DNA of 64,000 nt, from positions 248,001 through 312,000 of the forward strand of contig NZ_QGLL01000008.1 of assembly GCF_003202695.1 (NCBI RefSeq), written 5' to 3'. This stretch comes from Bifidobacterium asteroides. Its GTDB lineage: Bacteria; Actinomycetota; Actinomycetes; Actinomycetales; Bifidobacteriaceae. The position numbers and the translations under genes are program-made. Positions 1 through 64,000 of this stretch are shown here, one piece after another; position 1 is the first letter of the stretch, and each line of letters begins with the position of its first letter. The notes under the pieces are model-generated. The model did not search any database and was not told where the DNA came from. It saw only the letters and a program-made list of their open reading frames with translations.

Positions 1-1008
1 CAGTGCCAGTACGGAGAGGAAGGCGATGGCCGGGTTGAGGTCCATGGTCCGTTGGGAGATCTTGGGAGCCAGAATCATGTTTTCGATCTGCTGGTAGATG
101 ATGATGTAGACCAGCACGATCACAGCCATCAGCAGTCCGCGGCTCCCCCAGGCCACCACTATGGGAACGGCCCCGCCTATGTAGGTGCCGATCGTAGGCA
201 CGAACTGGGATACCAGCCCGCAGAAGAGGGCCAGCGGCAGCCAGTAGGGCACCTTGAGGATGACCAGGAAGACCGACATGCAGGCTGCGGAAATGAGCGC
301 CAGAATGGTCCTGCTGAACAGGAAGCTGGAGATCTGGTCCTGGGCGATGGTCCAGACGAAGAGGAATCGGCGCTGGCTCCTGGGGGCCAGCCACTGGCAG
401 AGGCTGCGGCGCAGCTTGGGGCCTGCCGCGGAGATGTAGTAGATGACCAGCAGGACAGTCATGATATTGATGAAGGACCCTGCCAGCCCCACGGTGGTGG
501 TCAAGGCCTGCCCGGCGAAGTCCGTCACCCAGGAGGTCTGGATGTTCTTGACGATCTCCCCGCCCAGATCCTGCATGGCCGGCAGGTGCCAGGGGGTGCG
601 ACTGGCGATGAATTCGGCCAACTGCTCATAGAAGGCCGGCAACCCGTTGGCCATGCCGATGACCTGCTGGACCAGCAGATTGCCGAACAAGCCCATAAGG
701 ACGATCACAATGATGATCAGGCCTATCAGGGTGACCACCGATGCTGCGCCCCGCCGCCAACCATGCCTGACCAGCCTGAGCACCAGAGGCTCCATGGCCA
801 GGGAGACGAAGATGGCGATCACCACGTCCAGCACCAGGAATTCGATCTTCCACCAGGAGGAGTAGGCGAACCAAGCCAGAAAGACGGCTATCACCACATA
901 GAGAAGGGCGCGTCCGAACCACTCAGGAGGTCGGCGCGGATCCCCCTTGGGCGGGAAGACCGTCGCGAAATCGAAGCGCTGCTTTTGCTCGTTGGCCATA
1001 TGTTCCAT
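1..1008 (-). CDS. AI-2E family transporter (C-terminus beyond the window)
   Basis: The minus-strand frame stays open from an ATG at 1008 to the left edge, giving 336 codons of a protein that continues outside. The N-terminus is charged (MEHMANEQKQRF) and is followed by several hydrophobic membrane segments. Near the cut end comes a stretch reading FVPTIGTYIGG, then IENMILAPKI and MDLNPAIAF, which are hallmarks of the AI-2E/PerM family of membrane permeases. Members export or exchange small solutes; the actual substrate here cannot be told. A second ATG at 999 (MANEQK) is an equally plausible start. It is divergent from the glycosyltransferase gene, with about 80 bp between them. Confidence 0.85.
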   Translation of the reverse strand, partial: MEHMANEQKQRFDFATVFPPKGDPRRPPEWFGRALLYVVIAVFLAWFAYSSWWKIEFLVLDVVIAIFVSLAMEPLVLRLVRHGWRRGAASVVTLIGLIIIVIVLMGLFGNLLVQQVIGMANGLPAFYEQLAEFIASRTPWHLPAMQDLGGEIVKNIQTSWVTDFAGQALTTTVGLAGSFINIMTVLLVIYYISAAGPKLRRSLCQWLAPRSQRRFLFVWTIAQDQISSFLFSRTILALISAACMSVFLVILKVPYWLPLALFCGLVSQFVPTIGTYIGGAVPIVVAWGSRGLLMAVIVLVYIIIYQQIENMILAPKISQRTMDLNPAIAFLSVLAL

Positions 1009-1089
1009 TATCGCAGGATGGCTGACATGGCGGGCTATGGAGCGCAGGTTGAGCCGACGGTGTATCCGGGCACACGTATCCTGATGGGT

Positions 1090-1983
1090 ATGTTGACCGT
1101 TTCCATAGTCATACCCGCCTGGAATGAGGAAGAACGCATTGAGGACTGCCTCCTGAATGCCACTAGGCAGAGTCAGGCCCCCAAGGAGGTGCTGGTAGTC
1201 GACAACCACTCCACGGACGCGACGGCCTCCATCGTCCAGCACTTCATCGACGAGAATCCTGACCAGCATGTCAGACTCCTGCATCAGGACAGCGAACAGG
1301 GATTGATCCCCACCAGAAATTACGGACTTGACCGGGCAACTGGCGACGTGCTGGGCCGAATCGACGCCGACTGCATGCTCCGGCCCAACTGGGTCGAGGT
1401 GGTCTCCGGTATCTTCACCCGGGACCCGGAGGCCATGGGCGCCACTGGTCCCGTGGCATACTACGACATGCCGGGCAAGAGGATCGGACTCAAGGGGGAC
1501 AACACCATCCGCCGGGCCATCTATCGGGCCGACGATGGGCAATACCTGCTCTATGGCTCGAACATGGCCCTGCGCGCCACAGCCTGGCAGGCCATACGCA
1601 ACCAGGTCTGCAGGGATAAGGAAGACATCATGCACGAGGATGTCGATATCTCTCTGCATCTGATTGATCAAGGGTTCAAGACGGTCTACTGCAAGGACAT
1701 GAACGCGGGCATCAGCGCCCGCCGGATGGACACCTCCTTCACATCCTTCCGCCATTACATGCAGCGCTTCAAGAACACCTTCGACGCTCACCCGCAGCAC
1801 ACCAGGGAGCAGAAGCCCGAGCACACCCTATACGCCATCTACCCCATACTCAGAGCCTTCTATCCTGTCTATCAGAAATACCTGGAATCCGCCGACATCA
1901 ACCCCGCGGAACGCGTCTGGATCCAGGAGCAGATGGAGCTCTTCCACCGACGCGACCAGGAGCTGGACCAGGAGGTTCACTGA
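1090..1983 (+). CDS. Family 2 glycosyltransferase
   Basis: The 297-residue protein begins MLTVSIVIPAWNEEERI, the classic GT2 nucleotide-binding start, followed by VLVVDNHSTD. The metal/nucleotide-binding motif DAD lies at residues 92-94 and a catalytic-region ED pair at 183-184. No membrane segment is evident. It probably transfers a sugar from a nucleotide sugar to a cell-surface polysaccharide or lipid acceptor, but donor and acceptor are unknown. The reading frame is open far upstream only because it is antisense to the AI-2E transporter gene. I place the start at 1090; an ATG two codons earlier (1084) is possible, and neither has a clear ribosome binding site. Confidence 0.85.
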   Translation: MLTVSIVIPAWNEEERIEDCLLNATRQSQAPKEVLVVDNHSTDATASIVQHFIDENPDQHVRLLHQDSEQGLIPTRNYGLDRATGDVLGRIDADCMLRPNWVEVVSGIFTRDPEAMGATGPVAYYDMPGKRIGLKGDNTIRRAIYRADDGQYLLYGSNMALRATAWQAIRNQVCRDKEDIMHEDVDISLHLIDQGFKTVYCKDMNAGISARRMDTSFTSFRHYMQRFKNTFDAHPQHTREQKPEHTLYAIYPILRAFYPVYQKYLESADINPAERVWIQEQMELFHRRDQELDQEVH

Positions 1984-2043
1984 GGAGCAGACGGCACACC
2001 AGGCTTGCCTGGTCCATAGGGGGCGGGTATCATGGGCACGTTC

Positions 2044-2115
2044 GCCCCCGTCGTCTAACGGTTAGGACACCAGACTTTCAATCTGACAGCGAGAGTTCGA
2101 CTCTCTCCGGGGGTA
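2044..2115 (+). tRNA. tRNA-Glu (anticodon TTC)
   Basis: A 72-nt cloverleaf with acceptor stem GCCCCCG (2044-2050) pairing with CGGGGGT (2108-2114), a D-arm, anticodon loop CTTTCAA with anticodon TTC, and a T-arm with GAGAG/CTCTC around TTCGACT. CCA is not encoded. Confidence 0.95.
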
Positions 2116-2406
2116 CAAGACGCAAGGTGCAGGACGGATGCCAGACAGGGATATGCGGTAATTTCATATTTCTCGGCAAATCCTGAATACAGTTGCTTCA
2201 ATCAGTGCAGGGTCCATGCCAGCACACGCCTGCAGATCATCAACAAGGAAAATCACTAGCATGGTAAAGACTCAGTCCTTCGAATTTCTGCAGCTTTGCA
2301 TAGCACAGTCTGCGAGCGTGCGAAAGCAATCAAAACCTGTTGCCATTATTACGCCAGTCTGAATCGTCCTCATCAGCCATGAGGAACAACTGCATCCGAA
2401 GGACGC
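2116..2406. other. Gene-free region after tRNA-Glu
   Basis: About 290 bp that is richer in A+T than the flanking genes. I find no convincing coding frame, no clear intrinsic terminator and no copy of the tRNA 3' end that would mark an integration site. Confidence 0.5.
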
Positions 2407-3936
2407 TTACCGGAGGGGGTCCAAAGCTGGATATAGCAGCCTGAACCGACTGTAACCGGCATCGTACACATGACGATTTGCGTCATCGGGAGAATAGACG
2501 CCTCCAGCGAGGTTCGCCTCCACCAGCTTCTCCAAGGCCTGCAGATCGGGTTGTGAAGAAGAGCTGGTCACCTTGCCGACAGAGACCAGTTCAGCCAGGG
2601 CCACCGCAGGCATGACATGGGCATCATCAAGCGCCTGAACGGGCGCGTCAAGTATATCTGCCAGCATTTGGCACCATTGAGGTTCGCGAGCGCCGCCACC
2701 AATCAGGGTGACCCGCTCGATAGGGGTACCCAGCAGGTCGAGCCCCTGGCGAATCGAATAGGACACGCCTTCCAGCGCGGCTCGGGCAAGGTCGCATGCC
2801 TCGGTCTCGGAAGAAATGCCGACATAGGCTCCACGAATTGAAGGGTTCATCATCGGGAAGCGCTCCCCCACCAGATAGGGCAGGCAAATTACGCCGCGTG
2901 CTCCTGCTGGACTGGATTCCACCAAGTGCCCCATGCGTTGATAAGGGTCGTCGTTCTCGGCCGGACTGCTCCCTGCAAAGACTCCGGTGGCCCAAGCATG
3001 CACATTGCCGGCATTGAGGAAGGGCACTGTATTGATGATGCTGCCGGCGCCCAGATAGGCCAGATTGATCATTCCAGGGCGGTCAGTTACAGCTCGATCT
3101 GTCACGGTGGCGATCCACCCGGATGTGCCCAAGTTGATATTGAACTGACCAGGGTGGAACACCCCGCCAGCCAGGGTAGATGCCCCGGCATCCCCCATTC
3201 CCGCATAGACTATGGTTCCCGGAGCAAACCCCGTGGCAGCGGATGCACCCGGCGTGCTGGTGCCGACGATATCCCATGGAAAATAGAGTTCCGGGAAGAT
3301 CGCGGCATCCACGCCTGCAGCCTCCAGAATGTTTCTTCTCCACTTTCGCGAACGCAGATCCATGGCGCCTGCTGTGGAGCAGGCTGTCATATCGCCGCAG
3401 TAGGCACCAGTCAGCCACCAAATCAGATAATCCTTGGCATCGATGAGCACATGGCGGACCTGCGCATAACGGTCGGGCTGATGCCTGGACATCCACATCA
3501 GTTTGACCAGCGGCAGGGACCCATCGCACGGATTCCCCACTACGGTGCGGAAGGACTCATCCCCATAGGTTCCAGTCAGCTCAGCAGACTCGTCTTCGGC
3601 CCTGCCGTCCGCGTACAGGATCGCCGGTCCGACTGGCTGCCCCTGCGCATCCAAAGCAATCAGATCCTGCATCTGCCCGCTCATGATGATGCCTGTGATC
3701 TGGTCGCTCTTGAAGTGCTCAATGTCCCGCCCGGCCCTGGCCAAAAGGTCACGGGACACCTCGATGAAGGCCTGCAGCCAATCCTCGGGATTCTGCTCAA
3801 TACGCCCGTCACCGGTGTCAATGGGCAGAAGACCACTGGATGCGCACACCCTGGCAGATCCCCCATCACCCACAAGAACGGCCTTGACCTGCGTGGTGCC
3901 CACGTCGAATGCGGCTGTATAGGTCATAGCGGTCAT
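2407..3936 (-). CDS. FGGY-family carbohydrate kinase (xylulokinase-like)
   Basis: The 509-residue protein has the FGGY fold signatures: the N-terminal phosphate-binding DVGTT at residues 11-15, SGQMQDL, YADGRAED around the sugar site, LGTSGW in the second ATPase lobe, and GGGAREP near the C-terminus. The family phosphorylates xylulose, gluconate, glycerol or related polyols using ATP. The SGQM motif is closest to xylulokinases, but the substrate cannot be assigned safely. The start at 3936 is supported by a GGAAGG ribosome binding site; an ATG at 3927 is also possible. The gene stands alone, with no sugar transporter or isomerase beside it. Confidence 0.88.
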   Translation of the reverse strand: MTAMTYTAAFDVGTTQVKAVLVGDGGSARVCASSGLLPIDTGDGRIEQNPEDWLQAFIEVSRDLLARAGRDIEHFKSDQITGIIMSGQMQDLIALDAQGQPVGPAILYADGRAEDESAELTGTYGDESFRTVVGNPCDGSLPLVKLMWMSRHQPDRYAQVRHVLIDAKDYLIWWLTGAYCGDMTACSTAGAMDLRSRKWRRNILEAAGVDAAIFPELYFPWDIVGTSTPGASAATGFAPGTIVYAGMGDAGASTLAGGVFHPGQFNINLGTSGWIATVTDRAVTDRPGMINLAYLGAGSIINTVPFLNAGNVHAWATGVFAGSSPAENDDPYQRMGHLVESSPAGARGVICLPYLVGERFPMMNPSIRGAYVGISSETEACDLARAALEGVSYSIRQGLDLLGTPIERVTLIGGGAREPQWCQMLADILDAPVQALDDAHVMPAVALAELVSVGKVTSSSSQPDLQALEKLVEANLAGGVYSPDDANRHVYDAGYSRFRLLYPALDPLR

Positions 3937-3993
3937 CCTAGGCCTTCCCAACTGCCCGGATGCCGACATAATCCCCTATGTGGACTGCCGCAG

Positions 3994-4380
3994 TCATCTC
4001 TGAGGTCCTGACCAGTCCACCACTGCTTCGACATTGTTCCCGTCCGGATCCAAGACGAAAGCCGAGTAGTACTTGGGATGGTAGTCACGCAGCCCCGGAG
4101 CACCATTGTCACGGCCACCGGCAGCGAGCGCTTCCCTGTAGAAGGCATCCACCGTTGCTGCATCGGCGGCCCTGAAGGCTAGGTGCGTCACCGGTGAACC
4201 GGTCCCGTCCTCGCTCGGCGTCAGGTAGAAGTCCGAGTGGGCCCCATCGTTCTCTGCACCGAACCCAATGGTGGGCTCATGGCGGACCTTGGCCACGTAT
4301 CCCAACGGCGCCAAGGCCTTGCTATAGAAATCGACGGAAGCGTGGATGTCCCTAACCTTCAGCGTCAGATGATCAATCAT
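3994..4380 (-). CDS. VOC-family (glyoxalase/bleomycin-resistance-like) protein
   Basis: A 128-residue protein starting MIDHLTLKVRD, with the paired beta-alpha-beta units typical of the vicinal oxygen chelate fold. Likely metal-ligand positions are His3 in DHLTL, His in VTHLAF, and Glu in the closing GNNVEAV. Family members include glyoxalase I, dioxygenases and antibiotic-binding proteins, so the reaction is not predictable. The frame stays open 10 codons upstream, but MIDHLTL matches the usual family start. It lies just upstream (minus-strand sense) of the FGGY kinase and may be read with it. Confidence 0.8.
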   Translation of the reverse strand: MIDHLTLKVRDIHASVDFYSKALAPLGYVAKVRHEPTIGFGAENDGAHSDFYLTPSEDGTGSPVTHLAFRAADAATVDAFYREALAAGGRDNGAPGLRDYHPKYYSAFVLDPDGNNVEAVVDWSGPQR

Positions 4381-4493
4381 GTCCGTAATTCTAAGTGAAC
4401 CATCAACCAACAGTGGCCGACAGCACAGGATGATCTTTTCCGCATGCCACTCGATGCCAGCGACGAATCACACCCAATCCTCAGGACTGTGTC

Positions 4494-6476
4494 TCAGATG
4501 TACCGGCCGCCGGGCAGGTGCATGAAGTCCTCCACCTTATTCCATTTGACCGGATATCCAGCCCCATGGGCGCAAAAGACCGAGTCAGGGGTGTTCTCCG
4601 GATCGGACTGCGGATCGTATCCGATGGAATCCACAAGAGCATCCTGGTCCTGGCAGGGACGATATCCGCTGAAGAAGCATGTCAGATGTCCGCGGCCATG
4701 ACTGTAGGCGCTGATCTCCATGGCGTAATCGCGCATCTGTGATACCGGAGCATCTCCCTCCAGCTCAACCGTGTCCCCGTCTGCTTGCGGTTCTGAGAAA
4801 CGGCCCTTCATTCTGTAAATGTCAGACATGGCTCTGCCCAGATTCTCCTGTGGAAGTGCGAGCCTGAAGTGGTACCAGGGCTCCAGCAGGATATTGCTTG
4901 CCTTCATCAGCCCCTGCCGGACAGCCCGGTAGGTGGCCTGGCGGAAGTCTCCGCCTTCGGTGTGCTTGATATGACCGCGGCCGTCCAGCAGAGTGATGCG
5001 CATGTCAGTGATGGGCGAACCTGTCAGAACGCCCAGATGCTCCTTCTCCGCCAGATGGGTCATGATGAGCCGCTGCCAGTTGCCGTCCAAGCGGTCCAGG
5101 CTGCATGTCGACGCAAAACTGAGACCGCTGCCCGGCTCCGCAGGTTCCAGGAGCAGATGGACTTCGGCATAATGCCTGAGGGGCTCGAAATGTCCAACGC
5201 CTTCGACGGGGGCCGCGATGGTCTCCCTATACAGAATTCCGCCCTGACTGAAAGAGACCCGCATACCGAACCGCCGCTCCAGCTCCTCCTGAATTACCTC
5301 CAACTGAACCTGTCCCATCAGACGCAAGCGAATCTCCTGGAGCGGCTCCTGCCAGACCACATGCAACAGAGGATCCTCGTCCTCCATGATGCGTAAGGCC
5401 TTCAATATCTGGTGCGAATCCAGCCCCTCAGCAGTTACTGCGTAGGTCAACACCGGCTCCAGCACAGGCTCCAAGTCCTTCCGCTCGCAGCCAAGCCCCT
5501 GTCCTGGATGTGTCAGCTCCAGCCCGGTCGCAGCCACGACGATCCCGGCCTGGGCGCAGTCCGTCAGCCTATAAGCAGCTCCTGAATAGAGTCGAAGCTG
5601 GTCAATCGTCTCGCTGGTCTCCTTATATCCGGTCTTCCTGGAATCCGCTTGGCCTTCGGATCCATTCCGGGAATCGGTAACCACAGACGATTTGACCGGC
5701 AGTTCGCCGCCGGTCACCTTGAGCCAGGTCAACCTGACACCCTTGTCATCATGTGAGATCTTAAACACCCTTGCGCTGAACTGTTTGCCGTACGCAGGCG
5801 AAAGGGTGTATCGATCCAGCCCCTCCAGGAGGGCATCAACCCCATCCAAGCGCAGGGCAGACCCGAGGAAACAAGGGAAGAGACGACGATCAGCCACCAG
5901 CTTTGCCAGACTCTCATCCGATATCCCATCGGTCTTGAAATACTCATCCATGACGTTGTTGCCGAGCAGGGCCACATCCTCCATATCGCCATGCTCAAGT
6001 CCACGGCTCAGATTGAAGCAGCCCGAAGACCAGCGCTGCTTGCAGCTTTCAAAAAGGCGGGCGGCATCAGCTCCAGGGGAATCCGACTTGTTGATGAAAA
6101 TGAAGGTGGGCACTCTGTAGCGTGCCAGAAGCCGCCAGAGCGTATCAGCATACCCTTCCAATCCAGCGGTTGCATCGACGACCAGAAGCGCATAATCCAA
6201 GACTGACAGGGCCCGCTCCATCTCGGCTGAGAAATCCACGTGGCCGGGTGTGTCGATGAGGGTCAGATCCACATCCCGATAAGTCAGCCGAGCTGGCTTG
6301 GAGAAGATGGTGATGCCACGCTGTCGCTCCAGTTCGTTGGTATCCAGATAGGCATCGCCATGATCCACCCTGCCCAGACGGCGAATTCCCCCGCCCCGGT
6401 AGAGCATGGCTTCCGAGAGCGTGGTCTTGCCGGCGTCCACATGGGCCAGCATCCCCACCACTATCCTCTTGACCAT
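4494..6476 (-). CDS. EF-G/TetM-like translation GTPase
   Basis: The 660-residue protein begins MVKRIVVGMLAHVDAGKTT and carries G1 AHVDAGKT, G3 DTPGHVDF and G4 NKSD, followed by EF-G-like domains II-V. The overall plan matches ribosomal protection proteins such as TetM (about 640 residues), which displace tetracycline from the ribosome. However, the C-terminus reads TPDSVFCAHGAGYPV, unlike what I recall of TetM/TetW and more like the broad set of translation factor GTPases seen in Bacillota. No transposase or resistance gene is nearby and the composition resembles the neighbours, so it looks like a resident chromosomal gene. Whether it confers tetracycline resistance is unknown. The frame extends seven codons upstream, but MVKRIVV is the family-type start. 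Confidence 0.85.
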   Translation of the reverse strand: MVKRIVVGMLAHVDAGKTTLSEAMLYRGGGIRRLGRVDHGDAYLDTNELERQRGITIFSKPARLTYRDVDLTLIDTPGHVDFSAEMERALSVLDYALLVVDATAGLEGYADTLWRLLARYRVPTFIFINKSDSPGADAARLFESCKQRWSSGCFNLSRGLEHGDMEDVALLGNNVMDEYFKTDGISDESLAKLVADRRLFPCFLGSALRLDGVDALLEGLDRYTLSPAYGKQFSARVFKISHDDKGVRLTWLKVTGGELPVKSSVVTDSRNGSEGQADSRKTGYKETSETIDQLRLYSGAAYRLTDCAQAGIVVAATGLELTHPGQGLGCERKDLEPVLEPVLTYAVTAEGLDSHQILKALRIMEDEDPLLHVVWQEPLQEIRLRLMGQVQLEVIQEELERRFGMRVSFSQGGILYRETIAAPVEGVGHFEPLRHYAEVHLLLEPAEPGSGLSFASTCSLDRLDGNWQRLIMTHLAEKEHLGVLTGSPITDMRITLLDGRGHIKHTEGGDFRQATYRAVRQGLMKASNILLEPWYHFRLALPQENLGRAMSDIYRMKGRFSEPQADGDTVELEGDAPVSQMRDYAMEISAYSHGRGHLTCFFSGYRPCQDQDALVDSIGYDPQSDPENTPDSVFCAHGAGYPVKWNKVEDFMHLPGGRYI

Positions 6477-6542
6477 CACGGCCCCCTTGCTCTTCATGCC
6501 TACAGGGATCAGACGAATACCCTATCCATGCACACACTATGG

Positions 6543-7355
6543 TCAGTCTGCTGAAGCCTGATAAGTCAGATCGTGGATGACCCGGCCGGCCTGGATCCCC
6601 TTGCGCTCGAAGTTCGTTACAATTCTGCCGCCAAACCGCTCAGACTCCATGAAAATGGCATGGGGCAGGGATTTGGCTTGATCAGCCGTTCCCTTGCCGA
6701 CATGCTGAGTGGCCAGACTGACTCGCAGGTTGCCCAGATTTTTGAATCTCGGATTCCCGTCCATCACCTCATGCACATGCAGAGCGTAATCCTCAATGTC
6801 GGTTGCAATTCGCCAGACACCGCCTGGCACCAGGCACCTCGCCAGATCTTCAGCCAGAGCCGGCTGGACCAGACGACGCTTGTGGTGCTTCATCTTAGGC
6901 CAGGGGTCGGGAAAGAAAGTCCAGACTTCCCTGATCAGTCCAGGATCCATACGTGCCAGGAGGTCCGGGGCGTTGACCTGGGCCAGACGCAGATTATTCA
7001 GGCCGGATTTACCGGCCATCAGCATGGTATGGGCCAACCCCGGCTGATAGACATCCACGGCCAGGTAGTTCCAATCAGGATGCTCCCGGGCCGAGGCCAC
7101 GACATTCTCTCCCTGTCCGGATCCGATCTCGACAATCAGCGGGGCATCCCGCCCCCAGGCCGACCTGATCATTGCTGCATCGCAACGCAGATCCTCGGCA
7201 ACAGTCAACGAACCCTCAACCTGACCTGCATTGAGCAGGTATCTGGAGGAATACTGAGCCCATGCCCTCGCCAGCCGGTCACTGAGCTTCTCGGATCGCC
7301 TCACATAGGAGACGATGGACCGCATAGGGGCCTTGCTCTGTCTTTTTTCACTCAT
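6543..7355 (-). CDS. trmB: tRNA (guanine-N7)-methyltransferase
   Basis: A 270-residue class I SAM-dependent methyltransferase with the TrmB signatures EIGSGQGEN (SAM binding), [15 protein letters not shown] (tRNA/catalytic loop) and an N-terminal basic extension. It forms m7G46 in the variable loop of tRNAs in the cytoplasm. The ATG at 7355 is preceded by an in-frame GTG. The gene diverges from galE, with about 150 bp between the two starts. Confidence 0.95.
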
Positions 7356-7400
7356 CACAGCTCATATATATCCTAGAAAGTAGATACAAGCGGGCATAGT

Positions 7401-7424
7401 GGGCACATGTGCCCGTGATATACT
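7401..7424 (+). promoter_or_regulatory. galE promoter with palindromic operator in place of the -35 box
   Basis: A perfect 14-bp palindrome GGGCACATGTGCCC (7401-7414) sits just before TGATATACT, an extended -10 element (TATACT at 7419-7424). No -35 hexamer is recognisable at the right spacing. The placement suggests binding of a regulator to the palindrome. The roughly 75-nt leader contains an AAAACCG/CGGTTTT inverted repeat (7456-7462 and 7479-7485). Confidence 0.5.
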
Positions 7425-7504
7425 CAATCTAGAACAAAATACAACATATTATTGCAAAACCGAACAAGCTCCTACGTCCGGTTTTCGACAGGAAAGGCAT
7501 GCAG

Positions 7505-8515
7505 ATGTCAGTTTTGGTTACAGGCGGCTGCGGGTACATCGGTGCCCATGTGGTCCACGCTCTGCAGGAGGCCGGCAAGGAAGTCGTTGTAGTTGATGAT
7601 CTCAGCTATGGCAAGCCCAGTCGAATCGGCAATGCTCGTCTTTACGGCGCTGACGTGGCCGCGCCAGGCGCTGATCAGCGCCTGGCTGAGATCATCAAGG
7701 AGAACAAGGTCGACTCGGTCATTCACTTCGCTGCCCGCAAGCAGGTGGGCGAGTCAGTGGAGAAGCCCATCTGGTACTACCAGCAGAATCTGAACGGCAT
7801 GCTCAACGTCCTGTCTGCCATGGCAAGGACCGATGCCAAGAAGCTGGTCTTCTCCAGCTCGGCTGCAACATACGGCGAACCTCCAGTCGACGTGGTCCCC
7901 GAGGACGTGCAGCCCATGGTCCCCATCAACCCCTACGGCCAGACCAAGCTGATCGGCGAGTGGATGGCCCGTGCTTGCGAGCAGCCCTACGACATCCGCT
8001 TCTGCGCCCTGCGCTACTTCAACGTGGCTGGCTGCGGACCAGTCAGCCTGGAGGACCCTGCGGTCCTTAATCTCATCCCTATGCTCTTTGACAGGCTGAG
8101 ACAGGGCAAGGCACCCGCAATCTTCGGGGACGACTATCCCACCCCCGACGGCACCTGCGTGCGTGACTACATCCACGTCTCCGACCTGGCTGACGCCCAC
8201 ATCGCTGCCCTGGACTATCTGGATCGCGACCAGCGTCGCTATGATGCCTTCAATGTAGGCACCGGCCAGGGCACATCCGTTCGACAGATCGTGGACGAAG
8301 TCAAGAAGGTGACGGGCCTGCCCTTCACCGCAACCATCAAGCCCCGCCGCGCTGGAGACCCGCCGCACCTGATCGGCGACCCCACCCGGATCAACACTGA
8401 GATGGGCTGGCATGCCAAGTATGGCGTCGAGGAGATAGTCGAATCAGCCTGGAAGGCCTGGCAGGCCAACCCGACCCACCACATCGACACCGATGGCTGG
8501 CAACAGCAGGACTAA
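7505..8515 (+). CDS. galE: UDP-glucose 4-epimerase
   Basis: A 336-residue short-chain dehydrogenase/epimerase. NAD-binding TGGCGYIGAH is at residues 5-14, the catalytic serine region reads FSSSAATYGEP, and YGQTK is the Tyr-x3-Lys pair. It interconverts UDP-glucose and UDP-galactose, serving the Leloir pathway and supply of galactose for surface polysaccharide. The ATG at 7505 lies a good distance from AGGAAAGG; an in-frame ATG two codons upstream is too close to it. The gene appears to be alone in its transcription unit. Confidence 0.95.
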   Translation: MSVLVTGGCGYIGAHVVHALQEAGKEVVVVDDLSYGKPSRIGNARLYGADVAAPGADQRLAEIIKENKVDSVIHFAARKQVGESVEKPIWYYQQNLNGMLNVLSAMARTDAKKLVFSSSAATYGEPPVDVVPEDVQPMVPINPYGQTKLIGEWMARACEQPYDIRFCALRYFNVAGCGPVSLEDPAVLNLIPMLFDRLRQGKAPAIFGDDYPTPDGTCVRDYIHVSDLADAHIAALDYLDRDQRRYDAFNVGTGQGTSVRQIVDEVKKVTGLPFTATIKPRRAGDPPHLIGDPTRINTEMGWHAKYGVEEIVESAWKAWQANPTHHIDTDGWQQQD

Positions 8516-8587
8516 GCAACGACGCGCCGGAGCTTGCATTCCTCAGGCGCTCATGTAAACTTTCCTCTTGGCTGTTCGAGCAGCCTC

Positions 8588-8661
8588 GGCTCCGTAGCTC
8601 AGTTGGTTAGAGCGCCGCCCTGTCACGGCGGAGGTCACCGGTTCAAGTCCGGCCGGAGTCG
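8588..8661 (+). tRNA. tRNA-Asp (anticodon GTC)
   Basis: A 74-nt cloverleaf. Acceptor GGCTCCG (8588-8594) pairs with CGGAGTC (8654-8660) with one G-T pair; the anticodon loop is CTGTCAC on a GCCGC/GCGGC stem. CCA is not encoded. Confidence 0.96.
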
Positions 8662-8707
8662 CTGGGAATGGTCTGGCCCGGTTTTCCGGGTCTTTTTGAC
8701 TGTTCAT

Positions 8708-8783
8708 GGCTCTGTAGCTCAGTTGGTAGAGCGAGCGACTGAAAATCGCTAGGTCAACGGTTCGATCCCGCTCGGAGCCACCA
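8708..8783 (+). tRNA. tRNA-Phe (anticodon GAA)
   Basis: A 76-nt cloverleaf. Acceptor GGCTCTG (8708-8714) pairs with CGGAGCC (8773-8779) and the anticodon loop is CTGAAAA. Unlike the neighbouring tRNA-Asp it carries an encoded CCA (8781-8783). Confidence 0.96.
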
Positions 8784-8787
8784 GCCA

Positions 8788-8825
8788 TTAAGCCCCTAAG
8801 ATTCATGAGGAATCCAGGGGCTTAA
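8788..8825. terminator. Hairpin between tRNA-Phe and the phosphatase gene
   Basis: TTAAGCCCCT (8788-8797) pairs with AGGGGCTTAA (8816-8825), and the loop contains an inner GATTC/GAATC pair. It lies between converging units and may stop both the tRNA transcript and the thyA-folA-phosphatase transcript. Confidence 0.7.
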
Positions 8826-8856
8826 TTGATATTTAATATTTACATGCTTCTATCGT

Positions 8857-9396
8857 TCAGGACAGCTGTCGCGCCACCCAGTCGACGATGTAGGGCGCGG
8901 TATGCTCGATCTGATTGATGGCCACATCGAACTCACGAGGGCCGCCATACCAGGGGTCTACCAGATCGATTTGGCTCTCCCGGCCCGGCGCTGGCTTAGG
9001 CAGATTCGGATCGAAGCTGCGGTACAGGTGAACGGCAGATCGCTTGCCTGAGGGCAGCAGACGCAACAGGGCGCGCATATGGTCAGCCGTCATAGGCAGG
9101 AGCAGGTCGGCGTCTTCGGCCTCCTCCCGGGTGATCCGGTGGGCGAAGTGATCGGACGGAACCTCGTAGCCCCGCTCGCGCAAAACTTTCTGAGCACGCC
9201 GATCTATGGGGTTGCCGAACTCTTCGTCGCTGACCCCGCTGGATTCCACTCTGACCTGGTCCTCATTCAGTCCGCGCTCTTGGAAGAACTTGCGCAGGAT
9301 GATCTCAGCCATGGGCGATCGGCAGATGTTGCCGGTGCAGACGGTCATGACGCTGTAGGGGACCCGTGAAGCCTTTCCTCCAGAATTCTGGGCCAT
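8857..9396 (-). CDS. Low-molecular-weight protein tyrosine phosphatase
   Basis: A 179-residue protein with the P-loop CTGNICRS, whose nucleophile is Cys20 and phosphate-binding residue Arg26, and the general-acid loop DPWYG (Asp147). The family dephosphorylates tyrosine (sometimes arginine) phosphate on proteins and often controls polysaccharide export kinases, but no tyrosine kinase is near. Its ATG shares one base with the folA stop (TGATG at 9394-9398), so it is probably translated by coupling after folA. A GGGAAGG ribosome binding site lies at the end of folA. Confidence 0.92.
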   Translation of the reverse strand: MAQNSGGKASRVPYSVMTVCTGNICRSPMAEIILRKFFQERGLNEDQVRVESSGVSDEEFGNPIDRRAQKVLRERGYEVPSDHFAHRITREEAEDADLLLPMTADHMRALLRLLPSGKRSAVHLYRSFDPNLPKPAPGRESQIDLVDPWYGGPREFDVAINQIEHTAPYIVDWVARQLS

Positions 9397-10073
9397 CAAC
9401 GCACCTTCCCATAGGTGATATACCGAAAGCGCCGGATGGCATCCGCCTGGTCTGGTTTCGCAGGGGTCATCCATTGGCTCTTGTCCCGCACCTGCCAGAA
9501 CCGCTTGCTGACCAGCTCCTCCATATCAGGCACGAAGACGTCGGCTGGAGTCTGCAGATCCAGGTCAGTCACATAGGCCGCATCAGCCAGCGGAAAGAAA
9601 GTACTGAAAACCCCTGCGCCGCCGATGATCCAGATTTCGCTGCGATCCATCCCATCATCAGGAATGGCTTCCTGTCTGGCCAGCTCCAGAGCATCGTCGG
9701 CCGCAGATACCACAGTGGCGCCTGGCGCATGGAACCCTGGGTCACCGGACAGAACGATGTTGTCCCTCTTGGGCAGGGGCCGCTCCCCCATGGAGACCCA
9801 GGTCCGCCGCCCCATGATGACAGGATGGGATACGGTCAGCTCCTTGAAGTGCCGCATATCCTCGCTCAGATGCCAAGGCAGCGCATTGTGGTAACCGATG
9901 GCGCCGCGCCGACCGTCCATGGCCTGCGCCTGCGCCCAGATCATATTGACCGATGAGCGGCGGCCTATCTCTTCTTCCTGATGCCGCCAATCCTCATCGC
10001 CTAGAAGCCCGGCCTGACCGGGCTCGGGTTCGTGATAGCCGCTTCGACTATTGTCATGCTCCATCTGTTGCAT
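9396..10073 (-). CDS. folA: Dihydrofolate reductase
   Basis: A 225-residue protein, longer than the usual roughly 160 residues because of a charged N-terminal extension of about 42 residues before VNMIWAQA. The core has the typical WHLSEDMRHFKELT, IMGRRTW and WIIGGAGVF motifs, including the substrate-binding acidic residue. It regenerates tetrahydrofolate using NADPH, complementing thyA directly upstream. The ATG at 10073 is preceded by AGGAG at short spacing. The extension could be partly untranslated if a later start were used, but none has a better site. Confidence 0.93.
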   Translation of the reverse strand: MQQMEHDNSRSGYHEPEPGQAGLLGDEDWRHQEEEIGRRSSVNMIWAQAQAMDGRRGAIGYHNALPWHLSEDMRHFKELTVSHPVIMGRRTWVSMGERPLPKRDNIVLSGDPGFHAPGATVVSAADDALELARQEAIPDDGMDRSEIWIIGGAGVFSTFFPLADAAYVTDLDLQTPADVFVPDMEELVSKRFWQVRDKSQWMTPAKPDQADAIRRFRYITYGKVR

Positions 10074-10153
10074 TCACTCCTCATGGTGAGTAGATATACG
10101 AGTACATTCTAATCTTCGGATCCGACGGTGCCCGTATTCGGCTCAGCGCACCA

Positions 10154-11029
10154 TCAGACCGCTACCGGGGCCTTGATGGCGGGGTGGCATTGGTAGTCCG
10201 CCACCTCGAAGTCTTCATACTGATAGGAGAAGATGGAGTCAGCCTTGCGGATGCGCATGGTCGGGTAGGGATAGGGTTTGCGCGACAGCTGCTCCAGAAC
10301 CTGCTCCACGTGGTTGTCGTAGATGTGGCAGTCGCCGCCGGTCCATACGAACTCCCCTGGCGCAAGACCTGCCTGCTGGGCCATCATCATGGTCAGTAGA
10401 GCATAGGAGGCGATGTTGAAAGGCACCCCAAGGAACATGTCGCAGGAGCGCTGGTAGAGCTGGCAGCTCAGCCTGCCGTCGGCCACATAGAACTGGAAGA
10501 GCGCATGACAGGGGGGCAGAGCCATGCTGTCAACCTGAGCCGGATTCCAAGCGGTGACGATCATGCGACGGGAGTCCGGGTGGGTGCGTATCAGATCCAG
10601 CACCTTGGCGATCTGGTCGATGGTGCGGTGGGGGTCCTCTGGCGTCGGAGCGGGCCAGCTGCGCCACTGGACTCCATAGACCGGGCCCAGATCCCCGGTT
10701 TCCGGGTCGGCCCATTCGTCCCAAATATGCACGCGGTTCTCCTGCAGCCAGCGCACATTCTGCGATCCCTTCAGGAACCAAAGCAACTCATAGGCAATTC
10801 CACGGAAGTAGACCTTCTTGGTGGTGATCAGAGGGAAGGAATGCGACAGATCGAAGCGCATCTGCCGCCCGAACAGGGATATGGTGCCGGTGCCCGTCCT
10901 GTCGGATTTGAGAGTGCCTTCGCGCAGGATGGTGCGCACTAGATCCTCATAGGGGGTGGGAATATCCGAATCGGGACGCTCAGGGATACGTGTACGAATA
11001 CGCTGCAGTTCTTCGCGAGTCAAGGCCAT
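10154..11029 (-). CDS. thyA: Thymidylate synthase
   Basis: A 291-residue protein with the folate-dependent ThyA signatures: [11 protein letters not shown] near residue 45, the catalytic Cys in [11 protein letters not shown], and [11 protein letters not shown] for nucleotide binding. It methylates dUMP with 5,10-methylenetetrahydrofolate and produces dihydrofolate, which FolA reduces. Gene order thyA-folA-phosphatase on the minus strand, with 80 bp between thyA and folA, suggests one transcript. Confidence 0.96.
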
Positions 11030-11171
11030 GCGGCCATACTATCAAGTCCGCCGCCAGCTGAGCGTGCCCCGGTGACGAATTGCACACTCCGGGTTAGATT
11101 GGAGGAGCAGGTCCGGCCACAGGCTCGGACCCGGATGACGCACCCGACGGGTGCCGGACAAGGAGGAACAG

Positions 11172-11585
11172 ATGAGCAAGAGACTTTGGGTCGAACGCGA
11201 CAAGGACGGCACCTGGAACGCCTACGGCGATAATGGAGCCCACATCACCTTCGGCAAGGGCGAGGATCAGTTCAACCCAGGCGATCTGATGAAGATCGCT
11301 CTGGCCGCCTGCGGAGCGCTCTCCAGCCAGTTCGCCGTGGAAAGTGCCCTAGGCAAGGGCAAGGGGGCGAAAATCGTGGTGGACGGCGCTTATGACGCCG
11401 ACGACGATGCCTACTTGAGCTTCGACGAACAGGTGGATGTCGATGCCACTTCGGCCAGGTTGGCCCAGGAGGATGCAGACAAGCTGGAGGAGCGGGTCCG
11501 CCGCCATATTGCCAAGTCATGCACTGTGGCCCACACCTATCAGCGGGAGACCCCAGTCAGGATCTCCGTCAAAGTTCGCCACTGA
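11172..11585 (+). CDS. OsmC/Ohr-family peroxidase-like protein
   Basis: A 137-residue protein with the two conserved redox cysteines of the OsmC family, in ALAACGALSS and AKSCTVAHTY. Such proteins reduce organic hydroperoxides in the cytoplasm. The start at 11172 follows a strong AAGGAGG site; the frame opens seven codons earlier without support. A divergent promoter region separates it from thyA, and its 3' end faces the universal stress protein gene. Confidence 0.88.
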   Translation: MSKRLWVERDKDGTWNAYGDNGAHITFGKGEDQFNPGDLMKIALAACGALSSQFAVESALGKGKGAKIVVDGAYDADDDAYLSFDEQVDVDATSARLAQEDADKLEERVRRHIAKSCTVAHTYQRETPVRISVKVRH

Positions 11586-11600
11586 CCTGACGGTGATAAA

Positions 11601-11646
11601 AGAGCGGGGATTCCCGGGTTCGCTGAACTTCGAGGGTCCCCGCTCT
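11601..11646 (-). terminator. Terminator between the OsmC and universal stress protein genes
   Basis: AGAGCGGGGA (11601-11610) pairs with TCCCCGCTCT (11637-11646). Read on the minus strand the stem is followed by TTTTATC, so it ends the universal stress protein transcript. It may also act on the plus strand. Confidence 0.75.
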
Positions 11647-11675
11647 TCGTCGATGCCGTCGTTGAATCGAACGCC

Positions 11676-12722
11676 TTACTCCTTGTGCTCGGGATCGATG
11701 GTCGACTCCAGGTCAGCCAGCTGCTCGGGCTTGGCCAAATCCACAGAGATCTGCTCCACTCCGGTGATCTCGGCCACATCCGTGCTTTCAGCCGCGTCGG
11801 CTGCGGCCTTGAGGCCGGACTCCTCGGCCTCCACATACTTGCGCGGCACCACGTAAACAGGGCTGACTGCATGCTGCAGGAGACCCTGGCTGGTAGAGCC
11901 CAGCAAGAGTCCGGTGAAGCCACCGCGGCCGCGCGAGCCGACCACGACCACGTCATGGGTCTTGCTGGCCTGGGTCAAGGCCTCTACGGCAGACCCTGGC
12001 ACCACGGTCTTATTGATGCGCAGATCCGGGTAGGTTTTCATGAGCGGAGCGATCCGGGTATTGAGGTCATCCAGATAGGAGTCCATGACGCTGCGCTCCT
12101 CAGCTGAACCTGTGCCAGTCAGTCCGGAGATGTTCGGCACTGCCGACATGACATCAAGTTCAGCATTCCAGCTGTCGGCGAAGGCGGCCGCGATCTGCAG
12201 GGCCTTAAGACCCCACTTGGACTCGTCGGAACCCACGGCTACCCGCTGAATATCGTTGCTCAGATGCATCAGATTGCCATCGTCGTCGGTGTAGGGAACA
12301 ACCACGATAGGGCAGTAGGCATAGGCAGGCAGGCTGGAGCTGGTGGTTCCCAGCAGACGCTCGGCCAGGCCGCCCTTGCCCCGGTTGCCGATGACTATCA
12401 GCCGGTAATTGCGGCTCAGCTCCACGAAGACCGAAGAGGGATCCCCGGTCACGATCAGCGTGGCTGCACCGACACCCTGTTCATCGGCGATGGCCTTGGC
12501 CTTGGAAAGTATCTCCTGGGCATCGTTGTGAGCCGCTACGTCGTCCCCCATGGTCGTGTACGTCGCATCGAAGGAGACGGCCGCATATGAGGGAAGGGAA
12601 TAGGCGCAGACAATCTGCAGGGTCAACCCTGCATGCTTAGCGTAGTTGGCGGCCCACCATGCCGCCTTGTAACTGGCGTCCGAGCCATCGACGCCTACCA
12701 GAACAGCCTTGTCGTTGCTCAT
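11676..12722 (-). CDS. Tandem-domain universal stress protein
   Basis: A 348-residue protein made of two UspA domains. Each has an ATP-binding glycine loop: VIGNRGKGGLAERLLGTTSS in the first half and VVGSRGRGGFTGLLLGSTS in the second. After the second domain an acidic tail of about 45 residues follows. ATP-binding Usp proteins act as cytoplasmic regulators in stress and stationary phase; the partner is unknown. The start follows an AAAGGAGGT-type site. It is transcribed alone and ends at a terminator shared with the OsmC gene. Confidence 0.92.
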   Translation of the reverse strand: MSNDKAVLVGVDGSDASYKAAWWAANYAKHAGLTLQIVCAYSLPSYAAVSFDATYTTMGDDVAAHNDAQEILSKAKAIADEQGVGAATLIVTGDPSSVFVELSRNYRLIVIGNRGKGGLAERLLGTTSSSLPAYAYCPIVVVPYTDDDGNLMHLSNDIQRVAVGSDESKWGLKALQIAAAFADSWNAELDVMSAVPNISGLTGTGSAEERSVMDSYLDDLNTRIAPLMKTYPDLRINKTVVPGSAVEALTQASKTHDVVVVGSRGRGGFTGLLLGSTSQGLLQHAVSPVYVVPRKYVEAEESGLKAAADAAESTDVAEITGVEQISVDLAKPEQLADLESTIDPEHKE

Positions 12723-12850
12723 CCGACGACCTCCTTTAAACTTGGCGGTGACAAACCGACACCGCTCCTTCTGTCAGAATATCGCATGCGGACCTGATCA
12801 ATAAGCTGGCGGGGACCAACACGCGAGGAACATCAACTCTGAATATGCAA

Positions 12851-12870
12851 AACGCCCCCGTAGGGGCGTT
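12851..12870 (-). terminator. Intrinsic terminator of the NlpC/P60 gene
   Basis: AACGCCCC (12851-12858) and GGGGCGTT (12863-12870) form a perfect 8-bp stem with a 4-nt loop. On the minus strand it is followed by TTTGCAT, placing it just past the stop of the cell-wall hydrolase gene. Confidence 0.85.
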
Positions 12871-12892
12871 AGGTCTGCTTGAGAACTATGCC

Positions 12893-13618
12893 TCAGACCA
12901 GACGACGATAGTAGAAAGTCTGATAGACCGCCTGAACCCTGACGCAGTTACCTGGAGACGGGGCGTGGATCATGCGTCCGCCACCGACGTAGATGCCCAC
13001 ATGGCTGCCATCGGGGGCCACCATCAGGTCGCCAGGCGCCGGATCCGTGACCGGCACGCCAGCCGAACCCTGGGCAGCGGCAATACGAGGAAGACTGATG
13101 CCGAAATTGGCGAACACATACTGGGTGAACCCAGAGCAATCGAAGCCCTTGGCAGGATCAGTCCCGCCAAGCACATAAGGAATCCCCTGGAACTGAAGAG
13201 CGTAGTTGACCACCTCTGCGCCCTTGCCAGTTGCCGGCACATCAGCGACTGTACCGCCGGTGCTACCGCGGGCAGCCGAACGGCTGACCTGGGCGGATTG
13301 ACGCTGACTAGCCGCAGCCTGGGCCTGCTCGCGAGCCTGCTGGGCCCTGGCCTCGGCGTCCTTCTCGGACTGAGACTTGGTCGCAGGAACGTTTAAAGAC
13401 TCAATGCCACCCCAATTGCTGTCCTTTTCGACGGTGGTCGCTGTCGACTCGGTCAGCAGATCGGCGCGCACCTTGCTGCCCGGGGTGAATGAACGAGACG
13501 AAGTGACTGCGGCTTCACTGCCTCCACTGGCCTGGGCCACGGCGGGTATACCGATGGAGAGCATGCCACAGATCGTGGCCGCTGCCATCAGGCTCACATA
13601 CTTACGTGCGTTTTTCAT
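12893..13618 (-). CDS. Secreted NlpC/P60 cell-wall peptidase
   Basis: A 241-residue precursor. Residues 1-30 form a signal peptide (KNARK, then a hydrophobic core ending near AVAQAS). The middle holds an Ala/Gln-rich helical linker. The C-terminal NlpC/P60 domain contains the catalytic Cys in FDCSGFTQY and His in GSHVGIYVGG. Such enzymes cut peptidoglycan stem peptides and help separate daughter cells. A possible in-frame GTG lies six codons upstream. The gene follows a CHAP hydrolase gene on the same strand. Confidence 0.92.
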   Translation of the reverse strand: MKNARKYVSLMAAATICGMLSIGIPAVAQASGGSEAAVTSSRSFTPGSKVRADLLTESTATTVEKDSNWGGIESLNVPATKSQSEKDAEARAQQAREQAQAAASQRQSAQVSRSAARGSTGGTVADVPATGKGAEVVNYALQFQGIPYVLGGTDPAKGFDCSGFTQYVFANFGISLPRIAAAQGSAGVPVTDPAPGDLMVAPDGSHVGIYVGGGRMIHAPSPGNCVRVQAVYQTFYYRRLV

Positions 13619-13626
13619 CGTGCACA

Positions 13627-13635
13627 ATTCTATCA
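13627..13635 (-). promoter_or_regulatory. Extended -10 promoter of the NlpC/P60 gene
   Basis: TGATAGAAT on the minus strand (-10 TAGAAT at 13632-13627) ends nine bases before the ATG at 13618. Transcription would start almost at the initiation codon, implying a leaderless or nearly leaderless mRNA, consistent with the lack of a ribosome binding site. Confidence 0.4.
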
Positions 13636-13689
13636 CGTGTCGAGAACAAGGTCTGACGAAAAGTGTGACACTATTCGCTCAGCCGAGAA

Positions 13690-14601
13690 TCAGTAATGGA
13701 TGTAGCTCAGCGCGTGCACGTTGGACAAGGTACGGGAGTAGGTCTTTCCATTCATGACAGCACCACACTCAGAAGTGACGATGGAGCCGTCGGGATTGAT
13801 CTTCTCGACGATGGCCACATGGCCATAGGCGGAATCCGAACCCTCCTGGCCAGCCTGGAAGACCACGATGTCGCCGACATTGCGTGGCGTATTGTCCACC
13901 CAATAGCCCAAAGAGCGGGCTGAAACAGACCAGTCCTTGGCATTGCCCATCTGGGAGCCCACCGGCAGACCCAGCTGATGACGACGGACGTAGGCCCACC
14001 AGGTGCACTGGCTGAACTCGTAGGCGTTGCCCGCATCTCCAGTGGCATGGTTGGGATTGAACCCTGCCGGCAGAACCGATCGGTTGGCATCCATCAGCAC
14101 AGCTACGACCGGGTTGTCGGCCGATGATTTAGACATCCGTCCGGCATCGAGCGCAGACTCGCCTAGCTCCCAACTGCCCTCATTGCGCTGTGACGCCGCA
14201 GTCAGGTGCTGACGGTAATCAGAACGAGAGACCCTTGCGCTTCCATTCGCTCCGGAGGGGCCAGCGGAGGGAGAGGGAGAGACCAAATCGATCGCAACGC
14301 TGTCAGCCAGAGGAAGGGACCAGTCGTCCCGAGCCTGGCAAACGGCCATGGAGGAAGCCGCGGCACCGACCAGGACAGTCAGGGCCGAGCCAGTCATGAT
14401 ATGGGAGCGACGGGCGGAGGCCTTGGCCGCCAACCGAATGGAGCGACGGGTTCGAGGAGCTACCTCGTTGAGCTTGGCCGCCAAGGCATCATCAATGCCT
14501 TCAATGCCCGCTGTCTGGGTTACGCCAGCCGATCGGCTGGTCGGCGAACTGCCGACACGTGCGCGCCGCGTGCCCGAAGCCCTGTGCGCAGCATGCTTCA
14601 T
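13690..14601 (-). CDS. Membrane-anchored or secreted CHAP-domain hydrolase
   Basis: A 303-residue protein. The first 70 residues are basic and Ser/Arg-rich, followed by a hydrophobic segment around residues 70-88 that acts as signal anchor or late signal peptide. The C-terminal CHAP domain has the catalytic Cys in EFSQCTWWAYVRR and His in YGHVAIVEKI. CHAP enzymes are peptidoglycan amidases or endopeptidases. GGGAG before the ATG at 14601 supports the start. It lies upstream of the NlpC/P60 gene, which has its own promoter, and the two may cooperate in wall remodelling. Confidence 0.9.
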   Translation of the reverse strand: MKHAAHRASGTRRARVGSSPTSRSAGVTQTAGIEGIDDALAAKLNEVAPRTRRSIRLAAKASARRSHIMTGSALTVLVGAAASSMAVCQARDDWSLPLADSVAIDLVSPSPSAGPSGANGSARVSRSDYRQHLTAASQRNEGSWELGESALDAGRMSKSSADNPVVAVLMDANRSVLPAGFNPNHATGDAGNAYEFSQCTWWAYVRRHQLGLPVGSQMGNAKDWSVSARSLGYWVDNTPRNVGDIVVFQAGQEGSDSAYGHVAIVEKINPDGSIVTSECGAVMNGKTYSRTLSNVHALSYIHY

Positions 14602-14892
14602 CTAGAATCACTCCCGTTTATGTTCCGACGCGACTTTCGTGCCGTATCACGAACCATCACAAGGGAACACCATAACGCAAGCGAGAACCCAGGCCAAATG
14701 ACCTGAATTGTCCATACTGGTGTACTCAAGCATGGCTGGTGGTCGCTCATCTTCGACAACCACGGAATACGCTAGGATTATACGGACATGAGGCCGACAT
14801 GAGCAAACCAGCATGCGTGCCGCCCGCCACGGCGTGTCCCACGGTTTTGAACCCTGCCTGGTCCACCCTGAGCGAACCAGGCTCATATGAGG
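14602..14892. other. Intergenic region between the CHAP gene and manA
   Basis: About 290 bp. It contains promoter-like A+T-rich sequence for the CHAP gene and an inverted repeat GCCTGGT/ACCAGGC (14856-14862 and 14876-14882) that may be a weak manA terminator. A plus-strand frame from 14799 runs 52 codons into the end of manA; it has no family resemblance I recognise and I do not call it. Confidence 0.4.
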
Positions 14893-16278
14893 TCAAACCG
14901 GTGTCGAAGCCAGGAGGAAGGATCCGCCTATATCGTCGGAATCCTCGGGCATGGTGATGTCGACACGGCCATCCTCGGAGGGAATGAAGAGAGCCCGGCC
15001 CTGGCCCAGCACACAGGACTGGCCAGCGGCTGAGCAACGGATCCGGCCATCAGTGCAGACGATGATGCGCGGTCCGCTGCGGGGAATCATCAGATGACGA
15101 GGCCCCAGGCGCTCTATCAAATCCCCGTAGCGCTGCTGAAGCCTGTTGAGCAGGGGCCAAGTGGCTCCGCCCTCCTCCACATGTCCGTAGACCAGCATGT
15201 ATTCGTTGATCTTGGGCCGGTAGGTCACCATATTGTGCATGATCAGGGTAGCAATCATGGAGCTGGATGGATCGATAGGAGCCGAAGGCTGGCAGTCCAG
15301 GCTGTGCAGCAGGTTGGGAATATCTCGATGCTTGGGAGTCATGCCGGCCCTGAGCACGTTGTCGGAGTTGGTCATGATCTCTGCCGCAGTGCCGTGAATG
15401 TATGCGTGAGGAGTCCCGGCGGGGATATAGACCGAATCGCCCTCCTCCAGATCTACAGGATTGAGCATGAGCAGACAGAGCACGGCTGGGTCCCCCGGAA
15501 AGGCCCGCACAGCGCACAGGGCATGCCTCAGTATGGCTCCCGCCCGTTTCGACCGCAGCCGCCCAGCAGCAGCCTCCAAGGCTTCCTCCAGGCCCCGGGC
15601 CGCCTCTGGTTCAGCAGTCACGGCGGTGTGGAAAGCCCTGAAGATACGTCTGCGGGAGTCCGGCCAGATCAGCGAGGAGACCGGCATCATGGCATCGGCC
15701 GAAGCGAAGCGGGCAGGAGGAACTCCCAGGTGGAAGGTACGGGCGGTCAGCGCCTGGGTCATCAGCTCAGCCAGAGGATGATCCACGGCACGCAGAATGG
15801 TCAGCTGCGTGGAGATGGTTGCGAAGCCTACACAGGCCTGGAAGGGCTCCAGGGCAACCACCATCTCGTTCTTGGCCAGACTGTCATGAAAGGAGCGACT
15901 CGGATCGTCGTCGGGCACCCCCTGAGCATTCTCCCGGTTGAAGCCGGCACGAGCCTCGAAATCCAAGGGATGCACCTGCAAGGACAGAGGAATGCGGGCC
16001 GAGATGATTTTGAACAGGTAGGGCAGGGTGGGGCCGAAGAGACGGGAGTCGCGCTCCCCCAGCATGGCCATGGGGTTGCGGCGAATAGCCGCGGTCAGAG
16101 GCAGCCGCGACCCGTCGGGCAGGATCAGAGGCGAAGGTGATTCGGTGTGCCCACTGAACCACATCTCCGCCAAGGTATCCCCCTGGCGTCCGTCTGACTC
16201 ATGCAGGTGAAACATGTGCTGCAGTCGGTCGTGCGAGCCCCAGGCGTAGTGCTTCTCCACAGCTTGGATCGGATACAC
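14893..16278 (-). CDS. manA: Mannose-6-phosphate isomerase, class I
   Basis: A 461-residue type I phosphomannose isomerase. Zinc-site motifs are visible: LSLQVHPLD near residue 120, Glu in KNEMVVAL, and IPAGTPHAYIHG. It interconverts fructose-6-phosphate and mannose-6-phosphate, linking mannose use with GDP-mannose supply. I place the start at GTG 16278 (reads VYPIQAVEKHYAWG, the usual family N-terminus), behind AAAGGGGAG at short spacing; an ATG 22 codons upstream (16344) is the alternative. Confidence 0.92.
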   Translation of the reverse strand: MYPIQAVEKHYAWGSHDRLQHMFHLHESDGRQGDTLAEMWFSGHTESPSPLILPDGSRLPLTAAIRRNPMAMLGERDSRLFGPTLPYLFKIISARIPLSLQVHPLDFEARAGFNRENAQGVPDDDPSRSFHDSLAKNEMVVALEPFQACVGFATISTQLTILRAVDHPLAELMTQALTARTFHLGVPPARFASADAMMPVSSLIWPDSRRRIFRAFHTAVTAEPEAARGLEEALEAAAGRLRSKRAGAILRHALCAVRAFPGDPAVLCLLMLNPVDLEEGDSVYIPAGTPHAYIHGTAAEIMTNSDNVLRAGMTPKHRDIPNLLHSLDCQPSAPIDPSSSMIATLIMHNMVTYRPKINEYMLVYGHVEEGGATWPLLNRLQQRYGDLIERLGPRHLMIPRSGPRIIVCTDGRIRCSAAGQSCVLGQGRALFIPSEDGRVDITMPEDSDDIGGSFLLASTPV

Positions 16279-16453
16279 GCACTCCCCTTTCCACGGGAAA
16301 TCCCTCCATGGGCCGGTGCATACGAACCCACCAATCCCCGTCATGATAAGACAAGGGCCAAGTCCTGGGCAAGGCGTGGGGGTCCCCGCATGTCAGCTTC
16401 GGGTCTGCACGCCAGGTTGTCAGGCATGTCATTGCGAACGGTACAGTGGGGGT

Positions 16454-16741
16454 ATGAAGCTGGCCCCCATTTTCGACCCGGACGCCCGCAGACCATCACC
16501 GCGGCCCATGCAGGTGGATCTGCGACGCATCTTCCTGCTCGGCACCGGTTTCTGGATTGTGGCCCTGGTACTGGTGGGCATCCTGGCCCTAACCGGAATG
16601 ACGGTCACCAAGCCTTTGATCGTATGCCTGTCCGGGGTTGGCGTCGGCATCCTGCTGATGATCTGGGAGTATTTCAATCGTTGGGATTATCGCCGTCTTG
16701 CCCAGCAACCGGATCCTGAGCCAGGGGAAGCATCAGCGTAA
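16454..16741 (+). CDS. DUF2530-like small membrane protein
   Basis: A 95-residue protein with two predicted membrane helices (about residues 28-50 and 55-73) after MQVDLRRIFLLGTGFW, which matches my memory of the actinobacterial DUF2530 family. Function is unknown. GGGGG lies just before the ATG at 16454; a longer frame upstream has no support. Its last 68 bp overlap the 3' end of the convergent histidine kinase gene. Confidence 0.7.
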   Translation: MKLAPIFDPDARRPSPRPMQVDLRRIFLLGTGFWIVALVLVGILALTGMTVTKPLIVCLSGVGVGILLMIWEYFNRWDYRRLAQQPDPEPGEASA

Positions 16742-17924
16742 AGGTGCTTCCCTCTCCTGGTGCGCTCCAGACAGTGACCGAGCCGTGGTGGGTCAGAGCT
16801 ACATGCTTGACGATGGCCAGACCCAGACCTATGCCTACTGCAGTCTCTTCATTCTGGTTATCGGCGCGGTAGAAGCGCTCGAAGATCCTGTCCTGGTCCG
16901 CCTTGGATATGCCTCGGCCGTGATCGACCACCCTGATTTTTGCATAGTGCCCGTCACCCGACGCCTCAGCCACCAGGGAGACAGTACAGCCGGGAGACGA
17001 GTAGGCGATAGCGTTCTCCACCAGCTTGGCCAGAGCAACTCTGATCTGCTGCCCGTCGCCATGAATCGTCATCGGCTGGTCGCACCGCCATCGCAGGGTC
17101 ACATGGGCTTGATCAGCCCCGTTCCGTTCATCCTGCACCACTGTCCTTATCTGCTCAGCCACGTCGAGCGTGTTCTCCCTGCTGGGCTTGATCCGCTCCT
17201 GAGCCCGGATCAGCAGAAGGAGATCCTTGAGCACATGCCCCAGATAGGCGCTGTAGCGCTGGACCGAGGAAGCATCCTTGGAGATGCTGCGCAGATGGCT
17301 GCGAAGCAGGTCTGGGTCATCCCCCTCCAGATGGGAAGTGATCTTGAGTTGCGCAGCAAGCTCTTCCAGGGCCTGGACCGGCTTGAGCATCTGCTCGGAT
17401 ACATTGGTCATGAAGGCATCTCTGGTGCGAATGAACCTCACCGAATCGCTCACGTCATCGACGAGCACTACGACTAGGGACTTGCTAATACGTCCCAGAG
17501 TGACCTTGAGCCAGTTTCTCCTGGATACCGCCTGCGCCTGAGTGCGGGTTGCATCACCAGAATCCTCGGTCTCACCAATATCCCAGCCATCGGATTCAGA
17601 GCTCTCGGCTGCGGCATCCAGAGCGAATTCAGCAGGCGTTCGCGTAGTCAGACTGAAGCTTCGTCTGCCGCCTGAACGGCGCACCTGCGCAATGGCTTCA
17701 ACAATCTTCGGATCCGCGATTTCGTCGTTGCTGACGATTCCCAGCCTGTAGGCATCCGGACTGGAGCGGACAACCTCGTCATCGCCACCGACCACAACCG
17801 TGGCGGCAGGGATGAGCGCCAGCAAGGCCTGAGCCGAGCCATCCAAAGCTTCGCCGTCGGCATGTTCACCGTCCTTGCTCCGGTTGCCCATAAGGCTGCG
17901 CAGGCGGTCCACGAACCGTCTCAT
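16674..17924 (-). CDS. SenX3-like histidine kinase homologue lacking the phospho-acceptor His
   Basis: A 416-residue soluble protein (no membrane helix) with an N-terminal sensor-like half and a C-terminal HATPase. The ATP lid motifs are intact: LVENAIAYS (N box), VVDHGRGIS (G1), GIGLGLAIVKH (G2). The dimerisation H-box reads FMTNVSEQMLKPVQAL where SenX3/PhoR have the DVSHELKTP pattern, so Glu177 replaces the phosphorylated His. Start 17924 follows a strong GGAGG site; an ATG at 17969 lies upstream without one. It diverges from phoU, the neighbour expected for SenX3-type phosphate sensing, but no response-regulator gene accompanies it. It may be a signalling pseudokinase. Confidence 0.85.
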   Translation of the reverse strand: MRRFVDRLRSLMGNRSKDGEHADGEALDGSAQALLALIPAATVVVGGDDEVVRSSPDAYRLGIVSNDEIADPKIVEAIAQVRRSGGRRSFSLTTRTPAEFALDAAAESSESDGWDIGETEDSGDATRTQAQAVSRRNWLKVTLGRISKSLVVVLVDDVSDSVRFIRTRDAFMTNVSEQMLKPVQALEELAAQLKITSHLEGDDPDLLRSHLRSISKDASSVQRYSAYLGHVLKDLLLLIRAQERIKPSRENTLDVAEQIRTVVQDERNGADQAHVTLRWRCDQPMTIHGDGQQIRVALAKLVENAIAYSSPGCTVSLVAEASGDGHYAKIRVVDHGRGISKADQDRIFERFYRADNQNEETAVGIGLGLAIVKHVALTHHGSVTVWSAPGEGSTFTLMLPLAQDPVAGQDGDNPND

Positions 17925-18126
17925 AAGGACTTCCCTCCAGTCCGGCGCCGACCCCGGACGCTCCGACATCAACCAAATCTCATCGGCTGTTCCGGCTTTA
18001 TTCTCGCATATCCGACATTGGATTGCCGATACGATGGACCGACATTCTTCGAGTCTGGCTTTTTCTTGCCAACATGGTCACATAGACTGAAGTCATATCG
18101 TTGATCGAGGCCGAAAGGGAAGAGAC

Positions 18127-18804
18127 ATGCGCGTAATTTTCAACGAGGAGCTGGGACTGGTGGCCGACGATCTCGATCGGATGGCCGCCAAGGTTCGCGA
18201 TGCCATCAAAAAAGCCGGAAGGTCCCTGATGGACTGCGAACTGGAAACGGCCCAGGAGGTCATCGACGGTGATGCCGATATAGACGACCTTCAGGCCAGC
18301 ATCATCGATCAATGCATCAGGCTTCTGGCCAAGCAGAGCCCAGTGGCCACTGATCTGCGGGTGGTGGTCTCCACGCTGAGCCTGTCAGCCACCTTTGAAC
18401 GCATGGGAGACCTGGCCAGGCACATTGCCGAGACGGCAAGACGCTCCTACCCCGAGCCGACCCTGCCTGCCGAGGTCATCCCCCTGTTCAAACAGATGCA
18501 GGACTTTCTGGATGTCATGGCCGATCGTCTGGTCGAAATGCTCTCCGACAGGGACACGACCATAGCCGAACAGATCATCGTCAGCGATGACCAGATGGAC
18601 AAGCTCCACCAGCAGACATTTGGCTATGCTCTCTCAGACGACTGGACGGGAACCAGGCAGCAGCTGATCGACCTGGTCCTGGTGGCACGGTTCATGGAGC
18701 GACTGGGAGACCATGGCGTCTCTGCGGCCCGGCGCGTGGTCTACATCGTCTCGGGCTTCGACCCCTCTAAGGACCCCAAGGATCTGGACCTCGATCTGGA
18801 CTGA
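18127..18804 (+). CDS. phoU: Phosphate transport regulator PhoU
   Basis: A 225-residue all-helical protein with two PhoU repeats, each with the conserved LxxMxxxV and EAxxVIDGD/ERxGDHxxxxA type motifs (DCELETAQEVIDGD near residue 37; RLGDHGVSAARR near 195). PhoU damps the Pho regulon by bridging the Pst transporter and the sensor kinase. GGGAAGAG lies ahead of the ATG. It is divergent from the SenX3-like gene with about 200 bp between, so the two could share control. Confidence 0.93.
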   Translation: MRVIFNEELGLVADDLDRMAAKVRDAIKKAGRSLMDCELETAQEVIDGDADIDDLQASIIDQCIRLLAKQSPVATDLRVVVSTLSLSATFERMGDLARHIAETARRSYPEPTLPAEVIPLFKQMQDFLDVMADRLVEMLSDRDTTIAEQIIVSDDQMDKLHQQTFGYALSDDWTGTRQQLIDLVLVARFMERLGDHGVSAARRVVYIVSGFDPSKDPKDLDLDLD

Positions 18805-18888
18805 CCGGACGGCAAAGGGGCGGCCCATCACCTGACAGCTGGTCGGGTGACGAGCCGTTCTTGCTTTCCCAACCGCTAAGAACGCGAA

Positions 18889-18924
18889 AGGTGGTGCCCT
18901 CCACGAATAGAGAAGACACCACCT
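18889..18924. terminator. Possible terminator between phoU and gpm
   Basis: AGGTGGTG (18889-18896) pairs with CACCACCT (18917-18924) around a 20-nt loop between two converging genes. There is no clear T-run on either side. Confidence 0.35.
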
Positions 18925-18991
18925 GAACAGCTTTGACTCTCTGCGCCCAAAAGCCGATTTCAGAGCATCAGATAGATCTGCCTGATGGAAC

Positions 18992-19732
18992 TCACTTCTG
19001 GCCTTGGGCCGCAACAGCAGCAGCACCGGCTGCGGCCGCCTCCGGATCCAGGTACTCGCCGCGAGGCTTGATGGGCTTGAAGCTCTCATCCAGCTCGTAG
19101 ACCAGGGGAATGGCCGTGGGGATGTTGACCTTGGCGATCTCGTCCTCAGTCAGGTTGTCGAGCATCTTGACAATGGCCCTCAGAGAGTTGCCATGGGCAG
19201 CGATCAGAACGGTCTTGCCGGTCTTGAGCTCAGGAACAATGTCGCTCTGCCAGTAGGGAGTGACGCGCTTGACCACGTTGGCCAGCGCCTCTGCGCGGGG
19301 CACGGGGGCTCCGGCATATCGAGGATCATGGGACTGCGAGTATTCGTCGTCAGGATCGATTTCAGGCGGCGGGGTGGCATAGGAGCGACGCCAGAGCATG
19401 AACTTCTCGTCACCGTACTTCTCGCGGATCTCGGTCTTGTTCTTGCCCTGCAGAGCTCCGTAGTGACGCTCGTTCAGCCTCCAGTCCCGCCTGACGGGGA
19501 TCCAAAGGCGGTCGGCCTCGTCCAGGGCGATGTTGGCGGTGTTGATGGCACGGCGCAGCAGGGAGGTGAAGACGATGTCCGGCAGAACACCCTTATCCTT
19601 GAGCAGCTTGCCGCCCTTGCGGGCTTCCTGCTCGCCCTGCTCGGTCAGCGGGACGTCCACCCAGCCGGTGAACTGATTGGTGTTGTTCCATGCGCTCTGG
19701 CCGTGCCTGAGCAATACTAGTTTGTAGGTCAT
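18992..19732 (-). CDS. gpmA: 2,3-bisphosphoglycerate-dependent phosphoglycerate mutase
   Basis: A 246-residue enzyme beginning [16 protein letters not shown], with the phosphorylated His in [17 protein letters not shown] and the second catalytic His in AAHGNSLRA. It interconverts 3- and 2-phosphoglycerate in glycolysis. The C-terminus ends in an Ala-rich tail. The frame is open 79 codons upstream but that part lacks any family similarity. It is the last gene of a minus-strand run after lysS and the two prenyltransferases. Confidence 0.95.
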
Positions 19733-19782
19733 AGTGAAAATTCTAAAGCCTAAGAGGGACTGTTTGGCGGACTTCACTCGGC

Positions 19783-20730
19783 TTAAAGCAGGCAGACACC
19801 CAGCCAGCAGAACCCGGTCAGTAAATCGGTGTAGCCCGACAACGCGAAAGCTCTGCTGAACCGATTCCGACAGCTGGCCACCGTGGTGGCAACGGCCATC
19901 GCCAGAACAGGCAGCAGGCAGAGCAGGCGGGGCCAGGCGGCTGCAAGGGAGCCGCCGGACAGTGACCATGACTCGACGATGCCCAGGATCACAGCAAGGG
20001 CATAAGAGGATCCCATCAGCATCAGCGTGCCTCTGGCTCCGATGAAGGAAGACAGCGTGTACTTGCCAGCCAGAGGATCCGCATCGATGTCACGATAGTT
20101 GTTGATCTCCAGAACGGGAATGCAGACAAGACCGCCAACCAGGGCGCCGATGAACCCGTGACGGTCGATGCTGCCAGTCTCCAGGTACTGGGTGGCCAGC
20201 ACGCCGACCAGGCCGAAGAAGATCATGATGCTCAGCTCGCCCATGGCCATATAGCCGTAAGGGTGTTTGCCCCCCGTGTAAAACCAGGCTCCCAGCAGAC
20301 AGAAGATGCCTACCAGGATCATCCACCAATGGCCTGTAACCCAGCACAAAATCAGACCGGACAGGCAGGCCATAAGGATGTTGAGATAGGCGGACAGCAG
20401 GACCTTGCGAGGTTCCACGCCACCGGCCACTCCCCTTCTGGGCAGATCAGGCAACGAGCCGTCAGCGCCCGCGCCCGAAAGGCTGCTCCGACCCTCGTCA
20501 GTACCCCTGATGCCATCGAAGTAGTCATTGGCCAGATTGCAGGTACTGTGAACGAACACAGCCGTCAGACAGCAAAGAAGGGCAATAACCCAGAAGCGCG
20601 CATCCGGCCCCAGTCCTTGGCTGAACCGCTGTCGGAGAGCCACCGCCGCGCCAATCAGAACCGGAGTGGGCGAGCAGAGCAAGGCCGAAGGTCGCAGTGC
20701 GTCCTTGTATTCCTGAAGTGTGATGAACAT
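19783..20730 (-). CDS. UbiA-type prenyltransferase, paralogue 1 (MenA-like)
   Basis: A 315-residue integral membrane protein with eight or nine hydrophobic helices. Both Mg-binding motifs of the UbiA superfamily are present: [11 protein letters not shown] (residues 68-78) and NNYRDIDAD (210-218), as in 1,4-dihydroxy-2-naphthoate prenyltransferase MenA. It would attach a polyprenyl chain to an aromatic acceptor at the membrane. It is about as long as, and clearly homologous to, the gene upstream (20796-21776). The ATG at 20730 is preferred over a TTG at 20751; neither has a strong ribosome binding site. Confidence 0.85.
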
Positions 20731-20795
20731 GATTGCCTGATTATCCACCAATCGCTTGAGAGTCGGAATGCCCGTCCATCAGAGTACCAAGATCC

Positions 20796-21776
20796 TCACA
20801 GTTGCAGGAGCAGGCCCGCCGACCAGCATAGGGCAGAGACCAGAGTGCCTTTGCCAGCCATGCCGAAGGCCTTGGGCAGCTGGCCGCGGGCAAAGGCCCG
20901 ACAGATCAATAGAAAGACGGCAGCCACCGGCACAAGGATCAGCACCAGAGGGAAGCCTGGCAGGCCATGTCTCATGACAGCCGGAACGAACTGTATCAGG
21001 CTCAGGACCAGGCTCAGAATGTAGACCAGATAAATGGAGATGGCTGCTGCGCGCGCACCCACCAGAACCGCGTATGTGTGCTTGCCTGATAGGCGGTCGT
21101 CGTCCAAGTCCCGGTAATTGTTGAGCATGAGCAGGCCCACGGCATTGAGCCCGCAGACGCAAGCACCCAGAAGGCCGACGAAGTCGATCCTGTCAATCAA
21201 GAAGTATTCGGTGCCCAGGGTGGCCACCAGTCCGAAGAAGATGAAGACGCTGACCTCGCCCAGCCCGTGGTAGCCGTATGGATGAGGTCCGCCCACGTAG
21301 CACCAGCCGGCAATCAGACAGCAGACCCCGACCAGGATCATCCACCAGTGACCGGTCAGCGCCATGACGGCCAGACCCATCAGACAGGTGAAGGCCGCCG
21401 AGATCATGGTGGCGTACAGCACCTGCCTGGGCGGTACGCCTGCGGCCACCAGACGTCTAGGCCTGCCGGATGCGGCCTCCTCGCCTCCGCGGCCGGAATC
21501 GGTGCCGCGAACACCATCGGCATAGTCATTGGCAAAGTTGGCTGCGATCTGCATGGACAAAGCAAGCAAGACCAATAAAAGCACGATCAGGGCCAAGCGC
21601 CCCGGCGTGGCCGCTTTCAGAGCAGGATCGACGGGCGAGGGCGAGCAGGAGCTGGTGCATTGCTCCAAGAGCCGTGACCTCTTCAGGACCGCAGCCGAAG
21701 CGCCCACGCAGACAGGCGCCACCGAAGCAGGCAGCGTCCGGGGACGCATGCCGTCCATCCACAGTCTGATATTCAT
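20796..21776 (-). CDS. UbiA-type prenyltransferase, paralogue 2 (MenA-like)
   Basis: A 326-residue multi-pass membrane protein with NDYADGVRGTD (residues 83-93) and NNYRDLDDD (219-227), the two Asp-rich metal sites of UbiA enzymes. Shared blocks with paralogue 1 include [15 protein letters not shown] and FFGLV, so the pair looks like a tandem duplication that then diverged. AGAGGAG precedes the ATG. It follows lysS by 24 bp. I see no other menaquinone gene in the window, so the physiological substrate is open. Confidence 0.87.
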   Translation of the reverse strand: MNIRLWMDGMRPRTLPASVAPVCVGASAAVLKRSRLLEQCTSSCSPSPVDPALKAATPGRLALIVLLLVLLALSMQIAANFANDYADGVRGTDSGRGGEEAASGRPRRLVAAGVPPRQVLYATMISAAFTCLMGLAVMALTGHWWMILVGVCCLIAGWCYVGGPHPYGYHGLGEVSVFIFFGLVATLGTEYFLIDRIDFVGLLGACVCGLNAVGLLMLNNYRDLDDDRLSGKHTYAVLVGARAAAISIYLVYILSLVLSLIQFVPAVMRHGLPGFPLVLILVPVAAVFLLICRAFARGQLPKAFGMAGKGTLVSALCWSAGLLLQL

Positions 21777-21800
21777 GACCGCTGCTCCTCTGACATCATG

Positions 21801-23429
21801 TCAAACCAGCGGCTTGACCAGGGGGAAGGTGATGGTCTCTCGGATGGATGCGCCGGTAAGGGCGATCAACAGACGATCTATGCCCATGCCCATGCCGCCA
21901 GCGGGAGGCATACCCACGCCCAGGGCTTCCAGGAAGTCCTCGTCAATGTCCATGGCCTCGTCGTCGCCCCGGCTGGCCATCTTGGCCTGCTCGACGAACC
22001 GCTGCCGCTGGACCACTGGATCGTTGAGCTCCGAGTAACCCGTGGCCAACTCGAATCCGCGAACATAGAGGTCCCACTTCTCGACCACGCCCGGCTTGGT
22101 GCGATGAGCCTTGACCAGGGGGGATGTTTCAACCGGAAAATCACGCACGAAGGTCGGCTCATACAGCTTGTCCTGCCAGAAGTGCTCCCAGAGGTGCTCG
22201 ATCAGCTTACCGTGGTTTTCGGCCGGCTCCTCCTCCAGACCCAGTTTGTCGGCGATGGTCCGCAGATGGCCAACGCTGGTCTGCGGGGTAATCTCTTCGC
22301 CTAGGGACTCGGAAAGGGACTCGTACATGCTGATCTGATGCCAATCGCCGCCGAAGTCGTACTGGCTGCCATCCTGCAGGGTCACCTTCAGCGACCCCGA
22401 CGTGGCCAGTGCTGCCTGCTGAATCAGCTCCTTGGTCAGCTCCCCGATGGTGTCGTAGGTGCCGTAAGCCTGATAGGCCTCCAGCATAGTGAACTCCGGC
22501 GCATGAGTGGCATCCACGCCCTCATTGCGGAAGTCCCGGTTGATCTCGAAGACCCGCTCAATGCCGCCGACCAGACAGCGCTTGAGGAAGAGCTCAGGGG
22601 CGATGCGCAGGTAGAGGTCGATGTCGAAGGCATTCATATGCGTGGTGAATGGCCGGGCCGCAGCGCCGCCATGCACTGTCTGCAGCATAGGGGTCTCGAC
22701 CTCCATGAAGTCGTGGTCCTCGAAGGTGCGTCTCAGCGAGGAGACGGCCTTGGAACGACGACGGACCATGGCCCGCACATCCTCATCGGCGATCATTGCC
22801 AAATAGGGCTTGCGGGTGCGCTGCTCCTCGGTCAGCTCCTTATGAAGGGCCGGCAGCGGCTGCAAAGCCTTAGCCGCGATGTTCCACTCGGTAGCAAAGA
22901 CGGAGAGCTCACCGGTCTTGGAGGCAACCACGCGGCCGCGCAGGTAGAGGTGATCACCCAAGTCGACCAGCTGCTTGAACCGCTTAAGGGAATCAGCGCC
23001 AATCTCACGCTTGGAGATCATGCCCTGGATGCGGGTGCCGTCGCCTGCCGCCAGCTGGACGAAGCAGAGACCGCCGCCGTTGCGCAGGAAGAGGACCCTT
23101 CCAGCGATGCCGACCACATCCTCAGTCTCCTGGCCTGGCTCAAGGCGGTCCTGATATTTGCGGCGCACATCCTCGATGCGGTCGGTCACATCCAGATGGA
23201 CCGGGTAGGGCTCAATGCCTTCCTTGAGCATGAGCGCCCTTTTTGCCACACGCATGCGCACCTGCTCAGGATGACTTTCAGGGCCATCCTCCAAGTTGCC
23301 AGGATCAATGGCGTCATCCAGCTGGGCGCCCTGATCAATCTTCTTCGTGATGGCCATATCCTGGTCAAGCAGTGCCTGAGCACGCTCGACCGGCGTCAGA
23401 CGAGGGGTTTCTTCCGATGAGTCATTCAT
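21801..23429 (-). CDS. lysS: Lysyl-tRNA synthetase, class II
   Basis: A 542-residue enzyme with an N-terminal OB-fold anticodon-binding domain after a charged extension of about 60 residues. The class II core shows motif 2 (FEINRDFRNEGVDATHAPEFT) and motif 3 (GMGIDRLLIALTG). It charges tRNA-Lys. It is the first gene of a tight minus-strand run lysS, UbiA paralogue 2, UbiA paralogue 1, gpm. Confidence 0.96.
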   Translation of the reverse strand: MNDSSEETPRLTPVERAQALLDQDMAITKKIDQGAQLDDAIDPGNLEDGPESHPEQVRMRVAKRALMLKEGIEPYPVHLDVTDRIEDVRRKYQDRLEPGQETEDVVGIAGRVLFLRNGGGLCFVQLAAGDGTRIQGMISKREIGADSLKRFKQLVDLGDHLYLRGRVVASKTGELSVFATEWNIAAKALQPLPALHKELTEEQRTRKPYLAMIADEDVRAMVRRRSKAVSSLRRTFEDHDFMEVETPMLQTVHGGAAARPFTTHMNAFDIDLYLRIAPELFLKRCLVGGIERVFEINRDFRNEGVDATHAPEFTMLEAYQAYGTYDTIGELTKELIQQAALATSGSLKVTLQDGSQYDFGGDWHQISMYESLSESLGEEITPQTSVGHLRTIADKLGLEEEPAENHGKLIEHLWEHFWQDKLYEPTFVRDFPVETSPLVKAHRTKPGVVEKWDLYVRGFELATGYSELNDPVVQRQRFVEQAKMASRGDDEAMDIDEDFLEALGVGMPPAGGMGMGIDRLLIALTGASIRETITFPLVKPLV

Positions 23430-23555
23430 AAATCGCTATTTTACGCATGAGCCGGTACTAGGCGCCGGTTCCCCTAATGGCAAGTGGCTGAATGGCCGCG
23501 CCGCGCAGACGATGGCGTTTGGCCGACGGTACGTGTACTATATAGAACGTTGTCA

Positions 23556-23629
<74 letters not shown>

Positions 23630-24231
23630 CAAGCATTCCGGTCCATATGGATCGGGGTTTCTGTTTCCCACAGCTGTTGGATGGGAATGCATGCATCAAG
23701 AAGACCGGCACGACTGCTTTCAACGATGATTACATGATCCATGGCGATATCAATACTATGGTTTGGATAGCGTGCGGAAACGATCCAGATCCGTGTTGCA
23801 CATTCAAGCAATTACATTATCTACATTATCCAAAAGAGCCTGATGGAAAACTCGGCTTCGATACTCAACGATCTTCTATCGCAATAAATTGCACTATGCA
23901 TGCCGCTGTTCTCCTGGCGATTCCATACCACAGGGCGTCAGCGCCAGCTTTCGACGCGCGGCCCAGAACTCTTGAAAAGCCTAACAGGGGTAGGCAATCG
24001 CTAAATTACTGTCAGATTTGACGATACTGAATCCTGATCCACGCAACTCCGATATTGCTCACCAGTGAAGAAGTCCTTCCCAAAGGCAACGACACTAGAC
24101 GTGACCTAGATGACATCGCCGATCGGAATCCGTCAAAAGCCACCAGTCTAGACTGGTAATAGTAGCGACCTCGGCGCTAGGGCTCCATGAGGAACCCGCA
24201 CCTTCAGATACTCTGACAGCAAGGGAGCCAA
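23630..24231. other. Gene-free, A+T-richer region between tRNA-Pro and the TPR/DUF4037 gene
   Basis: About 600 bp without a coding frame I would accept; a 149-codon frame overlaps the tRNA and has no recognisable content. Base composition is lower in G+C than the flanking genes. No tRNA 3' duplicate or transposase remnant is visible. The last 100 bp hold a perfect palindrome (24142-24157) and presumably the promoter for the next gene. Confidence 0.5.
24142..24157. promoter_or_regulatory. 16-bp perfect palindrome, candidate operator
   Basis: ACCAGTCTAGACTGGT is fully self-complementary and lies 74 bp before the start of the TPR/DUF4037 gene. The form is that of a dimeric regulator site. Confidence 0.4.
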
Positions 24232-26271
24232 ATGAGCCAGGACCAGACACCGATCACAGGCAGCAAGCAGAAAGAGCCTCAACAGTCCTATATGCAACCG
24301 GACGGCAGCTTCGACACCCAAGCCTTTCTGGATGGTCTGGATGCCATCTTCAGCGCCGGCAAGGCCCGCGACCAGGCCGAACTCTACCTGCAACAAGCAC
24401 TGGTGGATGCGGAGAATGCAGGCGACGATGCCGGACTGTTGACCGTGCTCAACGAAGCCATGGGATTCTACCGGTCCCAGGGCCGCCATCAGGAGAACAT
24501 GTGGATGATCCAGCGCGCCATCGAGCTGGCCTCACGCATGCGCATCGAGGGGTCCGAGGCCTGGACGACCACCCTGATCAATGCGGCCACAGGACTGCGA
24601 GCGGCCAAGAAGTACGACCAGGCCGAAGATCTCTACCGGCAGGCACTTGTCTCTGCAGCCAAAACCCTTGGCCCCAAGGACCGGCGGCTGGCGGCCCTGC
24701 ACAACAACCTGTCCATGCTCTACAGCGAAACCGACCGGCACGACCAGGCCGAACAGGAGCTGCGCCAAGCCATGGACATCCTGGAAAATTCCAGCACCGA
24801 TCCTTCGCGGGATCTGGATCTGGCCACCACCCATACCAACCTGGCGCTCCTGCTCATGCAGCGCAGCGACAGCCCGCAGACTCTGCAGGAGGCTTGGGAT
24901 CAGGCTCGCACAGCCCTGGACATCTACCGAACCGGCCACCTGGAAAATAGCGCACACTACGCCTCAGCACTGGCAGGCTTTGCCCAAGTCTGCTATATAG
25001 CCGGGCGCTTCAGCCAATCGGCAGATACCTATCGCAAGGCCCTGGCCATCATTGAAGATCGATACGGCAAAGGCAGCGACTACTACCGGATCACCAAAGC
25101 CAATCTGGACCAGGCGCAGACTGCCGCCGCAGAAGCCAGGGACAGGGACAAATCCAACCAGAACGACGAAGCCGCATCCAGCCAGATGAAGACCAGCTCA
25201 GACCGGCCACCTGCCGAGAATCACAACAGTGACAATGATCCGCTTGATTCCCATCCGGATATTCAAGGACTGGACCTGGCCAAGGCTTACTGGGAGCAGG
25301 TGGGCCGCCCCATGCTTGAAGAACGTTATCCCCAGTATCGCGGTCGGATCGCCGCGGGATTGATGGGCCATGGCTCGGATTGCTACGGCTTTGACGACGC
25401 CATCTCCCGGGATCACGACTTCGGCCCCGGCTTCTGCCTATGGTTGACCAGCGAGGATTACCAGGCCATCGGCGACCAGCTGCAGAAGGACTATGAGGCC
25501 CTTCCCGCCGAATTCATGGGGTTCGGGTCACGAACCGACAGCGTCAGAGCCAAGGGGGCTAACCGACGCGTGGGCGTCTTCGAGATCGGCGCCTTCTTCG
25601 AAACCCTGACCGGCTACCGGCAGGCGCCCCCGGAAGATCACCCCCATGAGTGGCTGCTCCTGGACGAAGCCACGCTGGCGGCGGCCACCAATGGCAAGAT
25701 TTTCGCAGATCCGCTGGGACGGATGCTGGCCACCCGGCAAGGGTTCAAGGCCATGCCCGACGATGTGCGCTTCTGTCTGATCTCCCGTCGCTTGGGCATG
25801 ATCGCCCAGGCAGGCCAGTACAATCTGCCGCGGAGCCTGCAGCGGGGCGATGGGGCTGCGGCAATGCTGTCAATCAACGAATTCATCAAAGCCTGCGCCT
25901 CCCTGATCTTTCTGCTCAACAATCCTTTGACGGTCGGTTATCTGCCCTACTACAAGTGGACGTTCGCGGCCCTGCGGCGGCTGAGCGGACGAATGGCCAC
26001 CAGACTGTCCGACCTGACCGAACAGCTGGAGAACATCCTGCGCCTGGCCTCGGCTGCCTGCTATGGGGGGCAGGGCTTTGGCGAAGGCGGCAAGGGAGCC
26101 CGACCGGCTGCCGAACGCATCACCAAACTTGTAGAGTCAATCTGCGCAAGAATCGTAGAAGAGCTGCAGGCGGAGGGATTGACCAACAGCCCCGAAACCT
26201 TCCTGGAGTGGCAGCGCCCCTATGTCGAGGCCCACATCTCCAGCAACGACCCGGTGCTTCACAGCATCTGA
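24232..26271 (+). CDS. TPR-repeat protein with DUF4037 nucleotidyltransferase-like domain
   Basis: A 679-residue cytoplasmic protein. Residues 30-300 contain several TPR helices (repeated A-x3-L-x2-A patterns such as YDQAEDLYRQALVSA). A Ser/Asp-rich linker (300-345) leads to a C-terminal domain with GHGSDCYGFDDAISRDHDFG. This has the GS...DxD layout of the nucleotidyltransferase fold (Gly381-Ser382, Asp394, Asp396) and matches my recollection of DUF4037. Biochemical role is unknown; transfer of a nucleotide or sensing through the TPR region is inference. AAGGGAG precedes the ATG. It is followed after 12 bp by a DUF4125 gene, clearly an operon. Confidence 0.8.
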   Translation: MSQDQTPITGSKQKEPQQSYMQPDGSFDTQAFLDGLDAIFSAGKARDQAELYLQQALVDAENAGDDAGLLTVLNEAMGFYRSQGRHQENMWMIQRAIELASRMRIEGSEAWTTTLINAATGLRAAKKYDQAEDLYRQALVSAAKTLGPKDRRLAALHNNLSMLYSETDRHDQAEQELRQAMDILENSSTDPSRDLDLATTHTNLALLLMQRSDSPQTLQEAWDQARTALDIYRTGHLENSAHYASALAGFAQVCYIAGRFSQSADTYRKALAIIEDRYGKGSDYYRITKANLDQAQTAAAEARDRDKSNQNDEAASSQMKTSSDRPPAENHNSDNDPLDSHPDIQGLDLAKAYWEQVGRPMLEERYPQYRGRIAAGLMGHGSDCYGFDDAISRDHDFGPGFCLWLTSEDYQAIGDQLQKDYEALPAEFMGFGSRTDSVRAKGANRRVGVFEIGAFFETLTGYRQAPPEDHPHEWLLLDEATLAAATNGKIFADPLGRMLATRQGFKAMPDDVRFCLISRRLGMIAQAGQYNLPRSLQRGDGAAAMLSINEFIKACASLIFLLNNPLTVGYLPYYKWTFAALRRLSGRMATRLSDLTEQLENILRLASAACYGGQGFGEGGKGARPAAERITKLVESICARIVEELQAEGLTNSPETFLEWQRPYVEAHISSNDPVLHSI

Positions 26272-26283
26272 AAGGAGCCAAAG

Positions 26284-26940
26284 ATGGCAAACGACGAGCA
26301 ATGTCAGGATGAGGAATCCCTGCGCGAGCGGATCGTCCGCCACGAATGGAAGCAGTTTCAGCAGGTCAACAACGAGGGCGGCCCAGCCAACTGTCAGGGC
26401 AACTGGCCCATGTTTCACCAGATGCGCCTAAGCCAGTTTCTGACCTGGCCGCATCCCCTGTTGACCAGTTATGCGAATGACCTGGATCAGGCCGACAAGG
26501 AGGGACGCAACCTGTTGACCGAGAAGTACGGGCGCATGATGGAGTCCACGGCGCCGGACCAGTACCACAGCAAGATCGCCCCATACCTGCCCAGGCTGGG
26601 CCTGGATCGACAAGAGCAGCAGGAACGCATCATCGACCGGCAGGTGGCCTGGGCCAAGGACTTCCGCGAGCGCTACCCCCGTTTAGGCCAGGAGATGCGG
26701 CTCCTGCGCACCAGCGAGGACACGCCGGAGACCACCTCCTTTGAGACCTATCTGCGTGGCGAACTTGGCACCTATTCGGCCAGGACTCTGGATCTTTACC
26801 AGTTCATGGTGGACCAGATCGCGGCTCGGGGCGGCAACCTTACCGAGGAAACCATTCTGGCCACGGTGCAGATGAATGGCTTTGAGACCCTGGACGAAGC
26901 CGAGCAGGCCCAGGACCGACCACCTGAACCACAATTATGA
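26284..26940 (+). CDS. DUF4125-like protein
   Basis: A 218-residue soluble protein with the block FHQMRLSQFLTWPHPLLTSY and the later EKYGRMMESTAP, which I associate with DUF4125. No catalytic signature is obvious and no membrane segment is present. AAAGGAG precedes the ATG. It sits directly behind the TPR/DUF4037 gene, and the two families are, as far as I recall, often neighbours, so they probably act together. Function unknown. Confidence 0.72.
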   Translation: MANDEQCQDEESLRERIVRHEWKQFQQVNNEGGPANCQGNWPMFHQMRLSQFLTWPHPLLTSYANDLDQADKEGRNLLTEKYGRMMESTAPDQYHSKIAPYLPRLGLDRQEQQERIIDRQVAWAKDFRERYPRLGQEMRLLRTSEDTPETTSFETYLRGELGTYSARTLDLYQFMVDQIAARGGNLTEETILATVQMNGFETLDEAEQAQDRPPEPQL

Positions 26941-26984
26941 GGTCGATCTCTGCAACCAGTCGAGCGGTCGGGTAGAGTTGACGG

Positions 26985-28541
26985 GTGCAAAAGCTGAAAC
27001 GGGCGGGTCTCACCGCCTCCTCCTTTGTGGTCATCCTTCTGGTCATGCTCTTTTTGGGCCAGGCCATGACGCCGGACTGGCAGGTGGAACCCTACCGCGA
27101 CCATCTGCAGGTTTCGACCCGGTCCACTGCCATCGCCACGAGTCTGGGAACCACCACCCCTGAGGGCACTCACCCGGTCAGGGAACAGAAAATCAGCATC
27201 ACTCTGGATGGCGGAGTTCGCATCCAGGCCATTGTCAGAGAGCCAAGCGACCGAAAGGGCACTGGCCCAGCCTGCCTGTTCATTCATGGCGCCGGAACAG
27301 GCAAATCCGCAGAGGTATACGGCGATCTGGCTTCAGCTATGGCCTCGGCAGGCATCACCACCCTGGTGCCTGACAAGCGTTTGGACACCTACACCACCTT
27401 CCACCGCGACTATCAGGCCATGGCTGCCGACTATGGACGATCCCTTGATCGTCTGCGTTCCTGGCCGGGTGTGGATCCAACCAAAACGGGTCTGTACGCC
27501 GAGTCCGAGGGCACCTGGATATCGACCATCATGACCGCCAAGGACCCCAGCATCGCCTTCTCAGTTCTGACGTCGCCTCCGGTCTACCCGGGACGACGGC
27601 AGATGGCCATGGCGGCCACCAGCTACTTGGATCTGATCGGCGCACCTAGGGGAATCCGCAACGTGATACCACGGCTCATGGGCATGGACCTGTCCATGCT
27701 GGGCCTGGAGTACGCCGACTTTCCCTCCCTGCCCTATCTGGATCGGCTGCGGATGCCGGTCATGATCAACTTCGGCACCATGGATGTCTCCATGCCAGTC
27801 GAGCAGGGTGCGCGCGAGATCATCCGCAGAACTCATGCAATCGGCAACGACAACGTGACCCTGCGCTACTACCCCACCAACCATCAGATCCGCACCGGCA
27901 GTCGGCTGGCCAAGGCCGGGTTGCCCCTGGAACCCCGGTATACGCATAATTTGGAAGACTGGATCAACGCCGTAGCGCTGGACACCAAAGCCGATCAATG
28001 GTCAACCCCTATGATTGCCGGCAGCCAGCCCCACCAGCTCAATCAGGTGCCCGAGCACACGAATACCGGGTTGATGCCTTCACTGACCGCCCTGTTGACC
28101 CTGATGGCCAGTGGCCCCATTCTGCTGGCTGCCGCCCTTCTATCTGCCCTGATTGGAGCTTTGAGCTCACATCGGCGGACTCCAGGCAATGACCACCGAC
28201 AGTCAGGTTTCAGCAAAGGCCTGACCGGACGGCTCTGGTCGCTAGGCCTGCTAGCCGCAGGACTTATGGCTGCCCTGCTGGCCTATGCCTTCACTGTGGT
28301 CCGCCGGGCGCTTGGCCTTATGCATCTGTCCTCGATGATGGCATCATGCTGGTCCCTGTTGTCCGTCCTGTGTCTGGTACTCATCCTGCTCTTGGCGATC
28401 ATCCTGACCTCTATCTTCAGCCGATCTGACGGCAAGCCGGCTGTTGCCGGGGCTGGCCACTGGCTGACCCTGACCCTGACCCTGCTGGGGTCTCTGGCCA
28501 TCCTTGGCAGCCTGATCTTCTGGAATATCCTGGTCTTTTGA
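26985..28541 (+). CDS. Membrane-anchored alpha/beta hydrolase
   Basis: A 518-residue protein starting at GTG 26985. An N-terminal hydrophobic segment (residues 8-28) is a signal anchor, followed by an extracytoplasmic alpha/beta hydrolase region with an oxyanion-type FIHGAGTGKS and a nucleophile elbow AESEG (Ser with Ala instead of the first Gly). A catalytic Asp is likely in FGTMDVSMP and His in NHQI. The C-terminal 160 residues hold about four membrane helices. Substrate unknown. The last 198 bp overlap the convergent minus-strand gene ending at 28344. Confidence 0.75.
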   Translation: MQKLKRAGLTASSFVVILLVMLFLGQAMTPDWQVEPYRDHLQVSTRSTAIATSLGTTTPEGTHPVREQKISITLDGGVRIQAIVREPSDRKGTGPACLFIHGAGTGKSAEVYGDLASAMASAGITTLVPDKRLDTYTTFHRDYQAMAADYGRSLDRLRSWPGVDPTKTGLYAESEGTWISTIMTAKDPSIAFSVLTSPPVYPGRRQMAMAATSYLDLIGAPRGIRNVIPRLMGMDLSMLGLEYADFPSLPYLDRLRMPVMINFGTMDVSMPVEQGAREIIRRTHAIGNDNVTLRYYPTNHQIRTGSRLAKAGLPLEPRYTHNLEDWINAVALDTKADQWSTPMIAGSQPHQLNQVPEHTNTGLMPSLTALLTLMASGPILLAAALLSALIGALSSHRRTPGNDHRQSGFSKGLTGRLWSLGLLAAGLMAALLAYAFTVVRRALGLMHLSSMMASCWSLLSVLCLVLILLLAIILTSIFSRSDGKPAVAGAGHWLTLTLTLLGSLAILGSLIFWNILVF

Positions 28542-28895
28542 GACAGATCGGATGCGCCTTGCTGATGCCAGCCAGGCTACTACAGACGCGCCAATCAGCA
28601 CCACGCCCAGGCCGGCAAAAATCAATGGAATAATCCGCTGCCAGGGTATGACTATGGTCAGATCCGTACCGTAACGCAGAAAGACCAATCCTAGAGCCAA
28701 CATGGTCAGAGCCAAAAGTCCAACCAGGGCGCCAAATATGATGGTAGGCAGGCTGGGGCCGCTAGGACGGACCGGCTCCGGCGGCTGCATCCGAACCTGG
28801 TATATCGGGGGTGGGGATTCAACCGGCATGACCTTGGTGGTGCGCTCTTGGCGATCCAGCGGCTGGCCTCCTTCTGGTTGCTGCATATCAGTCAT
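28344..28895 (-). CDS. Small membrane protein with hydrophilic Gln-rich tail, function unknown
   Basis: A 183-residue protein: a Pro-rich N-terminus, two membrane helices (about residues 48-75 and 85-107), then a tail rich in Gln, Asp and Gly. I recognise no family. Its ATG overlaps the stop of the PspC-domain gene by 8 bp (ATGACTGA), so translation is probably coupled. The C-terminal 66 codons are antisense to the end of the hydrolase gene, so the true 3' end of one of the two genes could be misread. Confidence 0.55.
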   Translation of the reverse strand: MTDMQQPEGGQPLDRQERTTKVMPVESPPPIYQVRMQPPEPVRPSGPSLPTIIFGALVGLLALTMLALGLVFLRYGTDLTIVIPWQRIIPLIFAGLGVVLIGASVVAWLASARRIRSVSKDQDIPEDQAAKDGQRPQQGQGQGQPVASPGNSRLAVRSAEDRGQDDRQEQDEYQTQDGQQGPA

Positions 28896-30792
28896 CTTCC
28901 TGATCCTCCCCAAACTGCCATGGATTGTAGCTATAATCCCAATATTCATTGATCAAGCCGCTGTAGAGCTGCGCCCGCTTCGGCTGGGTGGCACTCCCCT
29001 GGGCTTGCACGGTGACCCGTGCACCGGCCATGAGATTGGCTTCGACGATCAATTCGGGATCGTCGGGCATATGCCACTGATCCTCCTTGGACGCTCGCAG
29101 AGCTTCCTCCCAATTGCGTCGTTCAGCTGATGACGACGTATTGCCCCACCACATCCGGTTTCCCTGTTCCGTCTCGGTTATCCAGTCAGCCGCGCCCGAT
29201 CCCAAGACCCTGTAGAGGTCGGTGTGTTCCCTATAGGACAAACTGCATCCCTTGGGAATGAGCAGGCGAACGTCAGCATAGGCCACAGCCAGGCGGACGG
29301 TGCCCGTCGGGCAGCCTGAGACTGTGCTCACCGCATCATCCATAATCTGAACGCGATGGGTGCCGTGTTCCTGCTCATAACCAGTCAGGTCAATGACGGC
29401 ACTTCCCCGATCCTGCGGGTCTCCGACAAGCGCGGTGCCGCGGCGGTAACGCCTCATGTCTGCACTGTTCGCCCCCAACAAGCGCCCATAGTTGTTGCCG
29501 TTAACTTGAACTGTGGAGTAGTCGGCCAAGATCCTGCGGTTCTGGGTTTGCTCAATGCCTGGTATGGCCGAACCGGTAGCCAGAATCAGGACGACCAGAC
29601 AGGCCATCAAGGCAATGGGGGTCAATCCTCCTGACCTGCGGCCCATCAAGCCCAGGATCAATATGACCACGCCAAGTATCAGCGTGACGCCTCCAGCCCA
29701 GACCAGAGCATAGGTCAAGGTCGCATTCAATCCGCGATAAGGGTTCGTGGCCATCCACCAGACCCCTGCTCCGGAGACCAGGATCAGTCCTGACAGAAGA
29801 CTGACCAGCACAGGTCCGGCGGGGCGACGTCGCAGCCGGGGCGGAACCGACGGAGCCTTGCGGGCTATTCCCGGCCCTGTCGAGAATGATCTGGCTGTGC
29901 CATAGCCCGGCCAGGCACTGAATCCATACGACTGATTCATGCTCCCCGCAGGTTCTGCAGGGCCTTCTGCCTCCGTCCAGCCTCCGGGAGCTGCACCAGC
30001 GATGGGATTGCCCCCATCTTGCGTATTATTCGAATCGCTGCCGGCGTTTGCCGAATACTCTGTCTTGGCGATGGGCCCGAGAGAGGTTACCTCCCCCTGT
30101 TGCTCCAAAGTTCCATACGAATCGGAATGCCCTGGCTGGTCCTTGTATCCTTCTGTGCTCGCATTGCTGTCTGTCTGCGTATTGCTTCGTGTCCCTGTGT
30201 AATCCTGGTACCCCTCATACCCTGAAAAACTTGGGTACCCAGGCTGATTCGGACGCCATTGCGAACCTGCGCCACTCGGCCGTTCCGAATACTGAGGTCC
30301 CATCACCCAAGGATCGCCCGAAACCGGCCTGCCGGCATCCGGCCCAGCCCAGTACCCTCTTTGGTACTCCAGGGCCTTATTGCGACTCCACCGGATGAAG
30401 AGATACAGGATCAGGGCGCCAAATGCCAGTGAAAAGATTCCGACTCCAGGAATCAGGATGGCCAGCAACCAATAAATGATGATGCCCACCATGGAAGCGT
30501 GCCAAATCCCGTGAATCAGCTCCTGTGCGATAATGACTCCACGCCGGTCCGGCAAAACGAACCAGGCAAAACCGTAGAAGGCGGCACCGGTGCCGAAGAG
30601 AAAGACCGCCAAAATCATCAGCGCTCTGACCAGGGTCACGCTCCAGCCCAGCCGACGGGCCAAGGCTACACAGACGCCTCCGATCCATCCCTGGTCGCGG
30701 ATCAGGTAGGACTCCCTGCAGGCGCGGAAGAACTTGTCGGACTTCCGCTGCCAGCCGTTATCAGGGACATTGCCGTTCATATCGCTGCTCAT
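28888..30792 (-). CDS. PspC-domain membrane protein
   Basis: A 634-residue protein. Residues 28-88 form a PspC domain (GWIGGVCVALARRLGWS, then a membrane helix ending in FVLPDRR). Two further helices follow, then a long Ser/Gly/Tyr/Gln-rich cytoplasmic or external linker (about 165-320), three more helices (about 335-430) and a C-terminal soluble domain with a strand-rich pattern. PspC proteins respond to envelope stress. It is divergent from the kinase gene at 30906, which also has a PspC domain, and likely belongs to the same signalling unit. Confidence 0.8.
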   Translation of the reverse strand: MSSDMNGNVPDNGWQRKSDKFFRACRESYLIRDQGWIGGVCVALARRLGWSVTLVRALMILAVFLFGTGAAFYGFAWFVLPDRRGVIIAQELIHGIWHASMVGIIIYWLLAILIPGVGIFSLAFGALILYLFIRWSRNKALEYQRGYWAGPDAGRPVSGDPWVMGPQYSERPSGAGSQWRPNQPGYPSFSGYEGYQDYTGTRSNTQTDSNASTEGYKDQPGHSDSYGTLEQQGEVTSLGPIAKTEYSANAGSDSNNTQDGGNPIAGAAPGGWTEAEGPAEPAGSMNQSYGFSAWPGYGTARSFSTGPGIARKAPSVPPRLRRRPAGPVLVSLLSGLILVSGAGVWWMATNPYRGLNATLTYALVWAGGVTLILGVVILILGLMGRRSGGLTPIALMACLVVLILATGSAIPGIEQTQNRRILADYSTVQVNGNNYGRLLGANSADMRRYRRGTALVGDPQDRGSAVIDLTGYEQEHGTHRVQIMDDAVSTVSGCPTGTVRLAVAYADVRLLIPKGCSLSYREHTDLYRVLGSGAADWITETEQGNRMWWGNTSSSAERRNWEEALRASKEDQWHMPDDPELIVEANLMAGARVTVQAQGSATQPKRAQLYSGLINEYWDYSYNPWQFGEDQEDD

Positions 30793-30905
30793 ATCTTCAT
30801 TACAACACCCTACGAGCGTAAATCTTATGGGGGAACACCCTGATTCGACCCTGATTTCTTCCGCTTATTGCCTTGTCGGCACCTTCCAAAAACGATAATG
30901 GAAAC

Positions 30906-32219
30906 ATGAACGCACCCATGCAGGAACAGCAAATGCTGAAGGAACCACCTCCTCTGCACCCTGCGCGAATGCCCCTGATGAGGCCGCACAAGGGCAGGAT
31001 CCTGTGCGGAGTCTGCAAGGGCGTCAGCCTGCACCTGGGCATTCCCGTCTTCTGGATACGCCTGGTCATGGTGCTTATGGCTCCCAAAATGATCACCTGC
31101 GTGATCTACTGCTTTCTTTGGTTGACGCTCCCCCAGGGCGATCCCACCCAGGCAGTCCAACCGAATGACCCGAAGTCAGCTCCGCTGGCGCCCAGCATCC
31201 TTACTGAACAGCCAGATCAGAAGGAGGGCCACGGCATCGGTCCTGGGAGGATAACCAGACTGCTGGCTGGCCTGGGCATCATCCTCCTGCTGACTGCGGT
31301 CTTTCTGCTCAACAGCGGTATGCGTCCCGCCTTTGTCGTCCCCTGTCTGCTTTTCTGCGCAGGACTGGTTCTGGCCTGGCTGAGGCCGGAAAACCAAGGG
31401 ACCGGCTATCACCTGCCGACCCTGATAGGCAGCCTGGCCCTGATCCTGTCTGCTGCGGTGATCTTCCTGCTCTCCACCCAGGAATTGCATTGGGCCCTGA
31501 CCCTGATAGTCCTGGCCGGCCTGCTTCTTGTGGGCGTGACCGCAGTGGTCGTGCCCTGGGTAGGCTCGATCCTCAGCCAGCTGGGCGATGAACGAGCCAT
31601 GAAGGAACGCGAGGAAGAGCGGGCCGATATGGCGGCCCACCTGCACGATGGCGTCCTGCAGACCCTGGCCCTGATCCAGTTGCATGCCGACGATTCGCAT
31701 ACCGTCTTCTCTCTGGCCCGATCCCAGGAGCGCGATCTGCGCAACTGGCTCTACCAGGAACGCACGCCCTCAGACCGATCCGTCAGCACCGGACTGAGCC
31801 AGATAGCCGCACAGGTGGAGGACGAATCCGGCAAGCCGATCGAGGTGGTCACCGTGGGCGACGCCATGCCCTGCGCCCAAACTGATGCCCTGCTCAACGC
31901 GGCCCGACAGGCCCTGGTCAATGCCGTAACCCACGGTGGTGAACCCATATCCGTATATTGCGAGGCCCGCAGGAATCAGGTTGAAGTCTATGTGCGCGAC
32001 CACGGTTCGGGCTTCGATATGGATGCAATTCCAGCTGATCGCCTGGGAATCCGCGAGTCCATCATGGGCCGGATTCAGCGGCGTGGCGGCAGAGTCGAGA
32101 TCGTCTCCCGTCCTGGCTGGGGCACCGAAGTCAGGATGCACATGCCGCTGTCCGAGGCCAGCCAACACCAGGAGGGCAAGGTTGATCAGGCTGAAAAAGG
32201 GACCAAGGCTCAGCAATGA
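30906..32219 (+). CDS. Envelope-stress sensor histidine kinase with N-terminal PspC domain
   Basis: A 437-residue membrane protein. Residues 27-80 are a PspC domain (LCGVCKGVSLHLGIPVFWIR). Four or five membrane helices follow up to about residue 230. The H-box of HisKA_3 type reads MAAHLHDGVLQTLALIQ, with the phosphorylated His in HLHDG. The C-terminal HATPase has NAVTHGG and DHGSGFD. This matches the LiaS/DesK class that phosphorylates LuxR-type regulators. The frame opens 11 codons earlier, but MNAPMQ is preferred. The response regulator follows 99 bp downstream. Confidence 0.9.
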   Translation: MNAPMQEQQMLKEPPPLHPARMPLMRPHKGRILCGVCKGVSLHLGIPVFWIRLVMVLMAPKMITCVIYCFLWLTLPQGDPTQAVQPNDPKSAPLAPSILTEQPDQKEGHGIGPGRITRLLAGLGIILLLTAVFLLNSGMRPAFVVPCLLFCAGLVLAWLRPENQGTGYHLPTLIGSLALILSAAVIFLLSTQELHWALTLIVLAGLLLVGVTAVVVPWVGSILSQLGDERAMKEREEERADMAAHLHDGVLQTLALIQLHADDSHTVFSLARSQERDLRNWLYQERTPSDRSVSTGLSQIAAQVEDESGKPIEVVTVGDAMPCAQTDALLNAARQALVNAVTHGGEPISVYCEARRNQVEVYVRDHGSGFDMDAIPADRLGIRESIMGRIQRRGGRVEIVSRPGWGTEVRMHMPLSEASQHQEGKVDQAEKGTKAQQ

Positions 32220-32318
32220 TAGGATGCATGATGAACCATTCATTCACAGACGCATGCCGGTCCGATCCCAGCCACACTTGAGGACCCCACGTCGGGAAAG
32301 GCGGGCTGAACCACGCCC

Positions 32319-33041
32319 ATGACCACGACTGCAAAAGAGTCCCATCAAGCCAAGGATGCCCCTGAATCCCGTGACAGCGGGTCTGCAATCATCCGCGTGG
32401 CCGTCGTCGACGACCATGAGATGTTCCGCACCGGCGTCATCACCACCCTGCAGCCGCATTTCCACGTCGTGGGGCAAGCGGCAGACGTGGAGTCATCCAT
32501 TCTCATGGTCAGGCAGACCCGTCCCGATGTGGTCCTGCTGGATGTGCACGTGCCCGGCGGCCAAGGCGGGGGAGGCGCAGAAATTCTCAGCCGCTCCCAT
32601 CCCTTATCCCCCAGGTCGGTCTTTCTGGCTCTTTCCGTATCCGACTCGCCCAGGGATGTGGGTTCGGTCATCCGCGCCGGAGCCCGCGGTTACGTCACCA
32701 AGACCATCTCCGCCAAGGACCTGGTCTCCTCAATCCGCCAGGTTCACGAGGGGTACGCAGTCTTCTCCCCCAAGCTGGCAGGATTCGTGCTCGCCGCCTT
32801 CCAGGAGGACGAGGCAGCAGATGCCGGTCTGGCAGAAAACGACGAACTGGATCGGCTCTCCGCGCGCGAGCAGGAGGTCATGCGCCTGATCGCCCGCGGC
32901 TACACCTACCGCGAGGTAGCCTCCGAGCTGTTCATCTCCATCAAGACGGTTGAGACCCACGTCTCCAACGTCCTGCGTAAGCTCCAGCTATCCAACCGAA
33001 CCGAACTGACCCGCTGGGCCGCAGACCGCCGCATCGTCTGA
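32319..33041 (+). CDS. LuxR/NarL-family response regulator
   Basis: A 240-residue two-domain regulator. The receiver domain has RVAVVDDHEMFRTGV, the phospho-acceptor Asp in VVLLDVHVP, and Lys in GYVTKTIS; a Gly-rich loop (GGQGGGG) interrupts the usual MDG region. The C-terminal LuxR helix-turn-helix reads LSAREQEVMRLIARGYTYRE and SIKTVETHVSNVL. It is the natural partner of the PspC-kinase upstream and probably controls the divergent PspC gene. Confidence 0.92.
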   Translation: MTTTAKESHQAKDAPESRDSGSAIIRVAVVDDHEMFRTGVITTLQPHFHVVGQAADVESSILMVRQTRPDVVLLDVHVPGGQGGGGAEILSRSHPLSPRSVFLALSVSDSPRDVGSVIRAGARGYVTKTISAKDLVSSIRQVHEGYAVFSPKLAGFVLAAFQEDEAADAGLAENDELDRLSAREQEVMRLIARGYTYREVASELFISIKTVETHVSNVLRKLQLSNRTELTRWAADRRIV

Positions 33042-33049
33042 GAGTCCGC

Positions 33050-33769
33050 TCAACAGGCGATGCCGCGCTGACGAAGAAGCTGACGCAGACTGCTGATGTC
33101 ACGGGCAACAATCCCCTCCATACCTAGTCTGTCTGCCATAGCCACATGCTCAGAGTCCATATCAACAAAAATCGTATGCCCAGGGCTGATGGCGAAACGA
33201 CGCAGAGCCAGACGATAGAAGAGCGGATCGGAAAGATCCAGATGCTCCTGGGATGAGATCAGCACGCCTTTCAGAGCAGAGAGGGGCAAAAGGGCCTCTG
33301 ACACCGCTTCGGTCAGCTGACTGGTCGTTGCCGCCAAGCCCCAAAGAGTCAGGCCAGCTCGCCGCAGATTCTTCAGCAGATCCGATGCTCCAGGGAGCAG
33401 GCCCTTTACTGCTAAGGTGTAGTTTTCCAGACAGACGCGAACCACCCAAGCGACCGCAGGCCCGTGAGTTGTTTCATAATCGGCCAACGCCTGCTGCGGA
33501 TCCACGCCCAGATTGATCTGTTTGCTGACACAGGCGAAGCCCCAAGGGTCGTCCGGATCCAGCACCATATCGACCACCCCGTCAGGGTACTGCCCGATCA
33601 GGGCTCGGCGCAGGTCCCAGTCCACTAGGATCCCAGGCAGAGCGAAGAGAATGCTACCGCCTGGGGCCACTGGATCTGGGCGGTCCTCGCTGAACAGCTC
33701 TTCACCTGGCAGGTCGCCCGATACGCCTTGGCTTAATCCCTGCTGGAACTCCTGATGCTGCCTTGCCAT
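33050..33769 (-). CDS. HAD-superfamily protein with degenerate catalytic motifs
   Basis: A 239-residue protein with the fold and motif order of YihX-like HAD phosphatases, but the key residues are replaced. The nucleophile region reads SILFALPGILVDWD where active relatives have FDLGGVLVDWD (Ala43 for Asp). The motif III Lys is Leu179 (HLDLSDP for the usual KPDP), and motif IV reads FVDMDSEHV (Met204 for the second Asp). It probably cannot hydrolyse phosphate and may be a binding or regulatory protein. The start at 33769 (MARQHQ) follows GGGGG; a longer frame is open upstream. It converges on the response regulator with an 8-bp gap. Confidence 0.72.
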   Translation of the reverse strand: MARQHQEFQQGLSQGVSGDLPGEELFSEDRPDPVAPGGSILFALPGILVDWDLRRALIGQYPDGVVDMVLDPDDPWGFACVSKQINLGVDPQQALADYETTHGPAVAWVVRVCLENYTLAVKGLLPGASDLLKNLRRAGLTLWGLAATTSQLTEAVSEALLPLSALKGVLISSQEHLDLSDPLFYRLALRRFAISPGHTIFVDMDSEHVAMADRLGMEGIVARDISSLRQLLRQRGIAC

Positions 33770-33941
33770 GCCCCCAGAATAAACATCTGGACCTACAGGG
33801 CCTACGGCAGAATCAAGTCGGCACGTGATCAATCACTAGGTGAAGGCCGCGGAATGGATATATTGAAGCCAGCAATGGTCGAATTTTACATTTTGCGACC
33901 TGCCCAGGGCGGAAGTCCCGCCTGGCACGAAAGGAGCCGTT

Positions 33942-34553
33942 ATGCGTCGGCTGCTGCTCACATCCTCATTCTCCGCTACCGCAGGCAAGCTGCCCGCTTT
34001 CCTCGAGGGCTCGCCCAAGAATCATACGGTGGCCTTCATCCCCACAGCCAACCTTCCACAACGTTCAGATAGTTATGTCCAGGAGGCTCGTCAGGCTTTC
34101 ACCGACATGGGCTGCCGGATCGACAACCTGGAAGTCTCGACCGCCGATCCGGAAACCATACGCCAGAGCCTGCAGGAGGACGACCTGATCTATCTGTCCG
34201 GCGGCAACACCTTCTTCCTGCTGCAGGAGCTGCGTCGCTCAGGTGCTGCTGATCTGATCAGGCAACAGGTGGATCAAGGCAAACCCTATATCGGTGAATC
34301 AGCAGGCGCTGTGGTAACCGGTCCCGATATCGGCTTCCTGGATGCCATGGATCCGCGCTCGGCCGCCCCGGATCTGGACTCAACCGCCGGGCTGGCCCTG
34401 GTGGACTTCCGCCTCCTGCCCCACCTTGATTCCGAGCCCTTCACCGAGGTGACCAGAAAAATTCTGAACCGCTACGGCGACGACAGGCCCATGGTGGCCA
34501 TCGACAACACCCAGGCCGTGGCGGTCTGTGGGCAGTGCCTGACCATTCTTTAG
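33942..34553 (+). CDS. Peptidase E-like S51 serine peptidase
   Basis: A 203-residue protein with the S51 nucleophile motif GESAGAVVTG and YLSGGNTFFLL preceding it. Peptidase E hydrolyses dipeptides with N-terminal Asp; related proteins are cyanophycinases. AAAGGAG precedes the ATG. It is short relative to E. coli PepE (about 230), and ends in an apparently complete Rossmann-like fold. Confidence 0.85.
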   Translation: MRRLLLTSSFSATAGKLPAFLEGSPKNHTVAFIPTANLPQRSDSYVQEARQAFTDMGCRIDNLEVSTADPETIRQSLQEDDLIYLSGGNTFFLLQELRRSGAADLIRQQVDQGKPYIGESAGAVVTGPDIGFLDAMDPRSAAPDLDSTAGLALVDFRLLPHLDSEPFTEVTRKILNRYGDDRPMVAIDNTQAVAVCGQCLTIL

Positions 34554-34563
34554 AGAACGCCAA

Positions 34564-36207
34564 TCAGCGGCAGAGGCCTTCCATGACCTGGCGGGCCTGA
34601 TCCAGACGATCACCCGGACAGAGCAGGATGACACCGTCTCCGGCGAGCAGCCGCAGATCGCCAGCAGGAATCAGCCTATGCTCGCCCCGGCGAAGACCGA
34701 TTACGGCGCATCCATGCGGCCAAGGGACCTGCCCCAACAGACGACCAGCCGCCGGACTGCCATGCTCTATGGGAAACTCCACAGTGACCCTGTCAGGAAC
34801 CTGTGCGTCGGGAGCATGTCCGCGTCGATAACGCTCCAGCAGAGCCTCGTAAACAGGTTCGACACCCAGCAAATCGGACACCATCAGGGCAGTGAAGGCA
34901 CATAGGGCCACGGGGAGCATATGAACCAGGGATCCAGACATCTCCACCGTCAGCAGGATGGAGGTTATGGGAGCCTTGACCGAGGCGGTCAGGGTGCCTG
35001 CCATGGCGCAGACCGCACAGACCGGAATAATCCGGACGGGCATTCCCAGGGCGGCTGCGCCCATACCGCACAGGGACCCAGTCAGCGTGCCAACTGCCAG
35101 GATGGGCATGAAGATGCCACCGGGTGCGCCGCTGCCGAAGGAACTAGCCGTAAAGAGCATCTTGACCAGAAGCAGAATCAACAGGTTGACGGCCCCCGAC
35201 CAGGCCAGCTCGCGAACGCCTTCCGCCCTGCCGATCAGGTCCTCGCCGCCACCCAGGACGGCAGGCAGCAACAATCCGACCGGCAGGGCGAGGAAGAGAG
35301 AGATCACCGGTCCCAGCTTCGAGGGCAGATGACTGTAAAGGCTCTGCGCACCCAGCAGCAGGCGGTTCATGGCAGCTCCCACAAGGCCGGCCACCAGCCC
35401 AAGGGGGATCATCAGCAGATACTGGGCGATGGTCAGCTGTGGCATAGCAGTGAAGTCCAGGACAGGACGCAGACCGAAGCGGTTCTTGGCGATGAAATCG
35501 GCGCTCAGACAGGCCATGGCCGCCGAAAGGAGGATCATGGGAGAAAAAGACCTGTGAATCTCCTCCAGAGCGAAGACCATCCCCGAAAGCGGCGCATTGA
35601 ATGCTGCAGACAGACCGGCAGCAGCGCCGGAGGTCACCAGGCAGGTCTCCTCCACACGGTCTCGGCGCAGTCCGCGGGAAACCAGCTGGGAACCGGCCGC
35701 GCCGATCTGCACTGAGGGTCCCTCCCGCCCCAGAGAAAGCCCGAACATGCCGCAGGCCAGACCACCCAGGAATCGCACACCCAGCACAGGCAGAGCAGGC
35801 ATGCGCATGCCGCGGATGACCACTCCCTCCACCTGCGGAATGCCGGAGCCCGAAGCCATGGGAACCCGATTGATCATCCAGGCCAGAACCAGACCTACCA
35901 GCAGGGCGGCCAGCAGCCAAGGAAGAATCATCAGTGGCTGGTCATGCATCTGCGCATAGACCCATCGAGCGAACCTGGTGGCATAGCCGATGCCCTGCCG
36001 GTAGAGCACTACCAGCACTCCCACCAACAGTCCGCAACAAGCAGCCCTGAGTGCCACAAGCCACCAGCCTGCTCGACCCGGTCTGATCGCCTGCATCGGG
36101 TCGGCAGAGCCGGCTTGATCCGCCTTATCTGCCGATGGTCGTCTCCAAGACAGATTCAGCCGCACCGGCCTGCTCCTTCTCTCCTGCTCAAACAACGATT
36201 TCAGCAT
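34564..36207 (-). CDS. ClC-family chloride channel or H+/Cl- exchanger
   Basis: A 547-residue membrane protein with the ClC selectivity motifs GSGIPQ, GREGPSVQ (with the gating Glu) and GIFMPILAVG, in about 10-12 helices. The inner proton-pathway Glu position appears retained in ALEEIHRSF, favouring an antiporter. The C-terminal 80 residues form a soluble TrkA_C-like domain. Such proteins help with acid resistance and chloride balance. AGGGG lies directly before the ATG at 36207, tightly spaced, so the start is not certain. Confidence 0.9.
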   Translation of the reverse strand: MLKSLFEQERRSRPVRLNLSWRRPSADKADQAGSADPMQAIRPGRAGWWLVALRAACCGLLVGVLVVLYRQGIGYATRFARWVYAQMHDQPLMILPWLLAALLVGLVLAWMINRVPMASGSGIPQVEGVVIRGMRMPALPVLGVRFLGGLACGMFGLSLGREGPSVQIGAAGSQLVSRGLRRDRVEETCLVTSGAAAGLSAAFNAPLSGMVFALEEIHRSFSPMILLSAAMACLSADFIAKNRFGLRPVLDFTAMPQLTIAQYLLMIPLGLVAGLVGAAMNRLLLGAQSLYSHLPSKLGPVISLFLALPVGLLLPAVLGGGEDLIGRAEGVRELAWSGAVNLLILLLVKMLFTASSFGSGAPGGIFMPILAVGTLTGSLCGMGAAALGMPVRIIPVCAVCAMAGTLTASVKAPITSILLTVEMSGSLVHMLPVALCAFTALMVSDLLGVEPVYEALLERYRRGHAPDAQVPDRVTVEFPIEHGSPAAGRLLGQVPWPHGCAVIGLRRGEHRLIPAGDLRLLAGDGVILLCPGDRLDQARQVMEGLCR

Positions 36208-36249
36208 CCCCTGGGGCAGAGACCAGGAGCAATGACTGAATAGACGATT

Positions 36250-36849
36250 TCACCTCTCTGGCAGTATGAACACCTGTGATACCAGCTTGCGGGCAAGATC
36301 CGGCAGGCAGGAACCAGGCAGGCAGACTGACACGTCATCAGCGCCCAACGGCAGAGCCGTCTGTTCATCAGTTGCCGTCAGGCTACCAACCAGGACGACA
36401 GTGTCCACCTGGCCGTGATGATCCACAAGATCCAGCAGCGAGACTCGGCCCGGCACCGTACCCAGACAGTCACGCAGGGTGGCAGCCGAAGCCATGTGCA
36501 GCCTCCGGCATCCGACCAGTGCTCGCACCTGGCGCAGATCAGGACGCGTTATGCCCTTGGCCACCAGGAGTATCAGCAGGCCTCCAGCATCCTCCAGCAC
36601 CAGGAATTTGGACAGGTTTTCAACAGGCAGCCCCAGAATGTCGGCAATGCCCAGTTCCAAGCCCTGGTCGATGGTGTCCAAAGGCGGATGCTGAACGACG
36701 CGCCAGTCCGCTCCTACTCCGTCCAGAAGCTCTCGCACAGCCATGGGGACAACCCGGTTCCCCGTGCCAATTGATCTTTTATCCCTATCGTCCGGAGCGC
36801 CAAGGGGTGCTCTGACTACTGATTCAGTACCGCCATTCCTGAAACTCAT
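36250..36849 (-). CDS. YbaK/EbsC-family aminoacyl-tRNA deacylase-like protein
   Basis: A 199-residue protein whose residues 35-190 match the YbaK/ProX editing fold: VQHPPLDTIDQG, LSKFLVLED with the conserved Lys, and VVLVGSLTATD. Relatives hydrolyse mischarged Cys- or Ala-tRNA(Pro). The first 35 residues are an extra, low-complexity extension; an internal ATG at 36744 would give a family-length protein, but AAAAGG supports 36849. It follows the membrane-protein gene by 10 bp, in one operon. Confidence 0.78.
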   Translation of the reverse strand: MSFRNGGTESVVRAPLGAPDDRDKRSIGTGNRVVPMAVRELLDGVGADWRVVQHPPLDTIDQGLELGIADILGLPVENLSKFLVLEDAGGLLILLVAKGITRPDLRQVRALVGCRRLHMASAATLRDCLGTVPGRVSLLDLVDHHGQVDTVVLVGSLTATDEQTALPLGADDVSVCLPGSCLPDLARKLVSQVFILPER

Positions 36850-36859
36850 GGGCGCCTTT

Positions 36860-37357
36860 TCAGTCGTTGGCCACTTCCGAGTCGGGCTTCAGCTCCTCCT
36901 CCTTCTGGCCTATCCTCTTCCTGTCTATGCGGTAGTAAGCATTGAAGAGGCCGCCGGAGGTCAGCAGGAAGACAAGGAGAACCAGCATCCATATATTCTC
37001 CGCGGCATCATATGTTTCAAGCAGTTCATAAGAGGATGAGATCATCTTCAGCCAACCTGCAACTGACACGAAGTACCAAGCAGTCGCCTGGTCAAGAAAG
37101 CTTAGCGCCCGTCGGCGCTCGGACCTGGTTCTCGTAGCCTGGCGAAGGATTTCATGCCCGCGTTTGCGTTCCAAGTGGATCTTGACGATGGGGGCCAGCC
37201 ACCACCATGGCGAAACCTCATCCCAATTCTTGCTGAGCTGATCAAAATCATCCAGGAGCTCCTGATATTCCTGCAGTTCCATAAGCCCCTGGAAGAGTGG
37301 AAATGTGAAAAGCAACCAATCCCCGATCAGAGAGACAATGGCGATGAATTGATCCAC
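36860..37357 (-). CDS. Small membrane protein, function unknown
   Basis: A 165-residue protein from GTG 37357, supported by GGAAAGG seven bases upstream. It has an N-terminal helix (about 5-22), a charged cytoplasmic region, and helices near residues 90-108 and 122-140, then a Lys/Glu-rich tail. I recognise no family. It heads an operon with the YbaK-like gene. Confidence 0.65.
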   Translation of the reverse strand: MDQFIAIVSLIGDWLLFTFPLFQGLMELQEYQELLDDFDQLSKNWDEVSPWWWLAPIVKIHLERKRGHEILRQATRTRSERRRALSFLDQATAWYFVSVAGWLKMISSSYELLETYDAAENIWMLVLLVFLLTSGGLFNAYYRIDRKRIGQKEEELKPDSEVAND

Positions 37358-37512
37358 GACCCGACCTTTCCCTTGCAGAGTCGGCACCCAAGGGCCGGCT
37401 CACGTGATTAAGCATGGCTACCATCCATCATTGTAGACACCAAGTTTCAGCCCAATCCGTGTGCAACCACTGACCTTGGGGCCGAGAGCATTAAGATTCA
37501 GCCAATACAAGA

Positions 37513-37538
37513 ATGCCCCGGATACAGCTCCGGGGCAT
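37513..37538 (-). terminator. Terminator after tRNA-Ser(UGA)
   Basis: ATGCCCCGGA (37513-37522) and TCCGGGGCAT (37529-37538) form a 10-bp stem with a 6-nt loop. On the minus strand it is followed by TCTTGTATT, so it ends the tRNA (and perhaps serS) transcript. Confidence 0.85.
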
Positions 37539-37546
37539 CAATCAGG

Positions 37547-37631
37547 CGGACAGGGCGGGATTCGAACCCGCGGTGGCTTGCGCCACAACGGTTTTCAAGA
37601 CCGTCTCTTTCGGCCGCTCAGACACCTGTCC
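37547..37631 (-). tRNA. tRNA-Ser (anticodon TGA)
   Basis: An 85-nt minus-strand cloverleaf with long variable arm. Acceptor GGACAGG pairs with CCTGTCC and the anticodon loop is CTTGAAA. CCA is not fully encoded. It lies 93 bp downstream of serS on the same strand. Confidence 0.95.
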
Positions 37632-37724
37632 ATAAGACGTGCCAAACAGGCACGTCACTCATCATACGACATCAAGGTTCGTCCAACCACCAGCGGAATG
37701 TCGGCCAAGCCCGTCAGAGAAGGC

Positions 37725-39011
37725 TCAGGCCTCCCAGGTCTTAGGCTCGATGACCTCCTTGCCGCCTACATAGGAGCGCATGGCCTCGGGGATGACGATG
37801 GATCCGTCGGCGTTCTGATGGTTTTCCAGGATGGCGACCAGCCAGCGAGTGGTGGCCAGGGTCCCGTTCAGGGTGCTGACAGGACGGGTAGAGCCGTCAT
37901 CCAGCCGTTCGCGCTCGTTGAGGCGGCGGGCCTGGTACTCGGTGCAGTTGGAGGTTGACGTCAGCTCGCGGTAGCGACCCTGGGTGGGCACCCAGGCCTC
38001 GCAGTCGAACTTGCGCGCTGCCGAGGACCCCAGGTCTCCTGCAGCGGTGTCGATGATCCTGTAAGGCACGTCCACCTTGGCCAGCATCTCCTGCTCCATG
38101 GCCAGCAGCTGCTTGTGCTGGTCACGGGAGTCTTCCTGCTTGCAGTAGACGAACATCTCCACCTTGTCGAACTGGTGGACGCGGATAATGCCCATGGTGT
38201 CCTTGCCTGCGGAGCCAGCCTCGCGCCGGTAGCAGCTGGACCAGCCGCAGTAGCGCAGCGGACCTTGGCTCAGGTCCAGAATCTCGTCCTCGTGCATGCC
38301 GGCCAGAGGGACCTCGGAAGTGCCCACCAGATACTGGTCGTCGGGCTCACGCAGACGATAGATCTCGTCGGCATGAGCGTTCAGGAAGCCGGTGCCAGCC
38401 ATGACCTCGGGCCGCACCAAGGTGGGTGTAATGGTAGGAATGAATCCATGCTCCATGGCCTGGTCCACGGCCATGGTCAGCATGGCGATTTCCAGCCGGG
38501 CCACATCCCCGCGCAGGAAGTAGAAGCGGGAACCGGAAATCTTGACGCCCCTACGCATGTCGATGCCGGCCACGCCCACGCCCAGGTCCAAGTGGTTCTT
38601 GGGTTCGAAACCCTCCTTGGCGAAATCGCGCGGGGTGCCGACCTTCTTGACCACCACGTAATCGTCCTCGCCGCCCTCGGGCGCTTCGGGCTCCACTACG
38701 TTGCTGAACCTCCACATCAAATCGGTGTACCTGGCGTTGGCCTCGTCGGAGGCTGACTTGCAGGCGTTCACCTTCTCGGACAGGTCCTTGGTCCGGGCCA
38801 GAAGGTCGGCTTTCTCATCAGGAGACGCCGAGCCCATGCGCTTGCCGAGCGACTTCTGCTCAGCCCTGCAGCTCTCGTAATCCTGGAGCGCAGCCCTGCG
38901 CTCGCTGTCCGCCTTCAGCACCTCGTCGACGAGTTCCACCGATTCGCCGCGTTTGCGCTGTGATTCACGGACAACATCCGGATGCTCCTGAATGAACCTG
39001 ATATCTAACAT
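37725..39011 (-). CDS. serS: Seryl-tRNA synthetase
   Basis: A 428-residue enzyme: an N-terminal coiled-coil arm (residues 30-105) that grips the long variable arm of tRNA-Ser, then the class II core with motif 2 [11 protein letters not shown] and motif 3 [15 protein letters not shown]. It charges tRNA-Ser. The ATG at 39011 starts [12 protein letters not shown], the family-standard N-terminus. It sits between an L-serine dehydratase operon and a tRNA-Ser gene. Confidence 0.97.
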
Positions 39012-39180
39012 ATTTGAATTGTATGACTTTCAGGAGACACGGAAACCGGCCTCGCATACCTCTTTCCGAGCGTTATGGCCTCGGCCCCAACCGGCCCGGC
39101 CGCCGCCGACCAGCCAGGAAGAGCAACCACGATGGAAGGCGGCCAGGGACCATCCGTCCCTTATATGCGTCTGCCAGACA

Positions 39181-40056
39181 TCACTTGCCGAATACCGTCT
39201 TGCGGAACCGCTTACCGGTGGGAGTGCCTGCAAGCCCGCCCATGCCGGTCTCCCTCAGTGATGAGGGCATGCTTTCGCCTATGGATCTCATGGCTGCGAT
39301 GACCTCATCGGGCGGAATCCTGCTGACGCCGCCTGACAAAGCGATATCAGCAGCAATCAAAGCATTGGCAGTACCGATGGCGTTGCGGTTTACGCAAGGG
39401 ACCTCCACCAGGCCGGCCACAGGATCGCAGACAAGTCCTAGCAGATTGCTCAGGGCTATGGCGAAGGCCTGGGCACTGGCATCAGGATCGCCTCCTGCAC
39501 CCTCAACCGCTGCAGCAGCGGCCATGCCGGATGCGCTGCCCACCTCGGCCTGACAGCCTCCTGTAGCTCCGGAGATCATCGCCTTGTTGGCCGTAATCAG
39601 CCCGAAAGCCCCTGCCGTGAACAGGCAACGGATCAGCCCATCGTCATCCAGCCCCAGTCGGTTCTTGAGCACGGTGAGCACTCCGGGCAGAGTTCCCGAG
39701 GAGCCGGCTGTAGGCGTCGCGCAGATGATGCCCATGGCCGCGTTCACCTCATTGGTAGCCATGGCGGCCTCAACGGCCTGCAACATGGCATCGCCGCTCA
39801 GGCTGGTTCCTGTCTTCCGGTAATGCTCCAACTGAGCAGCCTGTCCACCGCTCAGCCCGGTCTTGGAAAACACGCCATCTCCCTGGGACCCCTTGGCCAC
39901 GGCAGCCTGCATGACCTGCAGGTTCTTGGCCATTCTTGCCCAGATCTGCTCACGAGTCTGGCGGGAACGCCGCACCTCCTCGTCGATGGCCACTTCAGAT
40001 ATCGACGAGCCGCGCTCTTCGGCCATACTCACGAGTTCAGCGATCGAAGCGAACAT
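39181..40056 (-). CDS. sdaAA: L-serine dehydratase, alpha subunit
   Basis: A 291-residue subunit of the iron-sulfur L-serine dehydratase (split, Bacillus-type). Candidate [4Fe-4S] ligand cysteines lie in GGCQAEVGSASG, VCDPVAGLVEVPCVNRN and ICATPTAG. It deaminates L-serine to pyruvate and ammonia. It follows the beta-subunit gene after 12 bp. Confidence 0.93.
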   Translation of the reverse strand: MFASIAELVSMAEERGSSISEVAIDEEVRRSRQTREQIWARMAKNLQVMQAAVAKGSQGDGVFSKTGLSGGQAAQLEHYRKTGTSLSGDAMLQAVEAAMATNEVNAAMGIICATPTAGSSGTLPGVLTVLKNRLGLDDDGLIRCLFTAGAFGLITANKAMISGATGGCQAEVGSASGMAAAAAVEGAGGDPDASAQAFAIALSNLLGLVCDPVAGLVEVPCVNRNAIGTANALIAADIALSGGVSRIPPDEVIAAMRSIGESMPSSLRETGMGGLAGTPTGKRFRKTVFGK

Positions 40057-40068
40057 GCGCCATGCCTC

Positions 40069-40746
40069 CTAGTCGATATAAATCATGCGGGACGAGTGAC
40101 CCGCGATCTGCTTATGCCGCTGCGTAGACAGCGGGTTGTCCAAATCGAACTCGTAGACCGCCATGCCGGCCGGACCTTCAGGCTCGTATCTGGTCTCCTT
40201 GGTCACGCCCTCTTCGCGAAGCAGATCTCGTATGCGCTCCAATCGCCGACCGGCGACGTTTTCGGATTCATCCGATTCCACCAGCAGGATGGGCAGAAGC
40301 CCTGGAGGAGTGATCAGACATCCATCCAAGTTGATGCGTCGCACCTCAATGGTCCCGCCCCCGATGGAACAAGCCGCATAGATCACTCGACCGGCTGGGC
40401 CCTGCAAATCCAGGACGGCGGTGTTCGGATGGTCGATGGGGCTGGGCTCATCCTCCTCGTGGAAGGTCAGATCCATGCCCTGCCTGCGGGCGATGCCGAT
40501 AGCATCAGGCACCCGAGGGTCATCCGGGGCAAAACCTAGAAGGCCGCTGATGATGGCATAGTCGGTACCGTGGCCGCTGTGCGTGCGAGCGAAGGAATCA
40601 TAATAATGGATATCAGCACGGCTTGGAACACCCCCAGCAAGGATGTGGCCAACCCTGCCAATGGCCACTGCCCCAGCCGTATGCGAGCTGGAGGGTCCAA
40701 TCATGATGGGACCTATGATGTCGAACACGCTCTTGTACTTATCCAT
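40069..40746 (-). CDS. sdaAB: L-serine dehydratase, beta subunit
   Basis: A 225-residue protein beginning MDKYKSVFDIIGPIMIGPSS, with the diagnostic GPSSSHTAGAV motif and a C-terminal ACT-like region that may bind serine. It pairs with the alpha subunit directly downstream. AGGAGG precedes the ATG at 40746; an upstream open frame of 42 codons lacks similarity. Confidence 0.93.
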   Translation of the reverse strand: MDKYKSVFDIIGPIMIGPSSSHTAGAVAIGRVGHILAGGVPSRADIHYYDSFARTHSGHGTDYAIISGLLGFAPDDPRVPDAIGIARRQGMDLTFHEEDEPSPIDHPNTAVLDLQGPAGRVIYAACSIGGGTIEVRRINLDGCLITPPGLLPILLVESDESENVAGRRLERIRDLLREEGVTKETRYEPEGPAGMAVYEFDLDNPLSTQRHKQIAGHSSRMIYID

Positions 40747-40966
40747 GCCTGCCTCCTCTTCCCATACCCCCGGGCTTTCCCAGACTTCCAGCGCGCGAAG
40801 CCGTTGCAGCTCCAGACCGAAGGGACCACATGGACCGAATGACATCATAACTTTGCAGTTTCCATAACTCAATCAGCTCATACTGTCAGCGTGATTGCTG
40901 TAGAGGGTTCGTTCACGTCGGACACACCCAGGAAAATCGGGTCGGCACCGCGCGCACAATGGAGGC

Positions 40967-42061
40967 ATGCCAATTCCAGCGGTCGTCATCCTCGGCATCC
41001 TAGCGGTGGCGGCCATTGTCGTCACGGCGGTGGTGCTGATTGTCCGTGCCCAAAGGCGGCATAGGTTCGCCATGCAGATCCTGGCTCGGGACGACGACCA
41101 ACTCAGCTATGCTTTCGTCATCAACCCCTCCAAACCCCAGGCCGCCGCTGCCCGCGAGCGCATCCAGCAATACTGCCACGACAAGGGCATCCGCGAATTC
41201 AGTTTCATCGAAACCCGGCTGGACAGGGACGGGAGAGCTTGCGCCCGCATGGCATTGGACCGTGGAGTCAACGTAGTCGTAGCCGTCGGCGGGGACGGAA
41301 CCGTGCGCACAGTGGCCAGCGCCATGGCATCCAGCGACCATGTCATGGGCATCATCCCCATTGGGACCGGCAACCTCTTCGCACGTAACATGGGCATACC
41401 TGTGGGCGATCTGGACGCCGCCCTGGCCGTGGCTACCTCGCACGGATCCACTCAGGTCGACGTAGGCCGCATGGCCCTGCTGGACGAGAAGGATCAGGAG
41501 CGTCGGCGCGGCCATGCCTTCCTGATCATCGCCGGCATCGGCTTCGACGCCCTGATGATCGACGACACCGATCCCAATCTGAAGAAGACAGTCAGCTGGC
41601 TGGCCTACTTCATCAGCGGCGCCAAACATTTGTTTGCGCCCAAATACACGGCCGACATCACCATCACACGACCCGATCAGGTCACACAGACCAACACCTC
41701 AGTGACCTTCCGCACCTTCATGGCCGGCAACTGCGGGGAGATCCCAGGATTCTCCCTGATGCCCGACGCCTCCTACAAAGACGGCATCCTGGACTTCGAG
41801 ATCATCGACACCTCAGCAGGCCTGATCGGCTGGGCCAACCTCTTTGGTGATGTGATGCATCAGACCATCACCCGCAAGGCCAGCCAGAGCCCTTTGTCGA
41901 CCAACTCCACCATCGTTCAGCTGCAGGGATCCAAGGCGGAGATCCGCCTGGAGAAGCCCGCCCTGGCCCAGGTGGACGGCGACATTCTGGGCGAGACCCG
42001 CCATCTGGCGATCAGCGTGGAGCACCGGGCCCTGAATGTTCGCGTGCCCCGATCAGACTGA
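40967..42061 (+). CDS. Diacylglycerol kinase-like lipid kinase
   Basis: A 364-residue protein with one N-terminal membrane helix (residues 3-27) and a DAGK catalytic domain: [13 protein letters not shown] near residue 107, [18 protein letters not shown], and the C-terminal beta-sandwich. The family phosphorylates diacylglycerol or related lipids at the membrane; the precise substrate is uncertain. Confidence 0.88.
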
Positions 42062-42126
42062 AACCGGACGACCGCCTCCCCCCTCGCCCGCCATCTTTCT
42101 CATGCCGGGGTGGCATGATGGGAGCC

Positions 42127-43800
42127 ATGACAGCACAGAACGCGGGCAGGCCCGCCAGCCCAGAAGATCTGATCAACGTCGACGATCTGATCGGCAAGTA
42201 CTACGATCTCATCCCCGACCCTTCAACTCCCTCCCAGCGGGTGTCCTTCGGCACCTCCGGACATCGTGGCTCCGCTCTGACTACCTCCTTCAACGAGGCC
42301 CACATCGTGGCTATCAGCCAGGCCATAGCCGAACAGAGAACCAAGGATGGGGTCACTGGACCTCTCTATTTGGGCCGCGACACGCATGCCCTCTCCCTGC
42401 CGGCCTGGAAGACGGCCATCGAGGTCCTGACCGCAAACGGCGTACGGGTGCGCATCGACGCCAACGATGACTACACCCCCACGCCCACCGTCTCCCAGGC
42501 CATCCTGACACACAACCGGGCGGCCGATGGAACCCAGCGCTTCTCCGGCAAGGACCTGGCTGACGGCATTGTGGTCACCCCTTCCCACAACCCGCCCACC
42601 GATGGCGGGTTCAAGTACGACCCGCCCACTGGCGGTCCGGCTCCGGCCGAAACCACCAACGCCATAGCGCGACGGGCCAATGAGCTCCTGGGCAGCTATA
42701 GGCAGGTCAAGCGGATACCCTTCGAAGATGCCGTCAAGTCCGACCTTGTGGAGCGCTTCGACTACCGGGAACATTATGTGGCCGACCTGGGCAATGTCAT
42801 CGACTTCGACCTGATCAGATCCTCGGGGGTCCGCCTGGGCATTGATCCTCTGGGCGGAGCCTCGGTCAATTACTGGCCGCTGATCAATGAAAAGTACGGT
42901 CTGAACATCGGTGTCATCAACCCTGAGGTGGATCCGACCTGGCGGTTCATGACCATCGACCACGATGGGAAGATCCGCATGGATCCCAGCTCCCCCTATG
43001 CCATGAAAGGCCTGGTGGATCGTCTCAATGCAGGAGCCTGGGGCTCCTATGACCTGGTCGGAGGCACGGATCCGGATGCTGACAGGCATGGCATCGTCTG
43101 CCCAGGAACCGGGGTCATGAATCCCAATCACTACATCGCCGTCTGCGTGGAATACCTCTTCTCGGGCAACCGACCCGGATGGCCCCAGGGCTCCGGCATA
43201 GGCAAGACCCTGGTGTCCTCCTCGCTGATCGACCGCGTGGCCGCTTCCATCGGCGCCAGGCTGATCGAGGTGCCTGTGGGCTTCAAATGGTTCGTCGACC
43301 CCCTCTTCAAGGGCGAAGTGGCCTTCGGCGGCGAAGAGAGTTCCGGGATGAGCTTTCTGCGCCGGGACGGTCATGTCTGGACGACGGACAAGGACGGGCT
43401 GATCCCCGACCTCTTGGCTGCCGAGATTACAGCCAAGACCGGAAAGAACCCGGCCCAGCTCCACCAGGAGCAGGTGGATCGCTTCGGCCAAAGCTGGTAC
43501 AAGCGGGTGGACACCCCGACCACCTTGGAGCAGAAGCAGAAGTTCACCCAGCTGAACGGCGACGATGTGGCGGCCTCCACCCTGGCTGGCGAGCCCATCA
43601 CTGCCAAGCTGACCGAAGCCCCGGGCAATGGCGCCAAAATCGGTGGCATCAAGGTAACCACCCAGAACAATTGGTTCGCTGCCCGCCCCTCCGGCACCGA
43701 GAACATATACAAGGTCTACGCCGAATCCTTCGTCTCCCCTGAGGCCCTGGACCAGGTCCTGGACGAGGCCGGCCAGGTGGTCGCCAAGGCCTTGGGCTGA
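42127..43800 (+). CDS. pgm: Phosphoglucomutase (alpha-D-glucose phosphate-specific)
   Basis: A 557-residue enzyme with the catalytic Ser loop [13 protein letters not shown], metal loop [11 protein letters not shown], sugar-binding [10 protein letters not shown] and phosphate-binding [11 protein letters not shown]. It interconverts glucose-1- and glucose-6-phosphate, feeding glycogen and UDP-glucose (used by GalE). The frame begins MMGAMTAQ at 42115; I prefer the third Met at 42127 but the start is open. Confidence 0.95.
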
Positions 43801-43829
43801 TCTGCAGACAAGACCGCCTGCCCTCCCTC

Positions 43830-43857
43830 CCCCGCATCAGTCATCACTGACGCGGGG
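43830..43857 (+). terminator. Terminator after pgm
   Basis: CCCCGC (43830-43835) and GCGGGG (43852-43857) enclose an inner TCAGT/ACTGA pair, forming one stem with a single mismatch, followed by TTCTCTATCT. Confidence 0.7.
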
Positions 43858-43887
43858 TTCTCTATCTCCCTGTCTAGGCTGGAAGCC

Positions 43888-44994
43888 ATGACCAATGGCA
43901 AGAATCTGGTCGTCTCGACCGATGGCAGCGCACTGAGCAATCCCAACGGCCCCATGGGCTGGGCCTGGGCCGATCATGAGGACGGCGACGCGGATGCAGG
44001 AGGCGCGAGCAACGGCACAAATCAGATCGGCGAACTGTGCGCCGTGCTGCAGGCGCTGCGAGCCCACCCAGGCGAGCGCCCGCTGGTCATCGAAACCGAC
44101 TCCCAGTACGCTATCAACTGCTCCACAACCTGGGTGCCCGGGTGGAAGAAGAAAGGCTGGAAGAACTCCCAAGGCAGGCCTGTCAAAAACAGGCCCCTGA
44201 TCGAAGCCATCGACCGGGAGATCCAGATCCGGCCGGGATCAGTCAGGTTTGTCTGGGTCAAGGGTCATGCCGGCGACGTCTTCAACGAGAAAGTGGACAC
44301 TCTGGCCCGTGGCTATGCTACGGCAGCAGGCAGGGGCGACCGAGAAGGATGTATGCCCATCGAGGGCTGGCGCTCGCTGCTGGCCTCCCCCTATGCTAAG
44401 GGCACGCAGGTGCCGTCCGCAGTCAAGGCTGAACTGGACGGAGGACTCCAAGTTCTGGACAAGCTGGGTCGCAAGAAGGCTGGCCTGGACCAGGAAGAGC
44501 AGAAAGACCTGGCCGAAACCGCCATCGAGTCCGAGGCTGTGGATGCCGATCAGGCCGAGTCGGTGAAAGAAACATTCCCAGGGTCGCCAAAGGCACAGGA
44601 CGTCGAAGAGAGCCAAATCACAGCAGCGACAGGATCGGAGCCGTCGGATTACCAGCAGACAGCGGACGCAGAAGATGATGCGACACCTGAGGCAGTCGAT
44701 GGCACACCCGCCCCTGACCTACCCGATGGTCAGGAGGACGAAGTCTCATCTGCTTTCGACAACACTTCGGACACCGACCCGGTTGCCCGGGAGGCCAAAA
44801 ATTCAGGCGCTCGAGGACTGAGAGCCAGCGGCCGCATCCGCATCACGCCGCCCCCGTCCGGCAGCAGCATGTTCACGGGGCACGACCTGCATATCGTCGG
44901 CAGCATCGATCTGGACGCGGCCATTGACCCTGACGGCTACGTGACCATACGGGAGGCGCCTTTCCGTCTGCACGCCATCGAAGTGGAGGATTGA
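43888..44994 (+). CDS. rnhA: Ribonuclease HI with long C-terminal extension
   Basis: A 368-residue protein, more than twice the usual RNase HI length of about 155. Residues 5-155 have the catalytic acidic residues in STDGSALSN, IGELCAVLQAL, ETDSQYAI and GDVFNEKVDTLA. The middle (about 180-300) is acidic and disordered-looking, rich in Glu, Asp, Ala and Thr. The last 70 residues look folded again (FTGHDLHIVGSIDLDAAID). The enzyme degrades RNA in RNA-DNA hybrids; the role of the extension is unknown. Confidence 0.9.
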   Translation: MTNGKNLVVSTDGSALSNPNGPMGWAWADHEDGDADAGGASNGTNQIGELCAVLQALRAHPGERPLVIETDSQYAINCSTTWVPGWKKKGWKNSQGRPVKNRPLIEAIDREIQIRPGSVRFVWVKGHAGDVFNEKVDTLARGYATAAGRGDREGCMPIEGWRSLLASPYAKGTQVPSAVKAELDGGLQVLDKLGRKKAGLDQEEQKDLAETAIESEAVDADQAESVKETFPGSPKAQDVEESQITAATGSEPSDYQQTADAEDDATPEAVDGTPAPDLPDGQEDEVSSAFDNTSDTDPVAREAKNSGARGLRASGRIRITPPPSGSSMFTGHDLHIVGSIDLDAAIDPDGYVTIREAPFRLHAIEVED

Positions 44995-45100
44995 GCGACT
45001 CATGAACCGTCAGGGGCCATCATCTACACTGGAGTGAACCTGAACCAACAAAACCCGCAGACACCAGCGGTTAAACGCATGCGGGCATAAAGGAGCGTGT

Positions 45101-45799
45101 ATGGACAAGACCGAGCAGGACAGACTGAAGAAAGCCGCCGGCATCGAGGCAGCCAAACTGGTCGAGAACGGCATGACCGCCGGGCTGGGCACCGGATCGA
45201 CGGTCCGGTTCTTCGTGGATGAACTGGGACGGCGCGTCAAGGAAGAGGGTTTGGAGTTCACCGGGGTGACTACCTCACGGCGGACCAAGGAACAGGCCGA
45301 GAGCTATGGAATTCGCATCGTCGACATCGACCAGGCGGACCATATCGATATCACCATCGATGGCGCCGACGAGGTTGACAAGGACTTCAACGGCATCAAG
45401 GGCGGAGGCGCAGCCCTGCTCTGGGAGAAAATCGTGGCCGTCAATTCTCAAAGGATCGTCTGGATCGTGGACGAGTCCAAGGTGGTCGACACCATCGGCC
45501 GCTTCCCCCTGCCAGTAGAGGTCATCCCCTTCGGCGAGCGCCACGTCCTGGACCGCTTCAAGGAGCGCGGCTATAACCCGGTACTGCGGCTGGACGGCCA
45601 GGGACATCCGGTTCTGACCGACGAGCACAACCACATCATCGATCTTCATTTGGACCGGATTGAACACCCGCAGGATCTGGCTCAGGACCTGATCACCACC
45701 GTGGGCGTCGTGGAACACGGCCTCTTCCTCAACATGGTTGACACGGTCATCGTGGGCGATCCCAATGGCCCCCGAGTCATGACCAACGCCAACAAGTGA
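45101..45799 (+). CDS. rpiA: Ribose-5-phosphate isomerase A
   Basis: A 232-residue enzyme with GLGTGSTVRFF (phosphate loop), TIDGADEVD (catalytic Asp) and KGGGAALLWEKIVA (catalytic Glu and Lys). It interconverts ribose-5- and ribulose-5-phosphate, which in bifidobacteria serves the fructose-6-phosphate phosphoketolase pathway. AAAGGAG precedes the ATG. Confidence 0.96.
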   Translation: MDKTEQDRLKKAAGIEAAKLVENGMTAGLGTGSTVRFFVDELGRRVKEEGLEFTGVTTSRRTKEQAESYGIRIVDIDQADHIDITIDGADEVDKDFNGIKGGGAALLWEKIVAVNSQRIVWIVDESKVVDTIGRFPLPVEVIPFGERHVLDRFKERGYNPVLRLDGQGHPVLTDEHNHIIDLHLDRIEHPQDLAQDLITTVGVVEHGLFLNMVDTVIVGDPNGPRVMTNANK

Positions 45800-45887
45800 T
45801 GATCAGCGATCATCCAGCCTCTCAGCTGGCGGCACGCTAAAACAGGTCGAGAGCATTACTGGCCTCGATGACTGGCGATGATATATA

Positions 45888-45924
45888 TGAAGCCTCCCGC
45901 ATCCATCCGGTGCGGGAGGCTTCA
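45888..45924. terminator. Bidirectional terminator between rpiA and bS22
   Basis: TGAAGCCTCCCGCA (45888-45901) pairs perfectly with TGCGGGAGGCTTCA (45911-45924), 14 bp around a 9-nt loop. It lies between converging genes; the minus-strand side continues into TATATATC. Confidence 0.85.
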
Positions 45925-45954
45925 TTGGCCTTAGCAGGCCCATAAGTCATAAAG

Positions 45955-46044
45955 CTACTTGCGCTGGTGACGAGTCTTGCGCAGCAGCTTGCGGTGCTTC
46001 TTCTTGCTCATCCGCTTGCGGCGCTTCTTGATGACAGAACCCAT
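45955..46044 (-). CDS. Ribosomal protein bS22 (small basic actinobacterial protein)
   Basis: A 29-codon gene encoding MGSVIKKRRKRMSKKKHRKL and nine more residues, the near-invariant, extremely basic actinobacterial protein found on the 30S subunit near the decoding centre (bS22, AURKAIP1/COX24-like). It ends HQRK, about four residues shorter than the mycobacterial form as I recall it. AAGGATCGGAGG-like sequence upstream gives a ribosome binding site. Confidence 0.9.
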   Translation of the reverse strand: MGSVIKKRRKRMSKKKHRKLLRKTRHQRK

Positions 46045-46111
46045 CCGAGCCTCCGATCCTTAGTTACCTGGAAGTGTCCAACTTGCTTATCGTACACCGG
46101 TTGCGGGACGA

Positions 46112-46762
46112 TCAGAGCGGGAAGGCCTTGTAGAAAGCCTCCAGCGCCGTCCGCTGACCTTGGGCGCGGAAGACCACCGTATCATTCTGCCAGATGACCA
46201 AGGCTGTGTGCGCATCGTCGCCGTCAGCCTTTTCCAAGTAGGATCCGGTGACCGTGCCGCCGCTGCGAACCTTGCCTGAGGCCAGCTCCTTGCCGGACAT
46301 GCCCGTGGACAGACTGTCATAGAGCGCCTTGGCATCTTCACTCCTGGACCACTGAGCCAGGTGGAGGGTCACATCCCCGCCGGACTTGCCGGAGGAGTAG
46401 ACCAGGTTGTACTCCTCGATAGGTGTATGGGTGCTCCACTCGCTGTCGGAATCCGCTTTGACACGGGCGAAATCGCCCACCGTATCAGGCATGGCCTTGA
46501 GCAGCTCGGAAGCCGAATCGGGCAGAGGAACGGCCGTGGCCTTGGGACTGGCTTGCGAGGGTCGGGAGGAAGCGGAGGCCGAAGTCTGAGCACCGGGCTC
46601 TTGGCTGCGCACCGCCCAGTGAGGCCAGACGAAGGCCGATAAGAGCACCAGGACCACCGCCGCCGCCAGGGCAATAACCAGACCGATCCGTTGACGACGC
46701 TTCCTGGCATGCGCAGAGGAGTCGGATGAAGAGGACAGGGGTGCAGAAGGATTCTCAGCCAT
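46112..46762 (-). CDS. Membrane-anchored extracytoplasmic protein, function unknown
   Basis: A 216-residue protein with a Ser-rich cytoplasmic N-terminus (residues 1-25), one membrane helix (26-46), a Ser/Ala/Pro linker (52-80) and a C-terminal domain of about 135 residues with alternating strands (NLVYSS, VTLHLAQWS, VTGSYLEK, HTALVIWQ). I recognise no family. It is divergent from radA. Confidence 0.7.
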   Translation of the reverse strand: MAENPSAPLSSSSDSSAHARKRRQRIGLVIALAAAVVLVLLSAFVWPHWAVRSQEPGAQTSASASSRPSQASPKATAVPLPDSASELLKAMPDTVGDFARVKADSDSEWSTHTPIEEYNLVYSSGKSGGDVTLHLAQWSRSEDAKALYDSLSTGMSGKELASGKVRSGGTVTGSYLEKADGDDAHTALVIWQNDTVVFRAQGQRTALEAFYKAFPL

Positions 46763-46852
46763 GATCCCATTCTCTCATGAGCAGGGTGTCGGCACTGCGA
46801 AGATGGCGTAAAAGCCTGGCTTCTCGTCCCTGAATCCCGATAGCGTGCAGGT

Positions 46853-48262
46853 ATGGCCAAGACGACAACGCAATACGTGTGCACGGAGTGCGGGTGGACC
46901 GGCGGCAAGTGGTTCGGACGCTGCCCGGAATGCGGCCAGTGGGGAACCATCGAGGAATTTCACGAGGCACGTGTCGTAGGCGCAGGCGGGGGTCTGTCCT
47001 CCTCTGGCGGCAGCCATACGGCACCTGCGCCCCCGAAGACCGGGCTGGCCCGGCCCATCACCCGTGTAAGCACGGATCAGGTAAAGCGCATTCCCACAGG
47101 ATTCGAGGAGTTCGACCGAGTCCTGGGCGGGGGGATCGTACCCGGGTCGGTCATCCTCTTGGCCGGCGAGCCAGGCATCGGCAAGTCCACCCTCCTGCTG
47201 GAGACCGCCGGCCGTGTGGCCGACCGGGGCGGCGAAAGAGGCAAGGTGCTCTACCTGTCGGGCGAGGAGTCCCAGGCCCAGGTGCGGATGAGGGCCAGCC
47301 GAGTGGATGCGCTCAAGGATTCATTGCTGCTGGCTTCAACTACCGACCTGGCCACGGTGCTGGGGCTGATTGAGCGCGAAAAGCCGGCACTGGCCATTGT
47401 GGACTCCGCCCAGACCATCGTCTCCAGCCAGGTCGACGGCATCGCCGGAGGCTCCACGCAGGTACGCGAGGTAGCCATCAGCCTGATCGACATGGCCAAG
47501 TCGCACGATATCCCCATCCTCTTGGTAGGCCACGTAACCAAGGACGGCTCCATAGCCGGGCCGCGGACCCTGGAGCATCTGGTTGATGTGGTCTGCCAGT
47601 TCGAGGGCGATCCCCAAACCGCCCTGCGCCTGCTGAGAGCCGTCAAGAATCGGTTCGGCCCCACCGACGAGGTGGGCTGCTTCGACATGAGCGAACAGGG
47701 CATTGAGGAGGTCAGCGATCCCACCGGGCTCTTCCTGTCCACGGCTGGACAGGAGGTGGAGGGCACCTGCGTGACCTTTACATTGGACGGCCACCGCAGC
47801 CTGCCCATCGAAATCCAGGCTCTGGTCACCTCCTCTGTTCTGCCCACTCCCCGTCGCAACACCAACGGGATCGACGCCAACCGCCTGGCCATGCTGGCTG
47901 CAGTGCTCTATCGCCACGGCCGCGTCAACCTGCTGACAAAGGATCTGTATGTATCCACCATCGCCGGCGGGCTGGCCAAGGAGCCCGGATGTGATCTGGC
48001 CATCGTGGCCGCCCTGGCCAGTGCAGCCAAGTCCCGGCCCATCCTGCGCACGACCTGTGCCATGGGCGAGATATCTCTGACCGGGCAGGTCAGGCCGGTG
48101 CCGCAACTCAACCACCGGCTGCAGGAGGCGGCTCGGCTGGGATTCACCCGAGCGCTGATCCCGCCTGATCGGCGCTCAAGAGACCGAAAGCCCATCCAGG
48201 GCCTGGAAGTGGTCGAGACCACCAATCTATCCGAGGCCCTGGCTGCTCTGGGACTGGGCTGA
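46853..48262 (+). CDS. radA: DNA repair protein RadA
   Basis: A 469-residue RecA-like protein with an N-terminal zinc finger (CTECG...CPECG), Walker A GEPGIGKST, the RadA-specific KNRFG motif, and a C-terminal Lon-like domain. It helps branch migration in recombination repair. No strong ribosome binding site precedes the ATG. Confidence 0.96.
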   Translation: MAKTTTQYVCTECGWTGGKWFGRCPECGQWGTIEEFHEARVVGAGGGLSSSGGSHTAPAPPKTGLARPITRVSTDQVKRIPTGFEEFDRVLGGGIVPGSVILLAGEPGIGKSTLLLETAGRVADRGGERGKVLYLSGEESQAQVRMRASRVDALKDSLLLASTTDLATVLGLIEREKPALAIVDSAQTIVSSQVDGIAGGSTQVREVAISLIDMAKSHDIPILLVGHVTKDGSIAGPRTLEHLVDVVCQFEGDPQTALRLLRAVKNRFGPTDEVGCFDMSEQGIEEVSDPTGLFLSTAGQEVEGTCVTFTLDGHRSLPIEIQALVTSSVLPTPRRNTNGIDANRLAMLAAVLYRHGRVNLLTKDLYVSTIAGGLAKEPGCDLAIVAALASAAKSRPILRTTCAMGEISLTGQVRPVPQLNHRLQEAARLGFTRALIPPDRRSRDRKPIQGLEVVETTNLSEALAALGLG

Positions 48263-48386
48263 GCCCAGCGACGGCTCGTCCCATGTCGCACAATACGGCG
48301 CCATCCTGCCGACTCGTTAACCTGCCGGACTAGGATGGAGTCGCCGGAAGACCGACACCCATCATCATCGCGAGGAGCAGATCAGC

Positions 48387-49250
48387 ATGACCATCTTCAC
48401 TAGGAAAACCATACGCAGGCTAACGGCGGCCGCACTCACAGCAGTCACGCTCATGGCCGGCGCAGCCTGCGGCTCCTCATCGAGCAGCGGCGGGCAGTCA
48501 GCAACCAAACAGGACATCACTCAGCAGACCATCCATCCCGGCACCCTGACCATTGCCACCGGAGACCCGGCTTACGCCCCCTACGTGGTGGGCAACAAGC
48601 CTGAATCCGGCAAGGGCTACGAGGCAGCCGTGGCCTACGCAGTGGCAGAGAAAATGGGCTTTGACACGGCGCACGTCACCTGGACCAGGACCACCTTCGA
48701 TGCCGCCATCGCTCCGGGAAGCAAGGACTACGACCTGAACATCCAGCAGTTCTCCATCACCTCGGAGCGCCGACAGGCTGTGGACTTCACTCCCAGCTAT
48801 TACAACTCCACCCAGTCGTTAGTCGTCAAAAGCAGCTCTCCATATGCTTCCGCAACCTCTCTGGCCCAGATCAAGGACGCCAAGATAGGAGCTATGGTCG
48901 GCTCCACCTCCTACGAGATGGCCCACAAGCTGGTCAAGCCTGACATCGACACCTTCAACGACGACGTGGCTTCATCCCAAGCCTTGGATGCCAATCAGAT
49001 CGACGCGCTTGTCGTGGACACTCCCTCAGCCGTGACCATGGTCGATTCCGGGCAGGTCAAGAACGCCAAAATCCTCGGGCAGATCAAGGGTTCACAGGAC
49101 CCGGAGGGCATGGGCATGGTCCTGCCCAAGGGATCCAAACTGACCCCGGCCGCTTCCAAGGCTGTCACGGCCCTGAAGAAGGATGGAACCTTGGACAAGC
49201 TGCAAAAGCAATGGCTGCACGTCTACACCTCTCTGCCTACGCTGGGCTGA
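48387..49250 (+). CDS. Amino-acid ABC transporter substrate-binding lipoprotein
   Basis: A 287-residue precursor with a lipoprotein signal ending in LMAGAACGSS (lipidated Cys near residue 28), a Ser/Gly linker, and a type 3 solute-binding fold: GTLTIATGDPAYAPYV and GKGYEAAVAYAVAEKMG. It captures a polar amino acid or similar solute outside the membrane. GAGGAG precedes the ATG. It is first of a three-gene transporter operon. Confidence 0.92.
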   Translation: MTIFTRKTIRRLTAAALTAVTLMAGAACGSSSSSGGQSATKQDITQQTIHPGTLTIATGDPAYAPYVVGNKPESGKGYEAAVAYAVAEKMGFDTAHVTWTRTTFDAAIAPGSKDYDLNIQQFSITSERRQAVDFTPSYYNSTQSLVVKSSSPYASATSLAQIKDAKIGAMVGSTSYEMAHKLVKPDIDTFNDDVASSQALDANQIDALVVDTPSAVTMVDSGQVKNAKILGQIKGSQDPEGMGMVLPKGSKLTPAASKAVTALKKDGTLDKLQKQWLHVYTSLPTLG

Positions 49251-49266
49251 GAAAAGAAAGGAAACC

Positions 49267-50133
49267 TTGTCGTTCATGGCCACCTCGGCACAGGACGCGG
49301 TCAGCGATATCCAACGGGAACGGGAACGCTACGGCCGTCGACAGAATCTGCGCTCCGTGGCGGTCAGCATCGCCAGCACGCTGGTGCTGGCCCTGCTGAT
49401 CGCTCTGGGGCTGCACGCCTCACCTGGCTGGCCCCGAGTCAAGCAGTCGTTTTTCTCCGGTGCCTACTTCGCTCAATCCTTCCCCAAGGTCCTCCAGGGA
49501 CTCTGGCTCAATCTGGAGGTCCTTTTCTTTGCAGTCATCGGCGTAGCGCTGCTGGGCACCCTCCTGGCCATGATCCGCACCAGCCGAAACCCGCTGTTCT
49601 TCCCCCTGCGGGTGCTGGCCCAGGTCTACACAACGATCATGAGAGGCATCCCCATGATTGTGGTTCTCTACCTGATCGGCTTCGGCATTCCCGGACTGGC
49701 TATCTTCAACCGGATTCCGGCAGCCCTGCTAGGCACTGTGGCGATCATCCTCTCCTATTCGGCCTACATCGCCGAGGTGCTGAGGGCAGGATTCCAGGAC
49801 GTCGGCCCCTCTCAGAGGGCATCAGCACGCTCGCTTGGCCTGACCTCGGGGCAGACCATGCGTTTGGTCGTCATCCCTCAGGCTTTGCGCAAAGTGGCTC
49901 CGGCGCTGATGAACGACTTCATCTCCATGCAGAAGGACGTAGGACTGATCTCGGTTCTGGGAGCCGTTGACGCTGTCAGAGCGGCCCAGATCATCGTGGC
50001 CACCTCCTACAACTTCACTCCATACGTGGTGGCCTCGGTGCTCTTCATCGCCACATCGGTCCCCTTCATTCTTCTCAACGACTGGTATTCCAACCGGCTG
50101 CGCAAGCGCGAACAGAGCGGAGGCATGGTATGA
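49267..50133 (+). CDS. Amino-acid ABC transporter permease
   Basis: A 288-residue (from TTG) HisM-type permease with five or six helices and the cytoplasmic coupling loop SQRASARSLGLTSGQTMRLVVIPQALR (EAA motif). AAAGGA lies five bases before TTG 49267, whereas the first ATG (49276) is 14 bases away, so I favour the TTG. The stop overlaps the next start. Confidence 0.9.
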   Translation: MSFMATSAQDAVSDIQRERERYGRRQNLRSVAVSIASTLVLALLIALGLHASPGWPRVKQSFFSGAYFAQSFPKVLQGLWLNLEVLFFAVIGVALLGTLLAMIRTSRNPLFFPLRVLAQVYTTIMRGIPMIVVLYLIGFGIPGLAIFNRIPAALLGTVAIILSYSAYIAEVLRAGFQDVGPSQRASARSLGLTSGQTMRLVVIPQALRKVAPALMNDFISMQKDVGLISVLGAVDAVRAAQIIVATSYNFTPYVVASVLFIATSVPFILLNDWYSNRLRKREQSGGMV

Positions 50134-50897
50134 GCGAACAGGCAGGGGCCGAACAGGACCAGCCGGTGCTCCGTCTGGAGAATGTTCGAAAGACCTACCC
50201 TGGGGGCAACCAGGTCCTGCGTGACATCTCCATGACCATCATGCCTCATGAGACCGTGGCCCTGCTGGGCCCATCCGGGTCGGGCAAATCCACTTTGATG
50301 AAGTGCATCAACCTGCTGGAGACCGTCAACGACGGAAGGATCTGGCTGGGCGGCACCGACATCACCGATCCCAGGATCGACCAGGATGTCTGCCGGGCCA
50401 GAATCGGCGTGGTCTTCCAGCAGTTCAACCTCTTCCCCCACATGAACGTCCTGAAAAACGTTACCCTGGGAGCCATCAAGGTCCACGGCATGCCCAAGGA
50501 CCAGGCCAGGGAGCGGGCCTTGGAACTGCTTGATCGAATCGGCATGAGGAAGAAGGCAGGAGCGTACCCCGACCAGCTCTCCGGCGGCCAGCAGCAACGG
50601 GTGGCCATTGTGCGCGCCCTGATGACCGACCCGGAACTGCTCTTGCTGGATGAGATCACGTCAGCCTTGGACCCCATGCTGGTGGGCGAGGTCCTGGCCA
50701 TGGTCTCCGAGCTGACCGCTGGAGGCACCACCATCCTCATGGCCACCCACGAAATGAGCTTCGCCCATCACGCAGCCAACCGGGTCGTCCTGCTGCTGGA
50801 CGGCGTCATCGCCGAGAATGGAACGCCGCAAGAGGTTATGGACGAGTCGGAGAATCCGCGCACCAGGGAGTTCTTCAGCCACTTCCGAGGGCTGTGA
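50130..50897 (+). CDS. Amino-acid ABC transporter ATP-binding protein
   Basis: A 255-residue GlnQ-type ATPase with Walker A GPSGSGKST, signature LSGGQQQR, Walker B LLLLDEIT and the switch His in MATHEM. It energises uptake of the amino acid bound by the lipoprotein. Its ATG overlaps the permease stop by four bases (ATGA), so the two are translationally coupled. It converges on ribF with only 12 bp between. Confidence 0.94.
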   Translation: MSEQAGAEQDQPVLRLENVRKTYPGGNQVLRDISMTIMPHETVALLGPSGSGKSTLMKCINLLETVNDGRIWLGGTDITDPRIDQDVCRARIGVVFQQFNLFPHMNVLKNVTLGAIKVHGMPKDQARERALELLDRIGMRKKAGAYPDQLSGGQQQRVAIVRALMTDPELLLLDEITSALDPMLVGEVLAMVSELTAGGTTILMATHEMSFAHHAANRVVLLLDGVIAENGTPQEVMDESENPRTREFFSHFRGL

Positions 50898-50909
50898 GTT
50901 CCATAATCC

Positions 50910-52052
50910 CTACAAGCCTTCAGCTGACGAGGAGCCCTTTTCTGCGGCCTTGGTCAAATCCAAGGTTCGCTCGGCATCCAGAGCCAGCTGTCGTTTGAGG
51001 GGTTCCTCGCCCGCATACCGCTTCTGACCGCGCAGACGGCTGAGAAACTCCACCCGGACCCGGTGACCGTACAGGTCCACCCAATCCTTCCGAACTGCAT
51101 TGGCCTCCAGGACTTTGGGCATATGCTCGCCCGGGGCCAAGAAGGTCTCCTTGGTGCCTATGGAGATAGCAGCAGGCATCCGCCAGGGCGAACCCTGGGC
51201 CAGCCGACCCTCCTGTCCCTCCGGAGTCGCCATGGGATCCGTAGGCAGTCCCAGGTCGACCAGCCAGCCCGCATAGACTCCATCCGCAGGCATCATTCCC
51301 TGGCTGTCGGGCGCAAGATTGGCAGTCGGAAATCCCAAGCGGCGGCCCCGCTGCTCCCCATGAACCACTGTACCTTGAACCATATGCGGTCGGCCCAAAA
51401 TATCCAGAGCCGCATCCACGTCACCGTCCTGGATCAGTTGTCGAAGATGAGAACTGCTCCAAACCCTTACCTGATGTCGCTCAAGGCCGTCAGCGTCAGG
51501 CAGCGTGCAGTCGCCGGGGCCCTGGTCGTCTATTACTTCCAAATTGAACAATCCTGTGTCTGCCAGGTCGCCAATGGCTTCGATGTCGCCGATTCGCCCC
51601 GCACCCATCTGTGCATCGCGGCCCAAAACCAGAGTCCGCATGGCCAGCTGTTCGGTGAGCTGCTTGAGAAAGAACCGATAGGACTTGGCTGCAAAGGCCA
51701 CTGTGTATCGGACCACCACAACCTGTTCCAGCCCCAGCTGGGCCATGAGCCGCAGGCGCTCCTCCAAGGGCATGATCTGATCAGGGTCATGGCGAATCAG
51801 ATCCGAGGACGGTTCATCCATATCATGGCTGTCAGCGTAGCTGTGAACCAGTTTGGGGCTGGGGTCGAAAACCAGGGCCATAGGCCGGTCCTTGCCCTTG
51901 GCAGCAAGTGCGACCACCCGGTGCAGGAGAGCCTGATGACCCCGATGCATGCCATCGAAGACACCGACAGTGACCACGCTGGACCGGGCGCCCAAGGTTC
52001 CCGGCCACCTGACAATGCCCGACTCATTCGGGCTGACCTGACTGACCTTCAT
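50910..52052 (-). CDS. ribF: Bifunctional riboflavin kinase/FAD synthetase
   Basis: A 380-residue enzyme: an N-terminal nucleotidyltransferase domain (VTVGVFDGMHRGHQALL) that makes FAD from FMN, and a C-terminal riboflavin kinase domain (RGRRLGFPTANLAP). It has insertions making it longer than typical (about 310). It ends the nusA-infB-rbfA-truB-ribF gene run. Confidence 0.94.
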   Translation of the reverse strand: MKVSQVSPNESGIVRWPGTLGARSSVVTVGVFDGMHRGHQALLHRVVALAAKGKDRPMALVFDPSPKLVHSYADSHDMDEPSSDLIRHDPDQIMPLEERLRLMAQLGLEQVVVVRYTVAFAAKSYRFFLKQLTEQLAMRTLVLGRDAQMGAGRIGDIEAIGDLADTGLFNLEVIDDQGPGDCTLPDADGLERHQVRVWSSSHLRQLIQDGDVDAALDILGRPHMVQGTVVHGEQRGRRLGFPTANLAPDSQGMMPADGVYAGWLVDLGLPTDPMATPEGQEGRLAQGSPWRMPAAISIGTKETFLAPGEHMPKVLEANAVRKDWVDLYGHRVRVEFLSRLRGQKRYAGEEPLKRQLALDAERTLDLTKAAEKGSSSAEGL

Positions 52053-52170
52053 CCGCTTCCCATCACTTAGTCACGACTATCCCGAACCCGGGCGCCGAAA
52101 ATTCCTTAAGCACTGTATTCCCCCCGTCGCACTCTGGCAAGACCCTCAGACTAAACCCGCACCTGCGCAC

Positions 52171-53256
52171 TCAGTCCTCGGGGTGGAAGACCACATCCGG
52201 CTTGGCCCCGCCTCGTGGACCGGGCACTAGGATAGCAGCCAGACGCTGCTTGCCTGCAGGCCCAGCCAAAGCGGCTGTGGGCCTGACGACGGGCAGATCC
52301 AAGAATCCGCCGTTGGCCACTCTGGCGGCCTGGTCAGCATCCAGGCTCATGACGGGCATGGTCATGCGTGCTGCCTGCGCCAGGTCGAGAGAGGCGTCCA
52401 ACATCCCCTGTCTGTCGCAGTCCAGGGCCATACGACTGCGAACTACCGTCTGACCATGACGGTTCTGGTAGGTATTAGGAACCACCTGGCCGCTCAAAGC
52501 TTTAGACGCCAAGTCAGGATTCTCCAAATCGAACGGGCCCACGCGAATCCGTCTTAAGGCAGTCAAGTGGCCGCCCAGATCCAGCTGCTCACCCAGATCG
52601 CGGGCCAGTGCCCGGATATAGGTGCCACTAGAGCAGGTCACCTCCACATCTGCATCGACCACCCTGATATCCTCGTCAGACAAAACCACGCGGCGAAAAT
52701 CGAGCAGATGGAAAGATGCGATCCGTATTCGACGGGGCTCCAGCCTGACCTCCTGGCCTGCGCGAGCCAGGTCATAGGCTCGCCTGCCCTTGACCTTGAT
52801 GGCAGAGAAAGCATCAGGCACCTGGTCGATCCAGCCGGTGAAGCAGCGATCGATCAAACCCTGCAGACCATGAGCCGTCAGCTCGTCCGCCCTCGGCGCA
52901 GCTCCGGGACGCACCGGCAGCAGATCCCCGTCCGCGTCGTCCGTGGTGGTGCCCAGCCCCAGACGCATGGTGGCGCGGTATGTTTTGTCATGACCGACGA
53001 TGACCGTCAGCAGCCGTGTAGCCTGGCCGAAACCGATCACCAGCAGGCCGGTGGCCATGGGATCCAGAGTCCCGGCGTGGCCCACGCGTCGCATGCCGAG
53101 ACTTGACCGAACAGCTGCCACCACGTCATGACTGGTCACACCGCTCGGCTTGTCAACAAGGATGATGCCCGAAGTCGGTTCACCATGACCAGAATCGATC
53201 ATGTCCGACGGCTTAGAAGCCGCTGATTCACTGATGCCCTCAGCGCTCGGCTTCAT
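52171..53256 (-). CDS. truB: tRNA pseudouridine-55 synthase
   Basis: A 361-residue enzyme with GIILVDKPSGVTSHDVV and the catalytic Asp in GHAGTLDPMATG. It makes pseudouridine 55 in the T-loop of tRNAs. The start at 53256 overlaps the rbfA end by 17 bp behind AGAGG, suggesting coupling; an ATG at 53202 is an alternative. It is longer than E. coli TruB, with extra residues in the C-terminal region. Confidence 0.94.
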   Translation of the reverse strand: MKPSAEGISESAASKPSDMIDSGHGEPTSGIILVDKPSGVTSHDVVAAVRSSLGMRRVGHAGTLDPMATGLLVIGFGQATRLLTVIVGHDKTYRATMRLGLGTTTDDADGDLLPVRPGAAPRADELTAHGLQGLIDRCFTGWIDQVPDAFSAIKVKGRRAYDLARAGQEVRLEPRRIRIASFHLLDFRRVVLSDEDIRVVDADVEVTCSSGTYIRALARDLGEQLDLGGHLTALRRIRVGPFDLENPDLASKALSGQVVPNTYQNRHGQTVVRSRMALDCDRQGMLDASLDLAQAARMTMPVMSLDADQAARVANGGFLDLPVVRPTAALAGPAGKQRLAAILVPGPRGGAKPDVVFHPED

Positions 53257-53743
53257 CCGCATCCTCTGCTGCAGATTCATCAGGAACGGAGTCCGGCTCC
53301 TCGGGCTCCTCCTCGTCGTCATGCCTGTACGGATCGGGGTCGCCCGCATAGCTGGCATTGACCCGGGCCTTGGCCATAGCCTCGTCCCGGTGTCGGGCTG
53401 CGGTCAGTACATCCTCGATCTCGGTCGCCTCGGCAGGCACCTCATCGTAGATGAAGCGCAAGGTAGGCGTCAGCCGCAGACCGGCCCGAGCGCCGACCAG
53501 GCTGCGCAGCCGCCCGGATGCCTGTCGCAGGGCCTGCTGGGCCCGCTTGCGTTCCCCGGCCTCGTGTCCGGACCGGCCCAGCTGGGTCCAGTAGATCTTG
53601 GCTATCTGCAGGTCGTTGGTGACCCGAACCTCAGTGACGGTGACCCCTGCCAAGCGCTTGTCATGCATCTGGGACTCCAGCGCAGAGGCCACGACCCGCT
53701 GTATCAGGGCCGCTATGCGTACGGCGCGGGGATTTCCTGCCAT
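53240..53743 (-). CDS. rbfA: Ribosome-binding factor A
   Basis: A 167-residue KH-fold protein (MAGNPRAVRIAALIQRVVAS; VTVTEVRVTNDLQIAKIYWT; LRLTPTLRFIYDE) with a long acidic C-terminal tail of about 40 residues. It assists maturation of the 16S rRNA 5' region. AAAGGA precedes ATG 53743. Gene order infB-rbfA-truB is standard. Confidence 0.94.
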   Translation of the reverse strand: MAGNPRAVRIAALIQRVVASALESQMHDKRLAGVTVTEVRVTNDLQIAKIYWTQLGRSGHEAGERKRAQQALRQASGRLRSLVGARAGLRLTPTLRFIYDEVPAEATEIEDVLTAARHRDEAMAKARVNASYAGDPDPYRHDDEEEPEEPDSVPDESAAEDADEAER

Positions 53744-53792
53744 CATGATTCCTTTCTCGAATCGCCCATGACCAATCTTCGCCTTCATGAAC

Positions 53793-53830
53793 ATCCGCCC
53801 CGGTCAGGGAGTACCCGGACCGGGGCGGAT
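53793..53830 (-). terminator. Strong hairpin between infB and rbfA
   Basis: ATCCGCCCCGGTC (53793-53805) pairs perfectly with GACCGGGGCGGAT (53818-53830), 13 bp around a 12-nt loop. There is no T-run after it on the minus strand, so it may be an attenuator or RNA-processing site rather than a full terminator. Confidence 0.55.
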
Positions 53831-53872
53831 CGCCACAGGCCCTCTGACGGGCACTCAGGTGGCCTGCTGGCT

Positions 53873-56641
53873 TTACTTGCGTTCCACTTCCTGCATCTCG
53901 TAGGTCTCGATGATGTCGCCCACCTCGATGTCGTTGAAGGAGCCGAGATTGATGCCAGCCTCGTAGCCTTCGGACACCTCGTTGACATCGTCCTTGAACC
54001 GGCGCAGGGAGGAGATCTCCAGGTCGTTGACAGTGACCACCCCGTTGCGGGCGATGCGAGCCTTGGTGCCCCGCTTGACGGTGCCGTCCTGGACCATGAC
54101 GCCCGCGATGTTGCCGAACTTGGAGGAGCGGAAGATCTCGCGGATCTCGGAGTGGGAGGTTGTGACCTCCTCGTACTCCGGCTTGAGCATTCCCTTGAGC
54201 GCGGCCTCAATATCCTCGATGGCGTTGTAGATGACCGAGTAGTACTTGATCTCTACACCCTCGCGGTCGGCCAGATCCTGGACCTGTCTGTTGGGCCGGA
54301 CGTTGAAACCGATGATGACGGCCTTGTCGACCGTGGCCAGATTGACGTCGTTCTGGGTGATGGCGCCCACACCTCGGTGGATGACCTGAATTCCGACTTC
54401 GTCGGAGACTTCGATCTTCATCAAGGAGTCCTCCAGCGCCTCGACTGAACCTGAAGAGTCGCCCTTGATGACGATGTTGAGCATGTCCACCTCGGACTTG
54501 GCGAACTGCTCCTTCAGGCTCTCCAGAGAGACCACCTTGCGGCGCTTGGCCAGCTGAGCGGCACGGGCCGAAGCCTCGCGCTTCTCGGCAATCTGTCGAG
54601 CGGTGCGATCGTCGGGCGCGACCAGGAAGAGGTCGCCAGCGGTGGGTACCGAGGTAAGCCCCAGCACCTGGACAGGCGTGGAAGGACCGGCGGCATCCAT
54701 CTGCTGACCGTTCTCGTCAAGCATGGCGCGCACACGGCCATAAGCCGATCCAGCCACGATGGCATCGCCCACATGCAGGGTTCCCTGCTGGACCAGCACA
54801 GTGGCCACAGCTCCGCGTCCCTTGTCCAGACGGGCCTCAACCGTGGCGCCGCGAGCGTCCATGTCGGGGTTGGCCCGGAGGTCAAGATCAGCATCGGCAG
54901 TCAGCAGGACCGCCTCCAGGAGCTTGTCCACGTTGGTGCCCAGCTTGGCAGAGATATCGACGAACATGGTATCGCCGCCATACTCTTCTGAGACCAGGCC
55001 GAATTCGGTCAGCTGACCGCGCACCTTCTCGGGATTGGCTCCTTCCACATCAATCTTGTTGACAGCCACCACGATGGGCACATGAGCGGCCTGCGCGTGG
55101 TTGATGGCCTCGACGGTCTGCGGCATGACGCCGTCATCCGCGGCCACTACCAGGATGGCCACATCGGTCAGCTCGGCGCCGCGGGCGCGCATGGCCGTAA
55201 AGGCCTCGTGGCCAGGGGTGTCCAGGAATGTGATCTTTCGATCTTCCCCGTCAAGGGTGACCGTGGCCTGGTAGGCACCGATGCGCTGGGTGATGCCGCC
55301 GGCCTCCTGGGTGGTCGTGTTGGTCTTGCGGATGGTGTCCAGCAAGCGGGTCTTGCCGTGATCGACGTGTCCCATGACCGTGACCACCGGAGGCCTGGGC
55401 TGCAGGTTCTCGTCATCCTGGCCATTGCGTTCTTCGTCCAGATTGATGTCGAACTGCTGTAGAAGCTCCTTGTCTTCCTCCTCGGCGGAGACGATGCGGA
55501 TCTTCCACCCGATCTCGTCGCCCAGGATCTGGAAAGTGGCCTCATCCAGGGACTGAGTAGCCGTGGCCATCTCACCCAGGTGGAAGAGCACTGTGACCAG
55601 GGCAGCAGGGTTGACGTTGATCTTGTCAGCCAGATCGGCCAGGGTCGCGCCCTGACGAAGCTGAACGGTACGGCCGTTGCCTGCGGGGATGCGCACGCCG
55701 CCGATGACGGGTGCTTTCATCTCCTGGAATTCATGCCTCTTAGCCATCCGGTTCTTGCGAGCCTTGGAGGACTTGCCCCCCTGGCGGCCGAAAGCTCCAG
55801 CAGCACCGCCACGACCACGACCGCCACGGCCCGAACCGCTGCGGAAACCGCCTGAGGGTGCCGAGGTACCACCGAAACGGCTGCTGCCGCCCTGATGCGA
55901 CTGCTGACCGGGGCGGCTATGGCCCCACTGTCCTGGACGAGCGGGCTGCCCGGAGCGACCGCCTCTGCCGTTGCGGAATCCGCCACGGCCTCTGCGTGAA
56001 TCGTTGACAGTAGGCCTGGCCATGGGGTGCGGCCTGGGGATGTCTGAAGGCATGGGAGCCTTCATCCCCTGCTTGCGGTTGAAAGGATTGTTGCCTGGAC
56101 GAGGCGTTGAAGCTCCCGACCGTGCTCCATGACGTGCCGCCGAAGCGCCGGAGCCTCCGGGACGACCGTTGTTGCGCGATGCCTGGGGGCCGGGCCTGCC
56201 CATGACTGAAGGCTTGGGCCCACGGGACTGGCTGCGCTGTGCATGTTCATTGCGGTTACCCTGGGAGGCACCGGGCTTGGGGAAGTGATTTGCGGGATGC
56301 TGCTGCCCCCGTGACACGTTGCCGCCGGCTGAGGGCCGAGGGCTCTGCCCGGGCTTGGGCCCAGGCATGGATTTCTGTCTGCTACCGGACTGCGGGCGGT
56401 CATGCTGACCCTGGCCGCTTCCATGACTAGGGCTGCCAGGGCGTGCATTTCGTGCAGCGGCCTGACCAGCGTCACCCTGTCCAGTCTGGGGGAAAGCGCT
56501 CTTAAGTCGACGAACCACTGGGGCTTCGACAGTGGAAGATGCGGACTTGACGAACTCGCCCATGTCCTTCAATTTCGCCAGAACAGTCTTGCTGTCTACG
56601 CCAAATTCCTTGGCCAGCTCATACACGCGTGCTTTGGGCAC
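53873..56641 (-). CDS. infB: Translation initiation factor IF-2
   Basis: A 922-residue GTPase. It starts at GTG 56641 (AAGGAG upstream) with the IF2_N fold ([20 protein letters not shown]), followed by about 250 residues of Gly/Arg/Ser/Pro-rich disordered sequence, and the GTPase core with [16 protein letters not shown] and NKID. C-terminal domains bind fMet-tRNA. It recruits initiator tRNA and promotes subunit joining. Confidence 0.97.
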
Positions 56642-56824
56642 TTACTTTCTCCTTACCGGACCGCGCATATGACCGGCGCGATCACTCTTTCATGACGGCG
56701 AACATATCCTGTCTCATCGTGCGACCATGATCGTGTTACCTCGTCTCTGTGCCGGGGCCGACGGCATAGACCACCGGACTCGGGATACCGGATTCAGCAT
56801 ACTCGCGTCGTCGGATGTTTGCTC

Positions 56825-57883
56825 TCAGTCGTCTTCACCAGCAGCCGAAGCAGATTGCGCCTGCAGTTCACGCAATTTCTGTTGATGCGCCTCCTCGGAC
56901 TCAATGCCGATCTTCCAGCCCGTCAGCTTGGCGGCCAGACGGGCGTTCTGGCCCTCTTTGCCTATTGCCAAGGAGAGCTGAGCGTCCTTGATGAAGGCGA
57001 TGGCCGTGCGGTTGGACTCGCTGACGATCTGCACCTGCCGGACCACGGCCGGTGACAGGGCTGCAGCCACGAATTCGGCAGGATCCTTGGACCAGTCCAC
57101 AATGTCGATCTTCTCAGGTCCCAGATTTTCCATGACTGCACGAACGCGCGCGCCACCCGGACCGATCAGCGCACCCTTGGGATTGACCCCCTTGCTGTTG
57201 GCTCGGACCGCAATCTTGGTTCTGGCCCCGGCCTCACGGGCGATGGCCATGATGGACACTGCGCCCGAGACCAGCTCGGGCACCTCCCGCTCGAAGAGGC
57301 GGCGAACCAGCTCCGGATGAGAACGCGATACGATGATTTCCGGCCCCTTGAGCCCTCGGGAGACATTGACCACGTAGACGCGGATACGCTGACCGTGCCG
57401 GTAATGCTCTCCAGGAACCTGCTCGCGGCGCGGCAGGATGGCCTCGACATTATCTACGGCCACATGCACATTGCCTGGATCGCTGGCATCCTGCTGGACT
57501 ACTCCGGTGATCAGATGGCCCTTCTGACCGGAGAAAGCTCCAAAGACGCGCTCATCGTCGGCCTGACGGAAGAGCTGTCGAATGACCTGGCGGGCAGTGG
57601 AAGCCGCCAGCCGTCCGAAGTCCTTCGGTGTGTCGTCGTATTCCTCGCCCAGATCGTATCCCGGATTGGGCTCTTCAGGAGTGGGATCACGTGCGATCTC
57701 GTCCTGTGCCCAGATGGTAAAAGTGCCTGCTCGCTCGTCCAGCTCCACCCGTGCGTGTCTGGCTGCATGAGGTGACTTCTGATAGGCCAGAAGAAGAGCC
57801 TCGCTCAGTGCTTGATCCAAGGTCTCGGCATCAATCCCTTGTTCGTGTGCCAGCTGATGAATTTCAGCCAGGTCCAGTTCCAT
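56825..57883 (-). CDS. nusA: Transcription factor NusA
   Basis: A 352-residue protein with N-terminal polymerase-binding domain, S1 domain (GHLITGVVQ), and two KH domains (KGALIGPGGARVRAV; LAIGKEGQNARLAAKL). It lacks the C-terminal acidic repeats of E. coli NusA, as is normal in actinobacteria. It modulates pausing and termination. I see neither rimP before it nor ylxR after it. Confidence 0.96.
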   Translation of the reverse strand: MELDLAEIHQLAHEQGIDAETLDQALSEALLLAYQKSPHAARHARVELDERAGTFTIWAQDEIARDPTPEEPNPGYDLGEEYDDTPKDFGRLAASTARQVIRQLFRQADDERVFGAFSGQKGHLITGVVQQDASDPGNVHVAVDNVEAILPRREQVPGEHYRHGQRIRVYVVNVSRGLKGPEIIVSRSHPELVRRLFEREVPELVSGAVSIMAIAREAGARTKIAVRANSKGVNPKGALIGPGGARVRAVMENLGPEKIDIVDWSKDPAEFVAAALSPAVVRQVQIVSESNRTAIAFIKDAQLSLAIGKEGQNARLAAKLTGWKIGIESEEAHQQKLRELQAQSASAAGEDD

Positions 57884-57954
57884 GTCAAGACCTCCTATGA
57901 AGTTATTCAGACCGCGCTTCTTTTGGTCTGCAATGCCTACTATTCTAACCTTTC

Positions 57955-58839
57955 ATGCAGACACAGCCGGTTCCTGAATACCAAATGCGGGCGCGTCGTC
58001 GACTGACGATCCTGGCACGACGTATGGTCGCCGGCATCGGGGCACTTCTACTGGCCGTCTCCATGTCCGGATGCGCGCCTTCAGCGGTGCACGTCAGTCG
58101 GCACGACCCCGACAATCTCCGTTCCACCGCCTGCGAGCAGGCATGGACCCGAGCCCGGCGGTCGGATCAGCTCCAGCAGAAGGATCAGGCAGACAGCCGG
58201 GCCCAGGCCTGGATCCAAGCGGCTCGCGAGTGCCCTTCCCAGCTGGATGAAGCTACAGTACACGCAGCCCAGGCTTTATCGGCCTCCCAGGGCGGGCAGA
58301 CCAATCGTCGAGCAGCTACGCTCAGACTGGTCCAGGCTGCGCAGCGGTTAGATCCGCTGTCCAGGATGCTGCCCACCGAACTGCACGATCAGGCAGTCAC
58401 GGGCGAAGACCGTTCCGGGTTCTACTTATCGGTCCTCGCAGCCCGCAAAACTGATGCCACATGGATGCTGACCCTAGCCGATGCGCACACAACGGCCGCG
58501 CAGATTCTGGTCGGCCGCTCCAAACACGATCCCCGACAGGGAGTCTATCCCACCACTGATCTTCTGGCGCACCCCGATGATCGAGTCGACCCCGCCAACG
58601 GAATACAAATCCCTACTCCCGCTCTTATCGAGATGGACACGGCCCGGACTCTTCTGGATGTGGGGAGAAAACTGAACGGTTCCTCAGGCACGATACGCAC
58701 CGACGCCAGCCAGAACGCAAAAAGCCGCCAGGAAGCCGCATCTGCCCTGGTCGACATGATCGTAGCCCACATATCCATGGCCATGAACCTTGGCTATCCA
58801 ACCGCTTCATCAGCTCTGCTGCACACCTCCAAGCACTGA
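57955..58839 (+). CDS. Putative lipoprotein, function unknown
   Basis: A 294-residue protein with a basic N-terminus (RARRRLTILARR), a hydrophobic segment and a lipobox-like VSMSGC (Cys near residue 41). The rest is mostly helical and Ala/Gln/Arg-rich. I recognise no family. A TATTCT box ends eight bases before the ATG, suggesting a leaderless mRNA; an internal ATG (57985) would give a shorter signal sequence. It is divergent from nusA. Confidence 0.7.
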   Translation: MQTQPVPEYQMRARRRLTILARRMVAGIGALLLAVSMSGCAPSAVHVSRHDPDNLRSTACEQAWTRARRSDQLQQKDQADSRAQAWIQAARECPSQLDEATVHAAQALSASQGGQTNRRAATLRLVQAAQRLDPLSRMLPTELHDQAVTGEDRSGFYLSVLAARKTDATWMLTLADAHTTAAQILVGRSKHDPRQGVYPTTDLLAHPDDRVDPANGIQIPTPALIEMDTARTLLDVGRKLNGSSGTIRTDASQNAKSRQEAASALVDMIVAHISMAMNLGYPTASSALLHTSKH

Positions 58840-59042
58840 CAGCTCACCTGAATCGTTTCTCACGACGTTATCTCTTTCTTATGCGCGAGCGTTCCCTGCC
58901 AGTGGATGCCCACAGCGTTAGCAAAGGTCAGCAGCAACGATCAGACATTATCAGTGATCAAACATTTCGAATTCATCGAAATCTTCAACCATAAGAGGAC
59001 GTTGCGAGTGGCGATATAAGCACGGACAGTGCTACCATAGAA

Positions 59043-59145
59043 CGTGTTCCACGGGATTATTTCCTTGGAACGCGGGGGGTATGAACCCGTGCAATGTAGG
59101 AGGCGACCTAGTGTTTGCCACTGCATCGCCTCCTGCATTGCACGG
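59043..59145 (+). ncRNA. Candidate structured noncoding RNA (two consecutive hairpins)
   Basis: Hairpin 1 pairs CGTGTTCCA (59043-59051) with TGGAACGCG (59066-59074). Hairpin 2 is a 20-bp stem, 59087-59106 with 59126-59145, broken only by one G-T pair. Its loop can form an inner AGTG/CACT stem. An extended -10-like box (59030-59038) lies just before. A Shine-Dalgarno AGGAGG (59098-59103) is locked in the stem, with a GTG at 59111 that opens a short frame, so a regulated leader is another reading. The strand is inferred from the promoter-like box. No known family is recognised. Confidence 0.4.
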
Positions 59146-59300
59146 CATTTGCGTTTGCTCAGCATTAAGACACAGTGCCGTGTCAAACCCGTACAGCCAA
59201 AGAGGGCATAAGGGAATACTACATATAAAAAGCGGTCACGAAACCCAACTCAAGGGGTGAAGCGCTGCTACTTTGCAATGCCGCAACAGAATCAAATACA

Positions 59301-59328
59301 AGGGTCCCGACCGTCAGGCCGGGACCCT
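59301..59328 (-). terminator. Terminator after tRNA-Ser(CGA)
   Basis: AGGGTCCCG (59301-59309) pairs with CGGGACCCT (59320-59328). On the minus strand it is followed by TGTATTTGATT. Confidence 0.85.
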
Positions 59329-59333
59329 TAGGG

Positions 59334-59419
59334 CGGTTGAGGCGAGATTCGAACTCGCGGAGGGATTTGCCCTCACACGCTTTCGAGGCGTGCTCCTTAG
59401 ACCGCTCGGACACTCAACC
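59334..59419 (-). tRNA. tRNA-Ser (anticodon CGA)
   Basis: An 86-nt cloverleaf with long variable arm. Acceptor GGTTGAG pairs with CTCAACC and the anticodon loop is CTCGAAA. Confidence 0.95.
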
Positions 59420-59527
59420 ATGGTCGTTGCCCGACACTGCCGAACAACAACTTTTCTATTATGCCACAGAGTCCCTACCTGGCAAGCGGCGTGGCGCAAC
59501 CGCAGCTGCTCCAAATAACCAGGGACC

Positions 59528-60469
59528 TTACAGGGTGCGGCGGGCACGGATGGCCTGCGCACGTTCTGCAAGCTGTTCATCAGGCGGATAGGCCACATGT
59601 TCCAGGGTCAGCCCATGGGCGGCTATGGGGCCTGTTGATCCTTCGCGCAAAGGATGGGCCACCTTGTCGGCAAACCATTGCACGGACCGACGGCCCAAGC
59701 CTACCTGGATGCAGGCCGCCACCAGGGAACGAACCATGCTATGGGCGAATGCGTCAGCCACAATACGAAAGACCGTCAGCCCGGACTCCATGAAGACCGG
59801 AATGTATCCGACTGAATTCTGCCCAGGCTGCACTCCCGGTAAACTCACGGTCGGAACCAGGTCCCAGTGCGCGGCCAGGACCTTTCGTATGGTGGTGCCG
59901 CCAGTGTTTGGCGTAGCAAAGGACCCGAAGTCATGCAAGCCGACGCACTGCGCCGCTGCCTCGTTCATGGCCTGCAGATTCAAGCTCCCCTCCAGATTCA
60001 GCACATAGCCTCGCATGCGCGGATCACCTGGCTGACCGCCCTGGCTGACCCGATAGACGTATGTCCGTTCCAGTGCTGAAAAACGTGCGTCAAAGCCTTC
60101 AGGCGCCGTGCTGAGTCTTTGCAGAACGATGTCGGAAGGCAACAGGTGTCGTAGGCGACGCTCCAGGGCCTGTACGCCATCCACACCCATGTGCCCCTTG
60201 CATGATTCGAGCACAGTCTCGGGAATATCCAAGTGAGTCACCTGATGGGACGCATGAACCCCGGTATCGGTTCTGCCGGCCACGGCCAGCCTGGGTCGCC
60301 AAGGACTCCTATCACCGTGGGCACAGCCAGCCTGTCCGTGACCTCCTGCGATCAGGGTCAGCGCATCTTCGATGCAGCCCTGGACCGTGCGCAGACCAGG
60401 CTGCCGGGCCCAGCCATGGAAGCCTCCACCATCATAGGCCAGGTCCATGCGCAGCCTGGTAAGGGACAT
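59528..60469 (-). CDS. truA: tRNA pseudouridine synthase A
   Basis: A 313-residue enzyme with AYDGGGFHGWARQ, the catalytic Asp in VAGRTDTGVHASHQV, and DAFAHSMVRSLV. It modifies positions 38-40 of the tRNA anticodon stem-loop. ATG 60469 follows AGGAGGGGAGG. It follows rplQ after a hairpin. Confidence 0.95.
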   Translation of the reverse strand: MSLTRLRMDLAYDGGGFHGWARQPGLRTVQGCIEDALTLIAGGHGQAGCAHGDRSPWRPRLAVAGRTDTGVHASHQVTHLDIPETVLESCKGHMGVDGVQALERRLRHLLPSDIVLQRLSTAPEGFDARFSALERTYVYRVSQGGQPGDPRMRGYVLNLEGSLNLQAMNEAAAQCVGLHDFGSFATPNTGGTTIRKVLAAHWDLVPTVSLPGVQPGQNSVGYIPVFMESGLTVFRIVADAFAHSMVRSLVAACIQVGLGRRSVQWFADKVAHPLREGSTGPIAAHGLTLEHVAYPPDEQLAERAQAIRARRTL

Positions 60470-60512
60470 CCTCCCCTCCTCTTCCTCCATCAAGGCCTCC
60501 CTGATGCAAATG

Positions 60513-60553
60513 AGTGACGGGGCCGGAGAGCCATGCTCCCCGACCCCGTCACT
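60513..60553 (-). terminator. Terminator or attenuator between rplQ and truA
   Basis: AGTGACGGGG (60513-60522) pairs with CCCCGTCACT (60544-60553), with further pairing in the 21-nt loop. On the minus strand it is followed by CATTTGCATC, so it may end part of the ribosomal operon transcripts before truA. Confidence 0.65.
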
Positions 60554-60568
60554 TGATGCAATGATCGA

Positions 60569-61213
60569 TTACTCAGCGGCCTTCTCGGCATCCTCAGCCA
60601 CGTCGGCATCTTCCTCAGCCTGGGCTTCGGCCTTATCCGCCTTGTCAGCGGCCTGCTCCAGATCCTCTGCAGCCTTGTCGGCCTGGGCCACGTCCTGATC
60701 GGCCTCATTGGCCTCGACGGCCTGGCCGACAGCATCCTCGGCAGCGCCTTCTGCGACAGCGGCATCAGTGGCTGCAGCCACTTCGGCGCTCTCCTCCTTA
60801 GCGGCCACCTTTGCTGCAGACTCAGCCTCCTTGACGACGGCCTTCTTGGCCGACAGAGGCTCGGTGACAAGCTCGATCACAGCCTGCGGTGAGTTGTCTC
60901 CGCGACGGGGTGCGATCTTGGTGATGCGGGTGTAGCCGCCTTCACGCTGCTGCATCTGCTCGGCAATCTGCGTGAACAAGATGTGGACCACAGACTTGTC
61001 GCGGATGACGCGCATGACACGGCGACGGGCGGGCTGATCCCCTCGCTTGGCGAAGGTGATCAACCGCTCAGCCAGCGGACGCAGACGCTTGGCCTTGGGC
61101 AGAGTGGTCGTAATACGGCCATTGGCGAAGAGGCTGGTGGCCATGTTGGCCAGCATCAACCGCTCGTGCGCCGGGCTGGAGGCCAGACGTGGGCCCTTGC
61201 TAGGTTTTGGCAT
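60569..61213 (-). CDS. rplQ: 50S ribosomal protein L17 with acidic tail
   Basis: A 214-residue protein. Residues 1-120 are standard L17 ([40 protein letters not shown]). The remaining 90 residues are an Ala/Glu/Asp tail; such tails occur in actinobacterial L17, but this one is long. It follows rpoA. Confidence 0.95.
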
Positions 61214-61339
61214 TGGATTATCTCCTTACGGCCCGGGAGGACAGGTGGGCATACGCCCGAACATCCGACTTCCCGGAATTGCTGTCAGCAAGCGAGGGAA
61301 CCCTTCCCCTTCGCCCGCTCATACGAAGGCTGCGATCCT

Positions 61340-62335
61340 TCACTCGTCGTCGGGCGAGAAGAAGGTGCCTCCCTCGAGATTATTGGTGTCGAAGCCCAGC
61401 GGTGAGGCCTTCAGCGACAGCCCCATGCCCTCGAGCTTCTCCTTGACCTCGTCGATGGACTTCATGCCGAAGTTGCGGATATCCAGCAGATCCTGCTCAG
61501 TATGCGAGACCAGCTCACCGATAGTATGGATTCCTTCGCGCTTGAGGCAGTTATAGGAACGCTGCGTCAGGTTCAGATCCTCAATCGGCACGGACATCTG
61601 CGGATCGGTCTCTTCCGCCACAGGCTCTGGTCCGACCTCCACGCCCTCAGCCTGGGTGTTGAGCTCGCGGCAGAGGCCGAAGAGCTCAACCAGGGTCGAC
61701 CCAGCTGACGCCACCGCGTCACGCGGTGAAATAGCCGGCTTGGTCTCCACGTCCAGGATCAGCTTGTCGAAATCCGTACGCTGTTCGACACGTGTGGCCT
61801 CGACCTTGTAGCTGACCTTGAGCACCGGAGAGTAGATGGAATCAACCGGGATACGCCCGATCTCATCGTTATCCTGCTTGTTGAGCTGGGCCTGGACGTA
61901 TCCACGACCACGCTCCACTGTAAACTCGATCTCCAGCTCGCCGTCCTCAGCCAGGGTCGCGATATGCAGATCAGGATTGGCCACGGTGACGCCAGCCGGC
62001 GGAGTGATATCTCCGGCGGTGGCCTCGCCCTTGCCGCTCTTGCGCAAATACATGACCACTGGCTCGTCGTATTCGCTGGTCAGCACGATGCCTTTGATGT
62101 TGAGCAGGATCTCAGTGACGTCCTCCTCCACACCAGGTAGCGTGGTGAACTCGTGCAGAGCTCCCGAGATGCGGACCGAGGTTACAGCCGCACCTGGTAT
62201 GGAGCTCAGCAGGGTACGACGCAGGGAGTTGCCCAGGGTGTACCCGAATCCGGGTTCCAAGGGCTCGATGGTGAAACGGGAGCGCTGGGCATTGACGACT
62301 TCTTCAGTAAGAGTCGGACGCTGTGCAATAAGCAC
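61340..62335 (-). CDS. rpoA: RNA polymerase alpha subunit
   Basis: A 331-residue subunit starting at GTG 62335 (GAAAGGA upstream) as [11 protein letters not shown]. The N-terminal dimerisation domain ([17 protein letters not shown]) is followed by a linker and the C-terminal DNA-binding domain ([19 protein letters not shown]). Promoter UP elements and activators contact the latter. Confidence 0.97.
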
Positions 62336-62410
62336 TGTTGCTATCCTTTCAGCTCCGACCGGTGGTGCACTCACCGGTCTTCGCGGGTGGATTCATGGGT
62401 TTTCTAGTGC

Positions 62411-62809
62411 TCAGACGCGACGGCGCTTGGGAGGACGAACGCCATTGTGTGCCTGTGGGGTCACATCGGAGATGGAACCGACCTCCAGGCCTGCGGACTG
62501 CAGGGAACGGATAGCGGTCTCACGGCCCGAACCCGGGCCTTTGACGAAGACATCCACCTTCTTGACCCCATGCTCCATGGCCTTGCGGGCTGCGGATTCA
62601 GCAGCCATGCCCGCTGCGTAAGGAGTGGACTTGCGGGAGCCCTTGAAGCCTACGTCGCCGCCCGAAGCCCATGCCACTACAGCACCGGAGGGATCGGTGA
62701 TGGAGATGATGGTGTTGTTGAATGTTGACTTGATATGCGCCTGCCCGACCGGAACCGACTTGCGGTCCCGACGACGAGGCTTGCGCGCGGCCTGCTTTGC
62801 TGCTGCCAT
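62411..62809 (-). CDS. rpsK: 30S ribosomal protein S11
   Basis: A 132-residue protein with [15 protein letters not shown] and [15 protein letters not shown] at the C-terminus. It binds 16S rRNA at the platform. GAAACGAGGATCA precedes ATG 62809. Confidence 0.97.
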
Positions 62810-62889
62810 TGATCCTCGTTTCCTTGTCACGAATAACTGATTGCTAGTGCGAACCATCGGAGACCCTCATCCCCGCTTCGCATTCGGCC

Positions 62890-63267
62890 TTACTTGGTCG
62901 CCTTCTTCTTTCCGGCGACGGTACGCTTGGGTCCCTTGCGGGTGCGGGCGTTGGTCTTGGTCCGCTGGCCGCGCACGGGCAGGCCCCGGCGGTGGCGCTG
63001 GCCCTGGTAGCAATTGATTTGGATCTTACGGCGAATATCAGCGTCGATCTCACGACGCAGATCACCCTCGATCTTGTAGTTTCCCTCGAGGTAATCACGC
63101 AGCGTAATGAGCTGCTCGTCCGTGAGATCCTTGACGCGGGTGTCCGGATTCACTCCGGTCGCGGCAAGTGTTTCCTTGGCGCGAGTACGCCCCACACCGA
63201 AGATGTAGGTGAGGGCTATCTCTATGCGCTTCTCGTTGGGGATGTCGACTCCGGCAAGACGTGCCAT
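62890..63267 (-). CDS. rpsM: 30S ribosomal protein S13
   Basis: A 125-residue protein with [20 protein letters not shown] and [19 protein letters not shown], and a Lys-rich C-terminus. It contacts tRNA and the large subunit in the head region. AAAAGGAATCGC precedes the ATG. Confidence 0.97.
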
Positions 63268-63399
63268 TGCGATTCCTTTTTGCTCTACGCAGGTCGTGCA
63301 CCGAGTCTTCCGGTCTCCCGGCCCGGGCCTGCGCACCCGGGGTTCAGCCTGTCGGCTGTGACTCAGCGCCTTTGGTGTTCGTTGCCGCTGGGAATCCGC

Positions 63400-63513
63400 T
63401 CAGCCCTGGCGCTGCTTGTGGCGTGGGTTTTTGCAGATCACCATGACGCGGCCGTGACGACGAATCACGCGGCAGTTCTCGCAGATTCTCTTCACACTAG
63501 GGCTGACCTTCAT
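63400..63513 (-). CDS. rpmJ: 50S ribosomal protein L36
   Basis: A 37-residue protein, [20 protein letters not shown] onward, with the zinc ligands of the C+ form (Cys11, Cys14, Cys27 and a later His). It lies between infA and rpsM as usual. Confidence 0.96.
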
Positions 63514-63538
63514 GGTTTTCCTTTGCTTGTGTACCTTG

Positions 63539-63757
63539 TTACTTATACCGGTACGTAATCCGTCCGCGGTTCAGATCATAGGGACTCATTTCGAGCACCA
63601 CCCGATCCTGAGGCAGAATGCGGATGTAGTTCTTGCGCATCTTGCCGGAAATGGTGGCCAGCACCAGGTGCTTGTTCTCGAGCTCGACGCGGAACATCGC
63701 ATTAGGGAGAGCCTCGACTACACGCCCTTCCACCTCGATCACACCATCTTTTGCCAT
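63539..63757 (-). CDS. infA: Translation initiation factor IF-1
   Basis: A 72-residue OB-fold protein ([51 protein letters not shown]). It binds the ribosomal A site during initiation. The frame is open 18 codons upstream without support. It leads the infA-rpmJ-rpsM-rpsK-rpoA-rplQ run. Confidence 0.97.
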
Positions 63758-63817
63758 AAACCTTCTATCCGATCCTCGGCCGGTTACACAGCGCGCCGAA
63801 AGACACGCCAAATGATC

Positions 63818-63848
63818 AGTATAGCATTGATGGACCCAAATTGGGCAA
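63818..63848 (-). promoter_or_regulatory. Putative infA promoter
   Basis: On the minus strand TATACT (63823-63818) is a good -10 box; TTGCCC (63848-63843) is a weak -35 at 19-bp spacing. It lies 60 bp before the infA start. Confidence 0.45.
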
Positions 63849-63865
63849 TAGCGTGTTGATACGAC

Positions 63866-63930
63866 AAAAGGGCCGTCTGAACGACTGTCGCTTTATCAGT
63901 ATAGCAGTCGTGCAGGCGGTCTGAAAGAGG
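63866..63930 (-). terminator. Imperfect hairpin upstream of infA, terminator of the preceding gene
   Basis: On the minus strand ACGACTG and CAGTCGT form the top of a stem extended by CTG/CAG-type pairs and two mismatches, followed by CCCTTTTGTC. It lies just after the stop at 63942. Confidence 0.55.
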
Positions 63931-63941
63931 ATAATAATCCG

Positions 63942-64000
63942 TCAGTCCTCAATGGCGATGGTCTGTGTATTGTCGGCCGGTTCGATGCTGGCCTTGGGCA
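63942..64000 (-). CDS. C-terminal end of an unidentified gene, cut by the right edge
   Basis: The minus-strand frame from 64000 to a TGA at 63944-63942 gives only the last 18-19 residues, PKASIEPADNTQTIAIED. By position (upstream of infA) a methionine aminopeptidase or adenylate kinase gene would be expected, but the tail is too short to tell. Confidence 0.45.
   Translation of the reverse strand, partial: PKASIEPADNTQTIAIED

Follow-up and report, generated by a model that had tools for sequence, protein, structure and literature searches.

We describe here a conserved, single-copy, stand-alone RNA, termed RNA1, which lies at about 59044-59155 on the + strand (approximately 110 nt) of the window, that is, the whole 64,000-nucleotide stretch of Bifidobacterium asteroides DNA that was analysed. 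The assignment is well supported by comparison of related genomes, with transcription predicted from a promoter element, and RNA1 is very probably real; it constitutes a new RNA family of an already known kind. We consider it likely that RNA1 acts by base pairing. A more tentative reading, to which we give somewhat less than an even chance, is that RNA1 is a base-pairing small RNA (sRNA) whose G-tract captures a second, C-rich RNA, termed RNA2, in the fashion of a sponge, with the pairing, the sponge role and the genes affected all predicted from sequence.

Structure and conservation of RNA1

The features of the locus, together with the candidate partner, are as follows.

57955-58839, + strand: upstream gene for a 294-aa protein with a lipobox-like N-terminus (SGC) and no Pfam match
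59030-59038, + strand: extended -10 element TGNTANNAT (TGCTACCAT in the window), whose TG, TA and AT positions are the same throughout the alignment
59040-59049, + strand: palindrome GAACGTGTTC, invariant in the alignments, across the predicted +1 (about 59044-59046)
59044-59073, + strand: hairpin 1 at the RNA1 5' end (GUGUUCC ... GGAACGC), from the predicted fold
59074-59082, + strand: G-rich linker GGGGGGUAU, the proposed pairing segment, invariant in 15 genomes; its exact complement is present in the RNA2 loop
59087-59145, + strand: hairpin 2, the long hairpin (outer 20 bp and inner 4-5 bp), from its arms and covariation; probably also the terminator
59146-59157, + strand: T-tract in degenerate form, CATTTGCGTTTG; most relatives have UCUUUU here, from the alignment
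59299-59330, - strand: terminator of the convergent tRNA-Ser gene
59331-59420, - strand: tRNA-Ser(CGA), convergent neighbour, from a local Rfam run and ARAGORN
G000:C6, about 384540-384595: RNA2, a terminator-like hairpin with the invariant loop UAUACCCCCCUCUCC

For this locus the original prediction was of a structured RNA with a regulatory role, preceded by an extended -10 box, and its hairpins, extended -10, AGGAGG and GTG are all present where they had been placed. The region 59039-59220 folds at -83.6 kcal/mol, compared with -55.6 +/- 4.0 kcal/mol for 200 shuffles, none of which was as good (z = -7.0). The reverse strand of the RNA1 region folds nearly equally well (z = -6.2), as is expected of hairpins, and hence the strand was taken from other evidence: RNA1 was assigned to the + strand because TGNTANNAT is invariant before hairpin 1 and UCUUUU lies 3' of the long stem in most relatives. 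RNA1 would be transcribed from its own extended -10 promoter and would end at or near hairpin 2; no good -35 was seen upstream of the extended -10. Given the usual spacing of 6-7 nt between a -10 and the +1, the predicted start is 59044-59046, so that RNA1 would begin directly with hairpin 1. Hairpin 1, with arms GTGTTCC (59044-59050) and GGAACGC (59067-59073), had been described as a 9-bp hairpin but consists of an outer stem of 7 bp and a small inner one; it is nearly invariant and thus leaves little covariation available to test. The 3' half of the linker is able to form a small hairpin (GGGU-AUGA-ACCC, 59077-59088) in the predicted fold. The arms of hairpin 2 occupy 59087-59113 and 59119-59145, and the 20-bp stem with one G-T pair proposed earlier corresponds to its outer 20 bp, in which a single G-T pair occurs; this outer stem is perfect in the window strain, with a G-G mismatch there in most relatives. 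The inverted repeat ATTTCGA/TCGAAAT, which had been pointed out at the same locus, does exist (58964-58970 and 58976-58982) but is not part of RNA1, the stretch being absent in relatives (identity 0.27).

Alignment of 13 genomes gave a mean identity of 0.92 over 59039-59148, a figure that falls to 0.79 in the promoter and to 0.58 and 0.43 in the upstream and downstream flanks. The RNA1 stems barely vary inside the asteroides group, with double changes in two pairs. Across three lineages hairpin 2 is quite different in sequence and keeps its pairing, as in the long stem of G002 (CCCTCGTCAGGGTAGGGGATGACAT / ATGTCATCCCCTACCCTGACGAGGG). With the conserved G(T/C)AGG motif as a manually set anchor and the loops left out, 94.9% of the cells of 17 anchored pairs were paired and both sides had changed in 8 of the 17. 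None of 500 shuffles scored as high, a control limited by the relatedness of the rows, and slid controls were paired at 40-49%, a comparison that favours the structure, which was known beforehand. The structure of hairpin 2 is thus well supported by covariation across three lineages.

A DNA search of 59 genomes matched the stretch of about 58999-59185 in 15 genomes including the window's, all of one genus, and found no match outside that genus. A covariance model of the 5' part, applied to 189 Bifidobacteriaceae genomes, located RNA1 in 16 (one genus, one copy each), thereby adding the divergent copy in G002, and detected it in no family genome outside this genus-level clade. The matching records are named B. 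asteroides, B. polysaccharolyticum, B. choladohabitans, B. mellis, B. mizhiense, B. apousia and B. indicum, which we take to be mainly bee-gut bifidobacteria. The divergent copy (G002:C7:5700-10400) has a perfect 25-bp stem and lies beside a convergent MFS-type gene; its G10 linker reads G10-UCA instead of GGGGGGUAU. Pattern matches in Quinella and Bryobacteraceae (two) were taken as chance.

RNA1 is always located 3' of the same 294-aa lipobox-like gene (16 of 16 genomes), a gene that is seemingly frameshifted in G017. The neighbour downstream of RNA1 differs between genomes (tRNA-Ser, a sugar ABC transport operon or an MFS-type gene) and, in the loci examined, has a convergent orientation. 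RNA1 and tRNA-Ser are separated in G021 and G008 by a sugar ABC transport operon with its LacI-type regulator and an 806-aa glycosidase-like gene, and in G014 by a shorter insert without transport genes. An origin as a mobile-element end, MITE or REP was rejected on the basis of the single copy per genome, the fixed locus and the absence of matches to RNA1 in phages, plasmids and viral contigs. The GAACGTGTTC palindrome was also considered as an operator and rejected, with no regulon visible in five genomes; exact RGAACGTGTTCY occurs once in four of these, including the window's, and three times in the fifth.

RNA2 as a candidate partner

The exact complement of the linker, ATACCCCCC, was searched in four genomes and found at 36 sites, RNA1 sites included, of which 30 were compared. 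The conserved classes among these 30 were RNA1, the RNA2 loop, a copper-operator-like palindrome and two coding sites, one shared by all four genomes, within a 253-aa frame, and another in two of the four. The RNA2 loop was the only non-coding, non-operator class besides RNA1 to be conserved in all four genomes. The palindrome, TATACCCCCCAGGGGTATA (ATACCCCCCGGGGGTAT in G023; G000:C1:116478), resembles a CsoR-type copper operator.

The RNA2 loop AGAAnUAUACCCCCCUCUCC is invariant in 15 genomes, and its stem covaries (3 of 10 pairs) with 100% of the pairs kept. RNA2, which has no Rfam match, lies downstream of tRNA genes beside a convergent gene for a 217-aa regulator, presumably YheO-like from our reading of its sequence. 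The DNA upstream of RNA2 is also conserved (0.76-0.90), and a longer transcript may therefore end in RNA2. A hairpin in this upstream DNA (CCACAG...CTGTGG) is conserved as well, and several genomes have a frame of 7-8 codons there after GAGGTGATAG. Of the 189 genomes, only 15 gave strong RNA2 matches, and all 15 also carry RNA1; in G002, the 16th RNA1 genome, the place of RNA2 coincides with a contig end (an assembly gap). The single weak match in G002 is the terminator that follows a glutamine synthetase-like gene, and three weak matches outside the genus (G064, G144 and G113) look like unrelated terminators or coding DNA.

In the mechanism that we propose, RNA1 would act in trans by base pairing through its single-stranded G-rich linker, which would bind the C-rich loop of the RNA2 terminator hairpin over 9-11 bp, and RNA1 would titrate RNA2 or alter its stability, like RosA acting on RoxS and FsrA in Bacillus. 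The run of six Gs in the linker exactly matches six Cs in the loop, and the computed linker-loop duplex of 9-11 bp has an energy of -18 to -21 kcal/mol. Minimum-free-energy dimer folding gained -4.5 to -10 kcal/mol, a value that is uninformative since loop-linear kissing pairs cannot be scored by this method. The G-tract is partly paired internally (GGGU/ACCC) in the predicted RNA1 fold. In GC-rich DNA, six Gs facing six Cs carry little information, and ribosome-binding sites at large may be what C-rich loops are directed at. Across 15 genomes linker and loop show essentially no variation, and in G002, whose linker differs, RNA2 falls in the assembly gap; hence there is no linker-loop covariation between the two RNAs. 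The shared distribution is consistent with a functional link and is not proof of one, because all carriers are related and shared ancestry alone may explain it. Assuming a few exact sites in each genome, of which perhaps a thousandth is taken up by conserved RNA loops, we roughly estimated, by inference, a probability near 0.01 for a chance ATACCCCCC site in such a loop, an estimate that C-runs make optimistic. These data suggest RNA2 as a possible rather than a probable true partner of RNA1. That the two form a dedicated circuit particular to bee-gut bifidobacteria, in which a G-tract sRNA captures a C-loop RNA via its terminator-hairpin loop, is a conjecture that we hold with some reserve.

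Other explanations of the locus

The same sRNA might use its G-tract to pair with C-rich sites in mRNAs, as a direct regulator, the RNA2 match being coincidental. Everything that supports RNA1 itself applies equally to this explanation, and sRNAs commonly have a linker between their hairpins. In the four genomes searched, however, the conserved exact linker complements were confined to the RNA2 loop, the copper-operator-like palindrome and the two coding sites, and no conserved exact site adjoining a start codon was seen, which makes direct mRNA regulation rather unlikely, while leaving it a serious contender. A structured RNA1 could instead owe its function to a bound protein, such as RNA polymerase or an RNA chaperone, and not to base pairing. 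Its long conserved hairpins, and the invariance of hairpin 1 in sequence as well, would suit such a role, and 6S and Ms1 resemble RNA1 in being conserved small structured RNAs; moreover, Ms1 is reported to be missing in Bifidobacterium (PMC9130861), so that a functional substitute is imaginable. In contrast to 6S and Ms1, the fold of RNA1, at approximately 110 nt, consists of separate hairpins with no long stem bearing a central open bubble, and it has no Rfam match, on which grounds membership in either family was rejected. RNA1 is also limited to one clade, and a purely protein-binding role is in our opinion quite unlikely.

The absence of a U-tract had been put forward as an argument against a simple terminator. 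This holds mainly for the window strain, in which the tract is degraded, and a pattern scan of the window returned no + strand terminator at RNA1; the argument fails for the family, in which most relatives keep UCUUUU 3' of the stem, with none seen in two other lineages. Because of this UCUUUU, hairpin 2 probably doubles as the RNA1 terminator, and the window strain has lost that tract. The T-tract of most relatives and the convergent neighbours would also fit a long hairpin that is only a bidirectional intrinsic terminator between the lipoprotein-like gene and tRNA-Ser, with the rest being 3' UTR. However, conservation is among the highest in the promoter element, hairpin 1 and the G-tract, and a plain terminator would not preserve primary sequence; in addition, the stem is kept without a clear T-tract in two lineages and the window, and tRNA-Ser has its own terminator. 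A role solely in termination is therefore unlikely. The original prediction had also allowed for a cis-acting leader, in which opening of the stem would expose the AGGAGG and switch translation of a short GTG frame. Both elements exist in the window, with the AGGAGG inside the 5' arm of hairpin 2 and the GTG at 59111 starting a frame of 49 codons, but the frame is not conserved: it ranges from 1 to 109 codons in asteroides-type relatives, ending at once in two genomes, and the GTG anchor after an AGGAGG-type motif is absent from two lineages. In the loci examined the gene that follows is convergent, which leaves a leader no same-strand gene to control. We thus rejected a cis-regulatory leader or riboswitch, of which the translation-switched form is hardly credible, and, as the frame is not conserved, a short-peptide reading of the GTG frame as well. 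Of all these readings, a trans-acting, base-pairing RNA for which RNA2 is the best candidate partner seems to us the most likely.

Comparison with known RNAs

To our knowledge, very little is known of bifidobacterial small RNAs, and we know of no sponge RNA in the lineage of RNA1. RNA1 provides a bifidobacterial sRNA that is conserved in both sequence and structure, has predicted ends and a candidate RNA partner, and belongs to a well-defined clade of important bee-gut symbionts. It had been matched to no known RNA family, and Rfam 15 agreed: on the whole window and the locus (E up to 10), no family exceeded the gathering cut-off except tRNA-Ser, the best others being chance matches far below it. 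The tRNA-Ser(CGA) gene was overlooked by the whole-window run and recovered by the local Rfam run and ARAGORN. Comparable intergenic candidate RNAs have been described in B. animalis (PMC4338058) and in B. breve (PMC5746004); the portions of these two reports that were consulted contain no mention of the RNA1 locus.

The actinobacterial C-rich-loop sRNA 6C/B11 pairs to G-tracts (RF01066; PMC10470900). RNA1 itself was rejected as a 6C RNA, with no RF01066 match and a G-tract that is the opposite of 6C; no 6C was found in the whole genome of the window strain. RNA2 resembles 6C in carrying a C6 loop on a hairpin, whereas 6C has two C-rich loops and RNA2 has a single one and no Rfam match.

In Bacillus subtilis, RosA (S345/S346) is a G-rich sponge of the C-rich sRNAs RoxS and FsrA (PMC8216469). 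RosA, and also RsaI of Staphylococcus aureus, are like RNA1 in being stand-alone RNAs. They have a 3' terminator hairpin and one or more unpaired G-rich segments directed against the C-rich regions of another sRNA, features that RNA1 would share, although its linker is partly paired in the predicted fold and RNA2 is a putative sRNA. RosA is approximately 225 nt with several G-tracts, whereas RNA1 is approximately 110 nt with one G-tract and is actinobacterial, and the two were likened by description, with no sequence relationship noticed. The case of RNA1 further differs in that the C-tract of the candidate partner lies in a terminator loop and the pairing is predicted. If the two-RNA circuit is true, it would represent a sponge pair outside Firmicutes and proteobacteria, and if the pairing is true, the G-rich/C-rich sponge logic of Bacillus and Staphylococcus would extend to Actinobacteria.
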